This document shows positions 1 through 64,000 of a stretch of 64,000 bases of DNA, one piece after another. This DNA comes from an uncultured Alphaproteobacteria bacterium (GTDB lineage Bacteria; Pseudomonadota; Alphaproteobacteria; Rs-D84). Location of the stretch: NCBI GenBank assembly GCA_944389385.1, contig CALXMC010000006.1, forward strand, positions 1 through 64,000. The letters are read 5' to 3'. Made by a program: the position numbers and the translations under genes. Below the pieces are notes generated by a model. The model saw only the letters and a list, made by a program, of their open reading frames with translations. It was not told the DNA's origin and did not search any database. Numbering within the stretch: position 1 is the stretch's first letter; each line of letters begins with the position of its first letter.

Positions 1-162
1 TATCATCAGTGGACAAAAGACGGGCACCAGTTTATATGGATAACGGATGGTTTAGGTTGGCAGAAAACTCAGCGACCATTACGCGATACTTTTAATACAA
101 CTGATTATATTTTAAATATCGATATGGTTCAAAAAGGTGTGTTTGAGGAGTTGTTAAAATAA
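1..162 (+). CDS. DpnII-type restriction endonuclease, C-terminal fragment (5' end outside window)
   Basis: The window opens inside a reading frame that ends with TAA at 160-162. The last 53 residues contain FIWITDGLGWQKTQRPL and a tail reading NIDMVQKGVFEELL. This matches the conserved C-terminus of the R.DpnII/MboI family, type II enzymes that cut GATC. Catalytic residues would lie upstream of the window, and a cognate Dam-like methylase is expected there. It opens the accessory, defence-like region. The family call rests on the C-terminal motif only. Confidence 0.72.
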   Translation, partial: YHQWTKDGHQFIWITDGLGWQKTQRPLRDTFNTTDYILNIDMVQKGVFEELLK

Positions 163-214
163 TTTATATAATTTGTTATACATAATGATTACGCGGGGAT
201 AAAATTCAGCACAA

Positions 215-1609
215 TCATTGTTTTTTGCTTCGTGGTACATCTGGGAATTTAACAATTCCTTGTTCGGTGTCCATAATTGTATTTAAACAAGTTGTTGCAA
301 ACTTCTTATCGCCTGAGGCTTTGATGTACTTAGCAACATAAAACAGGTCTTCTGTTTTTACTAATGCTACCTGGTTGTTATTTGCGATATCTTTACATGC
401 TTTTGTGAAATCTAAGGTTCTGTCTTTGGGGACAGTAAGTCTCATCGGATTTCCAAAAAGAACAAGTTTTATTTGCTTGGATGTGTCTACGTCTGGTTCC
501 GCATAATACTCACCTTTGTTAATTATTAACTGGCTTATCTTTGTTTTGTCTATATCTTTGTTATCTTTGCCTTCACATTCACCAATCAATATGCGGTCTC
601 CGACATTGGCCAGTTGATCGATTTCTAAATCTTTTTTTGTAAAACGATACGATTTTGCTGAAATGCCTATAATATTTAATGCTGTATTTACGGCGTTTTC
701 TAGTGGCTTGCCTTTGCCAAAAAGCAACTGTTTGAGTACCATTTCCTCTTCTTTTTGTTGTTCAATTGGCAATTTTGAATCTTTTAGACGTTGAATCTGG
801 GTGTCTATATCAGTCAATTGTGAATCCAGCATTTTTTCTGTTTCTGTTTTGTATAATTCGTCATTGACCCATTCTGGTAAAGCTTCACATGCTTGGATAC
901 CAAATTTATGTAAGTCAACAGCAGTCTGGGTTAGTATTTTCCCGAGCTGTGCGTCTTTTTCTGTGTCGTCGAAGGGGTCATAGTCAAATATTGGTTTTGG
1001 AATGATAAGAATTTTTCCTTTTTTTTCGTTGAATAGTTTTAGTAAACCCACACAGCGCCCTCCTGTTGTCGTTAAAACAGGCTGTGTGTTTTCTAGTTTC
1101 CTTATGTCGTTAAAGACAACAGAATAAGAAAGATGTTTAGCTAATGGAGATAATATATTTTGTATGCAAGAAGGTGTAGCCGAAACAATTTCACCCTGCA
1201 GTGAAGTCGTATTCAATTCGGACAGTCCGAAAGGTTCATAAAGAGTACTAGCGTTGGTGACCCAAGTGTTAGTATTAGGGGAGCTTCTGTGGGCGTATTT
1301 TATTAAACTGTTTAAACTTGCTGTTACAACAATTGTTTTCCCAGCATCTAAAGCAAAGGCTATTTCGCTAGTCCAATGTGAAAAATATGTTATAGCTTTA
1401 GCACTTTCCTGTTCGTTCAATGTTGTGTTCCCGTTAACAAAGTTTAGCTGTTTAGCATGGCTTAATTTACTAGTTATTTGTTCGGGGTTAAAAAAGATTA
1501 CGTCATAATCATCCAAAGATTGGGGTTGAAGTATATCAAGAGATGGAAGCCCTGGTATATTTATTCCTATCGCACAAATTTTTACCATTTTAGCGCCTTT
1601 GTCATTCAT
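215..1609 (-). CDS. Hypothetical protein: Rossmann-like N-terminus plus probable PD-(D/E)xK nuclease C-terminus
   Basis: The product is 464 aa from the first ATG; a second ATG seven codons in (MVKICAIG) is an equally good start. Residues about 10-100 look like an alpha/beta flavodoxin or ThuA-like fold (DYDVIFFNP, ALDAGKTIVVTAS). A charged helical stretch near residues 250-290 is probably coiled coil. The C-terminal third has a GKPLENAV..AL..IG helix followed by DRILIGECEGKDN, which resembles the D...ExK core of restriction-like nucleases. It lies between a restriction enzyme and an HNH gene, so a defence role is plausible. No named family is recognised, and the nuclease call is inference from one motif. 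Confidence 0.6.
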   Translation of the reverse strand: MNDKGAKMVKICAIGINIPGLPSLDILQPQSLDDYDVIFFNPEQITSKLSHAKQLNFVNGNTTLNEQESAKAITYFSHWTSEIAFALDAGKTIVVTASLNSLIKYAHRSSPNTNTWVTNASTLYEPFGLSELNTTSLQGEIVSATPSCIQNILSPLAKHLSYSVVFNDIRKLENTQPVLTTTGGRCVGLLKLFNEKKGKILIIPKPIFDYDPFDDTEKDAQLGKILTQTAVDLHKFGIQACEALPEWVNDELYKTETEKMLDSQLTDIDTQIQRLKDSKLPIEQQKEEEMVLKQLLFGKGKPLENAVNTALNIIGISAKSYRFTKKDLEIDQLANVGDRILIGECEGKDNKDIDKTKISQLIINKGEYYAEPDVDTSKQIKLVLFGNPMRLTVPKDRTLDFTKACKDIANNNQVALVKTEDLFYVAKYIKASGDKKFATTCLNTIMDTEQGIVKFPDVPRSKKQ

Positions 1610-1902
1610 TTAATTATGAGTATGATGTAAGTCATATTTTTTGATTTTCAAGGTAAAGTTGCTTTATTCTGTCATTTTTTTCAAAAAACACGATTTTTAG
1701 ACGTTGGCAAAAAACGGGCGATTTTTTATAAATAGTTATTTAGTTTATGATATGCTTTCTGATATTGCCGGGGTTAATGAAAGCTGTTTTTCCACACACC
1801 TACCATTTGGGTGAGTTTGCGGTTGAATTGTTTTGAACCTATACACAAGTATTTTGGTATTTTATCAGTAGACACATAAAAACAGTGAAACTGCTAATGC
1901 GG

Positions 1903-2769
1903 TTAAGTATCGTATTTTGGTAAAATTATATACGGGCTTTTTATGTGCAAATTGTTTTGCAGCCCGCCACCTAAAACGAAGGTACGGCGAGGTAGCGGTA
2001 TTTGTCCCGGGACATAATCTGGTGGACGCTTTAATCCCGGAGTGTTATCACGACACTTAAATAGATTTGATACAAGTAAATAATCAAGTGGTGTATTATA
2101 ATCAATATCAAAAATAAGGGCTTCCTTAGTTGAGAATTGTTGGCGGAGTATCTCCATCGTTTGTGGGGATGAGCTATGCAAAGTATTTATAATAATCATT
2201 ACTTCATAACCAGGAAATCTGAATATAAAAGCACGTTTCCCTAAATACTTAGCACCAAAAATTCCAGTCATATTATTTACGTGACCACGACCAACACGTC
2301 TATAAATCAGAGGTAAAAACAGGTCTGTATTATCGGGAATTTCATTTTTTAATATTTTTAAAGCGATATCCTGGTATTTGCCTAAAGAAATTGGTCTAGA
2401 ACATATTGATGATCGCCATAAAAGAGAGATAAAAAATCTACGTAATCTGTCCAAGTTGTACTTATCTGCTGGCAGGCAAATACATGGAGTATCATCAAAT
2501 ATCTTGTTTTTATTTATTTTAGGAACTTCTATATTAAGAACTTTGTTTGCATACCCGTCAAAATAGCCCAATTCGGTATCGCATTCTTTACACAGCAACG
2601 CTTCTTTAACGCCATTTTGATGCTTGGGATCTTTTTTGATGCGTGTATTTTTGACATCAACATCAACAACGCTACCATACTTTTCCAATTGATATAATAC
2701 TTTTGGAATAATATGTGATGCGATGAGTTCTTTTTCTTGACCGCAAAACTTACAAACACCCACTGTCAT
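1903..2769 (-). CDS. HNH endonuclease-like protein with zinc-binding CxxC pairs
   Basis: A 288-aa protein starting MTVGVCKFCGQE. The N-terminus has CKFCG, then ELIASHIIPK, then CKECDTELG about 60 residues on. Two CxxC knuckles flanking a SHIIP histidine are typical of HNH_5-like proteins, where the His and neighbours bind metal and DNA. The remaining 220 residues carry no motif I recognise and could be a target-recognition domain. It stands alone, divergent from the membrane protein at 2946. A protein with the same layout lies at 25493-26677. Nuclease activity is inferred. Confidence 0.65.
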   Translation of the reverse strand: MTVGVCKFCGQEKELIASHIIPKVLYQLEKYGSVVDVDVKNTRIKKDPKHQNGVKEALLCKECDTELGYFDGYANKVLNIEVPKINKNKIFDDTPCICLPADKYNLDRLRRFFISLLWRSSICSRPISLGKYQDIALKILKNEIPDNTDLFLPLIYRRVGRGHVNNMTGIFGAKYLGKRAFIFRFPGYEVMIIINTLHSSSPQTMEILRQQFSTKEALIFDIDYNTPLDYLLVSNLFKCRDNTPGLKRPPDYVPGQIPLPRRTFVLGGGLQNNLHIKSPYIILPKYDT

Positions 2770-2945
2770 ATCTAAAAAATAAGAAAGATTTTAAGGTTTT
2801 CAAGCTGATATTAGAATTAACTTGTTATTTTTTAGGGGCTGTATTACAAGTTGTATTATAAGGGAAAAGGTATTTATAGTAAAAACAAGCTAGTTATTAG
2901 GAATAATATGTTGAATATTTGGTGTTTTTTTGCTAAAACTAAGGC

Positions 2946-5615
2946 ATGGTAAAGGTCGTAAAGAAAAAATCTTTTAGAGCGAAGTTAAAAGTAAAGGTAT
3001 GTCAATTTTTTACATGTTTCTATGAAGGTTTGGCTTTTTCGTATGAAAGCTTCAAAGATTTTTTTCGTATTTTTCTTTATAAAATTAAAGCTTTTGGTTA
3101 TTATTGTGCGCCAAGTACTATTCGTTTTAAACTTATGACTTCTGTAAAGTTTTTAAAGGTAAGAAAATGCTTTTATATATATCCCATCTTTCGAATAAAA
3201 CGATTTTTCTTTAGTTTAGCAAGATGTATCAAGGATGCTAAGGGTGATGCCGTTTTATATTTTAAAGAAATATTTTTGAGGCATTGGAAACTCACTCTTT
3301 TCGCCTTCGTGGTTTGTTTTGGAATTTTCCTTTTAGATTATCAAGGAACTATCAAATTTGGGCTGGTGACTCTTGCGCGCGAGTTGATTAATTCTCCCAA
3401 TCAGAAAAAGTTATTTGATTTGTACGTTAGTCTTGCAGGAATTATAGGAACATTTCTTGGTTTGTACTTTGCAGCGGCATCAATTATTGCTCAAACCATT
3501 TATGCGAAGGTTAACGGAGAAATTGGTAAGCTGTTAACTTCAATACGTCTATCCAATATATATGTAAAATCCATAATTGTATTGATGGCAATTTTATTAG
3601 TCTCTATATTTATGATGGTTCAGGGTATAAAACTGAGTATATGGAATTTCTACCTTGTCGCTATATTTAGCTTTATATCACTTGTATCATTTTGGGAGTT
3701 GGCTTCATATATATTTTTATTTTTTAATCCCGCAAACCTTATTTCTCAATATATATATCCAAGTATTCAAAAAAATATAAATCTAGCCACAAATTCATCA
3801 TTATATAAATATGATGCTAATTTTCAGAACCATTTATGCAAAATCACAAATGATACGTTTAATACGTATGATAATATTGTTGAGTTTGCTCTTAATCAGG
3901 ATTTGCTACAAACAAATGTTGTTATTGATATAATTAACCAAGCGTTTGTATCAATGTCCAATTATATTGCTATAAAATCAAAAATACCAACAAACAGTTA
4001 TTGGTTCCCGCAAACCTATCAATTTAAAAAATATACATCGGCTAGTTTTAGTGATATTGACTTATCACAAAAAACCGGAACAGGATTCATCCCAGCTACT
4101 GTTCATGACACTATGTGGGTAGAAGAACGCTTTATTCAGATTATAAATCGTTGTTTAAAAAAATTATTTGAGAAAGGAAAATACAAATTATACTACAGTG
4201 TAATACTACAGGTCGGTCAGTATGTAAAATGGTTAAATGCGAAAAGCAAAACAGATGAAGTTTTCTTTATTCTAGACAAAATATATAATCCTTTTTCGGT
4301 CAACTTTGTAAGTAACTCTTCAGATAAATTTTATACATATATTGCTGATGCCTATGTATCAATTTATGTTGATTTAGCGCTTTCTTTTAATACAAATATT
4401 AAACAAGGAATTGAGAAAATTACTATAAAAAAGATTATGAAACGCGGGTTTATTCATAATTCTATGAATTTGCCTAATTCTCTCAAAAAAGTTATGGAAG
4501 ATTTACATAATCGATTGTGGTTTGAAAGCAAAGTTGAAGGAAACATAAAAACCCCCAATTGGCATATAAGAAACTTGTTAATTGAAAATAGCTTAGAGTT
4601 CACAAAACAATGGTATCAAGACATAATCTCTCGTGTGTCTAAAATCATATGTGACTATTCGGAAGATGAATTTATAAAGAATAATCCCGACATATCTGTA
4701 GTGATATTCAATAGAGTATACGAATTTTACCATAAGCTTCATAACGCATTAGAGACAAGCAAAAAAGCATTCAAAAATGATAAAAGTTTTGTATTATTGC
4801 AAAATCAATTAGATGCTATAAAAAATCAGCTACTTAGACTAGTTATAAAAATATCACCATATATAAGGCCTACAGATGGGAAAACTCCAGATCATTTGGG
4901 GTTTGTTTATATAATATTGCATAAAGAATTATTGAATATAATTTTTGAAGAGAAAACAGAGAATGATGATATTGTGGGCGATTTATTACGTACAATGGTT
5001 CATGTAGTTGAAGCACAAATGCAAGATATAGGTGAAGATGTAGTTAATCTAGTTAAATCTGGTAAGCCAGTAGTATTTATTCATAATAATATGAATTGGT
5101 ATTCTGCGAAAATTGAAATGTTTTTTGCAGAATTAATGGATTTGTCAGGATACATTTTTCTCTTTGATGATATATACGAAAATAAAAATCTTAAATTACA
5201 AATTATCCCTGTCTGGGAGTACATTATAGAAAAACTAGGAATAAAAACTTTAATATCTCAAATTAGTTCTTACAAGAGACCCACTTTGTCAACGGCAAAA
5301 TGGAGTGTTTTCGATAATATCTTGCAAACAGCTGCTAGCTATAAAATATCAGAGCTGGGTTTGTTGTGGGGCACTTCACATTATAGTTTCTGTAATCAAG
5401 GTGAAAAAGAAAAACCAACCAAACAATACAAAACTAAATTATTAGAAAATATTTGCCATAAAGATAGCAATATGTGGAGATGCCCAAAAGGACACGATAT
5501 TTTTATAGTTTTATACTTGTTAGATAAATGTGACGAAGCACAACAAAAAGAATTATTAAAAAACTCGGAAACTTCTAGAGTTTATAGGGATAGCAGAGAT
5601 GACGAAGCAAAATAA
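2946..5615 (+). CDS. Large membrane protein of unknown function (889 aa)
   Basis: The N-terminus is very basic and aromatic (residues 1-100). Four hydrophobic segments follow between about residues 115 and 265: KLTLFAFVVCFGIFLL, a Gly-rich LAGIIGTFLGLYFAAAS, an IIVLMAILLVSIFMM segment, and a final one ending in ELASYIFLFF. The last 600 residues are hydrophilic and helical with no recognised catalytic motif. Base composition is AT-rich even for this window. The downstream gene overlaps it by 17 nt, implying translational coupling and a joint function. No family is recognised; an inner-membrane sensor or effector is speculation from the context. Confidence 0.6.
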   Translation: MVKVVKKKSFRAKLKVKVCQFFTCFYEGLAFSYESFKDFFRIFLYKIKAFGYYCAPSTIRFKLMTSVKFLKVRKCFYIYPIFRIKRFFFSLARCIKDAKGDAVLYFKEIFLRHWKLTLFAFVVCFGIFLLDYQGTIKFGLVTLARELINSPNQKKLFDLYVSLAGIIGTFLGLYFAAASIIAQTIYAKVNGEIGKLLTSIRLSNIYVKSIIVLMAILLVSIFMMVQGIKLSIWNFYLVAIFSFISLVSFWELASYIFLFFNPANLISQYIYPSIQKNINLATNSSLYKYDANFQNHLCKITNDTFNTYDNIVEFALNQDLLQTNVVIDIINQAFVSMSNYIAIKSKIPTNSYWFPQTYQFKKYTSASFSDIDLSQKTGTGFIPATVHDTMWVEERFIQIINRCLKKLFEKGKYKLYYSVILQVGQYVKWLNAKSKTDEVFFILDKIYNPFSVNFVSNSSDKFYTYIADAYVSIYVDLALSFNTNIKQGIEKITIKKIMKRGFIHNSMNLPNSLKKVMEDLHNRLWFESKVEGNIKTPNWHIRNLLIENSLEFTKQWYQDIISRVSKIICDYSEDEFIKNNPDISVVIFNRVYEFYHKLHNALETSKKAFKNDKSFVLLQNQLDAIKNQLLRLVIKISPYIRPTDGKTPDHLGFVYIILHKELLNIIFEEKTENDDIVGDLLRTMVHVVEAQMQDIGEDVVNLVKSGKPVVFIHNNMNWYSAKIEMFFAELMDLSGYIFLFDDIYENKNLKLQIIPVWEYIIEKLGIKTLISQISSYKRPTLSTAKWSVFDNILQTAASYKISELGLLWGTSHYSFCNQGEKEKPTKQYKTKLLENICHKDSNMWRCPKGHDIFIVLYLLDKCDEAQQKELLKNSETSRVYRDSRDDEAK

Positions 5616-6573
5616 AACTTTTCTTTTTCCAATGGGATTTGATTTGTGGCCAGAACCATATTTAGAACATTTTTTTAGGCAGGGAAAGCGCCGCAAAAAC
5701 AAGCAAATATATATGGATTCCTATCATCAATCTTTTGCAGAAGATGTAGAAATATACGCGTTTCCACCCAAATTAAATAGTCGTGATTGGCAACTATCGT
5801 TGCAAAATGATGATGATATAATTTATAAAGCCTTTTGCAGAAATTGCAGCCATTATTGCGATAGAGATATGAGCGAATTTTTCAAGAGCAAGTTAAGAGA
5901 GTTGTTTTATGAAAGTAAAATTGGATTAGAAATATTTATAAAAAATGGCGAGGTGTCTTTTTTTCAATTTTCAGCACGATCATTGAGGTTTTCATGGTTA
6001 CGTGGGAAATATTATCAAAAATTCCCGAAGAACAAAGCAAAATACATAAATTCGACATTACAGAACAATTTTCCTGAAGATGGGCAAAAACAGATCTATT
6101 TTGATAAAGACGATTTCTTTATTTTGCGTGCCCCTAAAATATTTTTGAAAAAATTTCCAAAATTCGCACTACGCTCTTGTATGCTTGGATCTGTTAATTT
6201 TGCAGAAACTCATATAAACTGCCAGAAACATGGTGTTCAGTTTGATGGTATTAAAGAAGAAAAATTATTTCATAAAAGGATGTTTGCAGATGTAGGTTGT
6301 GGAAGATTTGAAAGTTCCGAAGACATAACAGAGTATTATTTTCTTTATAGTCAACTAAAAAGGGCCTATTTTTGTGCTAAAGTTAGGGAAGAATTTGTAG
6401 AACAGATGAATTCTTTATTGAGTATAGTTTGCAAAAGACTAGGTAGGCCAGAAAATCAGTTTGTTATTACTGGATTGATTTCATCTAATGAATATCTACA
6501 AATTACAAAAGACTTTTCTAAAGGTCAGATTTCTTTTGAGGAAGTTATAAATAAAATATTTAATAACAAATAA
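5599..6573 (+). CDS. Hypothetical soluble protein coupled to the 889-aa membrane protein
   Basis: A 324-aa product starting MTKQNKTFLFPMGF; its ATG lies inside the last codons of the preceding gene (17-nt overlap). It is rich in Lys, Phe and Tyr and has a cysteine cluster (FCRNCSHYCDRD near residue 80), with more Cys/His near residues 200-235. A metal site is possible but no standard zinc-finger spacing is clear. No transmembrane segments are seen. The arrangement suggests a two-component module with the upstream gene. Function unknown. Confidence 0.55.
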   Translation: MTKQNKTFLFPMGFDLWPEPYLEHFFRQGKRRKNKQIYMDSYHQSFAEDVEIYAFPPKLNSRDWQLSLQNDDDIIYKAFCRNCSHYCDRDMSEFFKSKLRELFYESKIGLEIFIKNGEVSFFQFSARSLRFSWLRGKYYQKFPKNKAKYINSTLQNNFPEDGQKQIYFDKDDFFILRAPKIFLKKFPKFALRSCMLGSVNFAETHINCQKHGVQFDGIKEEKLFHKRMFADVGCGRFESSEDITEYYFLYSQLKRAYFCAKVREEFVEQMNSLLSIVCKRLGRPENQFVITGLISSNEYLQITKDFSKGQISFEEVINKIFNNK

Positions 6574-7005
6574 GGCATTCTATAGATAAGGGAAGTATAT
6601 TTTTTATAAGGGGCGCACAATTTATCGCTTTTTATAATCTTTTTTAGTTGAGTATTTAGATTGTTTAAAACTTATCAGCCTATCAAAAATACGTTTAAAC
6701 TTAAGGGCTATTGGTCTTATGTTTTACGATTGTTACAAGAATTTTAACTCAATGTTTCGTGTACATAAATGTCACTCCTGCTCTTATAATAGTGCATTTT
6801 GTTTCTAAAATATAGTCAAGAAAGAGTGGGGTTTGGATGTTGGCACAATGTATAATTTTTGAAATCGGTACGCAAATAGTGGCTTGATTTTACAATAGAT
6901 GGCATTAAATATTATTGTTAATAATTCCTACCGATAGTTATTAAATTTCAAGAAAAATAAATATATAATAATTTATGAAAGAATGAGAATGTTATAAAAT
7001 ATTTA
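6574..7005. other. AT-rich intergenic stretch with no gene seen
   Basis: About 430 bp between the 324-aa gene and the first long direct repeat. It is strongly AT-rich, has stops in all frames, and shows no convincing RNA gene. Several short A/T tracts could be promoters, but none has two good boxes at normal spacing. Confidence 0.4.
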
Positions 7006-7262
7006 TTTGCCGCTTCTGCCGCATACTATTTTGAAGTTCCAACGCTTTTTGTCGCGAATTGAAAGGTGTGGTTTGTTAGAATCTATTATTAGGACTTTTT
7101 TGCCAATCCAAATACGAAAATAGCGTGCTTGGATGTGATTTATTTTAACTTTTTTTGTTAGTCCTGCTTTCAGTGCCGTCGGTATACTCTATTTCGCTGC
7201 TTTGCCCAAGTCCGTATTTGTTGTTATCAAAGTCCAGACCATATTCGTTAAATATTTTTTCT
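7003..7262 (-). pseudogene. Broken copy of the 89-aa unknown gene
   Basis: Corresponds to the intact gene at 16438-16707. Here the T run near 7146 has one extra base, which shifts the frame. About 20 bp covering the start codon and first codons are missing near 7258. The middle (FNEYGLDFDNNKYGLGQSSE) is otherwise conserved. Both lesions should abolish the protein. Confidence 0.65.
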
Positions 7263-7364
7263 AGCTCCTTGGTTAAATATAAACTATCACAGACATACCG
7301 CAATGTCAAAGTTGGGTAATGTTGGCGCACCTTGGTTTGTTTCATATGGGGGGGGCTGAAATAA

Positions 7365-7575
7365 AGTTCCCTGTTATTCGATGGGAAATCCCTGTTATGG
7401 TCCAAAAAATTCCCTGTTATGGTCCAAAAAATTCCCTGTTATTTCTATAGGAAATTTTTGTGCGTGGTAGGGTAAAAGTCCTGAAAATCTGCGGGCGTGT
7501 TCTAGTCTGAGTTGTGTAAAAATTGCCTAAAAATACCGTTTTTTGCAAAAATTCCCTGTTTTTCCCTGTTTTTTA
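7365..7575. repeat. TTCCCTGTT motif cluster, copy 1
   Basis: At least five occurrences of (T)TCCCTGTT lie in this 200-bp stretch, including a 22-bp unit (TTCCCTGTTATGGTCCAAAA plus AA) repeated in tandem around 7396-7440. It lies between the small gene and DUF488, where promoters would be expected. It could be an operator or iteron-like protein-binding array. Copy 2 has fewer tandem units but a perfect hairpin. Confidence 0.5.
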
Positions 7576-7635
7576 ACCCTTTCGTTCGTGTGTTGGGAGC
7601 AGGTCTTTCATAAGCCAAATGTAAAAGGTTTCTTG

Positions 7636-7681
7636 CACCGCCAGAAAATAAACACGCCCCAGCGGGAGGGGGCGTTTTTTA
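7636..7681. terminator. Hairpin terminator at the 3' end of DUF488 copy 1
   Basis: GC-rich inverted repeat (ACGCCCC / GGGGGCGT) flanked by A-rich and T-rich runs, immediately downstream of the minus-strand DUF488 relic. The CGCCAGAAAATAAA prefix recurs at 8330, 8503, 8676 and near 17077. Confidence 0.6.
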
Positions 7682-7979
7682 TAAATGCACAATGTCGATG
7701 TCGGGAAATTGCGATGCAATATATTCCGCGGCTAAGCGACGGTGGCATTGCAGTGCGGATTTTTCAGTGCATAACAGGCAAATACGGTCAATGTCGACCG
7801 GAGTGAGCCCATCGGTCGCCCAATGCCGTTGCCAGATTTTTGCCACTGTAAAACGGAACGTACGCGCTTGTTCGCCACAGGCGCACGTCCCAAATAGTAC
7901 GCACGCGCACTGCATTCAGAACCTCTATAAACCCGTCCGGGCTTTTACCACCGAAACCAATTGTAAATATTTTTGGCAT
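7679..7979 (-). pseudogene. DUF488 family protein, internally deleted copy
   Basis: The N-terminal part (MPKIFTIGFGGKSPDGFIEV) and the C-terminal part (LLCTEKSALQCHRRLAAEYI) match the intact gene at 17113-17538. About 125 bp in the middle are missing or replaced, and the two halves are in different frames. The join reads through a short unrelated stretch near 7796-7830. A functional product is unlikely. Confidence 0.75.
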
Positions 7980-8051
7980 ATCAGTACAAAAATAGTCCGT
8001 TTAACATCAAATAGCAATGATTTTCCTGCATCAGGAATTTTCGCGCCAGCC

Positions 8052-8138
8052 CTATACGACAATAGTATCAAATCCAGCAATACAGAATTTTTCTTTCATA
8101 CATGTTATGTCGGAAATAATTATATTTGATTTTTTCAT
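8052..8138 (-). pseudogene. Relic of a dual-OB-domain gene N-terminus (28 codons), copy 1
   Basis: A Shine-Dalgarno (AAAGGAAG) precedes ATG at 8138 and a frame with the internal motif SDITCMKEKFCIAGFD. This resembles the N-terminus of dual-OB proteins often encoded just upstream of DUF488 genes. The frame stops after 28 codons, so it is a relic or a leader peptide. The identical peptide is in copy 2. Confidence 0.4.
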
Positions 8139-8328
8139 GTGCTTCCTTTGGGGTAACAAAAATCCCCACCAAGAACGGCGGGGCAAATAAAAAAACGGCG
8201 ATATAAATCGCCCGCTTAACTCAACAGAGTATTGTACCAAAATTGGGTTAAAAAATCAATAAAAAAAGATTGTGTTCTAAATAAATACCCTGTATTTAGT
8301 ATGTTTAAAACCGTCAAATATTCCATCT

Positions 8329-8711
8329 CCGCCAGAAAATAAAACACGCCCAACGGGGCGTTTTTTATTTTATGGATCGGTGGGGCGGATGAGAAACCCC
8401 AGGTTCGACAACAAGTAGATTTGACCAGTGCAACGCAGTCAAATCGTCACGGTTGCCCCGCAGCCGATGCGTATGCATCGTGCGAGGGAATCCCTCCCCA
8501 TCCGCCAGAAAATAAAACGCTCCCAACGGGGTGTTTTTTATTTTATGGATCGGTGGGGCGGATGAGAAACCCCAGGTTCGACAACAAGTAGATTTGACCA
8601 GTGCAACGCAGTCAAATCGTCACGGTTGCCCCGCAGCCGATGCGTATGCATCGTGCGAGGGAATCCCTCCCCATCCGCCAGAAAATAAAACACGCCCAAC
8701 GGGGCGTTTTT
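8329..8711. repeat. 173-bp tandem repeat, two full units plus a partial third
   Basis: CCGCCAGAAAATAAAACNC starts at 8329, 8502 and 8675, exactly 173 bp apart. Each unit holds a CGCCC/GGGCG terminator-like hairpin with a T run, a GATTTGAC/GTCAAATC hairpin, and a near-palindrome GATGCGTATGCATC. It is more GC-rich than its surroundings. The hairpin prefix matches the terminators of both DUF488 copies, so the array may have grown from that terminator. Confidence 0.8.
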
Positions 8712-8879
8712 GTTGCGTTTTTATATCATCTGAACACATTTAACCAGAAATATTTTCAAGATACCGTGTCCAAATTGTTAAATGCGACCATGTTTGTCGT
8801 ATTCGTGCGACAGACAATAGATGAATACCATTGCTTTTAATAGGTTGTCTGGTATAGAATTCTGTAAAAAGGAAGGGAT

Positions 8880-9857
8880 ATGCGTGATAACTATAATCGG
8901 TTGTATGAATTGTATGATTTCGTAAATATGCTGCACAGTGCCAAATTGGTTGGTGTATCTTTTGATGATATTATGGAACGATTTTCTTGGACGCGCAAAA
9001 CAACGGAACGCATGTTAAATGTTGTTGAAACAATATTTGGCGCATCGCTTCGTCGTGAGTATATGAATGACGGCAGTCGCCGAAAACTGTATCGCTTGGT
9101 GTTGCCAGATTTTTCAAAATTACCGCCCGATTTTATCAGTCAATCAGATATAGTTGCTCTAAATACGGCTGCGAAGCTTATCAAAAATAATAAAGATGTT
9201 TCACAAAACTTAAAATCCATTACGGCCAAACTTGAAAATATAAATGCGCGCGCTGCCAGTAATGCGGCCGATTTAACGGCTGTTACCGGGGCGGTGGCGG
9301 TATCTGGTCCATATTTGACAGTTGATAAAGAAGTATTATCAGAATTACAAAGGGCCATCCAAGAGTGTCATCAGGTTGAAATAGAATATAATGGGAAAAA
9401 GGCAATAACTTGCCCATTGGGTTTTTTATATGGCGTTCGTAATAATTATTTGGTCGCTGCAAATCAAAAATACATCAGTAATCCGATAAAATATATTTTA
9501 TCAGATATAAAATCTGTGAAAATTACAGATAAAACTTTTGATGCGGATTGTTTTGATATAAACAAATACGCGACACGCTCTTTTGGTGTTTATACAGACA
9601 CCAAGGACGGATATGATATTGAATGGTTGGTAAAAAAAGAAGCCGCCAAAGACGCCCGAAAATACGTGTTTCATCCAGGTCAGAAAATGACAGAAAATCC
9701 AGATGGAACTTTAACTATCCGTTTCCATACAGATGGATTACGCGAAATGGCATGGCATTTATTTACTTGGGGCGGAATGATAAAACCAATCAAGCCAGCA
9801 GAGTTAATAGCAGAATATAAGAACTGCATTCGTCTGGCATCAGAATCTTTGGAATAA
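8880..9857 (+). CDS. WYL-domain transcriptional regulator
   Basis: A 325-aa product with Shine-Dalgarno AAGGAAGG just before the ATG. Residues 1-75 look like a winged helix (FSWTRKTTERMLNVVE). Residues about 165-235 form the WYL domain (ECHQVEIEYNGKKAITCPLG, NNYLVAAN), and the C-terminal domain ends in FTWGGMIKPIKP. WYL proteins sense ligands, often nucleic acids or nucleotides, and regulate defence and DNA-repair loci. It begins the cargo and is 19 nt upstream of the ankyrin gene, probably co-transcribed. A second regulator of the same type is at 23805-24872. Confidence 0.85.
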   Translation: MRDNYNRLYELYDFVNMLHSAKLVGVSFDDIMERFSWTRKTTERMLNVVETIFGASLRREYMNDGSRRKLYRLVLPDFSKLPPDFISQSDIVALNTAAKLIKNNKDVSQNLKSITAKLENINARAASNAADLTAVTGAVAVSGPYLTVDKEVLSELQRAIQECHQVEIEYNGKKAITCPLGFLYGVRNNYLVAANQKYISNPIKYILSDIKSVKITDKTFDADCFDINKYATRSFGVYTDTKDGYDIEWLVKKEAAKDARKYVFHPGQKMTENPDGTLTIRFHTDGLREMAWHLFTWGGMIKPIKPAELIAEYKNCIRLASESLE

Positions 9858-9876
9858 AGAAAAAATAGGATTAACA

Positions 9877-10536
9877 ATGAATATAAAAAACGATTTGAAA
9901 GCACTTATTGAAGCGCAAGATGTAGAAGCCATAAAAGCGTACCTTAAAAACACCCCAATGTCTGTTGTAATGGCAAAGGATTCTGATGGACGTAATGCTT
10001 TGTATTATGCGATATTTACACACAATGCAGAAATACTTAACATATTGTTTGATTATGGTTTTAATCCGTATGATATAGATGAGAAAACAGGTGCAACGGC
10101 ATTGCATCTTGCTGCATCCGAAGCCATTTTTGATTTAGCACTATATCTTATAGTGAATGCGAAAATGGACGTAAATGTGCTTGATAAAGAAGGTCATAAT
10201 CCATTATATTACGCTTTGCTATGGTTGAATAAAAGCAGAAATTCACAGCAGTTTTCTGTCAGCTGGGAACATTTGGATTTGGCATGGTTATTGGCTGGGA
10301 CAGGCTGTAAGTTCCAAGAAGATATGTTTGGACTTTGGCTGGAAATGGAAGCTTTTGATAATACGTTATTATATTATGTTCATGAAAATATCAGGGAATT
10401 AAAAACAGAAAGTCCAGAAATGCAGTTATATTTTATAACGTTCTTAAAAGACGCCTTGGATTATTACAATTTGTTTTGGAAAGATGTTTGTTATGGTGGG
10501 GGAAGAAAATTAGGCTGGACAAATAAAAAGTCCTAA
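9877..10536 (+). CDS. Ankyrin-repeat protein
   Basis: A 219-aa product with three or four ankyrin repeats in residues 30-125 (DGRNALYYAIFTHNAEILN, GATALHLAASEAIFDLAL, EGHNPLYYALLWLN). The C-terminal half is helical and unrecognised. No signal peptide or membrane segment is seen, so it is probably cytoplasmic and acts by protein binding. It follows the WYL regulator by 19 nt. Confidence 0.8.
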   Translation: MNIKNDLKALIEAQDVEAIKAYLKNTPMSVVMAKDSDGRNALYYAIFTHNAEILNILFDYGFNPYDIDEKTGATALHLAASEAIFDLALYLIVNAKMDVNVLDKEGHNPLYYALLWLNKSRNSQQFSVSWEHLDLAWLLAGTGCKFQEDMFGLWLEMEAFDNTLLYYVHENIRELKTESPEMQLYFITFLKDALDYYNLFWKDVCYGGGRKLGWTNKKS

Positions 10537-10825
10537 AAAATATATTGGTTGAGATATGCGTCCAAATTTGGGGTATATACTATTTATATTAATATCAGAT
10601 GCAAATCAAGTATGAACAATTAAACTTTACTTTGATTATTATATTTGGTATGTGTTCTTATAGTGGTTATATGAATAGGGTGACAACCATCTATACCACC
10701 GAAACCAGTATAAGTGGTGCAGCTTTATCTGCATTGGGGTGCATACAGCCCAAGCTGATTGCCGTATTGAGTCGTTATCAATCATAAAGGGTACGTCAAG
10801 CCCCTGTTGTAAAAAAGGAGATATA

Positions 10826-11542
10826 ATGCCTAAAAAATATAGTCGTCAAGAAACATTGAGTCGTTTGGAAACAATAAAAGAGGAAGGCAAGGGGATTTCT
10901 TCTTTATATAAAAAGAATTTTGTAAATTGGTCTGGCACTTCCATGGATAAAAATAACCCGGAATATTATTCAGAAATAATATCAGAATGGTTGTTAAAGA
11001 ATATAGATATATTGGTCGGTAATAATATAAGACAAGTGAGCAGGGAAAATTACAAAGTATTTCATCCTGAACTTGATGAAAATGCTCCGAAAACCAATCG
11101 TGAAGAAGAAAGAATTGCAAAAGAATTGCACAAGGAAAAGTTTTATAAAGAACTTGGCGAAATTTTTGATTATCAGGTACCTTTGAAAAAAACACAAAAA
11201 GATACTGGGGTGGGTAAAATAGACTTGGTTGCGTTTAATAAAGGCGAAAATAATGTGTATTTACTAGAACTAAAAAGGCGTGATAATACAGAAACATTAT
11301 TGCGTTGTGTTTTAGAGATATATACATATTGGAAGCAACTTAACGAGGTCAATTTTAAGAAAAGTTTTGATTTCTTGCCAGAAGACGCAAAGGTAATTCC
11401 AGCGATATTGATTTTCAAAGACAGTGAACAATACAAGCAGTATAAATCAGACCATCCAAACACAAGAAAGTTAATGAAGGAATTGGGAATACAAACATTT
11501 GTTGTGACTCCGTCCCAGTATACAATTGTTAAAGAGAACTAA
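10826..11542 (+). CDS. PD-(D/E)xK nuclease family protein
   Basis: A 238-aa product. The start chosen is ATG 10826 because AAAAAAGGAG lies 5 nt upstream; an in-frame upstream start at 10739 has no such signal. GVGKIDLVAFNKGENNVYLLELKRR is the classic D...(E)xK core of restriction-like nucleases: D in KIDLV and E/K in LELKRR, followed by a helix with RCVLEIYTYW. The N-terminal half may bind DNA. It is the first gene of a tight operon (next ATG 1 nt after its stop). The substrate is unknown. Confidence 0.72.
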   Translation: MPKKYSRQETLSRLETIKEEGKGISSLYKKNFVNWSGTSMDKNNPEYYSEIISEWLLKNIDILVGNNIRQVSRENYKVFHPELDENAPKTNREEERIAKELHKEKFYKELGEIFDYQVPLKKTQKDTGVGKIDLVAFNKGENNVYLLELKRRDNTETLLRCVLEIYTYWKQLNEVNFKKSFDFLPEDAKVIPAILIFKDSEQYKQYKSDHPNTRKLMKELGIQTFVVTPSQYTIVKEN

Positions 11543-11543
11543 T

Positions 11544-11840
11544 ATGCGTACAAATAAAATAATTATTGATAATATGGGCAACATTTTTGCGCCAGTCGGT
11601 CGGATTTCTAGTGGCTATGTTTACGATGACAGGGACAGAATTATTGGCAGGTACAGTTCGGATAGGGTTGAAGCAACAAACAGACAGATAATAGGTTTTG
11701 CAGCAGGTGGGGCTATAATGAATCCAACAGGAAAGCAGGTCGCAAGACTAAATAATCGGTCTGAAATAGAAAGCCATAAAACCTTGCAGCCGGGTGAATA
11801 TGCCGCTGTTTATAATTTTTTCTTTAAGGAGATAAAGTAA
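11544..11840 (+). CDS. Small beta-rich protein of unknown function
   Basis: A 98-aa product starting MRTNKIIIDNMGNIF, 1 nt after the previous stop. Repeated turns of the form GxI/GRY (DNMGNIFAPVGRI, DDRDRIIGRYSSD, GGAIMNPTGKQVARL) suggest a small repeated beta-sheet or propeller-like fold, loosely like the five-fold beta-flower proteins. No catalytic residues stand out. It may be an accessory component of the nuclease, MBL and FtsK operon. Confidence 0.55.
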   Translation: MRTNKIIIDNMGNIFAPVGRISSGYVYDDRDRIIGRYSSDRVEATNRQIIGFAAGGAIMNPTGKQVARLNNRSEIESHKTLQPGEYAAVYNFFFKEIK

Positions 11841-12083
11841 ATGGGACGTAAAGTAAAATTACCAAATGGCGGCACAGTAGAGTGCGAAAGTTATCTTGGG
11901 CCAACTGTTCGTTGTTGCGCAACATGCAGGTTTTGGAACGGATGCCGAATCATAGAAACCAACGGCAGTCATGTATTAGGTGTGGGGTTTGATAAAAGGC
12001 AAAATCTTGGTGCATGTGGTGCACAAAATAACGCCAGGGTTCCTGCCCGTTCTTCTTGCCCAAGATGGGTCGGGTTAAGATAA
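11841..12083 (+). CDS. Cysteine-rich small protein
   Basis: An 80-aa product whose ATG directly follows the preceding stop. It has CCATCRFWNGCR near residue 29 and further cysteines in GACGAQN and SSCPRW. The pattern suggests a zinc-binding knuckle or ribbon. It is the third gene of the operon. No family recognised. Confidence 0.6.
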   Translation: MGRKVKLPNGGTVECESYLGPTVRCCATCRFWNGCRIIETNGSHVLGVGFDKRQNLGACGAQNNARVPARSSCPRWVGLR

Positions 12084-12096
12084 ATCAGGTGATACA

Positions 12097-13341
12097 ATGA
12101 AAGTCTGTGTATATCGTGGAACAAATGAAATAGGTGGCAATTGTATAGAAGTTGCAACTAAGAATACGCGCGTTTTATTTGATTTTGGTTTGCCTTTATC
12201 TTCTGTGGAAGAAGATAAGCCCTTAACAGATTATAAAGTAAATTGTTCAGGGGTATATGCAGATGAAGTGCCATCTGTAAACGCAATTTTTATTACTCAT
12301 AATCATCCCGATCACTATGGGCTGTTGCCGTTAATAAATCCCAAGATTCCTGTATACATGACAAAAACATTGCATGAAATTTTGGTAAAAATACAACCTT
12401 TGTTGCCTGGGGAATTTGATATATCACATTTGGATATTCGCGATATTGATTTAAATGAAATTGTAAAAATTGGGGATTTGACAATTATTGCACATCCAGT
12501 AGACCATGCACCATCTGCATGTGCTTATGAAGTTTCTGATGGAACGAAACGTATATTATATACTGGTGATATTCGCTTTCATTCAAATCAAAATTGGAAG
12601 TCATGGAAATTAGCGGATAAGACAAAGAATCCAGATTGTCTGATTATGGAAGGAACGCGGTTATCGCGTAGCGAAGCAACAGAAAAGTATCCGACCGAAG
12701 ACGCTGTTTATAAAAAACTGATAAATGTCTTACAAGATTCTAAAAAGATTGCGTTTATAAGTATGTCATCACAAAACTTGGACAGATTGGTTTCTGTTAT
12801 CAAGGCATGTTTAGTTACAGAACGAATTTTTGTGATAGATCCATACACTGCGGCTTTGTTAGACATTTTTCACGAACTATCTGCCAAGGTGCCTACCGTT
12901 GAAATGTTGCAGCATGTCAGAATTTATTATGGCGGAAATCCAAGTATGTCATCAAAACTGATTGATAAGGGTATGTTTTATACGCATAAGTCCAAGAAAA
13001 TAACTATACAAGAAATAGAAGAAAATCCAGAAAAGTATATTGTTAAGTATAATAGTACCTTGGTAAAAGCGTTATTAAAAAATTGTGTCAAAGACTACGA
13101 TTTTATTTACTCTATGTGGCATGGTTATTTAACAAGAAGTAAAACATGGGACTTGTACAAAGAACATTTAATAGAAGTGCATACATCTGGTCATGCACAA
13201 GTATCTGATTTGCAAGAGTTTGTCAAGAAAGTATCGCCAAACAAAATTATACCAATTCATACAGAGTGCAAAAACGATTACGCAGATATTTTTTCTGTAC
13301 CAATAGTGGTTTTAAATGATAATGAAATGATAGAAATATAA
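12097..13341 (+). CDS. MBL-fold hydrolase with beta-CASP-like region (RNase J/CPSF-like)
   Basis: A 414-aa product. The TNEIGGNCIEV opening is typical of RNase J and archaeal CPSF-type enzymes. The metal site HNHPDH is at residues 68-73, with further ligands expected at VDHAPSAC and ILYTGDIRFH. LIMEGTRLSR marks the start of a beta-CASP insertion. A C-terminal HTSGHAQVSDL plus IIPIHTE matches the RMMBL tail. Such enzymes cut RNA or DNA. It is 13 nt after the Cys-rich gene and 26 nt before the FtsK-like gene. RNA cleavage is more likely than small-molecule hydrolysis, but this is unproven. Confidence 0.82.
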   Translation: MKVCVYRGTNEIGGNCIEVATKNTRVLFDFGLPLSSVEEDKPLTDYKVNCSGVYADEVPSVNAIFITHNHPDHYGLLPLINPKIPVYMTKTLHEILVKIQPLLPGEFDISHLDIRDIDLNEIVKIGDLTIIAHPVDHAPSACAYEVSDGTKRILYTGDIRFHSNQNWKSWKLADKTKNPDCLIMEGTRLSRSEATEKYPTEDAVYKKLINVLQDSKKIAFISMSSQNLDRLVSVIKACLVTERIFVIDPYTAALLDIFHELSAKVPTVEMLQHVRIYYGGNPSMSSKLIDKGMFYTHKSKKITIQEIEENPEKYIVKYNSTLVKALLKNCVKDYDFIYSMWHGYLTRSKTWDLYKEHLIEVHTSGHAQVSDLQEFVKKVSPNKIIPIHTECKNDYADIFSVPIVVLNDNEMIEI

Positions 13342-13367
13342 ATACGACAGAAGGAAAGGGAAAAGAA

Positions 13368-14366
13368 ATGCCGCTGACCAAAGAACAACAAATCATCGCA
13401 GATTTTTATGAAACAGCAGGCGCTGCAATAAAGGGGCATTTGATAGATATCATAGATGGACCACTGGTACACAATTTTATCTTACAGCCAACGCCCGGGG
13501 CAAAAGCAATAACAATTATCAAGGCTGTATATGAAAATAATTATATTTATTCTTATGGAAATCAGCAAATAATAGTGCAGATTCCAAAAGAAACAAGGCA
13601 AACGATATTTTTGGAAAATCTGTTAAAATCAAAGGAATTCAAAAATACAGATGCGACACTGCCAATTATTCTGGGCACGGATACCTTTGGAAATATAACG
13701 ATAAAAGATTTAAGGGAAATACCGCACGTTCTTGTGGCGGGCCGGACAGGCAGTGGTAAATCAGTGTTTTTGAATTGTGTGCTAAAATCATTAAAGACTG
13801 CGATGCCAGATTCAGAATGCAAATTCATAATTCTGGACCCCAAGGGTGTGGATTATGATATATGGAAATCTGATAAACATTTGATGTGTCCGATTGTTAA
13901 ATTGGACGCAAAGTTGGCTGTTCAGAAACTGCGCGAAGTATCAGAACTTATAAAAGAAAGACACCAAAAACTCCAAGACAGGAAAGTTAAAAATATTGAA
14001 GAATACAAGAAAAAGACAAATAAAAAAGATATGCCTTATGTTGTTGTTGTAATAGATGAGTTTGCCGATTTAATGACTGTCGCCCGCAAAGAAGTTGAAT
14101 CATGTGTTCAATATATTGCCCAGAAATCGCGTGCTGTTGGTGTTCATTTGATAATAGGAACTCAGCATTATGACGGCAAAACATTGCCGGGGATAATAAA
14201 GGCAAATCTGCCAACAAGAATTGCGTTTCATACACGTACATCTGCGGAATCAAAGCAAATATTGGGTGAACGTGGCGCAGAAAACTTACTACCTTGCGCG
14301 GATATGTTGTTCAGTGATGCAGGACGTGCACCAATTCGCATTCATACGGCATACACAGAATGCTAG
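13368..14366 (+). CDS. FtsK/SpoIIIE-type DNA translocase, compact and C-terminally short
   Basis: A 332-aa cytosolic motor with no membrane segment. Residues 30-55 resemble the FtsK alpha domain (DGPLVHNFIL..PGAKAI). Walker A GRTGSGKS is at 125-132, Walker B VVVVIDEFADLM ends near 235, and sensor-like TQHYDG and RIAFHTRT follow. The protein ends at APIRIHTAYTEC, just where FtsK proteins continue with a conserved helix and the gamma domain, so it looks trimmed. Its 3' end overlaps the convergent HNH gene by 56 nt. It probably moves DNA for its operon partners. Confidence 0.85.
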   Translation: MPLTKEQQIIADFYETAGAAIKGHLIDIIDGPLVHNFILQPTPGAKAITIIKAVYENNYIYSYGNQQIIVQIPKETRQTIFLENLLKSKEFKNTDATLPIILGTDTFGNITIKDLREIPHVLVAGRTGSGKSVFLNCVLKSLKTAMPDSECKFIILDPKGVDYDIWKSDKHLMCPIVKLDAKLAVQKLREVSELIKERHQKLQDRKVKNIEEYKKKTNKKDMPYVVVVIDEFADLMTVARKEVESCVQYIAQKSRAVGVHLIIGTQHYDGKTLPGIIKANLPTRIAFHTRTSAESKQILGERGAENLLPCADMLFSDAGRAPIRIHTAYTEC

Positions 14367-14928
14367 TTATTGGGAAAGCAGGTGCGTTATTTATCATCCT
14401 GCATAATTTTCCGTTTTTAATACCAAAGGTATTATTTGGGTGTGTTATTGGATGGTCAGATTTAAGAAGCCATACTAAATTCGGAACGCTGTTGTTATTT
14501 GCATTATTGTCTTTGTGATGAACAACCCAAGTTTCAGCACCAGTCTTTTTCTTCAAATATTTATTCAAAGAGTTTTTGTTTCTATTTTTATTTTCTTTAA
14601 TTTCTTTTCGGTTATAGATAAAGCACTCGTTTTTGAAAGTTTCGGCAACAATGCGATGAACTTGCAAATGTCTCTTATTTATAACAACTTCCAACAAACA
14701 ACTGGGGCTCAGTTTTGTTGGTAAGGCATATTTTGAATATTCTTCGGCTGTCAGATTGCTGTTTGAATCTATATTTATTCCTGGAGCATAAAGAATTGTT
14801 CCGCTGATACCAACATAAATATCGGGCAGTTTGTTGCCTTGCAAAATTGCTTCTCGCCAATGTTCGGTTGTTCCCTTGAACTGAAACTCATTTTGCAAAC
14901 TTTTAAAAGTATCTGTGTTTAGTGCCAT
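14311..14928 (-). CDS. HNH homing-type endonuclease
   Basis: A 205-aa product. HLQVHRIVAETF followed by WVVHHKDNNANNNSVPNLVWL is the HNH_3 core found in phage and homing endonucleases. The C-terminus runs antisense into the FtsK-like gene, and its last ~18 residues look non-native. The simplest reading is that this mobile gene landed at the end of the ftsK-like gene. No NUMOD domain is clear. Confidence 0.78.
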   Translation of the reverse strand: MALNTDTFKSLQNEFQFKGTTEHWREAILQGNKLPDIYVGISGTILYAPGINIDSNSNLTAEEYSKYALPTKLSPSCLLEVVINKRHLQVHRIVAETFKNECFIYNRKEIKENKNRNKNSLNKYLKKKTGAETWVVHHKDNNANNNSVPNLVWLLKSDHPITHPNNTFGIKNGKLCRMINNAPAFPITSILCMPYECELVHVLHH

Positions 14929-15009
14929 ATAAAACCACCTTGGATATATTTAAAAACCGAACTTTTAAGATTATATTTATAGTCATACTTTTATTCCGAA
15001 ACATAAGTA

Positions 15010-16320
15010 TCAAATATTCAATAGCCAATCAAGCGCATTTACGGCTTTTATGCCATTATACTCATTTCTGAAAGGTGTATCCATTGTTATCAAGAATTTT
15101 GGATTATGGTCGTCTATTTTATCCAAAGAACGCAATTCTCGTTCAAGTGTATCAGGATTCAAAACTGTTTGTGATACTTGATAATATTCTGTTGTTCCAT
15201 TTTTTTTGGCAACAAAGTCTATTTCATAAGAATCCAGTTTACCAACATATACCTGATAGTCACGACGCAATAATTCCAAATAAACTATATTTTCCAATAT
15301 ATGACCGTCATCACCTTCACGGCCCAATAACATATATCGCAAGCCCATATCTGCGACATAGTATTTAGAGTTTGTTTTTAACAGTTGTTTGCCTTTTATA
15401 TCGTATCTGTCCGCTTTATACATGACAAAAGTATCCAGCAAAGATTCTACATAGCTATCTATTGTTGCAGAATCTATTTTTATTCCGGCATCAGTTTCCA
15501 AAGACGTTTTTATTTTAAGTAAAGACGTTTCGCGTCCTATATTGTCAAACATAAACTTTATTACTCTTTTTAGTCTGGCTACATCTTTGATTTTTTTGCG
15601 TTCAACTATGTCTTTCAGCACGATTGTATCCAATATTCCAGATAGAAACTGACGTACTTGTTCGCTTGCTATCGGTTCGTTATAAGGTATGTTTGTTCGT
15701 GCAAACTTTAATAATTGCACCGTGTACGGGAAACTGCTGTTGTGCAAGTAATCTTGAAACATAGAATTTATATTATTGTGTCTTGGGTTTAAAAATTCTT
15801 CGCGTGTTGTGGCCGTCCACATCCCGACTTGGTGTACGTTATATGCCATTACATATTCAGAAAAAGATAAAGGTTGCATATGTATGGTGATATAACGTCC
15901 AGAAAGAAGCGTTGCCAGTTCGCCAGAAAGCATTTTTGAATTAGATCCTGTTATATATATATCTATATTTTCGCGCAATCTAAGACTGTTTATGGCTTTT
16001 TCAAAATGTTCAACATTTTGTATTTCGTCCAGGAACACATAATTCATCTTACCAGGAACAACATTCTTCAATATGTGATCATGCAGTTTTTTCCAATCTA
16101 ATAAGTCTGAAAAATTTGCGTCTTCAAAATTTATCTGTTGTACCTGAGCATCAGATATCCCATGATCCAAGAATAAGTCTGTTTGAAACAGTTGGAACAG
16201 CGTGGATTTACCACAGCGCCTTATTCCAGTTATTACTTTTATAACATCTGACTTATCGCGCCAAGCTTCAAGTTGTTTGATATATTGTGGGCGCGGTATC
16301 AATGTTTGTATAGCAGACAT
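15010..16320 (-). CDS. AAA_14/DUF4143 ATPase
   Basis: A 436-aa product. Walker A is in TGIRRCGKSTLFQLF (residues about 31-45), Walker B in NYVFLDEIQNV, and sensor in ITGSNSKMLSGE. The C-terminal DUF4143 domain includes LENIVYLELLRRDYQVYVGK and a nuclease-like EIDFVAKKNG. These single-gene ATPases are common and often encoded alone on accessory DNA; their role is unclear. It stands next to the second long repeat. Confidence 0.9.
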   Translation of the reverse strand: MSAIQTLIPRPQYIKQLEAWRDKSDVIKVITGIRRCGKSTLFQLFQTDLFLDHGISDAQVQQINFEDANFSDLLDWKKLHDHILKNVVPGKMNYVFLDEIQNVEHFEKAINSLRLRENIDIYITGSNSKMLSGELATLLSGRYITIHMQPLSFSEYVMAYNVHQVGMWTATTREEFLNPRHNNINSMFQDYLHNSSFPYTVQLLKFARTNIPYNEPIASEQVRQFLSGILDTIVLKDIVERKKIKDVARLKRVIKFMFDNIGRETSLLKIKTSLETDAGIKIDSATIDSYVESLLDTFVMYKADRYDIKGKQLLKTNSKYYVADMGLRYMLLGREGDDGHILENIVYLELLRRDYQVYVGKLDSYEIDFVAKKNGTTEYYQVSQTVLNPDTLERELRSLDKIDDHNPKFLITMDTPFRNEYNGIKAVNALDWLLNI

Positions 16321-16437
16321 TTATAATCCTTTTTTTGGATTATAGTCAAAAAAAATCATTTTTCAAGAAGTTTTTATGGTTGTATTCCAAAAACTTTATA
16401 AAATTGCATATTTTTTAGAATACAGACTGAAAAAGTT

Positions 16438-16707
16438 TTATCTGCCGCTTCGGCCGTATACTATTTTGAAATTCCAACGTTTTTTGTCGCGAATTGAAAA
16501 GTGTGGCTTGTCAGAATCTATTATCAGGACTTTTTTACCAATCCAAATACGAAAATAACGCGCTTGGATATGATTTATTTTAACTTTTTTGTTAGTCCTG
16601 CTTTCAGTGCCGTCGGTATATTCTATTTCGCTGCTTTGCCCAAGTCCGTATTTGTTGTTATCAAAGTCCAGACCATATTCGTTAAATATTTTTTTAATTT
16701 CAGCCAT
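16438..16707 (-). CDS. Unknown 89-aa protein
   Basis: The start chosen is ATG 16707 (MAEIKKIFNEYG), because AAGGAA lies 8 nt upstream; a longer in-frame start at 16758 lacks this. The C-terminal half is basic and beta-rich (KVKINHIQARYFRIWIG, HFSIRDKKRWNFKIVYG), possibly nucleic-acid binding. It is intact here and broken in copy 1, so it is a true gene and not an artefact of the repeat. Confidence 0.55.
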   Translation of the reverse strand: MAEIKKIFNEYGLDFDNNKYGLGQSSEIEYTDGTESRTNKKVKINHIQARYFRIWIGKKVLIIDSDKPHFSIRDKKRWNFKIVYGRSGR

Positions 16708-16824
16708 AGCTAGTTCCTTAGTTATATATAAACTATCATAGACATACCGCAATGTCAAAGTTGGGTAATGTTGGTATGTTTTTGTTCGTTTTGGGTGAGA
16801 CTGGGGCTAAAATAAAGTTTCCTG

Positions 16825-17005
16825 TTATTCGCTGATGATTCCCTGATATAGTCCAAAAAATTCCCTGTTATTTTTGTAGGGAATTTTTGTGTGGGGCAGG
16901 GTGAAAATCCAGAAAATCTGCGGGCGTGTTCTAGTCTGGGTTGTGTAAAAAATTGCCAAAAGTACCGTTTTTTGCAAAAATTCCCTGTTTTTCCCTGTTT
17001 TTTTA
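16825..17005. repeat. TTCCCTGTT motif cluster with hairpin, copy 2
   Basis: TTCCCTGTT-type motifs recur, and AAAAATTCCCT is followed after 11 nt by AGGGAATTTTT, a perfect 11-bp inverted repeat near 16855-16888. The array sits between the divergence-free minus-strand genes and may act as an operator, or as a terminator of the upstream DUF488 transcript. Confidence 0.45.
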
Positions 17006-17075
17006 TGATTTTGGCTGTTTTGATTGTGTCTTGGGCACAGGTCTTTCATAAGCCAAAGGTAAAAGGTTTCTTGCA

Positions 17076-17115
17076 CCGCCAGAAAATAAAACACGCCCAA
17101 CGGGGCGTTTTTTTA
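17076..17115. terminator. Bidirectional-looking terminator after DUF488
   Basis: CGCCC AAC GGGGCG hairpin with an A-rich left flank and T7 right flank, next to the DUF488 stop codon. The same sequence forms the core of the 173-bp tandem repeat. Confidence 0.7.
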
Positions 17116-17538
17116 TAAATGCGTAATGTCGATGTTGGGGATTTGCGATGCAATATATTCCGCGGCGAGCCTGCGGTGGCATTGCACTGCGGATTTTTCA
17201 GTGCATAACAGGCAAATACGATCAAAGGTGGCAGGTTCTGTCCCAACGGCTGGCCGGCGCACGGCCAGTAATTCACGATACATTTTTTCATAATCAGCCC
17301 AACTGATGGTGCCGTTTTTATATCCTGTCAATATTTCTGTGGTTGGGGCAAATTCAGGATGGTATTCGTAACGTGTGCCCAATACCGTGGCCAGATTTTT
17401 GCCACTGTAAAACGGAACGTACGCGCTGGTGCGCCACAAGCGCACGTCCCAAACAGCATGCACGCGCACTGCATTCAGAACCTCTATAAACCCGTCCGGG
17501 CTTTTACCACCGAAACCAATTGTAAAAATCTTTGGCAT
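17113..17538 (-). CDS. DUF488 family protein
   Basis: A 141-aa product starting MPKIFTIGFGGKSPDGFIEV. Motifs are DVRLWRTS in the middle and LLCTEKSAVQCHRRLAAEYI near the end; this C..E....CHR signature defines DUF488. Biochemical role unknown; an association with nucleic-acid processing is often suspected. It is intact here, while copy 1 has an internal deletion. Confidence 0.88.
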   Translation of the reverse strand: MPKIFTIGFGGKSPDGFIEVLNAVRVHAVWDVRLWRTSAYVPFYSGKNLATVLGTRYEYHPEFAPTTEILTGYKNGTISWADYEKMYRELLAVRRPAVGTEPATFDRICLLCTEKSAVQCHRRLAAEYIASQIPNIDITHL

Positions 17539-17610
17539 ATCAGTACAAAAATAGTCCGTTTAACATCAAATAGCAATGATTTTCCTGCATCAGGAATTTT
17601 CGCGCCAGCC

Positions 17611-17697
17611 CTATACGACAATAGTATCAAATCCAGCAATACAGAATTTTTCTTTCATACATGTTATGTCGGAAATAATTATATTTGATTTTTTCAT
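17611..17697 (-). pseudogene. Relic of a dual-OB-domain gene N-terminus, copy 2
   Basis: A 28-codon frame with AAAGGAAG Shine-Dalgarno; the encoded peptide is the same as at 8052-8138. The motif SDITCMKEKFCIAGFD fits the start of dual-OB proteins that neighbour DUF488 genes. Terminator-like hairpins precede it. It may be a decayed gene or a leader peptide. Confidence 0.4.
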
Positions 17698-17719
17698 GTG
17701 CTTCCTTTGGGGTAACAAA

Positions 17720-17775
17720 AATCCCCACCAAGAACGGCGGGGCAAATAAAAAAAACGGCGATATAAATCGCCCGC
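17720..17775. terminator. Two hairpins upstream of the relic frame
   Basis: On the minus strand, GGGCGATTTATATCGCC is followed by T8, then CCCCGCC/GGTGGGG is followed by ATTTTTG. Both fit intrinsic terminators of a transcript entering from the right. The same pair occurs in copy 1 near 8160-8215. Confidence 0.5.
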
Positions 17776-17947
17776 TTAACTCAACAGAATATTGTACCAA
17801 AATTGGGTTAAAAAAACAATAAAAAAAAGATTGTGTTCTAAATAAATACCCTGTGTTTGGCATGTTCAAAACAAAGACGCCAGTTGACGTATTTGCTGTT
17901 GTTCCTTTGAATTTGTGGTATAATCATACAGATAACAAGGGGAATTT

Positions 17948-19999
17948 ATGTCTGTTAATTTATTAAATGATAAAGAACTTAACGATTACTTGATTGATCT
18001 TGTTTGGGGCGAACGCGGCATGCCGATTATCTTGGACGGCCAGTCCCAAGAAAACATGATGGACGCAAATTATATCGAGCAAAATAAAGATGCCATTGTT
18101 CGTTCCATTTTAACGCAGTATATGAAGCACAGAATCAGGGCTTATTTAACAGAAAGTGAAGATTATCCATTTTTAACACCTGTATCAAAGCGTGCTGATT
18201 TGCCTGATTGGGCGACCAGGGCGTTGGACGCGGGTCAGAAAGTATATTCGTTTGATGCGGCCAATATGACGGGGCAAATGCGCCATGACTTAACAACGAT
18301 AAGGGATTTTTTATATTCTGCGGCGGAAAGTTATGTTGATAAGACAGTCATCGCGATAAAAGAAAACATACAGAAAGATAAAAAGAAATTACCCAAGGTG
18401 CGTTTGGATTATCTGAAAACCAGCAATGAATACAACACGTTTGAAAAAACGTTGGCCCAGGCGGAAAAGTGGCACGAACACATGGCCCAATTGGCCGCCA
18501 AGAAAGAAAAAAATGAACAGATGTATAAAGCGTCGCTTGCCGGGACGCAGTTCATTATGGATTTGCCAAACGGTATGCGTGCATATCAATTAATGACGCC
18601 CCAGGCATTGGATTTTGAAAGCGAATATATGGGGCATTGTGTTGGTCGTGGCGGATATGATAAAGATGTAACAAACGGCAGTGTAAAAATATATTCAATC
18701 AGGGACAACAACGGCGAACCCCATGCGACGCTTGAGGTTCGTGGTCAAAACGTATTTCAATGTAAAGGCAAGGGGAATAAGACGCCTGTACAAAGATATA
18801 TCCCAGCAGTTCAACATTTTGTAGAGGCACAAAAACTGGAAATCAAACACGATATGAAAAACATCGGTTTGATAAAACAGGATGGAAAATATTATTCAAT
18901 ATACGATTTGCCAAACGGCTTTGTTGTGCGTGGTGATTTGGACTTGTCTGGCATGGATTTGGCCGATGTAAATTTGAATATAAAAGTCACAGGAATATTA
19001 AATCTTGCCAAGGCAAAGAACATAAAACTTCATCCGAAAACAGATTTCAGCGGAACAAAAGATGTTAATTTAAGTCATACAGATTTATCCGGTGTTCGCG
19101 AAATCAAATGGCCAAGCGAAAGGATAAATATAAGTGAATGCAAAAACTTACCACTTGTATTAGATTTCAGCGGTACAAGAGCTGTTGATTTAAGTTATAC
19201 TGATTTATCTGGCGTTCGCGAAATCAAATGGCCAAGCGAAAGGATAAATATAAGTGGATGCAAAAACTTACCGCCTGTATTAGATTTTAGCACAATAAAA
19301 GGAGTTGTGCTAAGTGATACAGATTTATCGGGCACGCGCGAAATAAAATGGCCAACTGAAACGATAAATTTAAGTGACTGCAAAAAATTACCGCCTGTAT
19401 TAGATTTTAGCACAATAAAAGGAGTTTGTTTGGATAATTCTGATTTATCCGGTGTTCGCGAAATAAAATGGCCAACTGAAAAGGTTAAACTAAGTTGGGG
19501 TGCAAATTTGCCATCGGTATTAGATTTTAGTCGTACGAAAGAGGTTATGCTGACCGTTTCTGATTTATCAGGCGTTCGCGAAATAAAATGTCCTGCTGAA
19601 AAGATAAATTTAAGTGGATGCAAAAACTTACCACCTGTATTGGATTTTAGTACAACAAAAAACGTTATCTTGGCTTATGCTGATTTATCGGGCGTTCGTG
19701 AAATAAAAGGTTCAACAGAAGAAATTGACCTGAGCAGAATTACTGCAAAATTGCCACCGATATTGGATTTCAGTAGCACCAAAATTGTTATTTTAAGTTA
19801 CAGTGATTTATCCGGTGTTCGCGAAATCAAATGGCCAGACAACGGGCAAATTCTTGATCCAGATAAAGATAAATGGCCCGAACACCTTCGAAAATCTTAT
19901 GATTTATGGCGGGCAAAAATGATTGTAAAAAACCACTCAAAAGAAACCGCCAAGCAAAACATTCCCAACCGCATCGCATCCAACGGCCGCCAGGTTTAA
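17948..19999 (+). CDS. PcfJ-domain protein fused to 40-residue leucine-rich-type repeats
   Basis: A 683-aa product with Shine-Dalgarno AAGGGGAA. The N-terminal 200 residues are helical. The PcfJ-like domain centres on MGHCVGRGGYDKD (HCVG at 230-233), IYSIRDNNGEPHATLEV and FQCKGKGNKTP. From residue 366, seven near-identical 40-residue repeats follow (DFSxTKxVxLSxTDLSGVREIKWPxExINLSxCKNLPPVL), probably an LRR or beta-solenoid binding surface. PcfJ-like proteins occur on plasmids and mobile elements with unknown function. The repeat array suggests partner recognition. No signal peptide is seen. Confidence 0.75.
   Translation: MSVNLLNDKELNDYLIDLVWGERGMPIILDGQSQENMMDANYIEQNKDAIVRSILTQYMKHRIRAYLTESEDYPFLTPVSKRADLPDWATRALDAGQKVYSFDAANMTGQMRHDLTTIRDFLYSAAESYVDKTVIAIKENIQKDKKKLPKVRLDYLKTSNEYNTFEKTLAQAEKWHEHMAQLAAKKEKNEQMYKASLAGTQFIMDLPNGMRAYQLMTPQALDFESEYMGHCVGRGGYDKDVTNGSVKIYSIRDNNGEPHATLEVRGQNVFQCKGKGNKTPVQRYIPAVQHFVEAQKLEIKHDMKNIGLIKQDGKYYSIYDLPNGFVVRGDLDLSGMDLADVNLNIKVTGILNLAKAKNIKLHPKTDFSGTKDVNLSHTDLSGVREIKWPSERINISECKNLPLVLDFSGTRAVDLSYTDLSGVREIKWPSERINISGCKNLPPVLDFSTIKGVVLSDTDLSGTREIKWPTETINLSDCKKLPPVLDFSTIKGVCLDNSDLSGVREIKWPTEKVKLSWGANLPSVLDFSRTKEVMLTVSDLSGVREIKCPAEKINLSGCKNLPPVLDFSTTKNVILAYADLSGVREIKGSTEEIDLSRITAKLPPILDFSSTKIVILSYSDLSGVREIKWPDNGQILDPDKDKWPEHLRKSYDLWRAKMIVKNHSKETAKQNIPNRIASNGRQV
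19043..19885 (+). repeat. Seven 120-bp in-gene repeats
   Basis: Each unit encodes about 40 residues beginning DFS and containing DLSGVREIK; unit six has one extra codon. DNA identity between units 1, 2 and 3 is high, so unit number may vary between strains by recombination. Confidence 0.85.
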
Positions 20000-20128
20000 T
20001 TATCTGATTGTTATTTCAAATTCGTTGCTGCGGGCGTTTATTTCGCAATACGCGCCCGCAATAGTTGTACCTGCAAAAATTAAGCAAATCTATTTGAAAT
20101 CAGATTTTTTTTATTTTACAATCCTGCC

Positions 20129-21298
20129 ATGAAAATACGCAGAAATATTTTTTTATTCAAATTGTATTTTTTGTTAGGCGATTTATGGCCCTTGTCTGCG
20201 TTGGCAATCGTATATTTTCAACAAATCAGTGGCTCATACGCTTTGGCGATGGGCGTTTTTTCTGTGGCTAATTTGGTTCAAAGTATTTCAGAAATTCCAA
20301 CGGGCGTTATGTCTGATCGGTTGGGGCGTCGCAGAACCATGATAATGTCATCCTGTTTATATTTGGCGTCATTTATAATGTTTGCTTTGGCGGGCAATTT
20401 GGGGTTAAACGTTTTACTGTTGATTGGTGGCGTTGTTTGGGGATTGGCGGGTGCATTTGCATCTGGGACGGACGACGCGTTTATATATGAAACTGTGCAA
20501 CAATTACGTAAAGAAGACAAATATGATATTGTGTATGCGCGCAGCAAAGCGTTCGGTCAAATTGGCCTGGGGTTGGGGGCGTTGATTGCGGCATTGGTTA
20601 CATATTTTTATTCATTGAATGTATTGGCGTGGGTGTCTGCGTTGTTGGGCGTTGGTGGCGTAATAGTATCTATGTTGTTTATAGAACCTGATGTCAAGTT
20701 TCGTGAAGAAAGTACGTCATTTCGGCATTTTATCGCGGCATTAAAAGAGTTTGCAAAAAATAAAAAATTGCAAATTTTATCAATTATTCAAATGTTGGGG
20801 CGTGGCATCAGTTTTACAGCGCACAGATTAGAAGGCGCATATTTCAATATGTTAATACCAACGTGGTTGGTGAATGTTACGCGAATGATAAAACAAGCAT
20901 GCGGAACGGTCAGTTTTTTCATTGCGCCATACGTGCGAAAATTTGGTTTTTATAAATTGTTGGTTACATCAACACTGGGGATGACAGTTATCAAGGTTGT
21001 GTCTGTTGTATTAAATAACTTTGCCACGCCATTTATTCAATCATGCGTAAATATTTTTTATGGTATATCATCAACGGCAGAATCAGCGTTGCTGCAAAAA
21101 GAATTGTCGCCAAAACAAAGGGCAACCATGGGGTCAATTGTGTCTCTTATGGGTGGCATTTTATCGGCGGGGATATACTGGGCAGTTGGCATAATTGCCG
21201 ATGTATCGTCTGTATATTTTGCGATTATTTTGCTGATAGCGTGTAATTTTATCACGGCCGGCGGATATTATTGGATGTTAAAAAAATACAAACAATAA
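20129..21298 (+). CDS. Major facilitator superfamily transporter
   Basis: A 389-aa protein with about 12 hydrophobic segments. The signature between TM2 and TM3 is GVMSDRLGRRRTMIM, and a second-half motif lies near LSPKQRATMGSI. It is an inner-membrane secondary transporter, related to drug-efflux-type MFS proteins; the substrate cannot be told. It stands alone, with a GCGGGCG/CGCCCGC hairpin upstream near 20030-20060. Confidence 0.88.
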   Translation: MKIRRNIFLFKLYFLLGDLWPLSALAIVYFQQISGSYALAMGVFSVANLVQSISEIPTGVMSDRLGRRRTMIMSSCLYLASFIMFALAGNLGLNVLLLIGGVVWGLAGAFASGTDDAFIYETVQQLRKEDKYDIVYARSKAFGQIGLGLGALIAALVTYFYSLNVLAWVSALLGVGGVIVSMLFIEPDVKFREESTSFRHFIAALKEFAKNKKLQILSIIQMLGRGISFTAHRLEGAYFNMLIPTWLVNVTRMIKQACGTVSFFIAPYVRKFGFYKLLVTSTLGMTVIKVVSVVLNNFATPFIQSCVNIFYGISSTAESALLQKELSPKQRATMGSIVSLMGGILSAGIYWAVGIIADVSSVYFAIILLIACNFITAGGYYWMLKKYKQ

Positions 21299-21402
21299 AT
21301 CACAGGGATGTCCAACCGCCATCACATGATATGTGTTTTTATGCGTTATGCCTTTGTTCTGTATTCTTTTAACTCTGAATATATTTGTCCAAGGTATTCT
21401 TT

Positions 21403-21573
21403 TTACCTGATGACTTTACCTGTTTCGTCGTCATATCTGACCACGGTGCCGTAACTGGCGCAATTTGATTCAGTCAATTTTTGCAATTGTTTTTTTGCTT
21501 CGTCATACGAAAAATAAATCTCAGGTAATTCACATCTGTTAAAGATTATTTTCCAAGCACAACGTGTTGCCAT
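21403..21573 (-). CDS. Small hypothetical protein (56 aa)
   Basis: Starts MATRCAWKIIFNRCEL with AAAGGAG upstream of ATG 21573 and ends DDETGKVIR. It is encoded 31 nt downstream of the tandem AAA+ gene on the same strand, so probably co-transcribed. It has two N-terminal cysteines and an amphipathic middle (YDEAKKQLQKL). No family recognised. Confidence 0.55.
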   Translation of the reverse strand: MATRCAWKIIFNRCELPEIYFSYDEAKKQLQKLTESNCASYGTVVRYDDETGKVIR

Positions 21574-21604
21574 TTTTTACTCCTTTGGTTAAGTTGTTAA
21601 GTTA

Positions 21605-23680
21605 TCAGTTCAAAAATCCAATTTTGCTTTTATTGTCGGGCAAATTTTTAACTTGTTGTTCTTGGCGCAATTTGCTTAACAATTCAGATTTATCCGTGAT
21701 ACCCAAAATATCCGCTTGCTTTTTTACCGCCGCAAAATCGCCCGGTGTTAATTTGGTCAGGTCGGCAATTTCGTCCAAGTTGGGTGTTTGATTAAAGAAA
21801 ATCTGGAACGCCGTTACAACCTGATTTTGGGTTAAAAAGTCGTATTTTACCTTGAAACAAAACCTGCGCAAAGCGGCTTTGTCCACATTAGTCATCAAGT
21901 TAGTCGTGCAAATAAATGGGAATTCGGCATTTTCCATCTGGGTCAGCATTTCGTTTACGGAACTTACCTCCCATGAATGTCTGGCCATGGTTCTTTCCAT
22001 CAAGAAACTGTCCGCTTCGTCAAATACCAACACAGATTTTTTTGCGCGCGCCTCGTAAAATGCGTTGGCGATATTTTTTTCAGTTTGTCCGACGTACGAC
22101 GCTTTAATATCGCTGGCGCGTTTTTTTATTATGTTCATTCCCAATGATTCAGCCAAATACTCGCAAAAAGCTGTTTTTCCGGTACCTGGCGCGCCATACA
22201 GGCACAGTGAAAAATTCGTTAATCCGGATTCTTTGATTTGGCGGGCCAAAACTTCCAGATTTGTATCTGTATTTAATAATCTGGTATCAAATTTTATCCC
22301 ATCATTTTTTTTATTTTGTATGACACTTCCAGTTATCGCATGCATCAAATTATCTATGGTATAATCGATTATTTCACAATTATTCATCATTTTTGCATTT
22401 TTAACCGCCGTGTCAATTACCGACAAAGGCACTTGATATTTATTGACAATGCGTTTCAGTTCTTCATCAGCAATCGCCAAATCATGTTTTTGAAATATTC
22501 TTTTCCAAGTGTTTATTTTTGCGCGTTCATCGGGGTCAGACATTTCCAATGCCATTGTAAATCTGCGGATATATGCCTTGTCAACATTGTCCAATTTATT
22601 GGTTATCCATATTACAGGTCTTTTATTTTTTTCCAACACGCGATTCATATACAATTTACTGGTGTTACGGTTGCTGAATGGCGATGAATAAAACACGTCT
22701 TCGGCTTCGTCAAACAGTATAACGGAATCGTCGTCTTTTTTTAATACAGTCTGTAAATGCGCCAGGTTTGATAATCTGGCATCTTTTCCTTCGTGATTTT
22801 CAGATGTGGTATACAGATTTAATCCGGCAACGTCGCATACAGACTTTGCAATTTCTGTTTTTCCCGTGCCAGGACGGCCATAAAGTAAGATATTTATACC
22901 TGTTTGATGACTGGCGGTGCCACCGATTAAAATATCGACCAGTTTATCAAAGTCATTCGACATATAATCAAAGTTTTCGCGTTGTAAATTTGCGGTCAAA
23001 GGCGCCCCGATTAAAACATCGCGAACTTGTTTTGGGGTTTCAAAAGTCATATTCAGCAAATTCAGGAACATAGAACTGAAAGTATTATCACTGTAACGCT
23101 GCTTTAATATCCCGCATTCAGCCAATGGCCCGTTTGCCGACAGTATTTCTTTTATTTTTTCCGGCGGTACTTTGCATAATACAGACACCAAATCCGTATT
23201 ATCATCGTCCATAAAATCGTTGGTTGTTCCATCGCAGAAACATCCCAACAATCTGCGGGTCTGCATGTTCTTTTTTATGAATACCAAGAATTGCAGTAAT
23301 TTTCTGCAATCGTCTGATAAATCAAATGCGTCGCATATTACAGAAAAACTTTTATCAAAGTTTTTATTGGTTATATCGACATTATAATCAGTTTTATATA
23401 CGTTAAAAACCGTCACGATTGCTTCGTACACAGAATCATCAGCCAACAAATTATTGCGGCATAATTTCCCGTTTAACAGGTTAACAACGAATTCCAGTTT
23501 GTCGCGATAAGATGCACTTCTGTTGGTGCCATTTAATAATCCAAACATAGAAAAACCGAATAAATCCGAAGAAAAACGTCCCAGTTGGTGAAAAAATAAT
23601 TCTGTATCATCTGGGTCGTATTCACTGTTCATTACATTTTTCAAATAATACAGGGCGATTTGGCGGTCTTTTACGTTCAT
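21605..23680 (-). CDS. Tandem AAA+ ATPase (two AAA domains)
   Basis: A 691-aa product. The first AAA domain has YGRPGTGKT and SVILFDEAEDVF; the second has YGAPGTGKT and SVLVFDEADSFL. Arginine-finger regions are AYIRRFTMAL and AALRRFCFKV. The layout recalls CDC48/ClpB-like unfoldases or gut-bacterial AAA proteins. The N-terminal 250 residues are a helical domain of unknown type. It is divergent from the WYL regulator at 23805, which may control it. Confidence 0.88.
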   Translation of the reverse strand: MNVKDRQIALYYLKNVMNSEYDPDDTELFFHQLGRFSSDLFGFSMFGLLNGTNRSASYRDKLEFVVNLLNGKLCRNNLLADDSVYEAIVTVFNVYKTDYNVDITNKNFDKSFSVICDAFDLSDDCRKLLQFLVFIKKNMQTRRLLGCFCDGTTNDFMDDDNTDLVSVLCKVPPEKIKEILSANGPLAECGILKQRYSDNTFSSMFLNLLNMTFETPKQVRDVLIGAPLTANLQRENFDYMSNDFDKLVDILIGGTASHQTGINILLYGRPGTGKTEIAKSVCDVAGLNLYTTSENHEGKDARLSNLAHLQTVLKKDDDSVILFDEAEDVFYSSPFSNRNTSKLYMNRVLEKNKRPVIWITNKLDNVDKAYIRRFTMALEMSDPDERAKINTWKRIFQKHDLAIADEELKRIVNKYQVPLSVIDTAVKNAKMMNNCEIIDYTIDNLMHAITGSVIQNKKNDGIKFDTRLLNTDTNLEVLARQIKESGLTNFSLCLYGAPGTGKTAFCEYLAESLGMNIIKKRASDIKASYVGQTEKNIANAFYEARAKKSVLVFDEADSFLMERTMARHSWEVSSVNEMLTQMENAEFPFICTTNLMTNVDKAALRRFCFKVKYDFLTQNQVVTAFQIFFNQTPNLDEIADLTKLTPGDFAAVKKQADILGITDKSELLSKLRQEQQVKNLPDNKSKIGFLN

Positions 23681-23804
23681 GGCAGTTCCTTTGGTTGGTG
23701 TTTGCTTATATTATAAGGAAAACATAGGACAAATTTGGTCCATGGTGCTTGCGCGGCGAAAAAAAATTTATTATCATGACATGTATGGATAAAAAAGGGG
23801 TAAA

Positions 23805-24872
23805 ATGTCGGATATGCGCAAGAATTACAAAAACCTGGAAAGCCGTCTTGAACTGATTAAAGAGTTACGCGCGCGCTATATGACCTTTAACGATATCAAG
23901 AATTTTTTATCCGAAATGGCCAAACAAAATGGCAAAATTCGGTCGGGGCATAGCATGTACGAATACCAGGTGTGTGACCGAACAGTACGGCGTGCGTTGG
24001 ATTTTATCAAAGATATGTACGGCGACCAACTTGAACAAGACGTGATTACAGGCGCGTATAAACTGGAGTTATACGACTTTCCTGAAGATGTTGATGCTGC
24101 GGAAATCCAGGCATTGGATGTCGCGTTACAAAAAATAGGTAACGATAAAAACGCGGAAAAATTACTGGGAAATCTGAAACAAAAAATTACAGATAGATTA
24201 TACCGTAAAATAGAGAACACATCATCCGATAAAGGCCATGCACTTCGGCAAACAAATTGTATAGATCACAAAATAAAATCTCATTACGCATTTGTTGGAC
24301 CGCGGTTAATTACAAATATTGACGAAAACACCAAATCTGTTTTGGATTCTGCGATACTTGCCCAGCATCGGATTACATTCAATTATCACGGAAAAGAAAA
24401 AAATGTGTGCCCGTTGGGGATATTACACGGGGATAATAATGTGTACCTGATTGCATGTAATTCTGAACAAGAACAAAATTTTCGGGACGTGCGGCATTAT
24501 ATATTGGGTGATATAAAAGACTTGCACGAAACCCAAGACGGATTCTTGGTGAATACGAATTTTTCCATCGAAAAATATGCAAATACTATGTTTGGAATTT
24601 ACAATGATGGCGTGATTTACGATATAAAATGGCTTATTCGTGATCCAAAAACTATAGAAATTGCCAGAAAATATGCCTTTCATCCGTCCCAGGAATATAA
24701 ACCCCAGTCCGACGGTTCGTTGATTATTAAAATGCGTGCGGGTGGGCTGACCGCGATAAGCGCATTTTTGGCGCAATGGGGTGGAACGATTATACCCATT
24801 CAACCCAAGGAACTGATTGACAAATATCGTGAATTGTTGAAAAACTGTCTGAAGTCGATTCCGAAAAAATAA
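23805..24872 (+). CDS. WYL-domain transcriptional regulator
   Basis: A 355-aa product. An N-terminal winged helix (RTVRRALDFIKDMYGD) is followed by a WYL domain (AQHRITFNYHGKEKNVCPLGIL, NNVYLIACN) and a C-terminal domain ending with LAQWGGTIIPIQPKEL. Same architecture as the regulator at 8880. The shared divergent intergenic region of 124 bp with the AAA+ gene suggests it regulates that gene and itself. Confidence 0.85.
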   Translation: MSDMRKNYKNLESRLELIKELRARYMTFNDIKNFLSEMAKQNGKIRSGHSMYEYQVCDRTVRRALDFIKDMYGDQLEQDVITGAYKLELYDFPEDVDAAEIQALDVALQKIGNDKNAEKLLGNLKQKITDRLYRKIENTSSDKGHALRQTNCIDHKIKSHYAFVGPRLITNIDENTKSVLDSAILAQHRITFNYHGKEKNVCPLGILHGDNNVYLIACNSEQEQNFRDVRHYILGDIKDLHETQDGFLVNTNFSIEKYANTMFGIYNDGVIYDIKWLIRDPKTIEIARKYAFHPSQEYKPQSDGSLIIKMRAGGLTAISAFLAQWGGTIIPIQPKELIDKYRELLKNCLKSIPKK

Positions 24873-24896
24873 TACGCCCCGTTTGGGGCATATTAT
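24871..24896. terminator. Terminator after the WYL gene
   Basis: GCCCC GTTT GGGGC stem extended by AATA/TATT, then TTATTTTT; it could serve both this gene and the convergent 149-aa gene. Confidence 0.75.
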
Positions 24897-24916
24897 TTTT
24901 CGATTTATGACGGTAT

Positions 24917-25366
24917 TTAATTTATTTTTACAGGTTCTATGCCGCATTCGCGATAGCATTTTTCCCAACCGCCATCACGTTTGCTTTTGCAATGTGCTTC
25001 GTCCAACTTTTTGTTTTCAGATTTCAATATCCAACACACAATATTGTTGTTCAGTATATTGGTAACATCCATGTCGCCCGTTAATACTGCGTCAATTAAA
25101 GTATTTATCGGATTGCAATGTTCATAATGAAAAATCTTTCTGCCGGGATCAACTTTGGTTTGGTTGTTCCAATTCATTTCTTTCAAGTTTATGTTCATTT
25201 TTTTTGCCTGTGCCAAAGCGGCTTGGCTGGCATATTGTACGGGCTTTTGATCGGTTTCATATCTGAACAGTGCCTTTAATATTTTGCTGTATAATTGATG
25301 TTTTGGGGCGTCGTCATTTTTATATGTTTTTCTGATGGTATTCAAAATTACTGCTTCAATTGTCAT
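24917..25366 (-). CDS. Hypothetical protein (149 aa) with conserved His/Cys motifs
   Basis: Distinct motifs are IFHYEHCNPINTLIDAV near residue 78 and VCWILKSENKKLD, ending GGWEKCYRECGI. A His-x-Glu-His plus Cys pattern could be a nuclease or metal site, but I do not recognise a named family. The N-terminus is helical. It lies among nuclease-like genes. The upstream ACTCCTTTGG (Shine-Dalgarno on the minus strand) supports the start. Confidence 0.55.
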   Translation of the reverse strand: MTIEAVILNTIRKTYKNDDAPKHQLYSKILKALFRYETDQKPVQYASQAALAQAKKMNINLKEMNWNNQTKVDPGRKIFHYEHCNPINTLIDAVLTGDMDVTNILNNNIVCWILKSENKKLDEAHCKSKRDGGWEKCYRECGIEPVKIN

Positions 25367-25492
25367 GAATCACTCCTTTGGTTTTATATTCATGTGTTAC
25401 ATGATATAATACATGCTTTGGACAAATTTGGTCACACGAATAAAATTTTTTATAAAAAATGAAAAATACTTATGTACAGCCCAGAAAATGGA

Positions 25493-26677
25493 TTATTTTG
25501 TATTCTGGCACAGGAAATTATTCAAAACCGCAAATTTTGCATTCGAGTATTCATGTAAATACGTTTGGCTTTGTTTTGCAGTGTAATTTATCAGTTCAGG
25601 GTACGACAGAATGTCGTCCGGTGCACTGCCAAGTGTAACGGTTCGGAAATTATTCGTATTTAATCTGTCGTCGTCATCAAAATACAGCGCAACATGTTGT
25701 CCCAATAAAATTTTTTCCGGCGTGCTTATCTGCGTATCCAATATGCAGTTATATGATACATATTCGGCTTTTGGTGTAATAATTTTGTCCAGACTGATTT
25801 TTTGAGATTTTTGTTGGATTGCGACACGGACGCGTTTTTTGAATTCTTCTAAATCCATACACGGTTCAACCCCGTAATCTTTGGCGCAGATTAAAATATC
25901 TTTTGGTCTGTGTATATCCAAATCTGGTTCGCTGCGGTCAATTTTTTGCAGTGTCTGCGCATAAGTATTATACACTTTATTGTTACCGGGCATTTTATCG
26001 GACATCAACACATAGAATTGAAATGTATTAAATAAATCTATGTAACACCATAATTTATGATTTTGTCTGAATAATATCAAACTGTGATACGGTGTAAAAG
26101 GCGTTTCCAGTTCAATTCTTAAATCCAACGGATTTAACGCGCAAAACGGAATTAAAGGATAATCGAACGATATATTTGTAATATTTCTGCCAGATTTTTG
26201 AACATTTAACCCATGTTTGATTTTGTTAAAATCGATGCCTTGGTCCAAAGCATAATTAAATGCGATTTTCGCCATCCCGTTTTTGAACGCTGTATTTTCC
26301 AGATTAAAATCATAAGATTCGATTTTCAGCGGTAATTCGGTTGCGTCACAGTGTAATGCGCGACTTAAATCGGGACAGTTAACTACTTTGCCGCCCTTGA
26401 TATTTGCGTGGTACATTTGTCCATTATAACTGACGGTTCCGGTGCATGGCTGCAAAGATTTTTTATTATTGGTTTTTGAAAAATTATCTATCCCAGAAAT
26501 TATCGGGTTAAAAATTTTAGTAAACGGTGCGTCTATATATTTGCTGACATAATTATTGCATTGCGGACAACAAATATCCACAGATTCATACATTCCGCCA
26601 ATTGCGTTTTGAATAACGTGTTCGCGACTGCGCTCGGTAATTGGTTGCCCACAATATATACAATTATTTCTGCTCAT
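25493..26677 (-). CDS. HNH endonuclease-like protein
   Basis: A 394-aa product starting MSRNNCIYCGQPI. CIYCG, then SREHVIQNAIGG, then CCPQCNNYVS form the zinc knuckles and HNH-type histidine. The remaining 330 residues are unknown, probably target binding. Same layout as the 288-aa protein at 1903-2769, with a longer C-terminus. Nuclease function is inferred. Confidence 0.65.
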   Translation of the reverse strand: MSRNNCIYCGQPITERSREHVIQNAIGGMYESVDICCPQCNNYVSKYIDAPFTKIFNPIISGIDNFSKTNNKKSLQPCTGTVSYNGQMYHANIKGGKVVNCPDLSRALHCDATELPLKIESYDFNLENTAFKNGMAKIAFNYALDQGIDFNKIKHGLNVQKSGRNITNISFDYPLIPFCALNPLDLRIELETPFTPYHSLILFRQNHKLWCYIDLFNTFQFYVLMSDKMPGNNKVYNTYAQTLQKIDRSEPDLDIHRPKDILICAKDYGVEPCMDLEEFKKRVRVAIQQKSQKISLDKIITPKAEYVSYNCILDTQISTPEKILLGQHVALYFDDDDRLNTNNFRTVTLGSAPDDILSYPELINYTAKQSQTYLHEYSNAKFAVLNNFLCQNTK

Positions 26678-26747
26678 AACGCATATAAGAATAACACATC
26701 TTTTTGTTTTGTCAATATTGTTATCAAGACGGCATATTTTTTTATAT

Positions 26748-27371
26748 TTATGCGATTTTGGTTGTTTTGTTGATTTGTTTTTTGCCTTGGTTGTTTAATT
26801 TGATATATTTTCCCACTGCATCGCAATAGGTCAGACTGGCACGACTGATATGTCGAATTACTATCAGTCGGTCAATATGAGGGTGATTGGTAAATTTGAT
26901 TTCAACCAAGCGTGGGTCATTCTTGGTTTGGACATATTCCGCCGCATGACCGCCCGACAGTTGCAACATAAAACTCCATTGCCATTGCAGGCCAAAACAT
27001 ACAATGACCTTTTTATCGCCTTGGGTTAATCCGTCCTTGATTACCTTGCGACCATGCAAATCACAAAATGCGTAATAGTCGTCAATATCTATGCAGTCCA
27101 CATCGTCAATGTTGGCAAGTGTATTTTGTTTGCGTATCGGGTATAGATTTGCCAGGAATGCGCCCTTGTAATCAACACCCATGGCATCCATAATCTGACG
27201 GATTTTTGGGTAATATTTGTCCTGCCAATCCCACCAGTTGCCAGGTGCGTTTTCGTTGCCGTCACGTTTACCGTATTCCAGTCCGATGAACCAATATTTA
27301 CTTGCCGGATTTCCACCGTCTATGCCTGCATTGGAATCCAGTGCGACGTGCAGTTTGTCCCAATTCCACAT
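26748..27371 (-). CDS. Uracil-DNA-glycosylase-like protein
   Basis: A 207-aa product. Motifs in UDG-superfamily order are KYWFIGLEYG near residue 25, AFLANLYPIRK near 93, and RLIVIRHISRASL near 170. UDG-type enzymes excise damaged or modified bases. The family match is loose: the catalytic residue cannot be assigned with certainty. It is the last accessory gene before tRNA-Glu. Confidence 0.5.
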   Translation of the reverse strand: MWNWDKLHVALDSNAGIDGGNPASKYWFIGLEYGKRDGNENAPGNWWDWQDKYYPKIRQIMDAMGVDYKGAFLANLYPIRKQNTLANIDDVDCIDIDDYYAFCDLHGRKVIKDGLTQGDKKVIVCFGLQWQWSFMLQLSGGHAAEYVQTKNDPRLVEIKFTNHPHIDRLIVIRHISRASLTYCDAVGKYIKLNNQGKKQINKTTKIA

Positions 27372-27398
27372 GTTTTACTCCCTGTGTTTATAGACTGA

Positions 27399-27434
27399 CT
27401 TAACCACCCCACAAATACATTCGTATTTGCGGGG
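27399..27434 (-). repeat. Fragment of an interspersed repeat
   Basis: These 36 bp are the reverse complement of 49346-49381 with one mismatch. Further weaker similarity may extend on both sides. It lies beside the tRNA-Glu boundary. Confidence 0.7.
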
Positions 27435-27509
27435 ACCCTGGACGTGGAAAGGGCTACAATACTTCGTCGCATAGGTCGCACGAACGCCCACCGCCCCACA
27501 CCATAAAAA

Positions 27510-27527
27510 ACGACCACAAGGGTCGTT
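27510..27527 (-). terminator. Terminator of tRNA-Glu
   Basis: ACGACC/GGTCGT hairpin, with a T6 run on the minus strand right after it, 9 bp downstream of the tRNA 3' end. Confidence 0.7.
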
Positions 27528-27535
27528 ATTTATCT

Positions 27536-27611
27536 TGGCAGCCCCAACCAGATTCGAACTGGTGTTCTCGCCTTGAAAGGGCGGTGTCCTGGGCCTCTAG
27601 ACGATGGGGCC
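27536..27611 (-). tRNA. tRNA-Glu (anticodon TTC)
   Basis: Reading the minus strand, GGCCCCA begins the acceptor stem. The anticodon arm is CCGCC-CTTTCAA-GGCGA with anticodon TTC, the T arm has GGTTGGGGC-type pairing, and the gene ends in an encoded CCA. The anticodon stem is well paired. Its 3' end faces the accessory region, the usual geometry for integrase-mediated islands. Confidence 0.92.
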
Positions 27612-27751
27612 AAAACTGCCGCGTTCGGGTAAAAATATTCCCAAAACGCCGCAGAATTATAAACGGATTACACGTAATTGTCAAGACTTAAATAATCATC
27701 ATAAAAAACTGTGGATTTATTTTGATTTATTGCGTAATCTGCCAAAAGCAA

Positions 27752-28006
27752 ATGGTGACGAATATGGATGATAAAAAATTGCATAACATTATGCGTGCGT
27801 TAATTGTGGCCGCCACCGCAGCCAGCGGCGCGGCAATGGTTGGCTGTGGCGCAAGTCATACGAATTTAATCTCGGGCACGCCGAATGCGCATACGGCTTT
27901 GTCTGGTTTGGGGTTGGCGACTTTGGTGATATTGGCGGCATATCTTGTCGCAACCAGCGCGCGACATAAAAACATATTTAATAATCGCAATCAAAAGCAC
28001 AGATAA
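27752..28006 (+). CDS. Small putative membrane/lipoprotein
   Basis: An 84-aa product if ATG 27752 is used; ATG 27764 is an alternative. A hydrophobic N-terminus ends in GAAMVGCGAS, a possible but non-ideal lipobox. A second hydrophobic segment follows (LATLVILAAYLVATS). No family recognised. Confidence 0.45.
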   Translation: MVTNMDDKKLHNIMRALIVAATAASGAAMVGCGASHTNLISGTPNAHTALSGLGLATLVILAAYLVATSARHKNIFNNRNQKHR

Positions 28007-28011
28007 AAAAC

Positions 28012-28030
28012 GGCGCACATGATGTGCGCC
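28012..28030. terminator. Shared convergent terminator
   Basis: GGCGCACA TGA TGTGCGCC with A6 upstream and ATTTTTG downstream, between two convergent genes. Confidence 0.8.
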
Positions 28031-28054
28031 ATTTTTGTTTTATATGCAAATAAA

Positions 28055-28543
28055 TTATTTTGCATCCGCCGCAGGTTCAGCCGCAACCGGAATTGCAACC
28101 GCATCGGCCGGTACGGATTCAACGGTTTCAGTTTCTTCGGCTGTTTCGGATTCGACTGATTCAACCTGTTGGAAAACGATTTCTTTGCCGTCTGCATTGC
28201 GCAGAGTCAAACGTCCATCGGACAAATCGTATGTTTCAACGGTTGTCATGAATTGGAAATAATCTTGTTCAGTCTGCATCGCGTCCATTGGTCCCATCAT
28301 CATGGTTGATGCGAATGGGCTGAATTTGATGTTGCCCCCATCAGCCTCGTACGAACCGTTGTACAGATTAACAACCTGGCCATTTACGCGCATTTCATTT
28401 GCGTCAAAAGACAGGGTGATATCCGCCCCTTCGCCCGCGGCGACAAAGTTTGCGCCCTTTAACATATCGGGATTTGGAGTGTTATCGCCGCATGCAGCCA
28501 ACGCCAAAACGCCCGCGATTATTGCAAAAGATTTGATGTTCAT
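28055..28543 (-). CDS. META-domain lipoprotein (HslJ-like)
   Basis: A 162-aa product. The signal peptide MNIKSFAIIAGVLALAACGDN carries a clear lipobox (LAAC). The body matches the META fold: LKGANFVAA start, ITLSFDANEMRVNG, IKFSPFASTMMMGP, then LTLRNADGKEIVFQ. The acidic Glu/Ala/Val-rich tail is extra. Envelope-localised; META proteins are tied to stress or antibiotic tolerance, with no known enzyme activity. Confidence 0.82.
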   Translation of the reverse strand: MNIKSFAIIAGVLALAACGDNTPNPDMLKGANFVAAGEGADITLSFDANEMRVNGQVVNLYNGSYEADGGNIKFSPFASTMMMGPMDAMQTEQDYFQFMTTVETYDLSDGRLTLRNADGKEIVFQQVESVESETAEETETVESVPADAVAIPVAAEPAADAK

Positions 28544-28629
28544 ATTTTCCCCTTTGTTTATGGTTGGGTTAAGTATAGCAATTCGGGCAAAATTATCAAC
28601 AGAATATTATTCCGCATGAAAAATAAAAA

Positions 28630-28648
28630 ACGTCGCGATTGCGACGTA
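28630..28648 (-). terminator. Terminator of tRNA-Asp
   Basis: ACGTCGC AATC GCGACGT hairpin followed by T6 on the minus strand. Confidence 0.75.
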
Positions 28649-28655
28649 AAATTGC

Positions 28656-28733
28656 TGGCGGGATTGACGGGGCTCGAACCCGCGACCTTCTGCGTGACAG
28701 GCAGACGCTCTAAACCAGCTGAGCTACAACCCC
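28656..28733 (-). tRNA. tRNA-Asp (anticodon GTC)
   Basis: The acceptor GGGGTTG pairs with CAATCCC; the anticodon arm TCTGC-CTGTCAC-GCAGA gives GTC. The T arm GCGGG-TTCGAGC-CCCGT is canonical and CCA is encoded. Confidence 0.94.
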
Positions 28734-28815
28734 TGTAAAGCAACGCATATATTATACTGTTCTTTATACAATTGCAAGCAGTTTTTTATTCCATTATGGC
28801 AAAAAATCAAAATAT

Positions 28816-31047
28816 TTATTTGCCAAACTTGCCGCTGCGCGGAAACCCAACGGGAACAGTGCGTCCCTGGGATGCACGATGACCAGTCCATGGCGACCAA
28901 TCGTCCAATTTTGTTGTGCCGCGCCCGGTTGTCCAACCGAACCCATTGGCCGCATCAAAGAACATAACATCCAAAACGTATGTGCGTTCTGCATTGTATT
29001 TTTGTAAAATAACGCCTTTGCCGCGGGTCATTTCTGGGATTTCAGCGGTTGGGAATATTAACAATTTGTCGTTCGATCCAGACATGGCAATCGTATCGCC
29101 CGTCACGCGCACGCACATAATTGCCGGATTTTTCGCATCGACATTCATGATTTGTTTACCTGTGCGTGTTTGCGCCAGGCAATTTTCGCCGGCCACAATA
29201 AACCCAGTTCCATGGCGTCCAACCAACAAATATTTGGCCGATGTATCCAAAACGAACGCAGAAACAATATTTTCGTCTGCGCCAATATCAACCATCATCC
29301 GCACAGATTCACCGAATCCGCGGGCGGATGGCAAATCGTTCGCAGAAATTGTGAACATTTTACCGCCACTGGCGAACAAATTTATTTTGTCTGTGGAAAG
29401 TGCATGGAATGCAAATTGCAACTCATCACCTTCTTTGAATTTCAAATCCAGATTGTTCAAATCCAAAGTACCCTTGGCCGCACGAATCCACCCGGCGGTC
29501 GACAAAATTACGGTCAGCGGTTCTTTTTCAATAAACTCGTCCGTATTAACAACGATTTCGGTCGTCTGGGGCGCCCACCCAGTCCGCCGCCGCCCCAGGT
29601 TTGTTTTTTTATCATAACGCTTTTTTATATCCGCGAACCAAGCCTTTAATTGTTCGTTTTGCATGTCCGTACTGGCCAACAATTCGCGCAACTGTTTCTG
29701 TTCAGCCAACAATTCCGCATCTTCGCGTCGAATTTCCATTTCTTCCAATTTGCGCAACGAACGCAGGCGGGTGTTTAATATAGCCTCGACCTGGATTTCT
29801 GTTAACTTAAATTCAGACATCAGTACGGATTTTGGGTCATCCTCGGTTCGGATGATTTCGATTACGCGATCCAAATTCAGATACACAATCAACAAACCAC
29901 CCAAAATCTCTAAACGACGTTCAATATTACCCAAACGCCAATTTGTGCGGCGGATTAAAACGTTTTTCTGGTGCGTGATAAATTCGCGCAGCACATCCCC
30001 AATACCCATAACGCGTGGAACACCACGAGAGTCAATGACGTTAAAATTCATATTGAATTTATATTCCAAATCCGTCATCGCGAATAAATGCGCCATCATT
30101 TTATCAGCCGGCACATTGCGACTTTTGGGGGTAATTACAATACGTACATCTGTGGTTGATTCATCTGAAATATCATCAACCAACGGTAATTTTTTCGCGT
30201 CTATTAAATTCGCGATTTGTTCAACCAACTTAGATTTTATAATTCCGTACGGAATTTCAGTTATAACAACTTGTTCGGCCCCGCGATCCAGTTTTTCAAT
30301 TTCCCATTTGGCGCGAATACGGAACGCCCCGCGACCAGATTCATAATTTTTTACAATTGTATCAAAAGAATCTATTAACACGCCACCGGTCGGAAAATCA
30401 GGCCCAACCAGTTTTTTCATAATCTGGGGCGTTGTGGCGTCTGGGTTATCAACGACCAAAGTCAGCGCATCACAAACCTCGGCCACGTTGTGGGTGGGAA
30501 TGTTTGTTGCCATACCGACGGCGATACCCATGCCACCGTTTGCCAATAAATTCGGAAACGCGCCCGGCATTACAGTGGGTTCAACGGTTGTGCCATCGAA
30601 ATTTGGAATCATATCGACACTGTCTTCGTCGATGCCCTCCATAATCAGCATGGCGGCGTCGGTCATTTTGGATTCTGTATAACGGTATGCAGCCTGGGGG
30701 TCGCCATCGATGTTGCCAAAGTTGCCCTGGCCATCTATTAACGGGTAACGCACGGAAAAATCCTGGGCCAGACGCACCATGGCATCATACACAGATGAAT
30801 CACCATGCGGATGATAATGCCCCAACACATCACCAACCACCGTTGCACATTTACGAAATGCGGCCGACGGCGACAATTTTTGCCGCAACATAGAATATAA
30901 AATGCGTCTGTGTACAGGCTTTAACCCGTCGCGCACATCGGGCAGGGCACGTGACACAATTGTGCTGACCGCGTAAGACAAATACCGTTCGGACAGTGCG
31001 TCCGCCAGTTGCTGTGAATCTATTCTTTCAATAACTTCCTTGCTCAT
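28816..31047 (-). CDS. parC: DNA topoisomerase IV subunit A
   Basis: A 743-aa product from [13 protein letters not shown]; a longer frame to 31116 has no family support. [15 protein letters not shown] is the quinolone-resistance region, and the Tyr in [11 protein letters not shown] is the DNA-linking residue. The C-terminal blades are shorter than in GyrA and lack a clear GyrA box. ParC with ParE unlinks daughter chromosomes. It is transcribed alone; no neighbour is parE. Confidence 0.93.
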
Positions 31048-31303
31048 GACAATCGTAAAATTAAAACATTTATGAAAAAATAACAACCGAAAAAACGATG
31101 TTTTTTTAACTTGCAATTTGTTTTTTTATGTGTATATGTATATACACTTTGGTTTCCCAATATGGGATGTGCCACGGTTGGAATATTTGCACAAACGTGC
31201 CCAGTTCCAACAAATAAAGCGGCAAACCAATCAAGCAAATTTGTTTTATCGTAATTATCCAATGTATATACATTCGGTAATTTATTCTGATGGGGGGTAT
31301 GAT

Positions 31304-31981
31304 ATGAGGTACAAAGACGTCGCGCCATATTTATTGTCGGGCATGGTTTCGATAATTGGTATTAACAAAATTGTATCAACAGAATATGTTCCGGCACCAG
31401 TGTTGCTGCACATGCCAGACGCCGTACCTGTCCCAGATGCAGTTTTGCATGTCGACAGTTCTGTCGTTTCCGCCGCAGAATCGCGTTATGACGTTATATA
31501 CACACGTGCGAACGGCAACCAATTTCGCCGCAGTGGTGGAACGCGTGCATGGCGTAATAACAATCCTGGATGTTTACGATATTCTGATTTTACTGTATCC
31601 ATGGGCGCGATTGGTTTTGCGGGCGGCTTTGCTGTTTTCCCAGACGAGCACACAGGAATGCGTGCAATACATGCGTTGTTAAAATCCGATGCGTATAAAA
31701 ATCTGACTATATCCCAGGCAATTTTCAAATACGCCCCGCCGCATGAAAATGACACAGAAAATTATAAAGCGATATTGCGAAAAATGACCGGGTTGGACAC
31801 AAGCAAGAAACTGTCTGAATTGGCGGATAACCAATTGACACATGTTGTCAATGTAATTCGCGTGGTCGAAGGGTGGATTCCCGGGACGGAAACTTATGTA
31901 CAGCCCCAAAAATCAAGCGCACTGCCACGCGACACAATTGACTATGTTGCTGTGGCTTGGATACATAACCGTTCACGGTAA
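31304..31981 (+). CDS. Muramidase-like protein (PRD1 P5-type domain), exported or membrane-anchored
   Basis: The start chosen is ATG 31304 (MRYKDVAPYLLSGM) with a G-rich Shine-Dalgarno; the longer frame upstream is unlikely. The N-terminal hydrophobic segment is short. The C-terminal domain has GTRAWRNNNPGCLRY, GFAVFPDEHTG and KYAPPHENDTENY, hallmarks of virion-type peptidoglycan hydrolases. It probably cuts cell-wall glycan. Residues Glu/Asp after ENDT are conserved in the paralogue at 33501-34601. Confidence 0.68.
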   Translation: MRYKDVAPYLLSGMVSIIGINKIVSTEYVPAPVLLHMPDAVPVPDAVLHVDSSVVSAAESRYDVIYTRANGNQFRRSGGTRAWRNNNPGCLRYSDFTVSMGAIGFAGGFAVFPDEHTGMRAIHALLKSDAYKNLTISQAIFKYAPPHENDTENYKAILRKMTGLDTSKKLSELADNQLTHVVNVIRVVEGWIPGTETYVQPQKSSALPRDTIDYVAVAWIHNRSR

Positions 31982-31992
31982 TTTATGGCGGA

Positions 31993-32268
31993 CTATGACA
32001 ATTTGTTTTTGATTTCGCGAATTCGTGCCAAAATTTCGCGTAAATCTGCATCGGTTACCGATGGTGTTGGTTTATTATGGATCTCGTCCGCCAAGACTAT
32101 GCACAGCGTTGCCAACAGTGAATTTTCCGGCAATGGTCCAATCTTATCCAAAATTTCGCGTGCGCGCAGGTCAACCATTCGGCCCAACTCTATCAAACGG
32201 CTTTCTTGGCCATCTTCGCATCCCATGGGATAATTTTTGTTAACGATTGGTATGGAAACGACACTCAT
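31993..32268 (-). CDS. zapA: Cell division protein ZapA
   Basis: A 91-aa product. VSIPIVNKNYPMGCEDGQE at the start and a LATLCIVLADEI helix match alphaproteobacterial ZapA, which bundles FtsZ filaments. The C-terminus is coiled coil. Its ATG overlaps the stop of the upstream coiled-coil gene (ATGA), showing translational coupling. Confidence 0.85.
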   Translation of the reverse strand: MSVVSIPIVNKNYPMGCEDGQESRLIELGRMVDLRAREILDKIGPLPENSLLATLCIVLADEIHNKPTPSVTDADLREILARIREIKNKLS

Positions 32269-32474
32269 TGTAATTTCTTTAATATATCCATTGCGCTGGT
32301 TATCATATCAGTTGCACGTGCATTTTTTTCACGCATAGTGCGGACTTGTTCAGTTAAAATTGCAACTTCTAAATCAGTTTGCTTGCCGGCATTGACCGCA
32401 ACAGACCGCAATTTTGCGGCTGCGTCGTCCAACGCGGCCAGTTCGTTAAAAATCTGTTGCTTTATATCAGACAT
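32265..32474 (-). CDS. Small coiled-coil protein upstream of zapA (DUF4164-like)
   Basis: A 69-aa, almost wholly helical product (LAALDDAAAKLRSVAVNAGK). A protein of this type directly precedes zapA in many alphaproteobacteria and may be a ZapB-like partner. The 4-nt overlap with zapA supports a shared role. Confidence 0.65.
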   Translation of the reverse strand: MSDIKQQIFNELAALDDAAAKLRSVAVNAGKQTDLEVAILTEQVRTMREKNARATDMITSAMDILKKLQ

Positions 32475-32555
32475 ATTTTCAGTTTAAGATATTTTTTGCA
32501 TGCGTTCAACACTAAAATATGATATAATGTCCCCGTCAGTGGGGGATTTATTTAT

Positions 32556-33488
32556 ATGAAAACAAAAATCATTTACATTTCAGGCAACGAAGTTTTTAAT
32601 ATGGCGGACATTCGCGCCGCTTTTGAGGAGGTTCGCAACACACTGGGACTGGATCGTGATACGATTATGTTTGGTGTGCCGGTTGATAATGATGATGCGT
32701 TGGCATTGAATCAGCCGTGTGAATCGGTCGCTGAACCAGAAATAATGGATTCGGTTGAAGTGGACGGGGCGGATGCGGTTTCAGAAATGCCCGAAAATGT
32801 CGCGGTAATGGCGGATGTTGTCCCGGATTCTGATGATGCGGCGGCGGTAACCGAAACGGTTGAATCATCGGATCAGGATTCACACGATATGTCGGATGAA
32901 AAAATAATTCCAATTTTGTCGGTGTTGGGCGGAAAATCTGATGATGCGAATGACAATGCCCCAGAAGAATCTGTTGCGGATGTGTCTTCAACTGATATAG
33001 ATATAACGGCTGATTTTTCCGGTGAAAAATCAGATGCAGATGACGAACGTTCAGAAATTGTTGATATGATAACAGAAGACGCGCCGGAAAAAAGCGTCGA
33101 AAAAACTTTGGAACAATTATTGGAAACCATGACGCCGTTGCGCGAAGATTTGTCTGATGAAATGTTAAATGATTCAGATGTGGAAATTCCAGATGACGCA
33201 TTGGATACCCCGGACGCGATGCCAGATGACGAATTATTGTCTGATTCTGATGCAACATTGGAACAATTGGCAAATGAATTTGCAGAAAATCAAGATAAAA
33301 TTCCCGAACCAGATAAACCTGAAACGCACAGCAAAATTGGTAAATTAAAAAACATTTTACCATTCAAGAAAGTAAAACGTGACGATACGGGTTTGATGGG
33401 GGACTTATTTGGTTGGGCCGGCGTTGCCGCCAACGATGATGATTTTTCGATGCCCGGATTTTTTACAAAAACCGCATCCAAAAAATAA
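32556..33488 (+). CDS. Highly acidic hypothetical protein
   Basis: A 310-aa product with GGGGGA Shine-Dalgarno and a TATAAT box at 32523-32528. The N-terminal 45 residues look folded (FEEVRNTLGLDRDTIMFG). Residues 50-270 are dominated by Asp, Glu, Ala and Val and probably disordered. A basic patch follows (KIGKLKNILPFKKVKRD). It heads a three-gene operon with the membrane muramidase (12 nt) and pilin-like gene. Function unknown. Confidence 0.6.
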   Translation: MKTKIIYISGNEVFNMADIRAAFEEVRNTLGLDRDTIMFGVPVDNDDALALNQPCESVAEPEIMDSVEVDGADAVSEMPENVAVMADVVPDSDDAAAVTETVESSDQDSHDMSDEKIIPILSVLGGKSDDANDNAPEESVADVSSTDIDITADFSGEKSDADDERSEIVDMITEDAPEKSVEKTLEQLLETMTPLREDLSDEMLNDSDVEIPDDALDTPDAMPDDELLSDSDATLEQLANEFAENQDKIPEPDKPETHSKIGKLKNILPFKKVKRDDTGLMGDLFGWAGVAANDDDFSMPGFFTKTASKK

Positions 33489-33500
33489 TTGCGAATCTGA

Positions 33501-34601
33501 ATGAACACCGAACAAATTGTAAGATTGTTGCAAAATGCTGATTTCCATGTGTTGGGTGTGGATGATTCGTATTTATATCTGGAAGATCCATCGTGTATTC
33601 TGCGCAGTTTTGAAACATTTTTCGAATATGCGTGGATTGTTATTCTGTTTATTACCGGCGTTTTTTTATTTGGCTGGGGCATTTCGATGATACGTGGTGC
33701 CAAAGTCGATTATTTTACAAATTTGCGCAGTTTAATCATTATGTTGTGCACGCTGTCGTTGGGGATGCCGATTGTAAATGTTATATGGGGGGATGATTTA
33801 TTTGCACGTGGTTGTCGCACAATTCGCGTTTCCCTGGGCGAGATAACAGAAATATTAAATATGCGCGATTCTGAATTGGAAAAATTCCAAGAATTTAATT
33901 TTTATGAAAATATGGAAATTTATGATTCGGGTGCCGTTCCGTATGCGGTTGCGCCGTTGGCGACACCCGATGTTCCGCCTGATTTAGAAACAGTCAGTGT
34001 TTCAGGCGGTGCGGCCCCAAAACCTGTAAAATTTTCTGTGAATATGTCAACGGATTCTGATGAAGACAAGGATAAAAAAGGTCAAAGGTTGGATGAACCA
34101 TGGTTCAAAAAATTAAAGCCCGGGGAATTTCTTAAACAAATTCCTAACTATGATTCAGAACCTGTAAGTGCCTATGCCGATGGCAAAGACGTTGTGTACG
34201 AACATGAATCTGGGCGTAAATATAAAAAAGTTAATGGTACGCGTTCGTGGCGAAATAACAATCCCGGCAATATTCGTTATTCAAAATTTTCACAAAAAGC
34301 CGGCGCCATCGGCCAGGCCGGCGGATTTGCCGTTTTCCCCAGTGAAGAAGTTGGCACCCGGGCTGTCTTTTCATTATTGCGCAGTGACAGTTACGTGGAT
34401 TTGACAATTGCTGCTGCAATCAGTCGATATGCGCCACCTGTTGAAAATGATACGGCTAAATATCATGAAAACATCAAAAAATTAACTGGATTGTCCATAA
34501 ATCGGCTGATAAGTGATTTAAGTGACACTGAATTAAGCAACGTCGTAAACGCCATCCGCAGTATCGAAGGTTGGGGCGTCGGCGACATTATCGATATCTA
34601 A
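33501..34601 (+). CDS. Membrane protein with C-terminal P5-type muramidase domain
   Basis: A 366-aa product. Two hydrophobic helices lie at residues about 40-65 (WIVILFITGVFLFGWG) and 75-100. A Pro-rich linker follows. From about residue 240, GTRSWRNNNPGNIRYSKF, GFAVFPSEEVGTRAVF and RYAPPVENDTAKY match the protein at 31304-31981. An inner-membrane-anchored wall hydrolase fits, such as those that open peptidoglycan for secretion or pilus machines. The operon includes a pilin-like gene. Confidence 0.65.
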   Translation: MNTEQIVRLLQNADFHVLGVDDSYLYLEDPSCILRSFETFFEYAWIVILFITGVFLFGWGISMIRGAKVDYFTNLRSLIIMLCTLSLGMPIVNVIWGDDLFARGCRTIRVSLGEITEILNMRDSELEKFQEFNFYENMEIYDSGAVPYAVAPLATPDVPPDLETVSVSGGAAPKPVKFSVNMSTDSDEDKDKKGQRLDEPWFKKLKPGEFLKQIPNYDSEPVSAYADGKDVVYEHESGRKYKKVNGTRSWRNNNPGNIRYSKFSQKAGAIGQAGGFAVFPSEEVGTRAVFSLLRSDSYVDLTIAAAISRYAPPVENDTAKYHENIKKLTGLSINRLISDLSDTELSNVVNAIRSIEGWGVGDIIDI

Positions 34602-34611
34602 GTACGGGGCT

Positions 34612-35253
34612 GTGATGAAAAAACAAGAATCTGGGAATGTATTTTTTAATATTTTGCTGGTTATCATGTTTGTGATAATTGGTGTGCTGATTTATATTTT
34701 GGCGGGTGGCACAATGCCAAAAATTGGACGTACAGGTGGCGTACAATCACCAACCAATGATATAATAACCCCCAGTAATATCGAACAAATAATTTCACAA
34801 AATACAGGGGAATTTTCGGATGGTTTAACAAATCCTGATTTTTTGGAAGAATATCCGTTGGATGAATTTGGGGCGGGAATTGCCGAACGCGCGATATTTG
34901 ACGTTGATATTAACGAAGACGGGCGCCCAGACAGAATAACACGCACGCGTAACGAAAATGGCACTGCGCACTTTTATTATGAATACAAGGTTGAATTAAA
35001 CCAAAACGGTAATTTTATTGACATAACACCGGACAATTTCCGCACAGTCGAAGGTGCTGAATGCGCATTACAAAAATTGCAATTTGTGTTTGTGCCAAGA
35101 TTTCATGTGGTTAAAATTTCACGCGATTGGTCTGAAACATGGACAACACCGACAATGGCACGGCGCACAGTATACACAATTAACAACAATGTATTTAATG
35201 CGTCGGCACCCGAAAATCTAAAAGTTATCTGTAACGTCGCCGATATGTTTTAA
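34612..35253 (+). CDS. Pilin-like single-pass membrane protein
   Basis: A 213-aa product. KKQESGNVFFNILLVIMFVI resembles short prepilin-type N-termini of alphaproteobacteria, but a canonical peptidase site is not certain. The exported part has DVDINEDGRPDRI, an EF-hand/dockerin-like calcium loop, and two cysteines. It is 10 nt after the muramidase gene; its 3' end overlaps convergent radC by 36 nt. Confidence 0.55.
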   Translation: MMKKQESGNVFFNILLVIMFVIIGVLIYILAGGTMPKIGRTGGVQSPTNDIITPSNIEQIISQNTGEFSDGLTNPDFLEEYPLDEFGAGIAERAIFDVDINEDGRPDRITRTRNENGTAHFYYEYKVELNQNGNFIDITPDNFRTVEGAECALQKLQFVFVPRFHVVKISRDWSETWTTPTMARRTVYTINNNVFNASAPENLKVICNVADMF

Positions 35254-35934
35254 TAAAAACATATTACGTGCTGAATAAACAATGCCCCCAGATACCAAAT
35301 AATGATCGTGTAATTTTATTCCGACGGGTGCCAGTATGCGTTCCAGCAATTCAGTTGCTTTGATATCGGGTTCGGAAAAAGTCATATTGGGCGTGGGATG
35401 GTTATGTAACATCAACACTGATTCCGCGTTCAAATCCAATGCGCGCTTTAATATTTCGCGGGGATATATCATCGCCCAATCGGTTGTGCCCCGGCTGTGT
35501 AAATCATCGGCCAACAATTGGTAATCGTGCCCCAGATACAGAATGTGAAATTCTTCGACTTGTTTTCCACCGACCTGTAAAATGCAGTAATTCGTCAGAT
35601 TTTTTTCATTATGAAAAATTTTTTGATTACCCAAATCGCACCGATATGCAGTCAACATAATCTGGTGAACAGATTTAATAAAAATTGCTGTGTTACGCCC
35701 CAATCCTGGGTATTCCATCAAAATTTCGATTGGTGCGGTAATAATTGGATATAATCCGCCAAATTTCTGCATTAAACCACGTGCCAAAGGGCGCACGTCG
35801 CGCCGTGGGATTGCGAAACTTAATAACAGTTCCAACAACTCGTAATCAGCCAAATGTCCATCTAAAAACTTCTGGCGCAGACGTTCGCGGTGCCCCACAT
35901 GAAAACTTAAATCGCCATTGTTTATATTTTTCAT
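35218..35934 (-). CDS. radC: RadC-like JAB domain protein
   Basis: A 238-aa product. The helix-hairpin-helix region includes LMEYPGLGRNTAIFIKSV. The JAMM metal site is HNHPTPNMTFSEPD with an upstream Glu in GKQVEEFHILY. RadC is linked to genome maintenance; despite its name a repair role is doubtful. Last gene of lptE-holA-map-radC, 4 nt after map. Confidence 0.88.
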   Translation of the reverse strand: MKNINNGDLSFHVGHRERLRQKFLDGHLADYELLELLLSFAIPRRDVRPLARGLMQKFGGLYPIITAPIEILMEYPGLGRNTAIFIKSVHQIMLTAYRCDLGNQKIFHNEKNLTNYCILQVGGKQVEEFHILYLGHDYQLLADDLHSRGTTDWAMIYPREILKRALDLNAESVLMLHNHPTPNMTFSEPDIKATELLERILAPVGIKLHDHYLVSGGIVYSARNMFLLKHIGDVTDNF

Positions 35935-35938
35935 GTAA

Positions 35939-36703
35939 TTATTCAGACATTTTTTCAGTGAATATTATCACGCCGTCTTCGGTAATTCCCAATGTGTGTT
36001 CCCATTGTGCAGACCATCCACCATCAACGGTTCGTGCGGTCCATCCGTCGGCATCGATTTTGCATTCTGGGCGTCCCATATTTATCATCGGCTCGATTGT
36101 AAAAACCAATCCAGGAACCATTTTAACTTTGTCCCACATTTTGTCATAGAAATGAAAGATTTGCGGGTCATCGTGCATAACTTTACCGATTCCATGTCCA
36201 ACAAAATCGCGTGAGATTGAAAATCCATGTGGTTTAACAACTGCCTCGATTGTTTTGCCGATTTCTGACAAAGGTACACCCGGTCCACACACTGCGATTG
36301 CGGAATTTAACGCGTCTTGACATATTTGCACCAATTCTCGTGCACGGGGTGCAACGTTACCAATCATAAACATACGTGATGCGTCACCATGAAATCCTTT
36401 GTATTCAGCGGTTAAATCGACATTCACAATATCACCGTCTTTTAAGATTACGTCATCGCTGGGGATTCCGTGCACAATCACATCATTAACGGATGTGCAG
36501 ATGCTTTTCGGATAACCCTGATATCCTAAATCAGACGATCGTGCGCCACTTTCGCGTAAAAAATCGGCCACCATTGTGTCTATTGCGCCGGTTGAAATTC
36601 CGGCGCGAATATGTGGGGTAATGTAATCAAAACACCGTGCCACTAAATCGCCAACGACACGCAGCCTTTTGAAGTCTTTTGGTGCATATACAGAAGCCAA
36701 CAT
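35939..36703 (-). CDS. map: Methionine aminopeptidase, type I
   Basis: A 254-aa product. Metal ligands are seen in DIVNVDLTAEYKGFHGDASRMF (Asp, Asp), GHGIGKVMHDDP (His), FTIEPMINMG (Glu) and a final Glu near QWEHTLGITEDG. It removes initiator Met from nascent proteins. Five nt downstream of holA. Confidence 0.95.
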   Translation of the reverse strand: MLASVYAPKDFKRLRVVGDLVARCFDYITPHIRAGISTGAIDTMVADFLRESGARSSDLGYQGYPKSICTSVNDVIVHGIPSDDVILKDGDIVNVDLTAEYKGFHGDASRMFMIGNVAPRARELVQICQDALNSAIAVCGPGVPLSEIGKTIEAVVKPHGFSISRDFVGHGIGKVMHDDPQIFHFYDKMWDKVKMVPGLVFTIEPMINMGRPECKIDADGWTARTVDGGWSAQWEHTLGITEDGVIIFTEKMSE

Positions 36704-36708
36704 TTTAT

Positions 36709-37698
36709 TTATTTCCTTCGTTTAACGGCCATTTTTGCCGCACGCATTGCCAATTTTAATGAAAAATCGCGCAATAATATTTCGCCCGGCATACCAGTTG
36801 TTCGTATTTGTAATTCCAATTCATTTAATCTTTGCAACACACCGACAATTTCATTTTCATGCCATATTTTTACGGCCTGGTTAAATTTATCGGCCACTTT
36901 CCAGAACAATCGCGGTAATTGTCCTTCGACAACGGCGGTTAGTAATCGCTTAAAATGTATATCCAACATACGTACCAACATGTTCGCATCGGTCCCGTCG
37001 TACATCAGTCTGTCCAACGCAGTCATTGTTTGCTGTATATGTCCCGCGGTCAAAGAATACAGATAATCATCCATATTGGATGCGCCTGTATCAGGCAGGC
37101 ATTTTTCCACGTCATCCAGTTCGACTGTTTTTTTATCATTAACATACAGCGCTATTTTTGCCAAAAAACCGCGCGTAATACCGCGATCACCCCCCAGGTG
37201 TGACGTCATATAAGCCATTGCATCGGGCGTAATTTGTTGGATTCCTGCATCTGCGGATAATTCGCGTCGAATCAGTGCCGCCAACGCGCGCGCGTCATCT
37301 GTATAACACGGCAAAGCCGCCAATTTTGAATCGTTTTCGAACAAAGAACGCAAACCACCGCCCGCCCGCAAATCACCACCAGTTACAATAACGGATGCGC
37401 ATAAACCAGAATGATTTACCAATTCAGATATTGTTGTCGCATCACTGTCGCCGGCGTTTGAAATGATAACCATTTTGCGCCCACCAAACATAGACGGGGT
37501 GCAACTTTCTGCAAACAAAGCATCTTGTTTTTCGCGTAATTCATCGGAATCCAATGAAAACAAATTATCTTTTTCGATACCCAGTTTTTCCACCGCGCGA
37601 TCGCAATATTCATCAACCTGGCCGGCATCAGGCCCATATATCAACAACGCGCGTACGGTTTCAATTCCGCCATTAAAATCAGATTCTTTCCATTTCAT
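36709..37698 (-). CDS. holA: DNA polymerase III subunit delta
   Basis: A 329-aa product. LLIYGPDAGQVDEYCDRAV at the N-terminus, SMFGGRKMVIISNAGD, and a C-terminal helical collar region are typical of alphaproteobacterial HolA. It opens the sliding clamp within the clamp loader. Its start overlaps the lptE stop by 4 nt. Confidence 0.85.
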   Translation of the reverse strand: MKWKESDFNGGIETVRALLIYGPDAGQVDEYCDRAVEKLGIEKDNLFSLDSDELREKQDALFAESCTPSMFGGRKMVIISNAGDSDATTISELVNHSGLCASVIVTGGDLRAGGGLRSLFENDSKLAALPCYTDDARALAALIRRELSADAGIQQITPDAMAYMTSHLGGDRGITRGFLAKIALYVNDKKTVELDDVEKCLPDTGASNMDDYLYSLTAGHIQQTMTALDRLMYDGTDANMLVRMLDIHFKRLLTAVVEGQLPRLFWKVADKFNQAVKIWHENEIVGVLQRLNELELQIRTTGMPGEILLRDFSLKLAMRAAKMAVKRRK

Positions 37699-38174
37699 TC
37701 TTTGTCAGACGCGTTGTTGTTTTGTTCGTATTTATATGTTTCTGCAATTACACGCGTGCCGATTTTGTCGGCCAACACACCGATGGTATTTTGAATTGCA
37801 TTATTATACGATGCGTTTGCCGCGACCAAATACCGTACAAAAGTATATGATTCAGACGCGCTTTCCGTGCCGCTTACAATTTTCTGGTCGCCGGCCAATA
37901 ATGTATAATCGGCGGTCATAATAACTTCTTGCCATGTGGCATCACCTGTGGATTCCAAGGCTTTATATTGTGTGATGGGCGCGTGCAGTGTTACATCCAG
38001 TGTATACGCAGCATTTGCGTCACGTACGCCACCAAACTTTGCATTCAAATCATTACGCAGGTCAATACCATTTATGCCACTGATTGGTGCGACATAAATA
38101 TCTGTGTCGCGTTGGGAATACATCGGTTGAAACCCGCATCCAGCCAACAATAAAAATATTATGATTTTTTTCAT
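37695..38174 (-). CDS. lptE: LPS-assembly lipoprotein LptE
   Basis: A 159-aa product with lipoprotein signal MKKIIIFLLLAGCGFQPMY. The GCGFQPMY start and a YTLDVTL strand are typical of the short alphaproteobacterial LptE. It plugs LptD in the outer membrane. In many relatives it sits between leuS and holA; here leuS is absent upstream and a divergent unknown gene replaces it. Confidence 0.83.
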   Translation of the reverse strand: MKKIIIFLLLAGCGFQPMYSQRDTDIYVAPISGINGIDLRNDLNAKFGGVRDANAAYTLDVTLHAPITQYKALESTGDATWQEVIMTADYTLLAGDQKIVSGTESASESYTFVRYLVAANASYNNAIQNTIGVLADKIGTRVIAETYKYEQNNNASDKE

Positions 38175-38254
38175 TTGGGGATAACCGTTTGTTTTTTCCT
38201 GTTGCTTTTTATCCCTATATTACATAGAGTTTTAATAAATCGCAAGGGGGAAAG

Positions 38255-39493
38255 ATGAATATTTTTATGATGATATTGGTTGCCATATTCATGGTTGGAT
38301 TTTATATGATTTCCAGCCCCAGCCAACGTGTCATAGAACAAGAAACAGAATACGCCATAAATAAATCTGATATGCGTACGATTGCCGAATGCGTATCCGC
38401 AAAGCATAATGCCCAGATTATGGGCACAGATTTCCAAGATGTGTGTGTAAATCAAAATAAAATTGTCAGCAAATTTATATGCCTGAATGCGTCTATGCGT
38501 GTGACCAGTTGTGAAATTCTGCGTAATCGTCGTCCTGAATACAGTTATATAATAACTGCTGCCGATGCGATTCCGTATGACAGTTATAATGATATGTTGG
38601 AAATATTGGAAGAATACTTTCCAGATGCGGGCACATTTGGCATATTTTTGGACGGAAAAATCATGTTGGGCGGCACATCCAGTGCACGCGTCATCCCAGA
38701 TGTGATTGTCAAAGATATGGAATTGCAGAATGGTGCATTGGTATATTTTACGCAATATGAAATTCCTGATGAAGAAACTGTGTTCAGTGCACCTGTTCAA
38801 ATGGATGTTGTATGTCCGATTGGCACGGTAAAAACATATCGTTTTGGTCGATGGCAGTGTATTGGTTACAACACAAAAACAGATTGCGGCGGCGATATGA
38901 TATGGGATTCAGAACTGATGATGTGTGTGGCCGATGAAACAAAAAAACCGTTGTGTGCGGAACAGCAAACGGCTGTTTTGGTGGACAGTGTTTGGGAATG
39001 TGTAAATCCATTTCCTGAAAAAGTATGTCCATCTGGCATGACTGCGCGCCTGAATTATTCCACGTTGGAATGGGAATGTGTGGTCGATCCAAATGAAACG
39101 GTTGCGGCGAAAAAATGCGACACGATAAACCGCGGCATAATTTTCGGTCCTGTGGGTACAACGGCGCGCGTACCATCAACATCATGTACAGATTGTGAAC
39201 GCATGATAACGAATCCAGATACATGTGCGTCTGTGTGTGTACCCGATCCGTCAAAAATAAATGATCCGGCATGTTACCCAGGCGATTTGGATGAATGCAG
39301 TGGACCATCGCGCGGGGTGTATTTTGGATTTCCGAATGCTGCATACGTTGGCAATGTTTCGGATGTATCTGGGCATCTGGTACCATTGGACGCGGCGCAT
39401 TCCCAGAATCGTAAATTTAACTGCCTGGATTGTGGCGATGGCGAAATCGACAATGAAAAATCATTTCCGCCATATACCGCAATTTGTAAATAA
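38255..39493 (+). CDS. Cysteine-rich exported protein with one N-terminal membrane segment
   Basis: A 412-aa product with AAGGGGGA Shine-Dalgarno. One helix (MMILVAIFMVGFYMISS) anchors or exports it. The C-terminal half has about 25 cysteines in patterns like CPIGTVKTYRFGRWQC and ECSGPSRGVYFG, implying disulfides outside the cytoplasm. No named family; could be a pilus-tip or adhesin-like protein. Confidence 0.6.
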   Translation: MNIFMMILVAIFMVGFYMISSPSQRVIEQETEYAINKSDMRTIAECVSAKHNAQIMGTDFQDVCVNQNKIVSKFICLNASMRVTSCEILRNRRPEYSYIITAADAIPYDSYNDMLEILEEYFPDAGTFGIFLDGKIMLGGTSSARVIPDVIVKDMELQNGALVYFTQYEIPDEETVFSAPVQMDVVCPIGTVKTYRFGRWQCIGYNTKTDCGGDMIWDSELMMCVADETKKPLCAEQQTAVLVDSVWECVNPFPEKVCPSGMTARLNYSTLEWECVVDPNETVAAKKCDTINRGIIFGPVGTTARVPSTSCTDCERMITNPDTCASVCVPDPSKINDPACYPGDLDECSGPSRGVYFGFPNAAYVGNVSDVSGHLVPLDAAHSQNRKFNCLDCGDGEIDNEKSFPPYTAICK

Positions 39494-39501
39494 GAAAATT
39501 T

Positions 39502-39975
39502 TTATCGTTTGAATGATGCCAAGCGTGCATCCAGTACGGCAATATCGGCCGCGATACGTGCGCGTTCGTGCAAATACTGTGCGGCGTCGCGTTTGTAATC
39601 TTTGCACTGTGCGGCATCGTAAACCCCAACATCAGCGTTAATATTGCATGTGTCGATTTTATCGTCCAAATCGTCCAGTTGTTGTTGCAGAATGTTTCGT
39701 TCGTGCTGTATCTGATGAATTCGTGCGTGGCCTGTGATGAAATCGTTTTTCTTGGTAAAATTGGCCACTTTTTGCAATGCGCGTTTACTGGATTGGTATC
39801 GGTTAATTGTTGTGTTTAATTTGGCCATATCATCAGTTGTTTCTTTGACTGCGACCGGGTCGGATGCAGCGTTGCGCTGGATATACGCTTCATAATTATC
39901 GATTTCAGCATTTAACACCGCGATTGTTGAATCCAGTTTTTTAATCAAATCTTCAATTTTCAAAATCTTTGCCAT
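39502..39975 (-). CDS. Coiled-coil hypothetical protein
   Basis: The start chosen is ATG 39975 (MAKILKIEDLIKKL) with AAAGGA upstream; a longer frame to 40023 is unlikely. The product is 157 aa, nearly all helical heptads, with two Cys in the C-terminal third. Cytoplasmic; role unknown. Confidence 0.6.
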   Translation of the reverse strand: MAKILKIEDLIKKLDSTIAVLNAEIDNYEAYIQRNAASDPVAVKETTDDMAKLNTTINRYQSSKRALQKVANFTKKNDFITGHARIHQIQHERNILQQQLDDLDDKIDTCNINADVGVYDAAQCKDYKRDAAQYLHERARIAADIAVLDARLASFKR

Positions 39976-40039
39976 AATCATTCCTTTCTGGGTATATGTA
40001 ATTTCAAAACAAAGGTGTGTCAACCTGACACACCTTTAT

Positions 40040-41638
40040 TTATGCGTTTGCGCGTGTAAAATGCCCTGCGTCCAATAATTCACGCACCGCAAAGTTTTTA
40101 ATTTTGCGCGCGGATGTTTGTGGCAATTCTTGTTCAGTAATTGCGAAATTACGCACCCATTTATACGGCGCGATTTTCAGATTTGACGCTTTGACCAACG
40201 TCGTCACGCGCGCAGTGGTTGTGCCGGGCGCAACCTGGAATACTGCAAATGGCACAGTTTTACCCTTGATAACATATTCAAACACCGCCGCCGCCAAGAT
40301 TTCAGGATTTTGCATATATAAATCTTCTAATTCGTCGGGATATACGTTTTTACCACTGTCCAAAACGATTACTTGTTTTTTGCGTCCCTTTACAACCAGA
40401 CGTCCCCGCCGATCCAGTTTACCCAAATCGCCGGTTTTGAACCAGCCGTTTTCGAATACATCTGCGTTGGCCGCGTCGTTGTCAATATAGCCCGGCATAA
40501 CCAGTTTCCCACGCACCCATATTTCACCGATTCCTTTTTTATCGGGATTATGAATTTCGATTTCATTGCCCGGCAATGGCCCCGCATAGTGCATCGAGCC
40601 GTCTGGTAATCGAAACGCAAAGTTAAAATTGGCGGGTCCTGTTGTTTCGGTTAATCCGTAACAATCGCCGACTGCGAATCCCATACGTTCAAAGAACTTT
40701 CGAATTGTTGGCTTTAACGTTGCCCCGGCAGACACCAAAACCTTGGTATTTCCACCGAATAAATCGTGCACAGGTTTGGTTACTTTATTTACAATTACCC
40801 CCAATCCAACTGCGCGCAACACGTGCCGCATGGACACAACCGTGCGCATCAAAGTATAAACATGTTTTTCTTTGGCGGTTGCGACGATTTTTTTATAAAA
40901 AGTTTCCCAAATGCGTGGCACAGCGGGAATAACCTGGGGCTTGTATTTTTGGAAATCCGCCAAAAACTCGCGCGGATTTAATACTGGCTGTAACAACAGT
41001 TTTCCGCGCAACACCAACGGCGCAATAATGTTAATCACAACGCCATATATGTGATACAGCGGTAAAAAACCATAAAAAGTATATCCAGGGTGAATAACAG
41101 GACTGTAAAACATTGCGCCATCCCCCAACGATATAATATTATCATGCGTTAATCCAACAACCTTTGGATTGCCGGTTGAACCGGATGTAAAAGATAACAT
41201 CGCAATATCATCACGCACGGCGGGCGCGGCGCGGAATTCACGTGCGTCCATGTCATCGATTGATTCGATATCCACCATTTTCGGCACCCCCCGCCCAGTA
41301 ATAAAATATTCACGTTGCGCCAATGCCAATTTGCATTTTGTGCGACGCATCATGTTAATATGTTCGGTCTTGTTTAACCCAGTATCCAACATCAACGCGC
41401 GTGCGCCCTGGGACACAATGGCGAAATAAGTGCGAATAAAATCAGGCGTATTTCCCGATAAAATCGCAACAGTATCCCCACGTTTGATACCGAATTTTTT
41501 CGCCAACAACACGGCGCGTTGCTTTACACGACGTAACAAATCGGCATAGGTTTCATTTTGACGAACAAAGAAAATCTTGTCTTTGTTTTGAGTGCAAACA
41601 TTTTGCAGCATTTCGTATATATTTTTTATCATCAACAT
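40040..41638 (-). CDS. AMP-dependent acyl-CoA synthetase/ligase
   Basis: A 532-aa product. The P-loop-like FTSGSTGNPKVVGLTHDN, the YGLTETTGP motif, the GWFKTGDLGKLDRRGRL motif, and the VYPDELEDLY lysine region are all present. It activates a carboxylic acid, probably a fatty acid, through an acyl-adenylate. Isolated from other lipid genes; substrate uncertain. Start could be either of the first two Met residues. Confidence 0.88.
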   Translation of the reverse strand: MLMIKNIYEMLQNVCTQNKDKIFFVRQNETYADLLRRVKQRAVLLAKKFGIKRGDTVAILSGNTPDFIRTYFAIVSQGARALMLDTGLNKTEHINMMRRTKCKLALAQREYFITGRGVPKMVDIESIDDMDAREFRAAPAVRDDIAMLSFTSGSTGNPKVVGLTHDNIISLGDGAMFYSPVIHPGYTFYGFLPLYHIYGVVINIIAPLVLRGKLLLQPVLNPREFLADFQKYKPQVIPAVPRIWETFYKKIVATAKEKHVYTLMRTVVSMRHVLRAVGLGVIVNKVTKPVHDLFGGNTKVLVSAGATLKPTIRKFFERMGFAVGDCYGLTETTGPANFNFAFRLPDGSMHYAGPLPGNEIEIHNPDKKGIGEIWVRGKLVMPGYIDNDAANADVFENGWFKTGDLGKLDRRGRLVVKGRKKQVIVLDSGKNVYPDELEDLYMQNPEILAAAVFEYVIKGKTVPFAVFQVAPGTTTARVTTLVKASNLKIAPYKWVRNFAITEQELPQTSARKIKNFAVRELLDAGHFTRANA

Positions 41639-41639
41639 T

Positions 41640-42007
41640 CTCTTGTGTTTTGTATGTGAATTATTTCACATACCATACATAACTATATACGTTTTTTGCG
41701 GGGAATAACAACCTATTTTATGATTCGCGGACATGATTTATAAAAAATTGTCAAAAAGACACGAAATTGAACAGTTTTGTCAATATATAGTTGCTGATTC
41801 GTAAATTTGGTCCCATATTTTGTATTTTTAATTAAAAAACGAATCAGTTTTTAAGTAAAAAATATGAATTTATTGACACAAAAATACCTTTGGTATTTGA
41901 ATCAGATGAAAGTTATCCGTTTCAACACCGCGGAAAATCCCCTTTTTGAAAAGTAAAGCGAAAAATAAAAAATTTTTTACTTTTTATGTATTGCCCAGAA
42001 AGACCGA
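41640..42007. other. AT-rich region upstream of nrdD
   Basis: No gene seen in about 370 bp. TTTTGTCAATATATAG and similar AT tracts may carry promoters for both the acyl ligase and nrdD. No long hairpin is obvious apart from ACCTTTGGT near 41885. Confidence 0.4.
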
Positions 42008-42056
42008 ATACTATATATTGTTACAGAACAGCAAAAATAACCACTATATATAGATA
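42008..42056. promoter_or_regulatory. Two NrdR-like boxes upstream of nrdD
   Basis: ATACTATATATTGTTA (42008-42023) and CCACTATATATAGATA (42041-42056) match 13 and 12 of 16 positions of the NrdR consensus ACACWATATATWGTGT. They are 17 bp apart, close to the usual 15-16 bp pair spacing. NrdR represses ribonucleotide reductase genes when dATP is high. They lie 24-72 bp before the nrdD ATG. Confidence 0.72.
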
Positions 42057-42079
42057 AATTGTGATATTGGGGTGTAACG

Positions 42080-44128
42080 ATGTCAGTACCAGAAAACGAT
42101 AACAAAATGCAGATTATTCCGACACTTAATACGCGTCTGCGTGTGGTCCAGAAACGTTCTGGGGAAACCGTACCATTTGATTCGAAAAAGATTTTTGATG
42201 CCATTAAAAAGGCCGTTGCCGTCACGCACGAAATGGCTGATGACAAAATTGTTGATATTACGCGTGCGACATTGACTAAATTGGAAAACAAGTTTATGGA
42301 CGCAACCCCAACGGTCGAAGATGTCCAAGAATCGGTTATCGAATCGTTAATGGACGCGCGCGCATATAAAACCGCTGAATCTTATATTATATATCGTCAA
42401 AAGCGGACTGAAATCCGCGATTCTTATGTTGATGCAGTCGAGGTTATCGAAGGCTATGTCGGCGGTTCAAATTGGCGTATCAAGGAAAACGCAAATATTG
42501 GATATTCGATTGGCGGGCTGATTTTGCGCACGTCTGAACGTGTGACGGCGGAATATTGGTTGAACCTGTACCCGCGTGAGGTTGCCGAAGCGCACAAAAA
42601 CGCATCCATTCACATTCATGATTTGGGATGGCTGACGGGGTACTGTGCGGGTTGGTCATTGCGTGAATTATTGTACGAAGGATTCAATGGTGTTCCTGGA
42701 TTTTTGCAATGTGCGCCGGCCAAACACATGGCGACGGCAATTTCGCACATGGTAAATTTCTTGGGCACACTGCAAAATGAATTCGCCGGCGCCCAGGCGT
42801 TTTCGTCTGTCGATACATATTTGGCGCCATACGTGCGTGTTGATAATATGAGTTACGCTGACGTTAAAAACGCGATGCAGACATTGGTGTTTAATTGCGC
42901 TGTGCCGTGTCGTTGGGGAACCCAGACACCGTTTATTAACTTTACATTTGATTGGACATGCCCCGAAGATTTGAAATCTCAACATCCATTTATCGGCAAA
43001 AAACAGGTCGATTTCACATACGGTGATTTGCAGGCCGAAATGGATATGATTAACAAAGCGTTTCTCGAGGTTATGACCGAAGGCGACGCGCTGGGCCGAC
43101 CATTTACGTTCCCAATCCCAACGTATAATATTACCAAGGATTTCCCATGGGAACACCCGAATGTTAAACCGCTGTTTGATTTGGCGGCGAAATATGGAAC
43201 CCCGAATTTCCAGAATTTCTTGAATTCGGATTTGAACCCAACCGATGTGCGTTCAATGTGTTGTCGGTTGCGTTTGGACGTGCGTGAATTGTTAAAGCGC
43301 GGCGGCGGACTGTTTGGTTCTGCGGAAAAAACGGGTTCGATTGGCGTGGTAACAATTAACTTGGCGCGTTTGGGATATACGCACAAGGGTGACCGCGACG
43401 GTTTATTCCGCGAATTAAAACGTTTGTTGGATTTGGCACGTGATTCACTGGAAATCAAACGCCGCATAATTACCAAGAATATGGAACGCGGGCTGTATCC
43501 ATTTACACGTCGTTATTTGGGCAATTGGGATCATCATTTTTCGACCATTGGTGTAAATGGTGCGAACGAAATGGTGCGTAACTTTACCAACGATCGTGAA
43601 AATATAGCGACGCCGATGGGCAAAAAATTGGTGCTGGATTTGATGGATTTCATCCGTGAAAACCTGGCCACGTTCCAAGAACAAACCGGCAACCTGTATA
43701 ATTTGGAGGCCACCCCGGCCGAGGGATGCTCGTATCGTTTTGCAAAAACCGATGTGAAAAATTTCCCAGACATTATCACGGCCGGCACGCATGATGCGCC
43801 ATATTACACAAATTCGACCCAGTTGCCGGTAAATTACACCGATGATCCGTTCGTCGCACTGGAACACCAAGAAGAATTACAGCGCAAATACACGGGTGGC
43901 ACAATGTTGCACTTGTATATGGGCGAACCTGTATCCAGTGGGGTGGCGGCGGAAAAAATCGTTCGTACGATTTTCGAAAATTACAAGATTCCGTACATGA
44001 CGCTGACGCCGACATTCTCGATTTGTCCGAAACACGGGTATTTGCCCGGCCGGCACGAGTTTTGTCCGAAATGCGACGCTGAAATTGCTGCGAATCAAAA
44101 CGCAGACACGGACAAAGTTTCACAATAA
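42080..44128 (+). CDS. nrdD: Anaerobic ribonucleoside-triphosphate reductase, large part (lacks glycyl-radical tail)
   Basis: A 682-aa product. The ATP cone is residues about 20-115 (VQKRSGETVPFDSKKI). Catalytic-barrel motifs include CAVPCRWGTQTPFINF (273-288) and RSMCCRLRLD with the probable thiyl cysteine near 394-395, then GGGLFGSAEKTGSIGVVTINL. The C-terminus has the zinc knuckle CPKH (649-652) and CPKC (662-665), then ends after 17 hydrophilic residues. A normal NrdD continues into a SRxxGY glycyl-radical loop; that piece is encoded by the next gene. The SD is GGGGTGTAACG. Confidence 0.93.
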   Translation: MSVPENDNKMQIIPTLNTRLRVVQKRSGETVPFDSKKIFDAIKKAVAVTHEMADDKIVDITRATLTKLENKFMDATPTVEDVQESVIESLMDARAYKTAESYIIYRQKRTEIRDSYVDAVEVIEGYVGGSNWRIKENANIGYSIGGLILRTSERVTAEYWLNLYPREVAEAHKNASIHIHDLGWLTGYCAGWSLRELLYEGFNGVPGFLQCAPAKHMATAISHMVNFLGTLQNEFAGAQAFSSVDTYLAPYVRVDNMSYADVKNAMQTLVFNCAVPCRWGTQTPFINFTFDWTCPEDLKSQHPFIGKKQVDFTYGDLQAEMDMINKAFLEVMTEGDALGRPFTFPIPTYNITKDFPWEHPNVKPLFDLAAKYGTPNFQNFLNSDLNPTDVRSMCCRLRLDVRELLKRGGGLFGSAEKTGSIGVVTINLARLGYTHKGDRDGLFRELKRLLDLARDSLEIKRRIITKNMERGLYPFTRRYLGNWDHHFSTIGVNGANEMVRNFTNDRENIATPMGKKLVLDLMDFIRENLATFQEQTGNLYNLEATPAEGCSYRFAKTDVKNFPDIITAGTHDAPYYTNSTQLPVNYTDDPFVALEHQEELQRKYTGGTMLHLYMGEPVSSGVAAEKIVRTIFENYKIPYMTLTPTFSICPKHGYLPGRHEFCPKCDAEIAANQNADTDKVSQ

Positions 44129-44168
44129 AATAACAAAAAAACAAAAGAAAAAAAAGGGAGGAAGAAAT

Positions 44169-44348
44169 ATGTCAGACACACAAAGAACACAATGCGAAGT
44201 ATTTTCTCGTTCAATGGGATTTTACAGACCTGTGTCCAATTTTAACATTGGAAAATATTCTGAATTCTGCGAACGTAAAACATTTACAGAATCAAATTGT
44301 CTGACCACTGGCCAGCGTCACAGTGAATTGTTGAAAAAGGCTGCATAA
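44169..44348 (+). CDS. Separate glycyl-radical C-terminal domain of anaerobic ribonucleotide reductase
   Basis: A 59-aa product. AGGGAGG lies 7 nt before ATG 44169, so it starts translation on its own. CEVFSRSMGFYRPVSNFN and GKYSEFCERKTF align with the C-terminal end of full-length NrdD (pattern CEVYSRxxGYxRPVxxWNxGK..EF..R). The radical glycine would be Gly17. It is 40 nt after the nrdD stop and 3 nt before nrdG. The role inferred is to dock in NrdD and carry the radical, like GrcA for pyruvate formate-lyase. Confidence 0.82.
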   Translation: MSDTQRTQCEVFSRSMGFYRPVSNFNIGKYSEFCERKTFTESNCLTTGQRHSELLKKAA

Positions 44349-44351
44349 ATT

Positions 44352-45056
44352 ATGAAAGACGTCCAGATTGGGGGATTGGTATCATTTACAACAATCGATT
44401 ATCCGGGTAAATTGGCGGCGGTGCTGTTTTTAACCGGGTGTCCGTTGCGGTGTGCATACTGCTCGAACCCCAATCTGTTGAATGTTCGCGATGGCGAATA
44501 TGACCCAGAAAAAGTTTTTGATTGGCTGAAAACCCGTGTCGGCAAACTCGAGGCCGTCGTTTTTTCTGGGGGCGAGGCCTTGATGCAGGGCGACGCGTTA
44601 ATCGATTATATGCGCCGTGTGCGTGATTTGGGTTTTGCCATCGGGTTACACACAAATGGATTTTATCCCGACACATTGGCGCGTGCGGCCGATGTTGTTG
44701 ATTGGATTGGTCTGGATTACAAGGCCACGCGTAATAAATACGGCGAATTGGCGGGGCAAAATATCGCGCACGACCACATGATTCGCAGCCTGGAATTTTG
44801 GCAATCCACCGGCAAAGATTATGAAGTTCGCACCACATGCGATCCGCGATTTGTCACAAAAATGGATTTGATGGAAATTGCGAACGATTTGCACAATCGC
44901 GGCGTGAAAAAATTTGCAGTTCAAAAATATATTCCGCACTTCGAAGACGCCACACATAACACCACACTGCAACAGCGCGACCAGTTTTTTGCCGATGAAA
45001 ACCTGCGCGCGGCAATTGACGCACTGTTTGATTTGGTCACTTGGCGCGACCAATAA
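44352..45056 (+). CDS. nrdG: Anaerobic ribonucleotide reductase activating enzyme
   Basis: A 234-aa radical SAM protein. The 4Fe-4S ligands are Cys30, Cys34 and Cys37 (CPLRCAYC). FSGGEALMQ binds SAM. FTTIDYPGKLAAVLF is typical of the NrdG2/PflA-like activase group. It abstracts a hydrogen from the NrdD glycine, here presumably in the 59-aa partner. Starts 3 nt after that gene's stop. Confidence 0.9.
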   Translation: MKDVQIGGLVSFTTIDYPGKLAAVLFLTGCPLRCAYCSNPNLLNVRDGEYDPEKVFDWLKTRVGKLEAVVFSGGEALMQGDALIDYMRRVRDLGFAIGLHTNGFYPDTLARAADVVDWIGLDYKATRNKYGELAGQNIAHDHMIRSLEFWQSTGKDYEVRTTCDPRFVTKMDLMEIANDLHNRGVKKFAVQKYIPHFEDATHNTTLQQRDQFFADENLRAAIDALFDLVTWRDQ

Positions 45057-45058
45057 AT

Positions 45059-45087
45059 TTGCAATTTTTATTCATTTATGTTATAAT
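45059..45087 (+). promoter_or_regulatory. Sigma70-type promoter for the structured RNA
   Basis: TTGCAA (45059-45064), 17-bp spacer, TATAAT (45082-45087). Predicted start is near 45094, just downstream of nrdG. Confidence 0.6.
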
Positions 45088-45093
45088 AACCGC

Positions 45094-45240
45094 GCATTGG
45101 TTGATTACCAACGCGGGGTGTAAGAACCCTTACAGAAACTTTCTCCAACCACGGTTGGAGGGTCGTGAATATCCAATAAACGACACTATTTCTGTATAGT
45201 TCTTAACCTCCAACCGCCCTTAATCACGGCGGTGTTTTTT
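45094..45240 (+). ncRNA. Structured leader or small RNA with alternative pairings
   Basis: Predicted elements: a 5' hairpin (ATTGGT/ACCAAC, to about 45113); a long-range stem AAGAAC..ACAGAAA (45122-45138) with TTTCTGT..GTTCTT (45189-45204); within it CTCCAACC/GGTTGGAG (45143-45160) and GTCGT/ACGAC (45162-45184); then terminator ACCGCC/GGCGGT (45213-45233) with T6. GGTTGGAGG (45153-45161) can instead pair with CCTCCAACC (45207-45215), which overlaps the terminator. No Rfam class recognised; either a stand-alone RNA or an attenuator. Confidence 0.6.
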
Positions 45241-45265
45241 ATAAAAAAAACAAAAGGGGGAAACA

Positions 45266-45424
45266 ATGTCGGTAATATTGGTTGATAACGCATACTTTGG
45301 GCACGCACTGCGCCGCGCCCCGCGCGACGGGGGGTGGGGAATTGTCACCCGAAGCCTTGACGAAGGGTGGTCTATCACGAGTAACTCCACCGCTGTCATT
45401 GCGAAGGAGTACGAACAACGTTGA
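45266..45424 (+). CDS. Short frame after the structured RNA, probably a gene start interrupted by repeat DNA
   Basis: 52 codons from MSVILVDNAYFGHAL, preceded by AAAAGGGGGAAAC. After about 15 codons the sequence becomes the GC-rich interspersed repeat also seen near 45815 and 49630, so the rest may not be native. It may be a remnant of a gene once controlled by the leader. Confidence 0.3.
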   Translation: MSVILVDNAYFGHALRRAPRDGGWGIVTRSLDEGWSITSNSTAVIAKEYEQR

Positions 45425-45466
45425 AAACGTTGGCGTACGACTGTGGCAATCCAGGTTATAATATGT

Positions 45467-45492
45467 CTGCGGGCAAACGCCCGCAGTGCTTT
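45467..45492 (+). terminator. Strong hairpin terminator
   Basis: CTGCGGGC AAAC GCCCGCAG followed by TGCTTTTTT. A TATAAT lies only 5 bp upstream, with no good -35. Confidence 0.75.
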
Positions 45493-45519
45493 TTTATTTA
45501 CTGGATCGCCACGGTCGTT

Positions 45520-45870
45520 TCACTCCCTCGCGATGACAAAGGGGACTAAGTGGCTAATCCCGCAGTCTCTAACCACCCCGGGCTTGACCACCCACGCGAC
45601 ACATCGCGCGGGGCCCGGTGTCGCCCACCCCTCCAATGGAGGGGAACTTGGTGCGTTTCCGTCGTGGGGTAAGTTACCCTTTACAACGGATGGGGGGGCT
45701 GATTTTCATACCGTCGCGGAATAAAGTTCCCCTCTGCGGAGGGGTGGCACGATACCGGGCCCCGCGAAAATGCAATTTTTGTGGGTGGTTATTTGTGGGG
45801 GCGGGGGGGCGCGCAAAACGTGACGGGGGGTGGGGAATACGAATAACGAGCCACGAGTAACTCGCAACCA
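45520..45870. repeat. GC-rich interspersed repeat, copy A
   Basis: Shares blocks with 49320-49690: CTAATCCCGCA, ACCACCCACGCGACAC, CGCGCGGGGCCCGG, CACCCCTCCAATGGAGGGG, AAAGTTCCCCTCTGCGGAGG, GACGGGGGGTGGGG and CACGAGTAACT. Contains several perfect palindromes. No protein is convincingly encoded. Much richer in GC than the genes around it. Confidence 0.75.
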
Positions 45871-45951
45871 GCACCCGGGTATCAAATTTTCCTCTTGTGA
45901 AAATTATATAAAGTTTCTATGATGCAATTGGTTAATCAAAGGGGGATTGGA

Positions 45952-47103
45952 ATGTCAAAACTTCCGTTTTTGTTATTGTGTTTTGGAATGTTGGCGGCTT
46001 GTTCAAATGGTGGTGCGCCATCAACCGGGCATATACTGCGCCCTGGCGGAACGCCTGGGGAACGTCCTTTTGTTGACGAAACCAGAAATAATAACAAAAA
46101 CGTTACCAATATGATTATTACAAATGATGCCCAGGCGCAAACATCGGTTGCCCGTGCCCTGTTTGGCTATATGGGGCCTGTTGATTCAGATTTGTATGTT
46201 GATGTTGCGGATCTGGCGGTGAAAATTGCGTCGGGGACGGCAACTGAAACCGAGTTCACAGATGTTGATGAAAAAATCCTGAAACCCGCATTATACGTTG
46301 TGTCCCAGGGATTATACAGCGATTGTGGCGAAAGTGCGGATGTTGCGAAATGTATTGCTGCATGGCGCGCAGAATACCCGACCCGCGCAGAACAGAGTCT
46401 GAAAACGATGCTTGAAAATTTTGATATTATTGACATATCAGACGCATCATTTCAATCGACTGCGAATAAAACATTGACATTCGCCGTTGATGAAGATGGT
46501 AACATCGACAGCATATCTGTTGGCGGCACAAAATATGAGCGTGACGGCACGGAAAATATTTTCAGCAACGGTGATACAAAGTTACAGTATGTTACCGGCG
46601 CCCCGCGCGATGGGGATTTGAAATTATCATATTCTGATTTTGGTATGTATTATATCATTGAAAATGGTAATACGGGTCGCGACATTCCGTTTGCAGGTGG
46701 GTATGGGTCTCGTAAAATCGATGATATAACAAAAATTGAAAAAAGTTTAACATTCAACGGTAACGCCGTTGGCGTCGTTTATGATGCAGACAGCAGCATG
46801 AATTTACGCGATGGCCAGGCCGAGTTAACATTCAACAAAGAAAATCAAACAACGTCATTGTCAGTCAATTTTTCCAATTGGTATGATGTGACTGTGATGC
46901 AAAGCGGTGACAAGACGGACATAACGTTCGGCAAACTGGACAGTCAAAATTTGAAACTGAAACCAGATACAGAAAAACCGCATATAACCGATATGAATGT
47001 CGGTTACTATGGACCGGCCGGCACCCCGACCGAGGCCACCGGCACTGTCACATATCGCGAGACTGACGGTATCAGTATGAATATGGCGTTTGGTGTAAAA
47101 TAA
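45952..47103 (+). CDS. Candidate Slam-dependent surface lipoprotein
   Basis: The start chosen is ATG 45952 (MSKLPFLLLCFGMLAACSN) because a lipobox (LAAC) and GGGGGA Shine-Dalgarno fit; a longer frame to 45919 is less likely. The product is 383 aa. The C-terminal third is beta-rich and ends NMAFGVK, like the eight-stranded barrel domain of TbpB-type and other type XI clients. It is immediately followed by the Slam gene. Ligand unknown. Confidence 0.65.
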   Translation: MSKLPFLLLCFGMLAACSNGGAPSTGHILRPGGTPGERPFVDETRNNNKNVTNMIITNDAQAQTSVARALFGYMGPVDSDLYVDVADLAVKIASGTATETEFTDVDEKILKPALYVVSQGLYSDCGESADVAKCIAAWRAEYPTRAEQSLKTMLENFDIIDISDASFQSTANKTLTFAVDEDGNIDSISVGGTKYERDGTENIFSNGDTKLQYVTGAPRDGDLKLSYSDFGMYYIIENGNTGRDIPFAGGYGSRKIDDITKIEKSLTFNGNAVGVVYDADSSMNLRDGQAELTFNKENQTTSLSVNFSNWYDVTVMQSGDKTDITFGKLDSQNLKLKPDTEKPHITDMNVGYYGPAGTPTEATGTVTYRETDGISMNMAFGVK

Positions 47104-47112
47104 GCATAAATT

Positions 47113-48486
47113 TTGAAACGTTTTCTGATTGTTTTGTTGTTGATGATTTTGCCCGGGGTGACCTGGGCTGAATCTTCGGCGTCGAATGTTTCGGTTGAAA
47201 CGAACGACGACGGCACACACAGCGTCACAATGACTGCACTGGACGCGCTGAAATTGGCCGCCGCGATGGTGGATGATGGGAACCTGGATACGGCGGAACA
47301 AATATTAACCAAAATGCCCCCGTTGGGTGGCGGCCCGTTGGAAATAGAACGATGGTTTTTATTGGGGCGGATTGCCGGATTTCGTGGCGATTTTGATACA
47401 GCCATTGAAATATATCGTACTGTTTTGGATGCGCATCCTGATTTGGCGCGCGTTCGTTTTGAATTGGCAATATGTTATATGAAAACATCGCAATGGTATC
47501 GTGCAGACCATCAACTGCGTCTGGCGATGGCGGGCGAAGATTTGCCCGATAATGTGCGCCAGATGATGAATTATTATCGGTATTTCGTGCGTCAAAATAA
47601 AAATTGGAATATATGGTTTAATTTTGGTGCGACGCCTGATAATAACATCAACAACGCCAACGGCGGAACCCAGATTGTAAATTATATGGGCGGTAAATTT
47701 TACAGCGATTTGCCCGACCCAATATCTGCGATTGGATACAATTTTACACTGGGCGGAAATTATGAATTCAAATTGTCAGACCAATGGCGATGGAAATCTG
47801 ATGCGGGCGCATACGCCAGCATTTATGATATTCATGATTATGACGATTTATATCTGTACGCATCAACCGGGCCGCGCTTTATATGGTCGCGTGGGGATGT
47901 TTGGTTGGCGGCCGTTGGCGCGCGTCGTTGGTACGGATGGAATGAATATAATTGGTCGGCTGGTGCGCGAATTAACACAAACTATGATTTTACGCGTAAA
48001 TTATCAGGCGGCTTGAATTTGCAATATACGCGCAACAGTTACGATGATTATGGTGATTATCTGGATGGCGATACATTTGCCGCGAACATCAACGCTTTTT
48101 ATTCGATAACGCCAAACATATATGCGATTTTTCGCGGCGGTGCGTCGCGGGAAATCACGGTCGCGCGTGAATATTCGTATTGGATGCCAAACATCAGCAT
48201 TGGAATCGGCGCAGAATTACCGTATGGATTTAATGTGTATGTAGAACCGGCACTGTATTGGCAATTGTACGATGCGCCCCAATGGGTGATATATAACCAA
48301 GATTATACCCGTGTCACAGAACGCGATTTTAATCAAAGATATTCAGTATCCATATCAAACAACAAATTTGATGTAATGGGATTTTTGCCAACGATCGTAT
48401 TCAGTTACACACGCCGCGATTCAAATCTGTGGCAGCGCGAATATGACCGTTGGGCCGTGGAATTTACAATGTCACAACGTTTTTAG
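47113..48486 (+). CDS. Surface lipoprotein assembly modifier (Slam, type XI secretion)
   Basis: A 457-aa product with a TTG start (47113) and signal peptide ending GVTWA. Residues 40-160 are TPR-like (GRIAGFRGDFDTAIEIYRTVL). Residues 165-457 form an outer-membrane barrel ending in FLPTIVFSYTRRDSNLW and a terminal Phe, the DUF560/Slam signature. It moves lipoproteins to the cell surface. The neighbour at 45952 is the likely client. Confidence 0.82.
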   Translation: MKRFLIVLLLMILPGVTWAESSASNVSVETNDDGTHSVTMTALDALKLAAAMVDDGNLDTAEQILTKMPPLGGGPLEIERWFLLGRIAGFRGDFDTAIEIYRTVLDAHPDLARVRFELAICYMKTSQWYRADHQLRLAMAGEDLPDNVRQMMNYYRYFVRQNKNWNIWFNFGATPDNNINNANGGTQIVNYMGGKFYSDLPDPISAIGYNFTLGGNYEFKLSDQWRWKSDAGAYASIYDIHDYDDLYLYASTGPRFIWSRGDVWLAAVGARRWYGWNEYNWSAGARINTNYDFTRKLSGGLNLQYTRNSYDDYGDYLDGDTFAANINAFYSITPNIYAIFRGGASREITVAREYSYWMPNISIGIGAELPYGFNVYVEPALYWQLYDAPQWVIYNQDYTRVTERDFNQRYSVSISNNKFDVMGFLPTIVFSYTRRDSNLWQREYDRWAVEFTMSQRF

Positions 48487-48497
48487 TAATAAAAAAC

Positions 48498-48520
48498 CGC
48501 GCGATTGCGCGATTTTTTTT
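48498..48520. terminator. Terminator after Slam gene
   Basis: CGCGC GATT GCGCG hairpin followed by T8, between convergent Slam and rpmG. Confidence 0.8.
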
Positions 48521-48548
48521 CATAAAATTGCACGAACAAAAAGCAAAA

Positions 48549-48728
48549 TTAGTGCGACATTTTGCCTTCGGTCATAACGACATGCTTGCGCAGTTTTGGA
48601 TCATATTTGCGCATTTTCATTTTACCCGCGGTATTTTCAGAACGGGTGTTTTTTGTAGTAGTATAGTAATAACCGGTTTCTTTGTTTTCCAGTTTAATAA
48701 CTTCTTTGCTGCCCTTTTTGGATGCCAT
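48549..48728 (-). CDS. rpmG: 50S ribosomal protein L33
   Basis: A 59-aa product, MASKKGSKEVIKLENKE. NTRSENTAGKMKMRKYDP matches bacterial L33. It is the cysteine-free (zinc-independent) form. A monocistronic gene with AAGGAT upstream. Confidence 0.93.
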   Translation of the reverse strand: MASKKGSKEVIKLENKETGYYYTTTKNTRSENTAGKMKMRKYDPKLRKHVVMTEGKMSH

Positions 48729-48819
48729 TTCAAAAATCCTTTGCTTGATTTATACTGGGCGTAATGTTAGGCTAAAAATTACTGGAAATCAAGTACTTTT
48801 TATCATAAGATTTAACTCT

Positions 48820-48904
48820 GGGCGTATGGCGGAACTGGCAGACGCGCTGGATTTAGGTTCCAGTGGGGAAACCCATCAGGGTTCAAATCCCTGTACGCCC
48901 ACCA
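48820..48904 (+). tRNA. tRNA-Leu (anticodon TAG)
   Basis: The acceptor GGGCGTA pairs with TACGCCC; the anticodon arm CTGGA-TTTAGGT-TCCAG gives TAG. It has a long variable arm (GTGGGGAAACCCAT), T arm CAGGG-TTCAAAT-CCCTG and encoded CCA. Confidence 0.93.
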
Positions 48905-48943
48905 AAATTCACGACAGAAAACCGGCGACACGAAGTGGAACGC

Positions 48944-49033
48944 GAGCGTAGCGCAGCGGTCAAACTGGCAGACGCGCTGGATTTAGGCGCCACGGGGAAA
49001 CCCGTCAGGGTTCAAATCCCTGTACCCGCACCA
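48944..49033 (+). pseudogene. Partial tRNA-Leu copy 1
   Basis: From CTGGCAGACGCGCTGG onward it copies the tRNA-Leu, but the 5' end is unrelated and does not pair with the altered 3' acceptor (TACCCGC). The anticodon stem has mismatches (GCGCCAC in place of TTCCAG). Not expected to fold as a full tRNA. Confidence 0.7.
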
Positions 49034-49039
49034 AATATT

Positions 49040-49111
49040 AAACTGGCAGACGCGCTGGATTTAGGCGCCACGGGGAAACCCGTCAAGGTTCAAATCCCTG
49101 TACGCCCACCA
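49040..49111 (+). pseudogene. Partial tRNA-Leu copy 2
   Basis: Starts at AACTGGCAGACGCGCTGG and runs to TACGCCCACCA, lacking the 5' acceptor strand. It shares the variant middle GGCGCCACGGGG with copy 1, so one partial copy was duplicated from the other. Confidence 0.72.
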
Positions 49112-49121
49112 AAATCATTTT

Positions 49122-49241
49122 TTAATATACCGGATAATCACGTGGATAATCTGGGTTTGGTACAGTCAAAGACGATTTCACGCCACATGCCGCAGTCGCC
49201 AAAGATAACACCAATAAAAATCCCAAAAATATTTTTCTCAT
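49122..49241 (-). CDS. Small LptM-like lipoprotein
   Basis: A 39-aa product, MRKIFLGFLLVLSLATAACG, then VKSSLTVPNPDYPRDYPVY. The lipobox ATAAC and a C-G-x-K-x-x-L-x-x-P start fit the YifL/LptM family, which aids LptD assembly. Independent of a lysA or dapF neighbour here. Short, so confidence is moderate. Confidence 0.6.
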   Translation of the reverse strand: MRKIFLGFLLVLSLATAACGVKSSLTVPNPDYPRDYPVY

Positions 49242-49319
49242 AATGGCATTATACCCTGCATGCCCCCAAAAAGTCAAATCCCCCCACACACGCCCACCCA
49301 ATGTGACACGAGTAACTTT

Positions 49320-49690
49320 GCCATTGTCATTCCCGCGCCCGGGGTCCCCGCAAATACGAATGTATTTATGGGGTGGTTAAGGCGGGAATGACAAGAGAGT
49401 AAGTAACTAATCCCGCACTCTCTTACCACCCCGTCCCAACCACCCACGCGACACGTCGCGCGGGGCCCGGGTATTGGGACACCCCTCCAATGGAGGGGAA
49501 CTTAGACTGCGACGAAAACGTAACAAGTTCCTCTTCTAGCGGAGGGGGCCCGGTGTGTGGTGGTGGGCATTGGTACGTTTCCGTCGCGGAACAAAGTTCC
49601 CCTCTGCGGAGGGGTGTCGCGCAAAGCGCGACGGGGGGTGGGGTAATACGAGTAACAAGTCACGAGTAACCAGTAACCAAAACGGGGCGT
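49320..49690. repeat. GC-rich interspersed repeat, copy B
   Basis: Shares many blocks with 45520-45870, in the same orientation, and with 27399-27434 in the opposite one. Includes CACCCCTCCAATGGAGGGG, CGTTTCCGTCGCGGAAC, CCCCTCTGCGGAGGGG and GCGCAAAGCGCGACGGGG palindromes. No gene seen in this stretch. Confidence 0.75.
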
Positions 49691-49701
49691 GCGCCCCGTT
49701 T

Positions 49702-50700
49702 TTATATCAGTTTCCCCATTGCAACGGCTGTATCGCACATGCGGTTTGAAAATCCCCATTCGTTATCATACCACGCCGTCACATGTACCAATTTTTCGCC
49801 CAGCACTTTGGTTTGAGATGCGTCAAATATGGAACTGTGCGCGTCGCCTGTAAAATCAACCGAAACCATTGGCGTGTCGATGTACCCAAATGTTTCCGAT
49901 GTTGCCGCACGCATAGCATCATTCACCGCTTCAACGGTTGCCGCGCGTGACAGATTCGCCACCAATTCCACGACTGACACATCGGGCGTTGGCACACGAA
50001 TGGCCATACCGTCCAATTTGCCCGCCAAATTCGGCAACACCAAACCGATTGCCTTGGCGGCACCAGTACTGGTTGGAATCATAGACATCGCCGCCGCACG
50101 TGCGCGCCGAAAATCTTTGTGATTTTTATCCAATAATTGTTGGTCGCCGGTATATGAATGCACAGTTGTCATCCAACCTGATTCAATGCCGAACACTTCG
50201 TCCAACACGCGCGCCACCGGTGCCAAGCAATTTGTTGTGCATGACGCATTTGATACAATTAAATCGTTGGCGGTCAAAGTATCTTGATTAACGCCGAACA
50301 CGATAGTTTTATCCGCCCCCGCAGACGGCGCAGAAACCAACACGCGCCGCGCCCCGCAATCCAGATGCACGCGTGCTTTGTCCGCACTGGTAAATATCCC
50401 GGTGCATTCCATAACGACATCTATGTTCAAATCACGCCAAGGCAATTTTGACGGGTCGCGTTCTGACAAACATTTGATTCTCTGATTGCCTGCGATTATA
50501 TATTCGCCATCCAATTTCACATCCATCGGCAATTTGCGATGCACAGAATCATATTGTAATAAATAAGCGTTCTGCTCGGCCGGGGCCAAATCATTAACCG
50601 CCACAAATTCAATGTCGTCGCGCCCAGACACCAAAGCCGCACGTAAAACCAAGCGGCCAATGCGACCGAATCCATTTATAGCAACACGTATTTTTGACAT
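49702..50700 (-). CDS. gapA: Glyceraldehyde-3-phosphate dehydrogenase, type I
   Basis: A 332-aa product. NAD-binding INGFGRIGRLVLRA is at the N-terminus and catalytic Cys154 in SNASCTTNCLAPV. The catalytic His is in WMTTVHSYTGDQ. It oxidises glyceraldehyde 3-phosphate in glycolysis. Transcribed alone, divergent from miaA; a GGGGCG hairpin lies after its stop. Confidence 0.96.
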   Translation of the reverse strand: MSKIRVAINGFGRIGRLVLRAALVSGRDDIEFVAVNDLAPAEQNAYLLQYDSVHRKLPMDVKLDGEYIIAGNQRIKCLSERDPSKLPWRDLNIDVVMECTGIFTSADKARVHLDCGARRVLVSAPSAGADKTIVFGVNQDTLTANDLIVSNASCTTNCLAPVARVLDEVFGIESGWMTTVHSYTGDQQLLDKNHKDFRRARAAAMSMIPTSTGAAKAIGLVLPNLAGKLDGMAIRVPTPDVSVVELVANLSRAATVEAVNDAMRAATSETFGYIDTPMVSVDFTGDAHSSIFDASQTKVLGEKLVHVTAWYDNEWGFSNRMCDTAVAMGKLI

Positions 50701-50831
50701 TTTTATTCCTTTCCTTTGTTGTTTAATTACTTCGCGGGTATTTTATCATCCATACGCCACGGTGCAAAGCGAAAAATTAAAACGGACAGGTTCTTGAAAA
50801 TCGGTATTTTCGCGTATATAATACGCCCAAG

Positions 50832-51695
50832 ATGACTGAAAAACACACATCTTATATAATCACAGGTCCGACCGCGTCGGGCAAGTCTGGCTATGCACAC
50901 CAATTGGCAAAGCAGGTCGGCGGTGTGATTATTAACTGTGACAGTGTTCAAATATATCGCGGAATTGAAAATATTTCCGCCAGCCCATTCGCAGGCCACA
51001 AAATAACTGAAAAAATCGACGGTGTACCATACAGGTTATTTTCGATTTTACCATTGGATAAACAAATCAGTGTGGCGGATTATCTGGCGTTGGCGCGCGC
51101 CGAATATGATGCGGCAATCGCGTCGGGGCGCACACCGATATTTGTTGGCGGAACGGGCTATTATGTCAATGCGATAACGGACGGGATTTCGCCCATGCCG
51201 GAAATAACGGATGAAAATCGCCGCCGTGCGCGCGAAATGGTGGCGAACGATTTGGACGGGGCGCGCAAAATGTTGCCGCCTGAATTTACTGCAACCGATC
51301 CACAGCGTGTTGCCCGCGCAATCGAGGTGTTTTTACAAACGTCTCGTCATATAACCGAATGGCAAAAATTGCCACGCAGTGGTGCAATTACCCCAACGCC
51401 GTATAAAATTTTGATAAATCCAGATATGGATGAATTGCGCCCGCGAATTGCGTCGCGCATACCGCGAATGTTGGCGGGTGGTGCCGCGACCGAGGCTGCA
51501 TCCATCATCGATTTTGATTGGTCGCAATCGCGTGCGATTGGTGCGGATCAGTTGTGTGCATATATCCGCGGCGAAATTTCGCGCGAAGAATGTATCGCAA
51601 AATGGACAACAAAAACGAACCAGTATGCAAAAAGACAGCGAACTTGGTTCCGTACCCAGTTCGCCGCCGACGAGGTTATAAATCACGCAGTTTAA
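50832..51695 (+). CDS. miaA: tRNA dimethylallyltransferase
   Basis: A 287-aa product. P-loop GPTASGKS is at residues 11-18, then INCDSVQIYRG, GGTGYYVNAI and the C-terminal KRQRTWFRTQ. It prenylates A37 of UNN-reading tRNAs. It ends 1 nt before the stop of the convergent 184-aa gene. Confidence 0.94.
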   Translation: MTEKHTSYIITGPTASGKSGYAHQLAKQVGGVIINCDSVQIYRGIENISASPFAGHKITEKIDGVPYRLFSILPLDKQISVADYLALARAEYDAAIASGRTPIFVGGTGYYVNAITDGISPMPEITDENRRRAREMVANDLDGARKMLPPEFTATDPQRVARAIEVFLQTSRHITEWQKLPRSGAITPTPYKILINPDMDELRPRIASRIPRMLAGGAATEAASIIDFDWSQSRAIGADQLCAYIRGEISREECIAKWTTKTNQYAKRQRTWFRTQFAADEVINHAV

Positions 51696-52250
51696 TTATT
51701 GCCGATGCTGGTTGCGACCGCGCATTTTTATATAGTGTTGTTGAGCCTCGGTAAAATTTTTAATTTGTTCGTTTATATCGACTTGGCCGATGCGTTTTCT
51801 GACCCTTTTTTGCTGCGGTTCTGCTTGTTGCATTTGATTTAATTTTTTTTCACGTGCCTGATTTTGTTCCTGAACCTTGGCCATCAGATAACGTACGTGT
51901 TTGGATTTTTCAAACAATTCTGATCTTAACGCCACCGCGGCCAGATGACGAGTTCTGAATTTGTTGCTGTGAACCGTATATCCAGACAGGTAATCAGCCA
52001 TACCAACTGTTAATTTTTCAATAAATTTCAGTTGTTTTGGTTTTACGTTAATAAAAATGAATTGTTTTGTTTTTTGTATCAAAATTTGTTCAATTTTTTC
52101 ATCATACGGAATAATGTCGCGCCATTTGTCGCCAAATGTATCTGCATTTGCATAACTGTCAGGCGACAGTTTAACCGCCTCGCAAGTAATATGTTGTTTG
52201 AATTCGCAAAACAAATGTACGGCTTTGGCGCGTTCTTGTTCTTTGTTCAT
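51696..52250 (-). CDS. Hypothetical protein, paralogue of the next gene
   Basis: A 184-aa product. Shares with the 199-aa neighbour a FGDKWRDIIPY motif near residue 39, a R..LFEKSKHVRYLM segment, and a C-terminal RKRIGQVDINEQIKNF motif. The middle is helical and the 120-150 stretch Gln-rich. Same strand, 23 nt downstream. Function unknown. Confidence 0.6.
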   Translation of the reverse strand: MNKEQERAKAVHLFCEFKQHITCEAVKLSPDSYANADTFGDKWRDIIPYDEKIEQILIQKTKQFIFINVKPKQLKFIEKLTVGMADYLSGYTVHSNKFRTRHLAAVALRSELFEKSKHVRYLMAKVQEQNQAREKKLNQMQQAEPQQKRVRKRIGQVDINEQIKNFTEAQQHYIKMRGRNQHRQ

Positions 52251-52273
52251 GAAATTGCTCTTTTGGTTTTTAA

Positions 52274-52873
52274 TTATCGCACGTTTGATTTTGCTTGGGC
52301 GATAAATGTGTTGATTTTATTTTCAATATCGGATTTTTTGATATAAACACGCGGTCTTTTACGTGCCTGGATTTCCGCCAATTTTGCTTTGCGTGCGGCG
52401 GCTTCGGCCTGTTTGCGTTGCGTGTATTCACGATTGGCCTGTTTGCGGGCGATGGCAGCCTCGTACTTTGCGCGGGCTGCATCATGCTCGGCCTTCTTTT
52501 GATTTATTATATGTTGAACGAAATCGGATTCGTCGAACAATAAGTGCTTTAATTTTTTACGCGCACGATTCAAACTGCCGGTATCAGGTGCCATTTGAAC
52601 GAACACCGCCAAATAACCGGATATCATTTTAACCAACGCGCGAATTGCCCACAGATTATCCGTATCGGTATAAAGACGAATAAAAACCCGTGTTTCCAAC
52701 ACCAAGAATTCTTCTACATCCGGGCTGTATAATATATTATCACGCCATGAATCGCCAAGATTTTCGGCATTTTGAAATGATGCCCCATACCGATCCAAAA
52801 CTTTTTTCGTTATATACGGACGGTACCGCGCCATTATGCGTTCATTTTCGGCATATATTTCTTCTTGTGTCAT
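52274..52873 (-). CDS. Hypothetical protein, paralogue of the previous gene
   Basis: A 199-aa product. Has LGDSWRDNILYS, LLFDESDFVQHII and RPRVYIKKSDIENKINTF, which line up with the 184-aa neighbour. An Ala/Lys/Gln-rich helical stretch (residues 125-175) is probably coiled coil. The pair probably arose by tandem duplication. Confidence 0.6.
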   Translation of the reverse strand: MTQEEIYAENERIMARYRPYITKKVLDRYGASFQNAENLGDSWRDNILYSPDVEEFLVLETRVFIRLYTDTDNLWAIRALVKMISGYLAVFVQMAPDTGSLNRARKKLKHLLFDESDFVQHIINQKKAEHDAARAKYEAAIARKQANREYTQRKQAEAAARKAKLAEIQARKRPRVYIKKSDIENKINTFIAQAKSNVR

Positions 52874-52933
52874 TTTATCCCCTCAGGTTAATTTGACACT
52901 AATGTAGTACAAAAATATAAAATTTGTCAATAT

Positions 52934-53677
52934 TTATTTTTTTGAATCGCGTAATTTATAATATTCCCACATTGTGATTGGGGCGATGTCTGTTAATCGC
53001 ATTTTCTTTCGAACGCGATATATTCCATGAAATTCATCCCACAGCGATCCAAAATGAGCCCATTCCCAATCGATAATCCCTGTGATTTCCATTGTGTCAG
53101 GATTTACCAGGATATTGCTGCACATGTCGCCATGAACCAACCCGATGTCCGTTGTTTGCTTTTGGGGGCGCAAATCAGATAACCCGGGCAATTCTGCGTT
53201 AAACAAAGCATATATAATCCGCCCCAGGGTTTTGGCAATTTCCTGGCGGTGCGCCATAATTTTTTCCATCGGCAAATCCAACATAATCCGCCCTGGGATA
53301 AATTCAGTCGCATACACAACATATCCGCCGACATTACATACATCTATGCGTGGAACAGCGACGGGCACGACTGGTGCGATTGCGTCTGTGATTCTTTTTT
53401 CATACATAAATTTTTCGGTTGCCGCGGCCGCGTCATTTTGAAATTTACGGACTTTGAATACATATTTATTATCAACGATGAACGCCAAACTGCCGCCGCC
53501 CTTGGCCAGGCGGAAATTTTTCCAATTCAAATCATGATAATGGTTACGCAATGCAACCAATTTATCACGATACCCGAACAGTTTTTTATCGCGAAACGCG
53601 CGACGCCATTTGCGAACCGGTATAAAACACGATAAAAACCAAAGTGTTTCAAAAAATTGTTTCCAAGGTGCTAACAT
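52934..53677 (-). CDS. APH-type phosphotransferase
   Basis: The start chosen is ATG 53677 (MLAPWKQFFETL); the longer frame reads over the priA promoter. The product is 247 aa. A kinase N-lobe (KGGGSLAFIVDNKYVFKVRK) is followed by Brenner motif HGDMCSNILVNP and IIDWEWAHFG. It resembles aminoglycoside or choline kinases; more likely an envelope-sugar or choline substrate than an antibiotic. Divergent from priA. Confidence 0.75.
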   Translation of the reverse strand: MLAPWKQFFETLWFLSCFIPVRKWRRAFRDKKLFGYRDKLVALRNHYHDLNWKNFRLAKGGGSLAFIVDNKYVFKVRKFQNDAAAATEKFMYEKRITDAIAPVVPVAVPRIDVCNVGGYVVYATEFIPGRIMLDLPMEKIMAHRQEIAKTLGRIIYALFNAELPGLSDLRPQKQTTDIGLVHGDMCSNILVNPDTMEITGIIDWEWAHFGSLWDEFHGIYRVRKKMRLTDIAPITMWEYYKLRDSKK

Positions 53678-53725
53678 GTCACAAATAGTATTGAAAAAAT
53701 CGAAAAAAACAAGTATTTTATAACC

Positions 53726-55930
53726 ATGTTCAAAACGGGTGATATTGTTAAAATCTTGATACCAAACGTCGTTAATTCGGGATACGATTACCGATTGACC
53801 GCGGATGCAGATTTGGGAACGTTTGTCCGTGTCAGCGTAATGAGACGCCCGTATATTGGCGTTGTGTATGGCGTCGGGGACAGCAATTTGCCACCTGAAA
53901 AAATCAAAGATACGATTGACGTTTTTCCCGAACATTTATCCGTTGCTGATTTGCAGTGGATAAAAAAAATGTCGGATTGGACGTTGATGACACCGGGCGC
54001 GGTATTGCGCTTAATTATAAATGTGCCGGATGCTTTTTCACCCCCGCGTATGGAACAATTATATACTTATAATCCGGACACAAAAATTCGTATGACGGAC
54101 GCGCGTCAATCTGTGGCGGACGCATTTGCATCCAACGACAACGACGCAATGAGTGCATCTGATATTCAAAACATTGCGCACGTCAGTGGCGCGGTTGTCC
54201 GTGGTATGATTTCGCGTGGGATTTTGGTGCCAACCGCATCGCGACCACGCATGACCGATTTTTCAAATTATGAATACACAGACAAGTGTAATGTCACATT
54301 AAATGATGAACAAACCGCCGCCGCCCGGGAATTGGGCAACGCCATCCAACGCGGTGGATTTTCAGTATATTTATTGGACGGCATAACCGGCAGTGGCAAA
54401 ACCCAGGTATATTTTGACGCCGCATGGCGTGCATACAGCCGTGGCGAATCTGTTTTGCTGATGATGCCTGAAATCGCTTTAACTGCGCAATTTATGTCGC
54501 GGTATGAAAAGCGTTTCGGCGCGCCCCCTGTTGTATGGCACAGTAATTTAACCGCTGCGCGCCGGCGCGAGATTTGGCGCGGTGTGTTAAACGGGAAAAT
54601 CCGTATGGTTGTTGGCACGCGCAGCGCGCTGTTTTTACCGTGGCAAAATTTGGGTCTGATTGTTGTTGATGAAGAACACGATACGTCGTACAAGCAAGAA
54701 GATATGGGAAATTACCACGCGCGTGATATGGCGGTTTTGCGTGCAAAAATCGCCGGATTCCCAGTTGTGTTGGCCAGTGCCACCCCATCGGCCGAGACAC
54801 TGCAAAATGTATCCGATGGAAAATATAAAATTTTGAAATTAACATCGCGCTTTGGCGGTGCCACTTTACCGACAATCGAAACAATAGATTTACGCGAACA
54901 TCGCCCAGAACAATATAAATTGTCCAACGATGCCGATGCGACGCCCATGGCGGGATATTTATCGCCCATTTTGTGTGATGCGATGCGCGAAACATTGGCG
55001 GCGGGCCATCAAATAATGCTGTTTATAAATCGGCGTGGTTTTGCCCCAATTGTCCAGTGTCGTAAATGTGGGTGGGTTGCCCAGTGCCCTGATTGCAGTG
55101 TTGGAATGACGTATCATAAACAGATTGGCAAATTGTTGTGCCATATATGCGGTCGCACTATGACGGTTCCGCAAAAGTGCCCTGATTGTGGTAACGATGT
55201 ATCATATCGTGGTGCGGGGCTGGAAAAAATTCAGGAAGAAGTCGCCATAAAATTCCCCACGGCGCGTACCGCATTGGTGTCCAGTGATACGATTATGTCG
55301 CGCCAGGCATTGGAACGTATTGTGCATAAAATGGAATCGGGCGAAATCGACATAGTCATCGGTACTCAAATTTTGGCCAAAGGTCACCATTTTCCGAATT
55401 TAACCTTGGTCGGTGTGGTTGATGCAGATATGGGGTTGTTCGGCACAGATTTTCGCGCGGCCGAGCATACTTTCCAGCAATTATTCCAGGTCGCCGGTCG
55501 GGCGGGGCGGGGCGATGCGCCGGGGCGGGTGCTGTTACAGACGTATCAACCAACGCACCCGGTACTGTGTGCGATTTGTGACGGTAATCGCGATGCGTTT
55601 ATGGCGGCGGATATGGCGGCGCGGCGCGCTGCAAAAATGCCGCCTTATGGGCAATTGGTCGCGTTGGTAATCGAATCAAACAAAGAATCTGTATTAAAAA
55701 ATTTTTGCGATGCGCTGGCGGCGGCCGTACCAAATGCGGCGGGGGTGAAATTTATGGGACCGATTGCGGCACAAATATATCAGATACGTAATTGGTATCG
55801 CATGCGCTTTTTGGTCGCAGGTGATGCGCGTGCTTTGTTGCAGCCGATTGTGTCGCATTGGTTGTCGTGTGTTCGTGTGCCTGCAAATGTTCGCATAAAA
55901 ATAGATGTTAATCCCCAGAATTTTATGTGA
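53726..55930 (+). CDS. priA: Primosomal replication protein PriA (helicase)
   Basis: A 734-aa product. Walker A in DGITGSGKTQVYF, Walker B VVDEEHDTSYK, helicase motif ASATPSAETL, and zinc cysteines in CRKCGWVAQCPDC and CHICGRTM..CPDCG (eight Cys). QVAGRAGRGDAPG is motif VI. It reloads the replisome at stalled forks. Monocistronic. Confidence 0.94.
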   Translation: MFKTGDIVKILIPNVVNSGYDYRLTADADLGTFVRVSVMRRPYIGVVYGVGDSNLPPEKIKDTIDVFPEHLSVADLQWIKKMSDWTLMTPGAVLRLIINVPDAFSPPRMEQLYTYNPDTKIRMTDARQSVADAFASNDNDAMSASDIQNIAHVSGAVVRGMISRGILVPTASRPRMTDFSNYEYTDKCNVTLNDEQTAAARELGNAIQRGGFSVYLLDGITGSGKTQVYFDAAWRAYSRGESVLLMMPEIALTAQFMSRYEKRFGAPPVVWHSNLTAARRREIWRGVLNGKIRMVVGTRSALFLPWQNLGLIVVDEEHDTSYKQEDMGNYHARDMAVLRAKIAGFPVVLASATPSAETLQNVSDGKYKILKLTSRFGGATLPTIETIDLREHRPEQYKLSNDADATPMAGYLSPILCDAMRETLAAGHQIMLFINRRGFAPIVQCRKCGWVAQCPDCSVGMTYHKQIGKLLCHICGRTMTVPQKCPDCGNDVSYRGAGLEKIQEEVAIKFPTARTALVSSDTIMSRQALERIVHKMESGEIDIVIGTQILAKGHHFPNLTLVGVVDADMGLFGTDFRAAEHTFQQLFQVAGRAGRGDAPGRVLLQTYQPTHPVLCAICDGNRDAFMAADMAARRAAKMPPYGQLVALVIESNKESVLKNFCDALAAAVPNAAGVKFMGPIAAQIYQIRNWYRMRFLVAGDARALLQPIVSHWLSCVRVPANVRIKIDVNPQNFM

Positions 55931-55996
55931 TGCGCTTTGCTTGAAAATACACACGTTTTGTAATATAATTACAGCTGTAAAAAAAAGGGGGAAATA

Positions 55997-56314
55997 ATGA
56001 GTGTGATTTTTGCATTTTTAATGATGTTTTGCCTGGTAACAATATGTATTGCTGTGTTGGCGATACCGGTCATGATTGCGAATGCGCGCGGCGTTGGTGG
56101 TGGCGCATATACTGCAATTATATTGTTATCTGTGTTTGGCATTTTTTTCGGAATCACGTGGTTTATCGCGCTGATAATGTCATTGGTATGCCGGGGCGAT
56201 GTTTTTATCGGTGATGAATTGGATAAATTGGAAAAATTGTCCAAGTTGTATAAAGAAAAAGTAATTTCTAAATCCGAATATGAAAAAATGCGCGCCAAGA
56301 TATTGCGTGATTAA
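55997..56314 (+). CDS. SHOCT-domain small membrane protein
   Basis: A 105-aa product with AAGGGGGAAA Shine-Dalgarno. Two hydrophobic helices (VIFAFLMMFCLVTICIAVL and TAIILLSVFGIFFGITWF) are followed by a SHOCT-type tail LEKLSKLYKEKVISKSEYEKM. SHOCT motifs mediate oligomerisation. A GCCCCGAAACGGGGC terminator follows. Confidence 0.72.
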   Translation: MSVIFAFLMMFCLVTICIAVLAIPVMIANARGVGGGAYTAIILLSVFGIFFGITWFIALIMSLVCRGDVFIGDELDKLEKLSKLYKEKVISKSEYEKMRAKILRD

Positions 56315-56324
56315 AAATAAAAAA

Positions 56325-56345
56325 GCCCCGAAACGGGGCATTTAT
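56325..56345. terminator. Bidirectional terminator
   Basis: GCCCCG AAA CGGGGC with A-rich left flank and T-rich right flank, between convergent genes. Confidence 0.82.
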
Positions 56346-56348
56346 TTT

Positions 56349-56555
56349 TTATCTGTGTTTTTGACGGCGGCGCGCGCACAGTGCCGCGATACCGACAATA
56401 ATATAATCCATCAAACAGCACTTGTTTAACAATTCCGCTTCGCGCTGTTCAGCTTGGCGCAGTCTTTCTTGTTCAAATTGTTGCATTTTTTTCACAGTTT
56501 CTGGGTTTTCCACACGTTTATCATTATCTGTGATATATAATGGTTCGTTCGGCAT
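56349..56555 (-). CDS. Small hypothetical membrane protein
   Basis: A 68-aa product. A charged helix (FEQERLRQAEQREAELL) precedes a short hydrophobic segment (MDYIIVGIAALCA) and a basic tail. AAGGAGT Shine-Dalgarno precedes the start. It lies 32 nt downstream of the VirB11-type gene and may be co-transcribed. Confidence 0.5.
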   Translation of the reverse strand: MPNEPLYITDNDKRVENPETVKKMQQFEQERLRQAEQREAELLNKCCLMDYIIVGIAALCARRRQKHR

Positions 56556-56587
56556 AATAAAACTCCTTGGGTAAAATTTACGGGGTA

Positions 56588-57550
56588 TTATACCACTTCT
56601 GTTACCGCACGCAAGGCCCCATCACGTGATAATTGTACAACCCGGATTTTTTTCTTCATTTCTGCAATTAAATCAGTACGGTCGTACGCGGGTTGAGTGT
56701 GTAAAATACGGTCTGCGAACGCGGCGTATGCGGCCTCGGCACTTTCGGCGTGTATAGTTGTATAAAAATGGTCGTGCCCCGTCCCCAACATTTCCCACAA
56801 CACAGATGCGTTATCAGTTGAAATTTCGCCACCTATAATTACATCTGGGGTCATGCGTACAACCAAATCCAATAATCGCGCATAGTTAAAATCATTTGTT
56901 TGCTCGGTTCGGGACAAAATAAAATGCACATGATTCGGTTGTGGGACGTTTATTTCACGGGCGTCTTCGACGGTAATCACACGGCTGTTTTGATCGATCA
57001 AGGTTAACATGTGGTTCAAAAAAGTCGTTTTACCAGTTGCGGTTGCGCCGCTGATTAAAATGGGGCTGCCATCATTTATGGCCGACATCAGTCGATCGTA
57101 CGGGTCGTCTGGTCGTTTTGATTCGCGTGGTTTTACCCGCATCAGTTTTTGTCCGCGCTTCAAATGATAATTTTCAAACGATGTTTCCGGCGCAGACGTT
57201 CCGCGAATATTTAACGCGACGCCGCCCGTAATATCGCGGTCGTCATATTGGACATTCGGACCCGCGATTGCGGTAAACCTGTGATTTCCGGGCAAAGTGG
57301 CATATACGACCGGCATCCCATGAATTGGATCAAACGGCCGTTCGTATATATTTGCGACTGTATGAATCAAATCAACCAAGTATTGTTTTGTTAAAACTTC
57401 GGCATTATATGCAACCCATGGAACGCGCGCACCATGCAGGCGCATCCAAACCTCGCCCGCGTGATTTATGGCGATTTCTTCTACAAACGAAGGTTTATAG
57501 AATTCTTCCAATGGCTTTAACAAAGAATCCAGAACTACATTTGACATCAT
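56588..57550 (-). CDS. virB11: VirB11-type type IV secretion ATPase
   Basis: The start chosen is ATG 57550 (MMSNVVLDSLL); a TTG at 57583 is an alternative. The product is about 320 aa. Walker A is GATATGKTTFLNHML, the Asp box ITVEDAREI, Walker B DVIIGGEIS, and the His box GHDHFYTTIHAES. It powers a VirB/Rvh-like machine at the inner membrane. No other vir genes are in the window, which is normal for scattered Rickettsiales-type loci. Confidence 0.88.
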   Translation of the reverse strand: MMSNVVLDSLLKPLEEFYKPSFVEEIAINHAGEVWMRLHGARVPWVAYNAEVLTKQYLVDLIHTVANIYERPFDPIHGMPVVYATLPGNHRFTAIAGPNVQYDDRDITGGVALNIRGTSAPETSFENYHLKRGQKLMRVKPRESKRPDDPYDRLMSAINDGSPILISGATATGKTTFLNHMLTLIDQNSRVITVEDAREINVPQPNHVHFILSRTEQTNDFNYARLLDLVVRMTPDVIIGGEISTDNASVLWEMLGTGHDHFYTTIHAESAEAAYAAFADRILHTQPAYDRTDLIAEMKKKIRVVQLSRDGALRAVTEVV

Positions 57551-57623
57551 ACAGATTTTATCACAAATCGTGACTTGAATCAAAATGCTTTATTTGATAA
57601 AATTGAAAAAAAGAGAGACAAAA

Positions 57624-58187
57624 ATGAAAAAAAGTTTATTGTTTGTATTATGTTCGGTCTTTGTATTGGGTGCATGTAATACGGGCGCTGATACACCATA
57701 TAATACCGATGATTTTGCGGGTGGTGGTGCGGATGCACCGTTGTATAACGAACGTACCAGCACATTTATGCAGGCTGATAATGAATATTCGAACATAGAT
57801 TCATATAAACCCAAAACCGATGCAGAAAAAGAGGCCAGCAACAACCGTTGGAATACGGCACGGATGGAAACCCGGTGGCAAGAATACCGCGGCACAATGG
57901 TTCGGGTCCAGATTTTGTTGGGAAATACAGATGTACGTGAAATGCGCCTGCGCTTGATGCAGAATGCCGACGGAATGGATGTTGATGGCGATAATCGCAC
58001 CGTATTGGCCAAGGTTGCAGATTACGAAATGAAACGTATATGTGGACGTAACGCAGACAGCATTGTGATGGTATACGACAGACCGTCTTTTGATGTTATG
58101 CGTCCGACGCCTTACTTTGATTACAGGGTCGAGGCCGAAGGTTCAACCATGCGTGAATACGGATTCAGATGCGTATATAACAATTAA
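57624..58187 (+). CDS. Lipoprotein of unknown function
   Basis: A 187-aa product from ATG 57624 (MKKSLLFVLCSVFVLGACN), lipobox LGAC, with GAGAG Shine-Dalgarno. The mature part has no recognised domain; RMETRWQEYRGTMVRVQI and a Cys pair (RICGRN, GFRC) are notable. Its neighbour is the lipoprotein PPIase. Confidence 0.6.
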   Translation: MKKSLLFVLCSVFVLGACNTGADTPYNTDDFAGGGADAPLYNERTSTFMQADNEYSNIDSYKPKTDAEKEASNNRWNTARMETRWQEYRGTMVRVQILLGNTDVREMRLRLMQNADGMDVDGDNRTVLAKVADYEMKRICGRNADSIVMVYDRPSFDVMRPTPYFDYRVEAEGSTMREYGFRCVYNN

Positions 58188-58219
58188 AGTAACAAAATAA
58201 ACAAATAAAGGGTGAAAAT

Positions 58220-58549
58220 ATGAAGAAATTTATGTCTGCGGTTGCATTGTGTGGTGCAATGTTGTTAACGGGATGCGATGGTAATGCCGGTGCACAAAAT
58301 GGTGATACCGTTGTTATCGATTTCGCGGGTTACAAAGATGGTGTCGCGTTTGCTGGCGGTACTGCGACAAATTTCCCACTGGTTTTGGGCAGTGGCCAGT
58401 TTGTCCCCGGATTTGAAGAACAACTGGTTGGAATGGAAGTTGGCGAAACACGTGATATCAACATCACATTCCCTGAAAACTATGTACCCGAACTGGCGGG
58501 CCAGGATGTTGTGTTTACAGTCACTGTAAACGAGATTGTGAAACAATAA
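58220..58549 (+). CDS. FKBP/trigger-factor-like peptidyl-prolyl isomerase lipoprotein
   Basis: A 109-aa product with signal [21 protein letters not shown], lipobox LTGC. The domain has [53 protein letters not shown] and [10 protein letters not shown], closest to the trigger-factor PPIase domain. It would act on proteins in the periplasm. Only the PPIase domain is present. Confidence 0.82.
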
Positions 58550-58554
58550 AAAAA

Positions 58555-58578
58555 ACGCCCGTTTGGGCGTTTTTTTTC
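58555..58578. terminator. Terminator after the PPIase gene
   Basis: ACGCCC GTTT GGGCGT hairpin followed by T8, with A8 upstream, so it can serve both convergent genes. Confidence 0.82.
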
Positions 58579-58597
58579 ATTTATATTAAGTATCGAA

Positions 58598-59428
58598 TTA
58601 TTTCACAGCAACGATAAATATCTTTAATTCATTTGCACGTTTGATAACGGCATCTTTATCCACAACAAAACACGTTTCAGCATTGACGATGATTCCGCGT
58701 AATTTGGCGGCTGCAACTGCGTTTATTGTATCAACGCCGATGGCTGGAATGTCGATTCTTAAATCTTGGCCGGGTTTGGTCATTTTTGCAAATACCCCAC
58801 TGGGGCGTTTGTGGTTGCGCCGCATATCAACCACGCGTTCCAACATTTTTGCAGTTCCCTCGGCGGCTTCGACTGCGATAACTTGCTTGTCAACAACGAC
58901 AGATGCGCCAATATCAGCCATTCCGATTGTGTGTGATACGTCGATTGCGCGTTCTATATCGCGCGCGTCGCGTGCGTTTGGTTTTGTTTTTGTTTGCACG
59001 CCCGCGTGTTGAAATGTCAATTCAGGTGCCACATCTTGGGCCGCGACAATTTCGAAACCACGTTTTTCCAATGCTTTGTTTAATGCAACCGCCATAGAAT
59101 CATACCCCCGTTGATGTTTCAAAATGCTGAACAATAATCCAATCGACCATAAATCAGGCCGCAAATCAGACAGATTCGGATGTCCCAATGCGCCGACAAA
59201 GGTCAGTTTTTTTATCCCACGTTTACGAAATTGGCGCACAGCCGGCCAACCACCTGCGGGTCGTACGGCAATATCTGGATTCAAGCGCGGATCATAAAAT
59301 GGTTTTAATCCAACAACGTAAACTTCCCATCCATTGCGGCGCAAAGCGTCGCGTGTGAAAAATGGTAAATCCAACGCGCCTGCAACCAGTGCGATTTTTT
59401 TATCTGATTTTTTTGTACTTTTCTTCAT
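58598..59428 (-). CDS. lpxI: UDP-2,3-diacylglucosamine pyrophosphatase LpxI
   Basis: A 276-aa product from MKKSTKKSDKKIALVAGALDL. FVGALGHPNLSDLRPD, the VGMADIGASVVV-type motif (IGMADIGASV), and DIPAIGVDTINA near the C-terminus define DUF1009/LpxI. It makes lipid X in lipid A synthesis in alphaproteobacteria, replacing LpxH. Isolated from other lpx genes here. Confidence 0.88.
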   Translation of the reverse strand: MKKSTKKSDKKIALVAGALDLPFFTRDALRRNGWEVYVVGLKPFYDPRLNPDIAVRPAGGWPAVRQFRKRGIKKLTFVGALGHPNLSDLRPDLWSIGLLFSILKHQRGYDSMAVALNKALEKRGFEIVAAQDVAPELTFQHAGVQTKTKPNARDARDIERAIDVSHTIGMADIGASVVVDKQVIAVEAAEGTAKMLERVVDMRRNHKRPSGVFAKMTKPGQDLRIDIPAIGVDTINAVAAAKLRGIIVNAETCFVVDKDAVIKRANELKIFIVAVK

Positions 59429-59516
59429 ATTTTTAATGGTACGAATAAAACAGGCTGGAATCAAGTTTCAATTTATGCTAAAATTCAATCAGCAATAAAT
59501 TTTTGGTGGAATTAAA

Positions 59517-60278
59517 ATGAAAAAAATATCATACCTGGGGATTTTGTCTGTATTACTGTCATGGCCGGCATTTGCGGGATACAATGATGAATTATTTCGG
59601 GCCGAGGTCACAGAAGGACTGGATTTGGTTGGTGCACGTGCAAATGCCGATTTGCCGGACGATGCGCCTGGGGCATTGGGTGCGGATGTGTATTTGACTG
59701 ACGGTTCCGCCGATAACGAAGATATTCAATTGTTTATTCCGACAAAGATGTATATGCGTGCAGGTGGTGGATATACTTTACCGTTTGCAACAGATGTGGC
59801 GCGTATGGGTGATGTTGAATACGAAAGTAAAAACAGTTGGACGACCCAGATTGGCGTTGGTTGGAATTTGTCATCATATATTCGCACCGAACTGGATTTC
59901 CAAGAATCTACACTGGATTTTGATGGAACGGATTTGGGGGCGTCGTACCAAACAATTGGTGGAATGCTGTATTTCGATTTGGCGCGCAGATATGTTTTCA
60001 TGGGCGACATCACGTATCGTCGGCGCTTTGTGCCGTTCATGGGTGTTGGTGTTGCGGCCGGGTTGTACAGTTTTGATGGCGACGGTGGCGCGGATGGATT
60101 CGTAATGGCGGCGCCGCGTGCAACAATTGGGTTTAACGTTATGTTAAATGATTTGATTGGAATCGACATTATGTACCAATACCAGATGATGTTGGGTAAC
60201 GGGTTTGGTTGGAATGTTCGTGCGGGTGGCGTTGATAATATCAGTAATGTTATGGCGTCTTTCCGGGTGAATTTCTGA
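59517..60278 (+). CDS. Outer-membrane beta-barrel protein
   Basis: A 253-aa product. The signal peptide ends in WPAFAGYND. Alternating strands and a terminal aromatic residue (VMASFRVNF) fit an eight-stranded barrel (porin_OmpL1/Omp_b-brl type). A second barrel gene follows 18 nt on, so the two are an operon. Confidence 0.75.
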   Translation: MKKISYLGILSVLLSWPAFAGYNDELFRAEVTEGLDLVGARANADLPDDAPGALGADVYLTDGSADNEDIQLFIPTKMYMRAGGGYTLPFATDVARMGDVEYESKNSWTTQIGVGWNLSSYIRTELDFQESTLDFDGTDLGASYQTIGGMLYFDLARRYVFMGDITYRRRFVPFMGVGVAAGLYSFDGDGGADGFVMAAPRATIGFNVMLNDLIGIDIMYQYQMMLGNGFGWNVRAGGVDNISNVMASFRVNF

Positions 60279-60296
60279 TAAAGGACGGGGTTAAAA

Positions 60297-60935
60297 ATGA
60301 AATTAAAAATTCTGTGTGGCACAATTTTTTGTATGTTGACGTTTGCGGCAAATGCGGCGATTCCATACCGGACTGAACATATAGACAAACCAATCCAGAT
60401 ACCTATGTCGGGTAATGATGATCAGGCTTTGGCCCGTCTGCGTCGGTTTTATGTTGGCGGTATGTATGATTTTACATTGTGGAATGACGGCGAAGATTTA
60501 CGTGGCAAAAATACTTCTTCGTTCGAAGTTGTTGCGGGTGTTCGACCATTTGATATTTTCCGGGTCGAGGCTAACTATATCCACAATTCGGCAAAATGGG
60601 ATAAATTCGAATCGACCAACGAAATCGCAATGTTGAACGCGTTTTTGGATGCGCGTATTGGAAATATGTATCGTCCATTTTATCGTCAACGTATGGTTCC
60701 GTATGTTGGATTGGGCATCGGGGCGGCATGGAATAAATCCGATGACGTAACGATTGAAAACGAGTTTACGCCTGTGGCGGCGGTTATGGCCGGGTTGGGT
60801 GTCGAATTGGGCGAGTTTTTTGCACTGGATTTTGGTTACAGATACATGTACATGTTTACACCAAAATTCGAAATTGCGCCGAATTTTTCGCCCGCAGGAC
60901 ACCAATTCCGTGTTGGGGCACGTATACATTTCTAG
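60297..60935 (+). CDS. Outer-membrane beta-barrel protein, second
   Basis: A 212-aa product with signal ending in AANAA and final strand HQFRVGARIHF. Strands such as RMVPYVGLGIGAAWN and FALDFGYRYMYMF are typical. Probably an OmpA-like or Omp_b-brl porin-scale barrel without a C-terminal OmpA domain. Confidence 0.75.
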   Translation: MKLKILCGTIFCMLTFAANAAIPYRTEHIDKPIQIPMSGNDDQALARLRRFYVGGMYDFTLWNDGEDLRGKNTSSFEVVAGVRPFDIFRVEANYIHNSAKWDKFESTNEIAMLNAFLDARIGNMYRPFYRQRMVPYVGLGIGAAWNKSDDVTIENEFTPVAAVMAGLGVELGEFFALDFGYRYMYMFTPKFEIAPNFSPAGHQFRVGARIHF

Positions 60936-60947
60936 ACATCTGATATT

Positions 60948-61877
60948 ATGAAAACTTGTCCGTTTTTTGGCGTGTGTGGTGGATGCAAGTATGATGTTGC
61001 AGCATCTGATTATCGTGAAAAAAAATTGGATTTGATATCGGATTTACCAATAACAGGGCAGCCTTGGTGGGGTGTGCCCGCCACACGCCGGCGTGCAGAT
61101 TTCGCGTTTGCAGACGGTGCGTTTGGTTTTTATCGTAACCGTTCAAAAAATATAGTTCAAATAACCGAATGCCCTTTGTTGTGCCCGGAAATTAACGCGG
61201 TTATACCGCAATTGGCGGCAATGCCATGGGGCGGGGCGGGTGCGTGCTTGGTAACTTTGTGTGATAATGGGTTGGATGTTGCTGTAACGTCGTCTGTGCC
61301 ATATTTTTCATCTGAATTCAAGCGTGCGTCTGAAAATTTGCCTGTAATACGCGTTACATGGAATGGTCGGGTTGTAATGCAAAAAATACAACCGACTGTG
61401 AATTTCGCAGGACACGTTGTTGATTATTCGCCAAATGCGTTTTTACAACCGACCATCCCCAGTGAAAATGCAATTCGCGACATGGTTATAAAAGAGGCGT
61501 CTGGTGCACATCGTGTGGCTGATTTATTTTGTGGGTTGGGGAATTTTACATTTGCGTTAAATGCGGATGGTTTTGATATATCGGGCATTGGGATAAAACG
61601 TGATTTATTTGTACATCCATTGACTGTTGGAATGTTGAATCAGTACGACTGTGTTGTAATGGATCCGCCGCGCGCCGGCGCGTATGCACAATGTCGTGAA
61701 TTGGTAAAAAGCAATGTTAAACGTGTGATTTACGTTTCGTGCAATCCAGATTCTTGGCGGCGTGATGCGGGCATATTGTCGCGGGGCGGATTTGAATTAA
61801 AACACCTTGTCCCCGTTGACCAGTTTTTGGGCAGTGTTCATTGGGAATTATTTTCAGTATTCATTCGTAATAAATAA
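60948..61877 (+). CDS. 23S rRNA (uracil) methyltransferase, RlmD/RlmC type
   Basis: A 309-aa product, shorter than RlmD and without a TRAM domain. Iron-sulfur cysteines lie in CPFFGVCGGC plus CPLLCPE. SAM site is DLFCGLGNFTFAL, MDPPRAGA holds the active region, and VSCNPDSW the catalytic Cys; HWE near the end is the Glu base. It methylates C5 of a uracil, most likely in rRNA. The exact position cannot be told. Confidence 0.82.
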   Translation: MKTCPFFGVCGGCKYDVAASDYREKKLDLISDLPITGQPWWGVPATRRRADFAFADGAFGFYRNRSKNIVQITECPLLCPEINAVIPQLAAMPWGGAGACLVTLCDNGLDVAVTSSVPYFSSEFKRASENLPVIRVTWNGRVVMQKIQPTVNFAGHVVDYSPNAFLQPTIPSENAIRDMVIKEASGAHRVADLFCGLGNFTFALNADGFDISGIGIKRDLFVHPLTVGMLNQYDCVVMDPPRAGAYAQCRELVKSNVKRVIYVSCNPDSWRRDAGILSRGGFELKHLVPVDQFLGSVHWELFSVFIRNK

Positions 61878-61879
61878 AA

Positions 61880-62052
61880 AAACGCCGGCGGTTTCCCGCC
61901 GGTGTTTCCGAATGCCCCGAAAGGAAGGAAAGGAGAAAAAGAAATTGGGCATTCTAAACCAAGTATGGGGCCCAGAGTCCAGAGGAGAGAGAATGTAGGA
62001 GGGAGTCTGAATCCCTGAACCCCATTGTGTCGCAGGGTTATCCCCTTTGACG
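61880..62052 (-). ncRNA. Candidate minus-strand small RNA with pyrimidine loop
   Basis: On the minus strand, TTGACA (62087-62082), a 17-bp spacer and TACATT (62064-62059) form a promoter with start near 62052. The transcript contains GGG/CCC mini-hairpins, an ATGGGG/CCCCAT stem (61965-61970 with 62020-62025), a GAATGCCC/GGGCATTC stem (61910-61917 with 61947-61954) around a 29-nt C/T-dominated loop, and a terminator CCGGCGG/CCGCCGG with T7. No credible frame is present. The CTCC-rich loop and linker could bind Shine-Dalgarno sequences. No known family recognised. Confidence 0.6.
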
Positions 62053-62058
62053 AATCGA

Positions 62059-62087
62059 AATGTAATACATTTTTAGTTATTTGTCAA
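62059..62087 (-). promoter_or_regulatory. Promoter of the candidate small RNA
   Basis: TTGACA and TACATT on the minus strand, spaced 17 bp. A second TTGACA lies 13 bp further upstream. Confidence 0.6.
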
Positions 62088-62268
62088 GTATTTTTGTCAA
62101 ATTTATTTTTTTAGTGTTTGTTTTAGGATGCAACTCCTTGATTTTTCGGTGTTTTAGGAAATCGTCCTTGTTGTTTGTCACGCTGTGTTGGAATAAAATC
62201 AATATCAGACATAAGTCAATTATGTCAATAAATTCGGATTTTTCCGAATAAAACCACAGGAGAGAGAA

Positions 62269-62508
62269 ATGACACACGAAGATGTATGGCGGGCAATCGA
62301 AAGATTTGCAACAGAACACGGAATGTCGTGTTCGGGACTGGCGAAATGCAGCGGGTTGGATCCAACCACCTTCAACCGCAGTAAACGTTGGTCCAAAGAA
62401 GGTCAGCCACGATGGCCGTCGACCAACAGTATTTCCAAAATACTATCTTCAACGGGCGCCAGTATTAACGATTTTACAAAATTCATAGATTCCCATGAAC
62501 GTCAGTAA
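62269..62508 (+). CDS. Short repressor-type DNA-binding protein (HTH only)
   Basis: A 79-aa product with AGGAGAGAG Shine-Dalgarno. THEDVWRAIERFA, GLAKCSGLDPTTFNRSKRW and PRWPSTNSISKIL..TGAS match the N-terminal DNA-binding domain of alphaproteobacterial S24/LexA-like repressors. The peptidase domain expected after about residue 85 is absent; a terminator follows. It may act as a constitutive repressor. Confidence 0.8.
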   Translation: MTHEDVWRAIERFATEHGMSCSGLAKCSGLDPTTFNRSKRWSKEGQPRWPSTNSISKILSSTGASINDFTKFIDSHERQ

Positions 62509-62531
62509 CGGTCGAATACGAATGTCCTTGT

Positions 62532-62562
62532 AAAGACCGCGTTCCATATTCGCGGTCTTTTT
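62532..62562 (+). terminator. Terminator of the HTH gene
   Basis: AAAGACCGCG, 9-nt loop, CGCGGTCTTT, then TTTATT. Confidence 0.85.
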
Positions 62563-62604
62563 TATTGGACAATACAGTGGGGTTTTATTATCCTGGGGAC
62601 AAGT

Positions 62605-63027
62605 ATGTTAAACGGCATAAAAATATTTTCATCAGATGCAATATGGCGCAACATTTTGGCTGATTTGGGTGCGATTGTGTCTGATGTGTTGGATGCAACG
62701 TGTGTAAATTTCGATTCATTGGAATTAAATTTACCCGCAACGCCAATTGAAATCCAGACCGCAATCCAAAACGAAATTGACGGCAACATACAATTGTTGC
62801 ATAAAATATTTGGGCGCACGGTTCATTTACCAAGGGTCCAGGCACAAATTGTAATATTGCTGTATAAAACCGGTGGAATGTCTGCATCAGATTTGCGGGG
62901 GGCGTTGGGGTATTCGCCAAATGCGACGACACATGCGGTTGACACTGCAATATATCAACTGCGTCGAATATACGGGCGCGATTTTATTATAAACATGGAT
63001 GGGGTATATAAACTTGGCCGGATATAA
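62605..63027 (+). CDS. Hypothetical protein with C-terminal winged helix
   Basis: A 140-aa product. The last 55 residues (GGMSASDLRGALGYSPNATTH, AVDTAIYQLRRIYG, INMDGVYKL) resemble an OmpR-type winged-helix DNA-binding domain. The N-terminal half lacks a receiver aspartate. It overlaps birA by 29 nt, so it is co-translated with it. Confidence 0.65.
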   Translation: MLNGIKIFSSDAIWRNILADLGAIVSDVLDATCVNFDSLELNLPATPIEIQTAIQNEIDGNIQLLHKIFGRTVHLPRVQAQIVILLYKTGGMSASDLRGALGYSPNATTHAVDTAIYQLRRIYGRDFIINMDGVYKLGRI

Positions 63028-63679
63028 ATTGGTATCTTTTGACAAAATCCCCAGTACGCAAAACCATGCGCTGAATATGGTGGCGTCTGGTGATGCGTGC
63101 GACCATATTGTAATTGTGGCGGATGCTCAATCGGCGGGACGTGGCCGGTACCAGCGTACTTGGGTTTCGCATCATGGTAATTTGTATGCAAGTTTTATAT
63201 ATGATTCAGATGAACGGGATCCGCGGTTATCTTATGTTGTTGCGGTTGCAGTTGCCGAGACTTTGATTTCATTTGGTATACATCCAAAAATAAAATGGCC
63301 AAATGATATTTTAATTGACGGAAAAAAGGTTTGCGGAATCTTGATTGAATATGCGGCGCGGTTTGTGATTGTTGGTATTGGGATAAACATTAAATCGAAT
63401 CCGACGGTTGATAAATACGAAACAACCAAGTTGGATAATTTTATATCGATTGAAAAATCAGACTTGTTAAGTAAACTGATGAAAAATCTGGACAGATGGC
63501 GTCGTGCAGATTTTCCACTGGTGCGCGCGCGTTGGATGGATTTGGCAACTGGGTTGAACAAAATGGTTAAATATCGCGGCGATATTGTCGAGTTGATTGG
63601 AATTAACGAAGTCGGGGCGTTGGTGCTGCGCAATGGAACGCGATATGTGTTGGCGTATGGTGACGAAATCAGTATGTAA
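62999..63679 (+). CDS. birA: Biotin--protein ligase
   Basis: A 226-aa product without the N-terminal repressor domain. ADAQSAGRGRYQRTWVS is the biotinyl-AMP loop, KWPNDILIDGKKVCGILIE the catalytic core, and IVGIGINI a further signature. It attaches biotin to carboxylases. The small C-terminal domain is present. Confidence 0.9.
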   Translation: MGYINLAGYKLVSFDKIPSTQNHALNMVASGDACDHIVIVADAQSAGRGRYQRTWVSHHGNLYASFIYDSDERDPRLSYVVAVAVAETLISFGIHPKIKWPNDILIDGKKVCGILIEYAARFVIVGIGINIKSNPTVDKYETTKLDNFISIEKSDLLSKLMKNLDRWRRADFPLVRARWMDLATGLNKMVKYRGDIVELIGINEVGALVLRNGTRYVLAYGDEISM

Positions 63680-63690
63680 AAATTATTTTC

Positions 63691-63719
63691 TTGACATTTA
63701 TGCTTAAATGTGATAAAAT
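63691..63719 (+). promoter_or_regulatory. Strong sigma70-type promoter
   Basis: TTGACA (63691-63696), 17-bp spacer, TAAAAT (63714-63719). Directly downstream of birA, pointing to the hairpins and the last gene. Confidence 0.75.
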
Positions 63720-63745
63720 ACTGCACATCAAAAGGAATAAGTGTG

Positions 63746-63770
63746 TCCGCGGGAAACCGGCGGATTTTTT
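63746..63770 (+). terminator. First terminator between promoter and the last gene
   Basis: TCCGCGG GAAA CCGGCGGA with one bulge, followed by T7; about 20 nt from the predicted transcript start. Confidence 0.7.
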
Positions 63771-63774
63771 TATT

Positions 63775-63803
63775 GGTCGCACATTTCGTGCGACCAATTT
63801 TTT
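63775..63803 (+). terminator. Second terminator before the last gene
   Basis: GGTCGCAC ATTTC GTGCGACC followed by AATTTTTT, an ideal intrinsic terminator, ending 35 bp before the next start codon. Confidence 0.75.
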
Positions 63804-63837
63804 ATTTAACAAAAAATACGAATGTATGGGGGGACGT

Positions 63838-64000
63838 ATGCAAATTGCATGTATAAAAAATCCCGATGAAAAACAACGAACGATATACCAAATTGCGCGC
63901 GTTGTATATGCTGAAACGCATGCTGTTTCATTGCAAGCGGTGGAAGCATTAACGTCTATGATTAAAAATATTTCTGTTACATCTGGACGAAATATTTCGG
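63838..64000 (+). CDS. Cell-wall hydrolase (SleB-like), N-terminal part; runs off the window
   Basis: ATG 63838 has GGGGGG Shine-Dalgarno. The 54 visible residues include IARVVYAETHAVSLQAVEAL, close to the start of Hydrolase_2/SleB domains (YAEA/T-x-G-x-S-L). The active site region would follow outside the window. No signal peptide is seen, unusual for SleB. Confidence 0.5.
   Translation, partial: MQIACIKNPDEKQRTIYQIARVVYAETHAVSLQAVEALTSMIKNISVTSGRNIS

What the first reader, a model, noticed from the sequence alone, without database searches (positions are those of the whole stretch)
61880..62087. Candidate anti-Shine-Dalgarno small RNA with a 29-nt pyrimidine loop
On the minus strand there is a TTGACA-17-TACATT promoter, a compact fold, and a terminator with T7. 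An 8-bp stem presents a loop of nearly only C and T, complementary to AAGGAAGGAAAGGAG. A second CTCCTC-rich stretch lies between the other stems. Known: several alphaproteobacterial sRNAs use CCUCCUCCC loops. Inference: a global translational regulator or a ribosome-site decoy target.
Basis: partly seen in the sequence, partly recalled or inferred. Interest (0 to 1): 0.75.

Follow-up and report, generated by a model that had tools for sequence, protein, structure and literature searches.

The report
Conserved two-loop ribosome-site-blocking small RNA
A family of tiny-genome gut and termite bacteria carries an unreported small RNA whose two pyrimidine loops are almost frozen in evolution while the stems around them change, and which most likely switches genes off by covering the start sites of their messenger RNAs, in bacteria that seem to lack the usual RNA-pairing helper protein Hfq.

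Summary
Minus strand 62052-61876 of a Candidatus Enterousia-type genome (Alphaproteobacteria, order Rs-D84, about 1 Mb) is a small-RNA gene: RpoD-type promoter, 5' hairpin, two hairpins with long pyrimidine loops, terminator. A covariance model finds it in 168 of 201 genomes of the order, at least 12 genera of one family, and outside that order in none of about 380 other alphaproteobacterial genomes. Loop 1 (AGACTCCCTCCTACATTCTCTCTCCTCT) is invariant in 47 sequences; 21 of 25 stem pairs show double compensatory changes. The promoter is in 132 of 132 loci, always on this strand. No Rfam family matches. Loop 2 fits the genome's own ribosome sites (AAAGGA/AAGGAA) better than shuffled loops do. 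Loop 1 is complementary to the start site of the divergently encoded 79-aa HTH protein; that motif is kept in genera where the gene has moved away (13/22) and absent in relatives lacking the RNA (0/6). Hfq was not found. Best reading: a dual-loop anti-initiation sRNA that works like alphaproteobacterial 'cuckoo'/ar14 RNAs but is not a member. Translation block, targets and expression are inferred; nothing shows transcription.

The parts
62059..62087 (-). promoter: -35 TTGACA (62087-62082), 17-nt spacer, -10 TACATT (62064-62059)
   Evidence: motif in 132 of 132 loci with enough upstream sequence, spacer 17 in 116
62095..62100 (-). second conserved TTGACA-type box 12-13 nt upstream of the -35 (role unknown; possible regulator or upstream element)
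   Evidence: alignment; TGAC/TGTC box upstream in 117 of 132 loci
61876..62052 (-). the small RNA, about 175 nt (TSS inferred 6-8 nt after the -10)
   Evidence: promoter-to-terminator span; fold z -5.3; 168 of 201 genomes of the order
62029..62051 (-). 5' hairpin (GTC...GAC closing pairs), variable in length between species
61965..62025 (-). hairpin 1: 13 + 6 bp stem carrying loop 1
   Evidence: 13 of 17 pairs with double changes across 47 sequences
61981..62008 (-). invariant 28 nt of hairpin 1, loop 1: AGACTCCCTCCTACATTCTCTCTCCTCT (complement AGAGGAGAGAGAATGTAGGAGGGAGTCT)
   Evidence: no change in 47 sequences from about 12 genera; partial match ATTCTCTCTCCTC in another family (L202)
61910..61954 (-). 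hairpin 2: 8-bp stem carrying loop 2
   Evidence: 8 of 8 pairs with double changes, 99.5% of cells paired
61919..61944 (-). loop 2: TTTCTTTTTCTCCTTTCCTTCCTTTC, near-invariant in the genus, its CTCCTTTCCTTCCTT core kept in most other genera
61876..61902 (-). intrinsic terminator: CCGGCGGGAAACCGCCGG then T7
   Evidence: hairpin + T5 found in 105 of 124 loci
62269..62508 (+). HTH79: divergent 79-aa Cro/C1-like DNA-binding protein, lone N-terminal domain of an HTH-S24 regulator; likely partner and target
   Evidence: divergent neighbour in 105 of 125 loci, mostly 75-96% identical; 51% identical to the N-terminus of a 218-aa S24 protein of Sinorhizobium
62253..62271 (+). predicted target site: HTH79 start region, ...caGGAGAGAGAAATG, complementary to loop 1
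   Evidence: duplex -18.7 kcal/mol; set of 106 sites beats shuffled loops

Best explanation
The locus is a trans-acting small RNA gene with two antisense heads. Each of two hairpins presents a long single-stranded pyrimidine loop that imitates, and extends, the anti-Shine-Dalgarno tail of 16S rRNA. Loop 2 (UUUCUUUUUCUCCUUUCCUUCCUUUC) pairs with the AAAGGA/AAGGAA/AAGGAGAAA ribosome sites of many mRNAs; loop 1 pairs with a narrower set whose start sites read (A)GGAGAGAGAA-AUG, above all the mRNA of the divergently encoded 79-aa HTH regulator, and keeps the ribosome off. Shown here: the gene, its strand, its structure, its conservation, the complementarity and its statistics. Inferred: transcription, translation block, target identity, and that HTH79 and the RNA form a regulatory pair.
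For: Gene and fold. Conservation. Structure: 95.7% of cells paired, 21 of 25 pairs with double changes, 0 of 500 shuffles. Loops invariant while stems covary. Genome SD hexamers AAAGGA, AAGGAA, AAGGAG lie within the loop 2 complement; ortholog sets all at -12 kcal/mol or better with loop 2: 32 against 16.7 +/- 6.6 for shuffled loops, 0 of 40. HTH79: mean -14.7 kcal/mol with loop 1 over 106 sites; 2 of 200 mono- and 3 of 200 dinucleotide shuffles do as well, while neighbouring genes show no signal. HTH79 orthologs of other genera, mostly not adjacent, keep GGAGAGA in 13 of 22; 0 of 6 in order members without the RNA; loop 1 energy -16.9 against -13.0, p 0.01.
Against: No expression data. Loop 1 has no genome-wide excess at start sites (16 ortholog sets against 23 for shuffles). 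GGAGAGA is no commoner among GGAG-type start sites in genomes with the RNA (18 of 221) than in two without it (7 of 96). A 28-nt invariant loop is longer than antisense seeding normally requires. Energies ignore accessibility; species are not independent. The single best loop-2 target (SIMPL gene, -28.9 kcal/mol) is kept only in close relatives, though its start site tends to fit one loop or the other (3-4 of 60 shuffles as good). The 16S tail could not be read because no 16S was found in this assembly.
Confidence: 0.6

Rival explanations
1. Protein-binding RNA: the invariant loops are recognised by a protein (ribosomal protein bS1, a cold-shock-type or another pyrimidine-binding protein), so the RNA is a scaffold, sponge or RNP, and the complementarity to start sites follows from its pyrimidine content.
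For: 28 nt without one change in 47 sequences exceeds usual seed length; loop 1 lacks a genome-wide start-site excess.
Against: Loop 2 beats composition-shuffled loops on conserved start sites; HTH79 sites beat mono- and dinucleotide-shuffled loop 1; loop 2 length and letter order drift between genera, as for a seed rather than a fixed protein site.
Confidence: 0.2
2. The RNA's main job is a single dedicated circuit: a mutual or feedback switch with the divergent HTH79 regulator (RNA silences HTH79; HTH79 controls the RNA promoter), other pairings being incidental.
For: Divergent pairing in 105 of 125 loci and unusually high HTH79 identity; loop-1-complementary start site kept across genera; second conserved TTGACA box upstream of the promoter.
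Against: In several genera HTH79 is elsewhere and some genomes with the RNA have no HTH79 hit (G188, G190, G201, G202); loop 2 has a broad fit.
Confidence: 0.25
3. The functional transcript is from the plus strand: a purine-rich GGA-loop RNA that would sequester a CsrA-type protein.
For: The complement shows AGGA/GGA motifs in both loops; hairpins fold on either strand.
Against: Promoter and T-run terminator lie on the minus strand; the promoter is found in all testable loci and no such promoter on the other strand; G-U pairs fit the minus RNA.
Confidence: 0.03

Closest known systems
ar14 / 'cuckoo' sRNAs (NfeR1, SmelA075/SmelA099 of Sinorhizobium and other Rhizobiales; PMC10746234, PMC3927594)
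   Same: Several hairpins whose loops carry an anti-Shine-Dalgarno sequence kept while the stem sequences drift; alphaproteobacterial RpoD promoter; [quoted passage not shown]
   Different: No CCUCCUCCC motif; two different loops of 22 and 29 nt instead of repeated 9-nt motifs; extra 5' hairpin; another order; single copy as a rule; no Rfam match.
aR8 sRNAs (MmgR, SisA-D of Caulobacter; PMC12559287)
   Same: Conserved anti-SD stretch (UUUCCUCCCU) pairing with many 5' regions; alphaproteobacterial.
   Different: There one 10-nt single-stranded stretch below a weak hairpin, Hfq-bound, multi-copy in Caulobacter; here two covarying hairpin loops and no Hfq found.
CcsR1 (RF02791, Rfam: 'Conserved CCUCCUCCC motif stress-induced RNA 1')
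   Same: Pyrimidine anti-SD motif; weak chance-level alignment in the scan (13.1 bits).
   Different: Far below the gathering score of 65.3; motif absent.

Membership tests
ar14 / cuckoo RNA | CCUCCUCCC in each hairpin loop | tested here: not met
   no CCTCCTCCC on the locus; loops read directly
ar14 / cuckoo RNA | several hairpins with anti-SD loops and freely varying stems | tested here: met
   two such hairpins, 21 of 25 pairs with double changes, loops invariant or nearly so
ar14 / cuckoo RNA | silencing of mRNAs by pairing at the start site | not testable with these tools
   only predicted complementarity
aR8 (MmgR/Sis) | UUUCCUCCCU single-stranded core below a weak hairpin | tested here: not met
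   core absent, loops lie inside hairpins
any Rfam 15 family | score above the curated threshold | tested here: not met
   no match at this locus in the window or in nine relatives' loci
6S RNA (RF00013) | covariance model match | tested here: not met
   no match anywhere in the own genome; the control rings in Caulobacter
Hfq-dependent sRNA | Hfq encoded in the genome | tested here: not met
   0 of 21 genomes of the order, 14 of them good; controls ring

The most novel reading that the evidence does not exclude
A dual-specificity anti-initiation RNA, one loop a general mimic of the 16S anti-SD tail and the other dedicated to a LexA-derived lone DNA-binding domain encoded back to back with it, forming a conserved Hfq-free global switch (probably of envelope and secreted proteins) in bacteria that have lost most other regulators.
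Probability: 0.25. Interest if true: 0.75.

Novelty: new variant of a known kind. Interest (0 to 1): 0.62.

Why it matters
It would be one of the most deeply frozen antisense loops known, kept through genome reduction in an uncultured family found in the guts of livestock, poultry and termites, and it seems to work without Hfq. It gives a clean comparative test of how an sRNA with anti-Shine-Dalgarno loops avoids shutting off all translation, and a handle on regulation in a lineage where I found no experimental work on gene regulation.

Tried and rejected
6S RNA: no match in the genome. Known Rfam families: none; the best sub-threshold hits (ylbH, Leu leader) rest mainly on the terminator. Long unique target of loop 1: no second full complement within one mismatch of AGGAGAGAGAATG other than scattered sites. 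Genome-wide GGAGAGA enrichment as a signature: failed. Loop 1 as a generic anti-SD: failed. Enrichment of signal-peptide genes among the best targets is significant in four genomes with the RNA (p 0.009 to 8e-5) and not in two without it (p 0.15, 0.78; smaller samples), but such genes have stronger ribosome sites for any pyrimidine loop, so it is only suggestive. Plus-strand CsrA-sponge idea: rejected on promoter strand.

Full report
What is there. On the minus strand between the convergent methyltransferase-like gene (60948-61877, +) and the divergent gene HTH79 (62269-62508, +) lies a complete small-RNA gene: a TTGACA-17-TACATT promoter, a short 5' hairpin, hairpin 1 (19 bp, 22-nt loop), hairpin 2 (8 bp, 29-nt loop) and an intrinsic terminator with T7. 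The fold is 5.3 standard deviations better than shuffles. Nothing in Rfam 15 matches the locus or that of distant relatives.

Whose it is. The genome is 0.99 Mb in 11 contigs. The listed GTDB records with the exact 25-nt loop are proteobacterial MAGs, mostly from animal and termite guts, among them Candidatus Enterousia species; this is the order Rs-D84 with reduced genomes, no flagella, and a presumed symbiont or parasite life (PMC12306168). A handful of 'viral' contigs hold the loop; three of them show the same bacterial neighbours and look like host DNA.

Conservation. DNA similarity finds it in 33 of 35 genomes of the genus. The covariance model R1, built from hairpins 1 and 2, finds it in 168 of 201 genomes of the order, 113 of 126 good ones, over at least 12 genera of one family, plus a weak one-hairpin relative in another family. 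In 385 genomes drawn across the class only members of the same genus match. Across 47 sequences 95.7% of pair cells are standard pairs, 21 of 25 pairs have changes on both sides, and no shuffle or slid structure comes near. Loop 1 is invariant over all of these; loop 2 is nearly invariant in the genus and drifts in length but keeps its pyrimidine core in most other genera. Stems that covary around frozen loops are the signature of an RNA whose loops do the work.

Strand. A promoter of the same class is found in 132 of 132 loci with enough upstream DNA, with a 17-nt spacer in 116, and never in the matching place on the other strand; a terminator hairpin with T5 is found in 105 of 124.

What the loops fit. 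In sampled stretches the commonest start-site hexamers include AAAGGA, AAAAGG, AAGGAA and AAGGAG; most are contained in the complement of loop 2. In 312 ortholog sets from four genomes, 32 have every member at -12 kcal/mol or better with loop 2, against 16.7 +/- 6.6 for shuffled loop 2, none of 40 shuffles reaching it. Loop 1 shows no such excess (16 against 23). Its complement, AGAGGAGAGAGAAUG, resembles a whole ribosome site with start codon, and such sites precede recurrent genes: HTH79, a SIMPL-domain membrane protein, a family of large secreted cysteine-bearing proteins, outer-membrane barrels and a KefC-type antiporter.

HTH79. This gene is the divergent neighbour in 105 of 125 loci, and is more conserved than the other neighbours. 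Over 106 start sites the mean energy with loop 1 is -14.7 kcal/mol; 2 of 200 mono- and 3 of 200 dinucleotide-shuffled loops do as well; ORF140, BPL, MT and two barrel genes give nothing. In other genera, where HTH79 mostly lies elsewhere, 13 of 22 start sites keep GGAGAGA, against 0 of 6 in order members that lack the RNA (about 0.013 by a one-sided Fisher test worked by hand, species not independent). HTH79 corresponds to the DNA-binding domain of larger HTH-S24 proteins of rhizobia.

Mechanism. I take it as an antisense RNA that covers start sites with two loops of different breadth. The pairing steps are inferred from complementarity. Hfq was not found in 21 genomes of the order although controls ring, so long loops and duplexes may stand in for a chaperone; that is inference.

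Comparison. It works like the ar14 or cuckoo RNAs, whose hairpin loops carry CCUCCUCCC while stems vary and which silence mRNAs at the start site, NfeR1 without Hfq. It is not a member: the motif is absent, the loops differ from each other and are two to three times longer than the motif, and no model matches. It also differs from the aR8 RNAs.

Limits. No expression data; energies without accessibility; partial genomes; phylogenetic dependence; the 28-nt invariance of loop 1 is longer than its best target match explains and leaves room for a protein partner.

Noticed in passing
window 62269-62508 (+): 79-aa protein equals the lone DNA-binding domain of alphaproteobacterial HTH-S24 (LexA/CI-like) regulators, mostly 75-96% identical across the genus, with further paralogs of the same kind elsewhere in these genomes.
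   Followed up: partly
L300-L325 and further matches: Large family of secreted proteins in open frames of about 700-1000 aa with cysteine motifs (GCMDQFC), mostly 7-15 matches per genome in the genus, no Pfam match for the piece tested; possible host- or cell-interaction proteins.
   Followed up: no
whole order: No Hfq found in 21 genomes of the order although control genomes ring; 6S RNA was also not found in the own genome.
   Followed up: partly
L202:1501-1579 (-): Genome of another family of the order has a CTTGAC promoter followed by one hairpin whose loop keeps ATTCTCTCTCCTC only: a possible ancestral or reduced one-loop form.
   Followed up: partly
window 60948-61877 (+): RlmD/RumA-like methyltransferase of 309 aa, far below the curated family cut-offs and lacking part of the profile; apparently a shortened version.
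   Followed up: no
window 59517-60935 (+): Two neighbouring genes for small (probable) outer-membrane beta-barrel proteins near the sRNA, kept near it in many relatives.
   Followed up: partly
L174-L178 (IMG/VR contigs): Contigs filed as viral that carry this bacterial sRNA, at least three with its usual chromosomal neighbours; probably host DNA misfiled as virus.
   Followed up: partly
L193, L203 and genomes G087, G097, G128, G146, G162, G175: A second model match in a few draft genomes; in some cases at contig ends, so it may be an assembly duplicate rather than a paralog.
   Followed up: no
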